A stretch of 12,075 nt of DNA, taken from Chloroflexota bacterium. GTDB lineage: Bacteria > Chloroflexota > Anaerolineae > Anaerolineales > Villigracilaceae. The stretch is taken from contig JAKANW010000044.1 in assembly GCA_021823555.1 (NCBI GenBank), forward strand, positions 1-12,075, read 5' to 3'. The translations under genes were made by a program, and so were the position numbers. Each line of letters begins with the position of its first letter. Positions within the stretch are counted from its first letter, which is position 1. The notes under the pieces are model-generated. The model worked only from the letters and a program-made list of their open reading frames with translations. It made no database searches and was not told the DNA's origin. Of the stretch, positions 1 through 12,075 are shown one piece after another.

Positions 1-2015
1 AGCAGGTAGAGGGTATCGCCATTGACAGCCATGTCAATCCCATCCTGGAGTTCCGGGACCTGGTTGCCGAAGAAAAAGTATGGGCTGTCCACGAAGGTGC
101 TGTCTCTGCCCACGTAGACCCATACCGCGCGTGACTGCGCATCCAATACATAGAGGTTGCCTGAGTCAAGTGTGATGGCAGTGATTCGTCCCCAGTTTGT
201 GTTGGATGGCGGCGGAAGGGAGCTGGCCAGGGGCACCTGGCCAGGTGCACAATACAGCAGGTTGCCTGCGGCATCCACGCCCAGCACGGTGGAATTGTTG
301 GCCGAGTTCAATAAGGGCAGCGCCTGGATATCCACCAGCGGTCCGACCTGATACTCGCCATACTGACCGGGTTCGCAATTAAAGTTGTTGTCCATTTGGA
401 AGCCGCGACCGGTTAATTGGGCGTGCAAAACTTTCCCCGTGCGCGCGTCCAGCAGGTACAGGTCTGTATCCGTTGCCGCCATGCGGCTGATCTCGATCCC
501 CAACCCGCTGCTAAAGGCAGGCTGGAATTGCAGGCGGGCGATGCCCAGCAATTGGTCAAGTCTCGTGTTTGCTTCCTGGCGCAGGGCTTGGGTTTCACCG
601 GTCTTGCGGTAAGACTCGGCTTTGTCCACGTAGAGCAGCACAGACTTCCACGCATCGCGCTGCATGACCGGGTCGCTCAAGCTGGCAGCCTGTGTGCGTG
701 CATTGCTGGCCAGGCCAAGGTAATTATCATATTGCAGGCTGCGTCCGTAGCGGAAATAGACCACCGTTGCAATGGTAACTACGACAAGCGGGATCAACAG
801 CGCGATGAAGGTCATGGCATAAGACGGAAGTTCCGGGCTTTTTCCCGATTCGTCCCCCGGCAGCAGGCGCGGTAGGAACTTCTGCAGACTCTGCTTGAGC
901 CGCTCCATTCCCGAACGCCAGGCTTGCATCCCGTTGACAGCGGTCTTTGCAACGCGACGCGTCCGTTGGGATGGCTCGCGCGGCCTGGCAGGAGGCGCGC
1001 TCTCTTCCCGCGCCGGAAGCTTCTCCTCGGGCGGCGGTTCCGGTGCTTCGACTTTTGGCTTGACGCGCGGAATGGATAGTGGAAAATCACGTTCTGTCCG
1101 TGCCCGCGTGGACGTTGTGGACAATGGAGGCGGGGTCAGCGTCGTTTCTGTAGAAGGAGTCTCTTCGGGCTGGGGTGGGATGGCGTATGCCGAAGGTTGA
1201 ACCACGTGTGAGGGGTAGGAGTCCGGGGGCGGCTCGGGCGAAGACTCATTTTCTTCAACGGCGAGCAATTTCTCGGTGGAGGTAGGAGCCGGGGCAGGTT
1301 GTGCTATCGCTGCTCCGGCGGGTGAATCATCAGCAGTCCGCAATAAAGTCAAATCCCCCGCGCCTTCCGTTGCCTGGATCAAGACTGCGTGCAAATCTTC
1401 GCTTGTCAGGGTCAGCAGGCGGCGGCGGGTAGCCTCCAGGGGGGCGGGGTTCGCGCTGGCCAGGGTTGATTCCCATGCCGCCGGGATTTTGCCCGCCAAC
1501 AGCAGCCGGTCATGAGACTGGAAAGTGATCTGTGTAAAGTAATGAGGGGCGGCCTGGCTTACGCCAAGTCCCTTCCCGGATAGGCCCGGCTCGAAGATAT
1601 GGCGGGATTCCCGGCTGAGTAGAAAGGCGTGCATTGGGCCGCTTAGCAGCAGGGTGCATTGCGCATCCCGCAGCGCGGCCAGGGCCAGCCAGCCGATGGC
1701 ATATTGCCCGCGTCCACTGGTAGCGATGTTCCGTTCCAGCAGCGGACGGTTAACAGCTTCTGTCGCGGCCCGCAAGGCAGAGGTCATCGGTCCTGGGGAT
1801 TGAAAGAATTGCGAAGCTGCGCCGTTGGCTAATTGCATATACTCGGCAGTGGTGAAGGCAGCATTGCCTGCCAGCAGCAGATAAACCACCAGCCGATCCT
1901 GCTCACGGCCGCGGGCTGCTTTGCGCGGCGGCATAACAGCTACCAGGCCGGGCAGGGAAGAGGCTTCTTTTCCGTCGGTACGATAGAGGGGAGCGAGAGT
2001 CAAATCGAGGAGCAT
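1..2015 (-). CDS. Membrane protein with degenerate PP2C-like domain and propeller-like outer domain (C-terminus beyond window)
   Basis: The frame is open from the ATG at 2015 to the window edge (671 codons), so the C-terminus is missing. Residues 1 to about 215 follow the order of a PPM/PP2C phosphatase. The usual V-G-D-S-R-x-Y strand aligns with LLLSGPMHAFLL (122-133), and the usual D-R-L-L-L-x-S-D-G strand with HDRLLLAGKIP (168-178), so the metal-binding Asp residues are absent. A Pro/Glu/Ser-rich linker (about 230-370) follows, then one membrane helix (about 401-420). Next come TPR-like helices (about 425-495) and repeated strands such as LYLLDARTGKV and LYVLDAQSRAVWV that resemble a beta-propeller. 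The inferred topology is cytoplasmic pseudophosphatase, membrane helix, outer sensor or binding domain. It is divergent from the GNAT gene. The fold calls are by eye; the frame and the membrane segment are secure. Confidence 0.75.
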   Translation of the reverse strand, partial: MLLDLTLAPLYRTDGKEASSLPGLVAVMPPRKAARGREQDRLVVYLLLAGNAAFTTAEYMQLANGAASQFFQSPGPMTSALRAATEAVNRPLLERNIATSGRGQYAIGWLALAALRDAQCTLLLSGPMHAFLLSRESRHIFEPGLSGKGLGVSQAAPHYFTQITFQSHDRLLLAGKIPAAWESTLASANPAPLEATRRRLLTLTSEDLHAVLIQATEGAGDLTLLRTADDSPAGAAIAQPAPAPTSTEKLLAVEENESSPEPPPDSYPSHVVQPSAYAIPPQPEETPSTETTLTPPPLSTTSTRARTERDFPLSIPRVKPKVEAPEPPPEEKLPAREESAPPARPREPSQRTRRVAKTAVNGMQAWRSGMERLKQSLQKFLPRLLPGDESGKSPELPSYAMTFIALLIPLVVVTIATVVYFRYGRSLQYDNYLGLASNARTQAASLSDPVMQRDAWKSVLLYVDKAESYRKTGETQALRQEANTRLDQLLGIARLQFQPAFSSGLGIEISRMAATDTDLYLLDARTGKVLHAQLTGRGFQMDNNFNCEPGQYGEYQVGPLVDIQALPLLNSANNSTVLGVDAAGNLLYCAPGQVPLASSLPPPSNTNWGRITAITLDSGNLYVLDAQSRAVWVYVGRDSTFVDSPYFFFGNQVPELQDGIDMAVNGDTLYL

Positions 2016-2052
2016 GGCTGCCAAGCGTAAGAAAGAAGGGAATTCCACTATC

Positions 2053-2058
2053 ATTATA
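2053..2058 (-). promoter_or_regulatory. Candidate -10 box (TATAAT) for the minus-strand gene
   Basis: The minus strand reads TATAAT here, a perfect -10 hexamer. It would start transcription near 2046, giving a leader of about 30 nt before the ATG at 2015. No good -35 hexamer lies 16-18 bp upstream. The plus strand reads TATACT at 2055-2060 within the same bases, so the element could also serve the divergent GNAT gene, whose ATG at 2131 is about 70 bp away. Confidence 0.4.
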
Positions 2059-2130
2059 CTGGTAAAATTTGCCAGACACTTTCTTGGAAGGGATTCTGCC
2101 GCACCCAAGCGTGCGGACATTTTGCGCCAC

Positions 2131-3138
2131 ATGGATTTTCAAGTTCACCCCGATTTTTCATCCCTCGATCCAGCGGAATGGAACGCGCTGGTGGAAGAGG
2201 GTGTCACCGATGTGCCTTTCCTGCGCTATGAATACTTAAGCGGCTGGTGGCAAACCCTGGGCGGTGGCGAATGGAAGCAGGCCAAGCTCGTGCTCGTCTC
2301 TGCCCGCGAGAATGGCCGCTTGGCGGGGATCGCCCCCTTGTTCCTGGTGGAACATGATGACCGCCCGGTTTTAATGCTGGTGGGCAGTATCGAAATCTCA
2401 GACTACCTGGATTTGATCGTTCGCCCGGCGGACTTGACGTGCTTCCTCTCCGGGCTGGTGGACTTCCTCGTCTCCACCTACCCTGATAGCTGGCGCGGCT
2501 TCGATTGGTATAACCTGCCAGATGCGTCTCCCACTCTCGCGGCCCTCGAAGCGGAAGCCGGTCGACGCGGCTGGACCTGCACGGAGGATGTTTACCATCC
2601 CACCCCGGTCATTGCCTTGCAGGGCAGTTATGATGCCTACCTCGCAACGATTGATAAGAAGCAGCGGCATGAGATACGTCGCAAAGTCCGCCGCGCCGAA
2701 GAAGGGCACAGTCTGCGTTGGTACATCGTGGAAGATGAAACGACGCTTGATTCCGAGATTGACGCTTTTCTGAGCCTGATGGAGGACGACCAACAGAAAG
2801 CGGAATTCCTGACGCAAGTCATGCGCTCCCAGATGCGATCCGCCGTCCATGCTGCTTTTCGGGGCGGCTGGTTGTGGCTGGCCTTCCTGGAAGTGGATGG
2901 GGAGAAGGCCGCTACAGCGCTTAACTTCGATTACAAGAATCGCCTGTGGGGATACAACTCCGGTGTGAATCGCCGCTTCATGGAACTCTCGCCCGGCTGG
3001 GTATTGTTGGCGCACGTCCTGCAATGGGCCGCGGACCATGGCCGCGCTGAATTCGATTTCATGCGCGGCGATGAGGAATACAAGTATCGCTTCGGCGCGG
3101 TCAAACGTCACGTCATGCGCGCCAGACTGACACGTTAG
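2131..3138 (+). CDS. GNAT-family acyltransferase, CelD/FemAB-like (BioF2-like domain)
   Basis: A 335-aa protein that resembles the CelD/BcsL and FemAB-like branch of the GNAT superfamily (Acetyltransf_6 type). Members are thought to transfer acyl or aminoacyl groups to polysaccharides or peptidoglycan precursors; the substrate here is unknown. Visible signatures are the basic helix KKQRHEIRRKVRRAE (about 174-188), the strand WLWLAFLEVDGEKAATALNF in the second GNAT half, and the C-terminal FDFMRGDEEYKYRFGA that is characteristic of the family. No signal peptide or membrane helix is seen, so it is probably cytoplasmic. An upstream in-frame ATG at 2014 would add 39 residues, but these are unlike the family N-terminus and overlap the divergent start. 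The ATG at 2131 gives MDFQVHPDFSSLDPAEW, a typical opening. No strong ribosome-binding site precedes either start. Confidence 0.88.
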   Translation: MDFQVHPDFSSLDPAEWNALVEEGVTDVPFLRYEYLSGWWQTLGGGEWKQAKLVLVSARENGRLAGIAPLFLVEHDDRPVLMLVGSIEISDYLDLIVRPADLTCFLSGLVDFLVSTYPDSWRGFDWYNLPDASPTLAALEAEAGRRGWTCTEDVYHPTPVIALQGSYDAYLATIDKKQRHEIRRKVRRAEEGHSLRWYIVEDETTLDSEIDAFLSLMEDDQQKAEFLTQVMRSQMRSAVHAAFRGGWLWLAFLEVDGEKAATALNFDYKNRLWGYNSGVNRRFMELSPGWVLLAHVLQWAADHGRAEFDFMRGDEEYKYRFGAVKRHVMRARLTR

Positions 3139-3150
3139 AACGTAACGCAA

Positions 3151-3189
3151 CATTCAAGTCGCAATTTGGCAAGGCGACATGAATGTCGC
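3151..3189. repeat. Hairpin and embedded palindrome downstream of the GNAT gene
   Basis: CATTCAAGTCGC (3151-3162) pairs with GCGACATGAATG (3174-3185) at 11 of 12 positions around an 11-nt loop. The right arm also opens a separate palindrome, GCGACAT-GA-ATGTCGC (3174-3189), with perfect 7-bp arms. It lies 12 bp after the GNAT stop, so it may end that transcript, although no U-tract follows. The ACATGAATGT core recurs upstream of metF (11810-11825). Confidence 0.6.
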
Positions 3190-3309
3190 GCCACAAAATC
3201 TTTGCGGTTGAAGTAGTGTCGCAAGGGCAATACTCTAATTGGCTCCATTTACACGGCTGCCAAACTGTAATTTGGGACCTTCGGCCTTTAACGGGAAAGA
3301 CCAGGACTG

Positions 3310-3363
3310 TCCACAGATTACGCAGATTTCACAGATTTTTTCTGCGTAATCTGCGAAATCTGC
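3310..3363. repeat. Inverted repeat of AGATT/GCAGATTT units, dispersed-repeat type
   Basis: CAGATTACGCAGA (3314-3326) is a perfect 13-bp inverted complement of TCTGCGTAATCTG (3341-3353). Nested with it, CGCAGATTTC (3321-3330) is a perfect complement of GAAATCTGCG (3354-3363 region). The element is therefore built from a repeated CAGATT-type unit in both orientations and can form two alternative hairpins. I recall similar 'CACAGATTACGCAGATTTC' elements dispersed in many environmental bacterial genomes. Mobility is not shown. Confidence 0.7.
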
Positions 3364-3468
3364 GGATGTCCCCCGATAAAAACGGGAGGGCCGTAATTTG
3401 TAATTGACTTGCAAGATTCCGGGGCATCAACGCAGGCGCGGCGCGCGGTCAACCTTAAAAAATTATGC

Positions 3469-3474
3469 TATACT
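3469..3474 (+). promoter_or_regulatory. -10 box (TATACT) giving a predicted leaderless start at 3481
   Basis: TATACT sits in the context TATGCTATACT. If its last base is -7, then +1 is 3481, exactly the A of the next ATG. The mRNA would then be leaderless. No standard -35 hexamer lies 17 bp upstream, and no Shine-Dalgarno sits at normal spacing (only GAGG, 2 bases before the ATG). This would be the promoter of the whole downstream gene run. Confidence 0.5.
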
Positions 3475-3480
3475 GAGGTC

Positions 3481-3720
3481 ATGCAGACCCGCGATGATTG
3501 GCCGCGTTGGGCCGCAACGCTGCAACGTTATCATCTCGATCAACTTGCTGCCTGGACGCTGGAAGCGGGAGGTCCTCTTGCCCTGCTCAGCGCCCAGGCG
3601 CTTTATTTTGGTCGTTCCTTCCTCGGCTCCGGTCGCGCCGATGCGCTGGCCCGCATGTTGGAGAATGATGCTGAAACACGCGCCTTTGCGGATTACTTGC
3701 AAAAAGAGGCAGCGCGATGA
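3481..3720 (+). CDS. Small hypothetical protein, first gene of the membrane-complex run
   Basis: A 79-aa, mainly helical, soluble protein beginning MQTRDDWPRWAATLQRYHL. It has no signal peptide, membrane helix, cysteine pair or motif I recognise. Its ATG is directly preceded by a -10 box, and its stop overlaps the next start by four bases (ATGA, 3717-3720), so the two genes are probably translationally coupled. A role as a small accessory or scaffold subunit of the downstream complex is inference from position alone. Two aromatic/Leu-rich helices (about 7-27 and 32-48), followed by an amphipathic C-terminal helix ending in KEAAR, could form a helical hairpin. Confidence 0.72.
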   Translation: MQTRDDWPRWAATLQRYHLDQLAAWTLEAGGPLALLSAQALYFGRSFLGSGRADALARMLENDAETRAFADYLQKEAAR

Positions 3721-4448
3721 TTGAACTGTCCGTTATCATCGGCTCGCTTTTGTTGCTGCTGGCATTGACCTTCCTGCGCCGCAAGTCGCATCCTGTTTTT
3801 CGTTCCATCCCGGCGTTGACGCGTCTTTATCGCGCCATCGGCTTGAGTGTGGAGGATGGCACCCGTCTGCACGTTTCCCTCGGTCGCGGCGGCTTGTTGA
3901 CCGGCCACGGGGGTGCTTCTCTGGCCGGGCTTTCGATGCTGCGTTATCTGACCGAACGCACTTCCTCCAGCGACAAGCCGCCGGTTGCCACCTCGGGTGA
4001 TTCAGCCCTGACGATGTTGAGTCAGGATACCATGCAGGCAGGCTATAAGGCCTCCGGCGCCGATGAGCTTTACCAACCCACCACCGGACGTTTGGGTGGA
4101 ATGACTCCCTTCTCTTATGCAGCCGGTACGATGCCCATCCTTCGCGACGAGAATGTATCTGCCAATGTCTTGATCGGTAACTTCGGTCCCGAGGCGGCTT
4201 TGATCGTTGAGTCAGCGGAGCGCGTCAATGTACCAACCCTGGGCGGGAGCGATGATCTGGCCGCGCAGGCGGTGTTATATGCTGCTGCGCAGGAACCTTT
4301 GATCGGGGAAGAGTTATTTGCCGCCGGGGCTTATCTTGGCGCTGGCCCATCTCACAATGCCAGCTTGACCGTTCAGGATATCTTGCGCTGGCTACTCATC
4401 CTGTTTCTGTTGGGTGGTTCAGCGCTTAAATTATTGGGGATCATTTGA
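3717..4448 (+). CDS. DUF6754-like membrane protein
   Basis: A 243-aa protein with one membrane helix at each end (about 4-20 and 220-243) and a conserved soluble domain between. RRK just after the first helix suggests the middle domain faces the cytoplasm. Conserved-looking segments are HVSLGRGGLLTGHGGASLAG (about 52-71), PPVATSGDSALTMLSQDTMQ, LIGNFGPEAALIVESAERV, and AAAQEPLIGEELFAAGAYLG before the last helix. From memory these match the DUF6754 proteins annotated in Chloroflexota; the biochemical role of that family is unknown to me. It overlaps the upstream gene by four bases and the downstream ATG by one (TGATG at 4446-4450). No catalytic motif was identified. Confidence 0.82.
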   Translation: MIELSVIIGSLLLLLALTFLRRKSHPVFRSIPALTRLYRAIGLSVEDGTRLHVSLGRGGLLTGHGGASLAGLSMLRYLTERTSSSDKPPVATSGDSALTMLSQDTMQAGYKASGADELYQPTTGRLGGMTPFSYAAGTMPILRDENVSANVLIGNFGPEAALIVESAERVNVPTLGGSDDLAAQAVLYAAAQEPLIGEELFAAGAYLGAGPSHNASLTVQDILRWLLILFLLGGSALKLLGII

Positions 4449-5059
4449 TGCGCATTCTTTCTGCTGCCATCGCGATTGCCATCGGCCTGCTTGTGTTGGC
4501 AGGGTATTTTGTCCCGGCATTGGCTGGGATGCAGGCCGAGTTGCTTAATTGGGCTATGATCCTGGCTGGGATGACAGTGTTGCTGGGAGTCTTTAATCTG
4601 GTCTCGGTACATGGCAATAAGATCGCCCAGCGTGAAAAAGGCCGCGGTTACAGCGCCTTGTTGATCATATCCCTGCTGGCAACTTTTGTATTTGGCTTGT
4701 TACTTGGCCCGGACCACCCTGCGATGCAGTTGCTTGTAAATGGAGTCGTCCTGCCTGTGGAAGCCTCGCTGATGGCGATCCTTTCGGTCACCTTGTTGTA
4801 TGCAGCCATTCGCCTCTTGCATTATCGTTTGGATGTGATGAGCATTGTCTTCCTGGTTACTGCTTTGCTGATCCTGCTGGGTTCGGCCTCCCTGCCCTTT
4901 GGGGAGATCCCATTTGTTGGCGCTACGCTACGACCCTGGATCATACAGGTTGGAGCATTGGGCGGCGCGCGCGGTATCCTGATTGGCGTGGCGCTGGGTA
5001 TGTTGACGACCGGGCTGCGTGTTTTGCTGGCGCTCGATCGCCCATACGGGGGCAAATAA
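4448..5059 (+). CDS. Six-helix integral membrane protein, function unknown
   Basis: A 203-aa polytopic protein with about six hydrophobic segments (roughly 2-25, 33-56, 67-87, 99-123, 129-148 and 164-196), separated by short loops such as HGNKIAQREKGRG. I do not recognise a transporter signature. The ATG at 4448 overlaps the preceding stop (TGATG); a TTG one codon earlier (4445) is possible but less likely. Its TAA overlaps the next ATG by one base (TAATG at 5057-5061). A second protein of similar size and helix number lies downstream at 7697, so the two may form a paired membrane core around the zinc-ribbon protein. That is inference from layout only. Confidence 0.82.
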   Translation: MRILSAAIAIAIGLLVLAGYFVPALAGMQAELLNWAMILAGMTVLLGVFNLVSVHGNKIAQREKGRGYSALLIISLLATFVFGLLLGPDHPAMQLLVNGVVLPVEASLMAILSVTLLYAAIRLLHYRLDVMSIVFLVTALLILLGSASLPFGEIPFVGATLRPWIIQVGALGGARGILIGVALGMLTTGLRVLLALDRPYGGK

Positions 5060-7695
5060 TGGCTGACGTGAAGTGCCCGGTTTGCGGTCAACAGAACCCG
5101 GCCGATGCTACCGTCTGCGGGAATTGCAAGTCGCCGCTGACCGGGGCGCCTGCTCCCATCCAGCCCGGAGAAATACCGACTAAAAAGTCCACCTCTGAGC
5201 TCGAACCGATCCTGCCCGAATGGCTGCGGGATGCGCGTGACAAGGCGCGCCAGTCTGCAGCAGGTGATCTTGAACAGATTCAACCGCCCTCCCAGGCTGC
5301 ACAGCTGGCAGGGACATCCGCTTCAGATTTGCTGGCTGGCTTGCAAGCCCAGTCTGCTGATGAAGAAGAAGAGATTCCCGACTGGCTTTCCAGCCTCACC
5401 GGGAAAACCGGGGCAGGCGGAAAGGCCCAACCCGAGGAACCACAGGCAAGTCATTGGGTGGAATTGGGGGGCCGAGGCGATTCCAAACCCGAAGATAAAG
5501 GTGCAAATATTCCACCTGCCAAATTACCAGTTGAGTCTGGGGAAACAAGTCAAAACGAACTGCCTCCCTGGCTGGCGAGTCTCACTGCCGGACAGCCGGA
5601 AAGTGCTGGCTCGGATGAAAGCCAGCCCGGTTGGTTAAAGGATGCCGAGACACCTCCACCTGCAGGACCGGCCAGTGAAACGGGAACAACTGCGGGGGCG
5701 GTTGGATCGGTCGCCGAGGCGGAGTTGGCCGCGGCGGGGATCGAATCCACGCCTGATTGGTTAAGCAGCCTGCAGGCAGATGCGACCGCTCCTGCGGAAA
5801 CATCCGAAGAACCGATCATGTCGGATACTGAATTGCCCGACTGGTTGAAAGGGGAAGAACCGGCTGCTCCTGAAAGGCCCGTTGCAAGTTCTGATGCGCC
5901 GGATTGGTTGAAAACCCTGGGAGTGGAACAAGCTATTGCACCGGCTGAGTCCCAGCCTGCAACGGTTGATAACGAATTGCCAGCCTGGTTAAAAGGGGAA
6001 GAACCGGCTGCTCCTGAAGAGCCTGTGGCAAGCTCTGAGACGCCGGATTGGTTGAAAACCCTGGGAGTGGAACAAGCTGTTGCACCGGCTGAGTCCCAGC
6101 CTGCAGCAAAGCCTGCGACAGTTAATGATGAATTGCCAGCTTGGTTGAAAAGTGAAGAAGATGAGGAAGGGCAAGGTCCTCGATCTTCTGTTCCGCAGAA
6201 TGCCGGTTTGACTGGCGCGCTGGGAAGCACAACAGAACCCCCCAAACCGACGGCAGCCTTTACGGAGGCCCCGGCTGCGGCTGAGTTGGCCCCAAGTGAA
6301 CCATTGGACTGGCTCAAATCCCTGGACACACCCGAAAAGGCTGCACCTGCTTCCGCTGTTCCCCCGGCCTCCCCAGCATTGACTCCGGAAGGCAGCGAGA
6401 CCGTCTTTACAGGGGAACCACTTTCCGCCGGTGATCTCGATTCCTTGCTCAAAGACATGCCTGACTGGCTATCGGACGCGGCCGCATTGGACACGTCGCA
6501 CACAGCGGGCGAGGAGCTGCCGCTTGTTCCCAGCGATGATGCGATTTCTCCTGCCAGCCTGCCCTCATGGGTACAAGCCATGCGTCCGGTGGAGGCTGCC
6601 TCAGGGGTGATGTCTCCGGGCGCGGCTGAGGATGATAAACTCGAAACGCAGGGCGCCCTGGCCGGTTTGCATGGCGTACTTCCCTCTGCGCCGCTGGCTA
6701 TCCCGTCAGGCAAGCCCAAGGCTCAATCCATTAAATTACAAGTTAGCGAAGAACAGCAGACACATGCTGCCCTGCTGGATGAAATCCTGGCGGCAGAGGC
6801 GAAGCCCGAACCAATCACGTCTGGCCGGTTGTTATCTTCCCAAAAGATTTTGCGCTGGATCATTGCGATATTGCTCTTTATTGTGCTGGCAGGAGCGGTC
6901 TTCTCGGGTACAAGTCTCTTCCCCTTACCGCTCGGTCGCCCAGCGGAAGTTATGTCTGCATTGTCTGCAGTGGATCTCCTGCCCCAGGGTGCTCCTGTGT
7001 TGGTGGTCTTTGATTATGAGCCATCACTGGCAGGGGAGATGCAGGCTGCTGCCGCGCCTCTTCTGGATCATCTGATTGTCGCGCGCCACCCGCGATTGGC
7101 CTTGCTCTCGACCTCTGCTACCGGCTCGGTGCTGGCAGAACGTTTCTTTGCGGGACCTTTGGCCGGCTCCAATTACCGGCGCGGGAACGAATACGTGAAT
7201 CTGGGCTACCTTCCCGGCGGATTAAGCGGAGTGCGCGCTTTTGCACAAGACCCCGTCTCGGCGATGCCTTTTACAGTGGATGGCAATTTGGCTTGGGAAT
7301 CCGCGCCGCTGCAAGGAGTGGGATCGTTCCAGAATTTTGCGGCCATCATTGTTATTACTGATAGTGCGGATGCGGGTCGCACCTGGATTGAGCAGGCTGG
7401 TCCATTACGCGGTCCGGCGCCGTTGTTGGTAGCCTCCAGCGCGCAAGCCGGGCCGATGATACAACCCTATTATCAATCCGGGCAGATCAATGGGCTGGTA
7501 ACCGGCTTGTATGACTCGGCTGTCATGGAATCTTATCTCGAACAAAATAATACCAATTCCCCGACCACGGCGCGACGTTATTGGGATGCCTATAATCTCG
7601 GCTTGTTATTGACTGTGGCATTATTGCTCGGCGGCAGTTTGTGGAGTATGGTAGCAGGCTTGCGTGAGCGGGCTGCGGAAGCAGAGGCCGGGTAG
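5059..7695 (+). CDS. Zinc-ribbon, P-x-W-L-repeat membrane protein
   Basis: An 878-aa modular protein. Residues 6-23 form a zinc ribbon (CPVC, ten residues, CGNC), probably cytoplasmic. Residues 40 to about 560 are a low-complexity Pro/Ala/Glu/Ser region. It carries about 13 copies of a short motif, P-[DEAPGS]-W-[LV], often followed by K/S and two residues (for example LPEWLRD, IPDWLSSL, TPDWLKTL, LPSWVQAM). Residues 601-620 are a membrane helix. About 225 residues of alternating strand/helix sequence follow (VLVVFDYEPSL, AAIIVITDSAD, PLLVASSAQ), probably outside the membrane. A second helix lies at about 845-866, with a short charged tail. Starts and stops are coupled with both neighbours. 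The spaced Trp motifs look like docking peptides for partner proteins. I know of no assigned function. Confidence 0.85.
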   Translation: MADVKCPVCGQQNPADATVCGNCKSPLTGAPAPIQPGEIPTKKSTSELEPILPEWLRDARDKARQSAAGDLEQIQPPSQAAQLAGTSASDLLAGLQAQSADEEEEIPDWLSSLTGKTGAGGKAQPEEPQASHWVELGGRGDSKPEDKGANIPPAKLPVESGETSQNELPPWLASLTAGQPESAGSDESQPGWLKDAETPPPAGPASETGTTAGAVGSVAEAELAAAGIESTPDWLSSLQADATAPAETSEEPIMSDTELPDWLKGEEPAAPERPVASSDAPDWLKTLGVEQAIAPAESQPATVDNELPAWLKGEEPAAPEEPVASSETPDWLKTLGVEQAVAPAESQPAAKPATVNDELPAWLKSEEDEEGQGPRSSVPQNAGLTGALGSTTEPPKPTAAFTEAPAAAELAPSEPLDWLKSLDTPEKAAPASAVPPASPALTPEGSETVFTGEPLSAGDLDSLLKDMPDWLSDAAALDTSHTAGEELPLVPSDDAISPASLPSWVQAMRPVEAASGVMSPGAAEDDKLETQGALAGLHGVLPSAPLAIPSGKPKAQSIKLQVSEEQQTHAALLDEILAAEAKPEPITSGRLLSSQKILRWIIAILLFIVLAGAVFSGTSLFPLPLGRPAEVMSALSAVDLLPQGAPVLVVFDYEPSLAGEMQAAAAPLLDHLIVARHPRLALLSTSATGSVLAERFFAGPLAGSNYRRGNEYVNLGYLPGGLSGVRAFAQDPVSAMPFTVDGNLAWESAPLQGVGSFQNFAAIIVITDSADAGRTWIEQAGPLRGPAPLLVASSAQAGPMIQPYYQSGQINGLVTGLYDSAVMESYLEQNNTNSPTTARRYWDAYNLGLLLTVALLLGGSLWSMVAGLRERAAEAEAG
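5830..6155 (+). repeat. In-frame tandem repeat, 48-52-residue period, within the zinc-ribbon gene
   Basis: Two full units start at 5830 and 5974 (144 bp, 48 codons), and a third, partial unit starts at 6130. Unit two is 12 bp longer. The best conserved part is 5897-5961 against 6041-6105: 65 bp with one mismatch. Each unit encodes ELP-x-WLK-x-EEPAAPE, then PDWLKTLGVEQ and APAESQPA. Near-identity at DNA level, including third codon positions, points to recent duplication or gene conversion. Confidence 0.85.
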
Positions 7696-7696
7696 T

Positions 7697-8362
7697 ATGG
7701 CGGTCTCCACTGACATCATCACGGGCGCTCTCAGCTTCCTGTTTACGCTTTTGATCTTCAGTTATCTTCTGGGAGATAATCCGCTTTTCCGCATAGCAAC
7801 GTACATCTTTGTCGGCGTGGCCAGCGGTTATGTGGTGGTGGTAGCCATGTGGCAGGTTATCTATCCGCGGCTGCTCTATCCGCTGGTGCATGGATCCCCC
7901 CTGGACCGTGCCCTGCTCGCCGTTCCGTTCTTGCTGAGTGGCCTGATGCTAATGAAAGTGACGCCGCGTTTCAGCCAGGTTGGCAGCCCCTCGATGGCGT
8001 ATCTTGTGGGTGTAAGCGCTGCTGTGACCGTGGGTGGGGCAGTGATTGGTACCCTTTTCCCGCAAGCTTTTGCCGCCATCAATGCCTTTAGCTTGCCGAT
8101 GAACTTTGAGACCCTGTTCGATGGGGTTTTGATCCTGATTGGCGCAGCGACCACGCTGGTCTATTTTCAATTCAGCGCTCGTACCGTTTCGGGTGGGGCA
8201 GTACACCGTTTCGGCCTGGTTGAAGTGCTTGCCTGGGTTGGGCGGATCTTCATAGCCATTACGTTGGGCGTATTGTTTGCCGGGGTTTTCCTCGCTGCGT
8301 TGGCGGCCCTCATTGAGCGTTTTGCTTCGTGGGCTGACTTTTTTGCTTTATTAATCCATTAG
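7697..8362 (+). CDS. Second six-helix integral membrane protein, function unknown
   Basis: A 221-aa polytopic protein with about six hydrophobic segments (roughly 7-26, 33-55, 71-87, 99-122, 138-158 and 173-205). No transporter or enzyme motif is recognised. The ATG at 7697 lies one base after the TAG of the zinc-ribbon gene, which fixes the start; longer in-frame readings back to 7664 would run inside that gene. The stop at 8360-8362 is five bases before the MutL-like gene. The polar stretch PRFSQVGSPSM after helix 3 and SARTVSGGAVHRFG after helix 5 are likely loops. With the 203-aa protein at 4448 it could form the membrane core of the complex; I cannot show homology between them by eye. 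Confidence 0.83.
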   Translation: MAVSTDIITGALSFLFTLLIFSYLLGDNPLFRIATYIFVGVASGYVVVVAMWQVIYPRLLYPLVHGSPLDRALLAVPFLLSGLMLMKVTPRFSQVGSPSMAYLVGVSAAVTVGGAVIGTLFPQAFAAINAFSLPMNFETLFDGVLILIGAATTLVYFQFSARTVSGGAVHRFGLVEVLAWVGRIFIAITLGVLFAGVFLAALAALIERFASWADFFALLIH

Positions 8363-8367
8363 GTCTT

Positions 8368-8892
8368 ATGCCTGTTTCTTTGATCGAAGGCGACTCTCTT
8401 CTGGCTGTAGACATCGGCGCGGCGACGACGCGCGCGGTGCTTTTCGACGTGGTCGAAGGGCAGTATCGTTTTTTGGCCTCCGGGCATGCACCCTCCACGG
8501 CCGAGGCACCATTCAAGGATGTAAGCGAGGGCGTCCGGAATGCGGTCACTCGTTTGCAGACCATCATTGGACGCACCCTGCTGGACGATGCTGGCGGTTT
8601 GATCTCGCCGACCCAGTCCAACGGCTCCGGTGTGGATGCGTTCGTCGCGACCCTGTCAGCCGGGCCGACGCTCAAAGCTGTCATCGTTGGCCTGCTCTCG
8701 GATGTGTCGCTTGAATCGGCGCGGCGGCTGACGGAGACCATCTATGCCCGCATCGTGGATAGTGTCGGCTTGAACGACCGGCGCAGAGCTGATGAACTGA
8801 TTGACGGTTTGCTGCGCCAGCGTCCTGAAATCATTGTGGCAACTGGCGGCACCGATGGCGGCGCCTCACGCTCAATCCAAAAGCTGTTGTAG
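8368..8892 (+). CDS. Glutamate-mutase-L-like ASKHA protein, N-terminal part ending at an in-frame TAG
   Basis: 174 residues, opening with the ASKHA phosphate-1 strand LLAVDIGAATTRAVLFDVVEG (Asp15, Gly17). It contains LKAVIVGLLSDVSLESARR and ends EIIVATGGTDGGASRSIQKLL. This is the N-terminal third of the MutL/GlmL-type family, named for a gene beside glutamate mutase in clostridia; its precise role is unsettled. No glutamate mutase subunits appear here, so the family name should not be read as function. The TAG at 8890-8892 stops translation, but the same frame continues as the family does (see 8941-10125). ATG 8368 follows the previous stop by five bases, with only a weak AGGT ahead. If not read through, the product would lack most of the ATPase fold. 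Confidence 0.78.
   Translation: MPVSLIEGDSLLAVDIGAATTRAVLFDVVEGQYRFLASGHAPSTAEAPFKDVSEGVRNAVTRLQTIIGRTLLDDAGGLISPTQSNGSGVDAFVATLSAGPTLKAVIVGLLSDVSLESARRLTETIYARIVDSVGLNDRRRADELIDGLLRQRPEIIVATGGTDGGASRSIQKLL
8890..8892 (+). other. In-frame amber codon splitting the MutL-like gene
   Basis: The codons before and after are in one phase: K-L-L, TAG, then P-I-G-L-A-S-Y-L-T-P-S-D-K-R-P-A-V-L-F-A-G, running straight into the second fragment. No insertion or deletion is needed. One base change from GAG (Glu) or CAG (Gln) explains it. TAG also ends other genes here (3136-3138, 7693-7695, 8360-8362), so wholesale amber reassignment is unlikely. A nonsense mutation, a sequence error or local readthrough remain possible. 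Confidence 0.9.
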
Positions 8893-8940
8893 CCGATTGG
8901 TTTAGCCAGTTACCTGACGCCAAGTGACAAGCGTCCGGCA

Positions 8941-10125
8941 GTGTTGTTTGCGGGTAATCAGAAGATGGAGGCCGAGGTCAAGAGCATGTTCGAGTCGCTG
9001 ACTTCGTCCCTGCACTTCAGCCCGAATGTACGGCCCTCGCTTGAAACGGAAGATCTCGATCCGGCTGCCCGTGAGTTGGCGCGGTTGTTTATCGAAGTAC
9101 GCAAGAAACAACTTAAAGGGGTGGATGTGGTTGATACCTGGTCGAACGGCCACGTTCTACCTACGGGTTATGCCACCGGGCGCATGATGCGCTTCCTAAG
9201 TAAAGTCTATGGATCGGCCAAAGGCATCCTGAGCGTGGACATCGGCGTCTCGGCTGCCTTGGTCTCGGCAGGATTCAAAGGCAAATCCACCCTGGGAGTA
9301 TATCCGCAGTTCGGCCTGGGTGAGAATTTGCCCGGTTTGCTTAATTACACCACCCTGGAAGACATTCTGCGCTGGTCCCCGCTGGATATTTCCGTGGGCG
9401 TTTTGCGCGACTACCTGTTCCAAAAGTCGCTCTATCCCTCAACCATCCCCGCTACGAAAGAAGATCAGGCGATCTCCCAGGCGGTTGCACGGCAGGCGCT
9501 TTATCTGGCGATACGCACCGCTCAACGCGACTTCCCGCGCAATGTGACCACGCTCAAAGCAGGACAACTACCGCTCTTCGAGCCGATCCTTGCCAGCGGC
9601 GGCGTACTCTCGGACGCGCCCTCCCCCGGACAAAGCTTGTTGCTTTTGTTGGATGCCCTCCAGCCGGTTGGCGTCACTACGATCATTTTGGATCAGAATA
9701 ACCTGCTCCCGATTTTGGGCGCGGCGGCAGGACGGAACAATTTGTTGCCGGTGCAGATACTCGAATCTGGCGCATTCATGAGTGTGGGGACGGTCGTCTC
9801 GCCGGTTGTTTCTGCAAGCTATGGCATGCCCATCCTGCGCGGACGGCTGGCCTATCAGGATGGCACGGAAGCCCGGGTTGAGCTTAAGTATGGAAGTATC
9901 GAGGTCCTGCCCCTGCCTGCCGGTCAGGTGGCGCGTTTGATCCCGCAGTTGAGTCACGGCGCCGATATTGGCTTCGGCCCTGGCCGCATTCCGCCCAAAT
10001 TGGATGTCACCGGCGGCGCGCTGGGCGTGGTTTTTGACGGACGCGGTCGTCCTCTGGACCTTCCGGCTGACCCGGTTCGGCGGCGTGACCTTATCAAGAA
10101 ATGGCACTGGACACTGGGAGGCTGA
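8941..10125 (+). CDS. Glutamate-mutase-L-like ASKHA protein, C-terminal part
   Basis: This frame holds the remaining two thirds of the MutL-like protein. With 8368-8892 and the bases between, the full frame is 585 codons (amber at codon 175). A second ASKHA-type strand, ILSVDIGVSAALVSAGFKG (Asp at codon 291 of the joined frame), is followed by VYPQFGLGENLPGLL. Later come LASGGVLSDAPSPGQSLLLLLDALQPVG (the usual adenosine-binding region) and LDVTGGALGVVFDGRGRPL. The nominal GTG at 8941 has no ribosome-binding site and would cut off the conserved PIGLASYL segment, so it is not a credible natural start. Without readthrough or reinitiation, this part would not be made. The stop at 10123-10125 is four bases before the next ATG. 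The ATPase is likely cytoplasmic and may act on the membrane subunits encoded upstream (inference). Confidence 0.78.
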   Translation: MLFAGNQKMEAEVKSMFESLTSSLHFSPNVRPSLETEDLDPAARELARLFIEVRKKQLKGVDVVDTWSNGHVLPTGYATGRMMRFLSKVYGSAKGILSVDIGVSAALVSAGFKGKSTLGVYPQFGLGENLPGLLNYTTLEDILRWSPLDISVGVLRDYLFQKSLYPSTIPATKEDQAISQAVARQALYLAIRTAQRDFPRNVTTLKAGQLPLFEPILASGGVLSDAPSPGQSLLLLLDALQPVGVTTIILDQNNLLPILGAAAGRNNLLPVQILESGAFMSVGTVVSPVVSASYGMPILRGRLAYQDGTEARVELKYGSIEVLPLPAGQVARLIPQLSHGADIGFGPGRIPPKLDVTGGALGVVFDGRGRPLDLPADPVRRRDLIKKWHWTLGG

Positions 10126-10129
10126 ACCG

Positions 10130-11185
10130 ATGCTGGCGCCGCTTCATCATATCCTGCCATTGACAACCATTGTGCGCGAGCGTCTCCTGCCCGTGCCTGG
10201 TCGGGTGATCGTGCACTTGAATCAAAAAGTCAACGCCACTGAGGTGGTCGCTGAGGCTTCCTGGGCGCGCGAACATATCCTGATTGATGTGGCTACTGTG
10301 CTGCACATTTCTCCTGCCGCGGCCGACCGGCTCCTGCGTTGCAAAGTAGGGGACCGCCTTTCCGCCGGCGCGGAAGTGGCCGTGGGACGCGGCATTATCC
10401 GAAAGACGATCCAAACTCCGAAGGAAGGCCGCGTGGTTGCAGCCGGGGGTGGGCAGGTTCTGTTGGAAGTTGGCGAGACTGGCGTGCAATTAAGGGCGGG
10501 CATACCGGGCAACGTTGTACAGGTTATCCCGGAGCGCGGGGTCGTGATTCAAACTGCCGGCGCACTGGTGCAGGGCGTGTGGGGCAATGGCCGTATGGAT
10601 ACCGGCTTGATGGCTAATCTGGCGGAGAAAGCCGATTCTGTTTTGTCTGTTGCCCGCCTGGATATGAGTCTGCGCGGTTCAATCATCCTGGGAGGAATCT
10701 GTAAGGATGCCGAAACCCTGCAGGCTGCCGCCGACGTGCCGGTGCGCGGCTTGATTCTTTCAAGTTTGTTCCCCTCACTGTTACCGCTGGCGAGCCAGAT
10801 GCGTTTCCCGATTATCGTTACCGATGGGTTTGGCGCGCTGCCGATGAATTCGGTCGCCCACCGCCTGTTGAGCACCAATGTCAAACGGGAAGTCACGCTC
10901 AACGCCGAGGCCTATGACCGTTACAAGGGCACCCGCCCTGAGATCATCATCCCATTGCCTGTTTCTCAGGAACCGCCCATGCCGCATGATGTGGAGGCCT
11001 TTGCCCCTGGTCAGGTTGTACGCATGCGCCGCCCTCCATCCCTGGGCGGGATCGGCACCATCACCTCCCTGCGTCCGGGGTTAACCCTGTTGACCAGCGG
11101 ATTGCGTGCGCCTGCAGCGGATGTCAAAATGGAATCTGGCGAGACAGTGATTGTGCCTCTCGTAAATCTTGAAGTTGTGGGATAA
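10130..11185 (+). CDS. Conserved hypothetical protein with barrel-sandwich-like and KOW-like segments
   Basis: A 351-aa soluble protein. The start is supported by GGGAGG at 10116-10121, eight bases ahead, and by a four-base gap after the MutL-like stop. Residues about 71-112 (VGDRLSAGAEVAVGRGI, then TPKEGRVVAAGGGQVLLEVG) read like the paired strands of a lipoyl/biotinyl or RnfC-type barrel-sandwich. No modifiable Lys in an MKM-type turn is present, so it is not an obvious carrier. Residues about 165-270 are mixed strand/helix (GSIILGGICKDAETLQAAADV, FPIIVTDGFGALPM). The end, GQVVRMRRPPSLGGIGTITSL, resembles a KOW/SH3-like strand-loop. The coupling suggests it works with the ATPase. I do not recognise a named family. 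Confidence 0.83.
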   Translation: MLAPLHHILPLTTIVRERLLPVPGRVIVHLNQKVNATEVVAEASWAREHILIDVATVLHISPAAADRLLRCKVGDRLSAGAEVAVGRGIIRKTIQTPKEGRVVAAGGGQVLLEVGETGVQLRAGIPGNVVQVIPERGVVIQTAGALVQGVWGNGRMDTGLMANLAEKADSVLSVARLDMSLRGSIILGGICKDAETLQAAADVPVRGLILSSLFPSLLPLASQMRFPIIVTDGFGALPMNSVAHRLLSTNVKREVTLNAEAYDRYKGTRPEIIIPLPVSQEPPMPHDVEAFAPGQVVRMRRPPSLGGIGTITSLRPGLTLLTSGLRAPAADVKMESGETVIVPLVNLEVVG

Positions 11186-11200
11186 TAGAAAGAACTAGTT

Positions 11201-11210
11201 TGAAGAGGAG
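11201..11210 (+). promoter_or_regulatory. Ribosome-binding site for the LPGTG protein
   Basis: TGAAGAGGAG lies eight bases before the ATG at 11219. It is the strongest Shine-Dalgarno in the window, in contrast with the overlapped or near-overlapped starts upstream, and it fixes the start of this gene. Confidence 0.7.
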
Positions 11211-11218
11211 CGTGTTCT

Positions 11219-11755
11219 ATGTACGAAGGTGATGAAAATAACTTCGATGCCGCACCCCCGGAAGAATCCAGCAACCGAACATTCCTGATTGTCGCTGGGA
11301 TCATGGGCGGCTTTGTACTTCTTTCTGTCGCCTGCGTAGCTGCGTATGCATTATTCTTCCTGCCGAGGCAGCAACAGGCCCAACGAGCCTCAACAGATGC
11401 CACCACGACTGCCGGCGCGTACATCGCTCAGGCGTTGACGGCGACCTTCCAGGCGCAAATCCTGCCGACCGCGACGCTCACCCCACTTCCCAGCCCGACC
11501 CCGGTTCTGGCCCAACCCACCTCGACCGATACTCCCCTCCCGCCCACTTCTGACCCTTCGACCGCCACTGTAGCCGCGGCCCTGACCCAGGCCGCCAATG
11601 CCCAACTTACAGTGGTGCCAACCTCCAAGGCGCTGCCTGGTACTGGTTTTGCAGATGAGTACGGCGGCCCTGGCCTCGTGGTCATGGCGATTGCATTGGT
11701 AGTGGTGATCTTCCTGGCCCGCAGGTTAAGGGGCACGCCGGTTAGAAATCGCTAA
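11219..11755 (+). CDS. LPGTG-ended surface protein with N-terminal membrane helix
   Basis: 178 aa. An acidic N-terminus (MYEGDENNFDAAPPEESS) precedes a membrane helix at about 22-47, then a Thr/Ala stretch. Residues about 85-120 are Thr/Ser/Pro-rich (TPLPSPTPVLAQPTSTD), a linker style common in Chloroflexota exported proteins. LPGTG at 139-143 (bases 11633-11647), nine spacer residues, a hydrophobic segment (about 152-167) and the basic tail ARRLRGTPVRNR together match a sortase sorting signal. The N-terminal helix lacks a clear signal-peptidase site, so the protein may keep two membrane anchors. It follows the 351-aa gene by 33 bases and ends just before a terminator, so it is probably last in the transcript. 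No sortase gene is in view. Confidence 0.82.
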   Translation: MYEGDENNFDAAPPEESSNRTFLIVAGIMGGFVLLSVACVAAYALFFLPRQQQAQRASTDATTTAGAYIAQALTATFQAQILPTATLTPLPSPTPVLAQPTSTDTPLPPTSDPSTATVAAALTQAANAQLTVVPTSKALPGTGFADEYGGPGLVVMAIALVVVIFLARRLRGTPVRNR

Positions 11756-11761
11756 GATCAT

Positions 11762-11785
11762 AGTGGCGACCAATCGGTCGCCACT
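11762..11785 (+). terminator. Rho-independent-type hairpin ending the long gene run
   Basis: AGTGGCGACC (11762-11771) and GGTCGCCACT (11776-11785) form a perfect 10-bp stem closed by the tetraloop AATC, starting six bases after the TAA of the LPGTG gene. CTCTTTATATG follows, a modest U-rich tail. The stem is symmetrical, so it could also act on transcripts from the other side. Confidence 0.8.
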
Positions 11786-11809
11786 CTCTTTATATGTTTG
11801 GATTTATGT

Positions 11810-11825
11810 GTAACATGAATGTTAC
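11810..11825. promoter_or_regulatory. Palindrome upstream of metF (possible operator or extragenic repeat)
   Basis: GTAACAT-GA-ATGTTAC has perfect 7-bp arms; allowing one G-T pair the symmetry extends to 10 bp each side. It lies 60 bp before the metF ATG and after the terminator, a suitable place for a dimeric repressor. The same ACATGAATGT core occurs at 3177-3186, far from any metabolic gene, which favours a dispersed repeat. Confidence 0.45.
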
Positions 11826-11885
11826 GCAAAGAACACGATCCGCCTCTTGATGAGCATTTGAAAATTAAGATTGACAGGTACTGAT

Positions 11886-12075
11886 ATGCACATTTGCAAA
11901 ATCCTCCAGGAACATGCCACCACCTTTAGTTTTGAGTTTTTTCCGCCGCGTTCCCCTGAAGCTGCTCGGAACCTGCGGCGGACTATCGAGGATCTGACCC
12001 CTCTTCATCCATCCTATGTCAGTGTCACGTATGGCGCGGGAGGTTCCACCCGCGAATTGACCCATGATCTGGTGA
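11886..12075 (+). CDS. metF: Methylenetetrahydrofolate reductase, N-terminal part (runs off window)
   Basis: The visible 63 codons begin MHICKILQEHATTFSFEFFPPRS and include YVSVTYGAGGSTRELT. Both are hallmarks of MetF, the FAD enzyme that reduces 5,10-methylene- to 5-methyl-tetrahydrofolate for methionine synthesis, and in some anaerobes for the Wood-Ljungdahl methyl branch. Glu17 in SFEFFPPR corresponds to the catalytic Glu (Glu28 in E. coli). The ATG at 11886 is preceded by AGGT six bases upstream; an in-frame TGA at 11859 limits any longer start to a TTG at 11871. It is separated from the upstream run by a terminator, so it is a new transcription unit. The C-terminal part of the enzyme is outside the window. 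Confidence 0.93.
   Translation, partial: MHICKILQEHATTFSFEFFPPRSPEAARNLRRTIEDLTPLHPSYVSVTYGAGGSTRELTHDLV

What the first reader, a model, noticed from the sequence alone, without database searches (positions are those of the whole stretch)
8368..10125. A single in-frame amber codon interrupts an otherwise intact MutL-like ATPase gene
Codons on both sides of the TAG at 8890-8892 are in the same phase and read as continuous family sequence (KLL-TAG-PIGLASYL...VLFAGNQ). The downstream part has no usable start of its own. Codon 175 would be Glu or Gln by a one-base change. Either the operon's only visible ATPase has recently been inactivated, or the codon is read through, or the base is an assembly error. 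The rest of the gene shows no decay (no frameshift, no further stop), which argues against an old pseudogene.
Basis: partly seen in the sequence, partly recalled or inferred. Interest (0 to 1): 0.72.

Follow-up and report, generated by a model that had tools for sequence, protein, structure and literature searches.

The report
Lone stop codon in Chloroflexota gene
One bacterial gene in this stretch of environmental DNA carries a single premature stop codon that was not found in the related genome loci compared, most likely a base error in the assembled sequence or a very recent mutation, and nothing found here suggests the cell uses it as a signal.

Summary
Observation confirmed: one in-frame TAG (8890-8892, codon 175) splits a 585-codon frame. 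Both pieces match PF13941 'MutL', the GlmL/glutamate-mutase-L type, not mismatch-repair MutL; the contig is Anaerolineales-like. Glu or Asp stands there in 120 of 120 full-length homologues (a list that cannot contain truncated ones); 48 of 48 genomic loci covering the site have a sense codon. The part after the stop shows no clear decay. The gene has a match in 366 of 400 genomes of the order and lies in a seven-gene block kept in 31 of 32 loci. Three other window genes end in TAG where relatives also end. PylS passes its cut-off in 0 of 12 relatives; no stable RNA structure follows the stop. Verdict: a singleton substitution without visible history, either a consensus error (slightly favoured) or a very young null allele. 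Read-through or recoding has no positive support. Reads and genome are not held, so error versus mutation stays open.

The parts
8368..8892 (+). N-terminal piece of the GlmL-like ASKHA gene, 174 codons then TAG
   Evidence: PF13941 profile 2-135, E 1.3e-27; frame
8890..8892 (+). In-frame TAG at codon 175, where full-length homologues have Glu (119 of 120) or Asp (1)
8893..10125 (+). C-terminal piece, 410 codons, TGA at 10123-10125; no further in-frame stop
   Evidence: PF13941 profile 139-447, E 1.8e-30; purifying selection
8974..8988 (+). Possible restart: GAGG (8974-8977) and ATG 8986 (379 aa); same motif in intact relative L001
   Evidence: GAGG read by eye
3717..4448 (+). DUF6754 protein, first gene of the conserved block
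   Evidence: PF20539 E 1.2e-22; synteny
4445..5059 (+). 204-aa protein, membrane-type by eye, conserved block
5059..7695 (+). 878-aa protein, weak zinc-ribbon match (below Pfam's cut-off) and PxWL repeats; ends in TAG
7697..8362 (+). Membrane-type protein by eye (listed from GTG 7664); ends in TAG
10130..11185 (+). 351-aa conserved protein, no Pfam match
11219..11755 (+). 178-aa protein with LPGTG, hydrophobic stretch and basic tail near its C-end (by eye), conserved block

Best explanation
A singleton one-base change at a Glu codon has put TAG into an otherwise functional, conserved gene. The most likely single cause is a consensus error (base-call, damage or strain-collapse error) in a 12-kb environmental contig; the organism's actual gene would then be intact. 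Shown: the stop is isolated, no genomic locus examined has a stop there, and the downstream part is under purifying selection. Inferred: that the base is wrong rather than newly mutated. The union 'error or very young null allele' has probability about 0.87; error alone is only slightly favoured.
For: The unbiased tests work on DNA. Of 49 loci, the 48 that cover codon 175 have Glu 41, Asn 6, Asp 1, and no in-frame stop lies in the matched stretch of any of the 49. Of the 150 match rows listed from 400 genomes, with stops read through, 149 have none, and the one with stops (G262) has Glu at this codon. Full-length proteins: Glu 119, Asp 1 of 120. The gene has a match in 366 of 400 genomes of the order and lies in a seven-gene block kept in 31 of 32 loci with enough flank, so a fixed null would be unexpected. 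One match each in three close relatives with every candidate scored suggests no second copy. dN after the stop is 0.84-1.41 times dN before it against nine relatives. The window's normalised C/N branch ratio is 1.22; 15 of 39 other tips are as high.
Against: No direct evidence of error: no reads, coverage or second assembly. The site is not a homopolymer (by eye). The gene stretches checked elsewhere in the window are open. Departures at columns at least 95% conserved are more frequent after the stop (6 of 201) than before (0 of 83); 17 of 120 homologues have as many after it. The ratio 1.41 against L034 exceeds those among five pairs of intact relatives (0.77-1.20). Both lean weakly to some relaxed selection, hence a real mutation. 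One of the other 119 listed N-terminal fragments (P0174, 173 aa, 1322-base contig) ends cleanly at the equivalent of residue 174; I could not tell contig end from stop.
Confidence: 0.47

Rival explanations
1. A real, very young nonsense mutation (null or strongly reduced allele) in this strain. Translation ends after 174 residues, mid-helix, and most ATPase function is lost.
For: Single clean substitution, no other sign of sequencing trouble noticed. Weak excess of changes at conserved columns after the stop (6 of 201 against 0 of 83). The model places residue 175 inside helix 167-183, so the truncated piece would lack most of the fold.
Against: Gene conserved in a fixed block. Among the 150 listed matches only one has internal stops, and that is a frame-shifted stretch around residues 189-206, not a nonsense change. 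Loss is thus rare among the matches listed.
Confidence: 0.4
2. The amber codon is read through (natural suppressor tRNA, leaky context or recoding), so some full-length ATPase is made and the stop works as an expression brake.
For: Downstream part under purifying selection. Belinky et al. 2021 (PMC7918605; abstract and passages read) argue that in-frame stops with conserved downstream sequence are widespread in bacteria and that read-through is likely in many. The base after TAG is C, recalled (no call) as a weak termination context.
Against: [quoted passage not shown] Three window genes end in TAG: relatives end within 5 codons of the same place in 40 of 43 and 46 of 46 loci for two of them, and the best match in 8 of 8 genomes runs to residue 371-374 of 374 for the FemAB-like one. 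PylS over cut-off in 0 of 12 relatives. No structure at the stop, z +0.66. No Rfam family at threshold in the window.
Confidence: 0.08
3. The gene has become two genes: a 174-aa N-part and a 379-394-aa C-part started at ATG 8986 or GTG 8941, working together.
For: In-frame starts exist downstream. The script's best SD score is 4 of 6 for ATG 8986 and 4 of 6 for the native ATG 8368; GAGG with an eight-base spacer is seen by eye. A 379-aa protein of the window is in the database.
Against: The cut falls inside a predicted helix, not at a domain border. The GAGG...ATG motif is also in the intact relative L001, so it is no adaptation. End points of the 120 listed (of 213) N-terminal fragments, the window's own included, spread over residues 120-300 without a peak near 174.
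Confidence: 0.03
4. An old pseudogene.
For: Premature stop.
Against: Single stop in 585 codons and an intact frame; omega about 0.07-0.12 against the 5 of 9 relatives for which dS could be computed (synonymous sites near saturation); no marked excess of branch length after the stop.
Confidence: 0.02

Closest known systems
PF13941 MutL / 'glutamate mutase L' of Anaerolineales
   Same: Whole length, 76-83% identity to the 30 best-listed proteins; Pfam 210 bits for the read-through frame
   Different: Carries one in-frame TAG; none of the 48 loci that cover the codon does
[quoted passage not shown]
   Same: Same Pfam family; 96.9 bits to NF040745 for the read-through frame
   Different: Far below the equivalog cut-off of 475; two intact relatives score only 100.7 and 103. 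No mutase gene recognised in the window
In-frame stop codons with purifying selection downstream (Belinky et al. 2021, PMC7918605; abstract and passages read)
   Same: Isolated stop, downstream part conserved
   Different: They required the stop in two or more genomes to reduce the chance of sequencing error; here no second genome with it was found

Membership tests
PF13941 MutL family | Match over the Pfam gathering score | tested here: met
   97.1 and 106.6 bits for the pieces, 210 for the read-through frame, cut-off 27
GlmL equivalog (methylaspartate mutase accessory protein) | NF040745 score of at least 475 | tested here: not met
   96.9 bits; intact relatives 100.7 and 103
GlmL equivalog (methylaspartate mutase accessory protein) | Gene beside glutamate mutase subunits | tested here: not met
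   No mutase among the window proteins scanned with Pfam and, for part of them, NCBIfam; several have no match, and the test reaches only the 12-kb window
ASKHA (actin-like) ATPase fold | Fold match to solved ASKHA proteins | tested here: met
   Model pLDDT 90.5; Foldseek E 1.1e-7 to PilM, 1.6e-7 to FtsA, 6.8e-10 to an Apc core complex chain, but TM-score by query length only about 0.3 and large rmsd
Pseudogene | Relaxed selection or several lesions | tested here: not met
   weak lean only at conserved columns (6 of 201)
Natural read-through gene | Same stop in at least two independent genomes | tested here: not met
   0 of 48 loci. The 120 full-length proteins cannot show it; fragment P0174 ends there on a short contig, cause unknown
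Natural read-through gene | Amber-reading tRNA or pylS in the genome | tested here: inconclusive
   Own genome not held; PylS over cut-off in 0 of 12 relatives; no tRNA in the window; tRNAs of relatives not scanned
Natural read-through gene | Full-length protein present | not testable with these tools
   no proteome
Assembly or sequencing error | Reads disagree with the consensus | not testable with these tools
   no reads

The most novel reading that the evidence does not exclude
The amber codon is real and tolerated: leaky termination gives a small amount of full-length ATPase, so a lineage-specific stop works as a dosage brake on a conserved seven-gene membrane-associated system.
Probability: 0.06. 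Interest if true: 0.5.

Novelty: already known. Interest (0 to 1): 0.15.

Why it matters
It matters mainly for annotation: the gene is held in the database as 174-aa and 379-aa proteins although relatives carry one protein. If read-through were shown it would add a cellular example of a tolerated amber stop. The more interesting matter is in passing: a conserved seven-gene block that holds a GlmL-like protein of unknown role.

Tried and rejected
Genome-wide amber reassignment was rejected: TAG ends three other window genes where relatives also end, and no in-frame TAG occurs in 2796 codons of nine gene stretches, the two pieces of this gene among them. Pyrrolysine is unsupported: 6 of 12 relatives give weak matches, 0 of 12 pass the cut-off; of 14 control genomes the family rings in 13 and passes in 1. 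A recoding structure was not found. A chimeric join at the stop was rejected: the best other hits of the two pieces have similar identity, 83-84% for the N-piece and 83% for the C-piece. A recurrent split in the family was not seen in fragment end points; for fragments that end cleanly, P0174 among them, I could not tell contig ends from true stops. The one interrupted relative among listed rows (G262) has Glu at the site and a locally shifted frame further on, so it is not a second case. No sequence match to solved structures at E up to 1. Papers: DUF6754 returned none; the Chloroflexota 'glutamate mutase L' search listed 5 of 825 papers, none of the five holding that phrase, listing seen only; seen as listings.

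Limits: one search listed 150 match rows (counted by eye) for 366 genomes with matches; the others were not shown, at most three candidates per genome were scored, and weak matches may be other family members. The 120 homologues are the listed best of 3261 and are full-length by selection, so they cannot contain proteins cut at this stop. One search used the window and the first 60 of 120 homologues and kept 40 tips (window included) after dropping short branches. One search compared nine relatives; synonymous sites are near saturation; the downstream 351-aa gene was left out of its TAG count. In one search one of 49 loci (L025) does not cover the site; the six Asn rows are distant relatives (42-45%).

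Full report
What is there. The frame from ATG 8368 to TGA 10123-10125 has 585 codons with one stop, TAG at 8890-8892. Searched apart, the pieces match consecutive stretches of PF13941; read through, the whole gives 210 bits. The family name 'MutL' refers to the glutamate-mutase accessory protein, not to mismatch repair. It is not a proper GlmL: 96.9 bits against an equivalog cut-off of 475, and two intact relatives score no better than 103. Most named relatives are Anaerolineales or other Chloroflexota genomes. The closest full-length protein is 83% identical, the closest N-terminal fragment 84%. The only listed hits at 100% are the window's own pieces (P0121 and P0241, contig of 12075 bases).

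The site. Glu stands there in 119 and Asp in 1 of 120 listed homologues, but those are full-length by selection. The DNA-based tests are free of that bias. In the 48 of 49 genomic loci that cover the site it is Glu 41, Asn 6, Asp 1, and none of the 49 has an internal stop in the matched stretch. Of 400 genomes of the order 366 had a match. Among the 150 rows listed (counted by eye) one had internal stops, and there the cause is a shifted stretch at about residues 189-206, with Glu kept at the site. Of 120 listed N-terminal fragments (of 213), besides the window's own, one (P0174) ends cleanly at the equivalent of residue 174; its contig is 1322 bases long and I cannot tell contig end from stop.

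Selection. Against nine relatives, dN after the stop is 0.84 to 1.41 times dN before it (five pairs of intact relatives: 0.77 to 1.20), and omega is about 0.07 to 0.12 in the five comparisons where dS could be computed. With tree shape fixed, the window's terminal branch, normalised, is 1.22 times longer after than before the stop; the median tip has 1.11 and 15 of the other 39 tips are as high. At columns at least 95% conserved the window departs at 0 of 83 before and 6 of 201 after; 17 of 120 homologues depart at as many after. This is a weak lean toward relaxed selection. So the stop is either not in the organism, or recent, or tolerated.

Is TAG a stop here? Three neighbouring genes end in TAG. 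For two of them relatives end within five codons of the same place in 40 of 43 and 46 of 46 loci. For the FemAB-like gene the best match in each of 8 genomes aligns to residue 371-374 of 374. Nine gene stretches, this gene's two pieces included, hold no in-frame TAG in 2796 codons. PylS reached the cut-off in 0 of 12 relatives. Folding of the 100 bases at the stop gives z +0.66, weaker than the shuffled mean. No Rfam family reached its threshold in the window, and no tRNA lies in it.

Could the cell restart? GTG 8941, ATG 8965 and ATG 8986 are in frame. ATG 8986 has GAGG with an eight-base spacer (by eye). But the intact relative L001 has the same motif, most of the 120 homologues have Leu at that residue (107, Met in 12), and the model puts codon 175 inside helix 167-183 (mean pLDDT 90.5). 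A split ATPase is possible but unsupported.

Fold and setting. Foldseek links the read-through model to actin-like ATPases and related enzymes (top hit an NMHase chain; Apc core and acetone carboxylase, PilM, FtsA, diol dehydratase reactivating factor), with TM-scores of only about 0.3. The gene lies in a block of seven genes kept in order and strand in 31 of 32 loci with enough flank. Because the gene is widely kept and single in the three close relatives where every candidate was scored, a fixed null would be unexpected; this tilts me slightly to error over mutation, which only reads can settle.

Literature. Belinky et al. 2021 (PMC7918605; [quoted passage not shown] This one does not meet that test on the loci examined. 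[quoted passage not shown]

Verdict. Observation right; nothing found points to a new mechanism. Error about 0.47, young null allele 0.40, read-through 0.08, split gene 0.03, old pseudogene 0.02.

Noticed in passing
3717-11755: Seven-gene block (DUF6754 protein, two other membrane-type proteins, a zinc-ribbon/PxWL-repeat protein, the GlmL-like protein, a 351-aa and a 178-aa protein) is kept in order and strand in 31 of 32 loci with enough flank; no cobalamin enzyme was recognised in the window. The search of the held papers for DUF6754 gave none.
   Followed up: partly
5059-7695: The 878-aa protein carries 12 short PxW(L/V) motifs between residues 52 and 507, some in near-identical longer repeats.
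   Followed up: no
L061:5001-6755 (- strand): The relative in G262 has a locally shifted frame in the same gene (about residues 189-206), with one TAG and one TAA in the shifted stretch.
   Followed up: yes
3-2132 (- strand): A protein of at least 710 aa running off the contig, no Pfam match.
   Followed up: no
L067: The FemAB-like relative in G003 is listed with one TGA inside its match.
   Followed up: no
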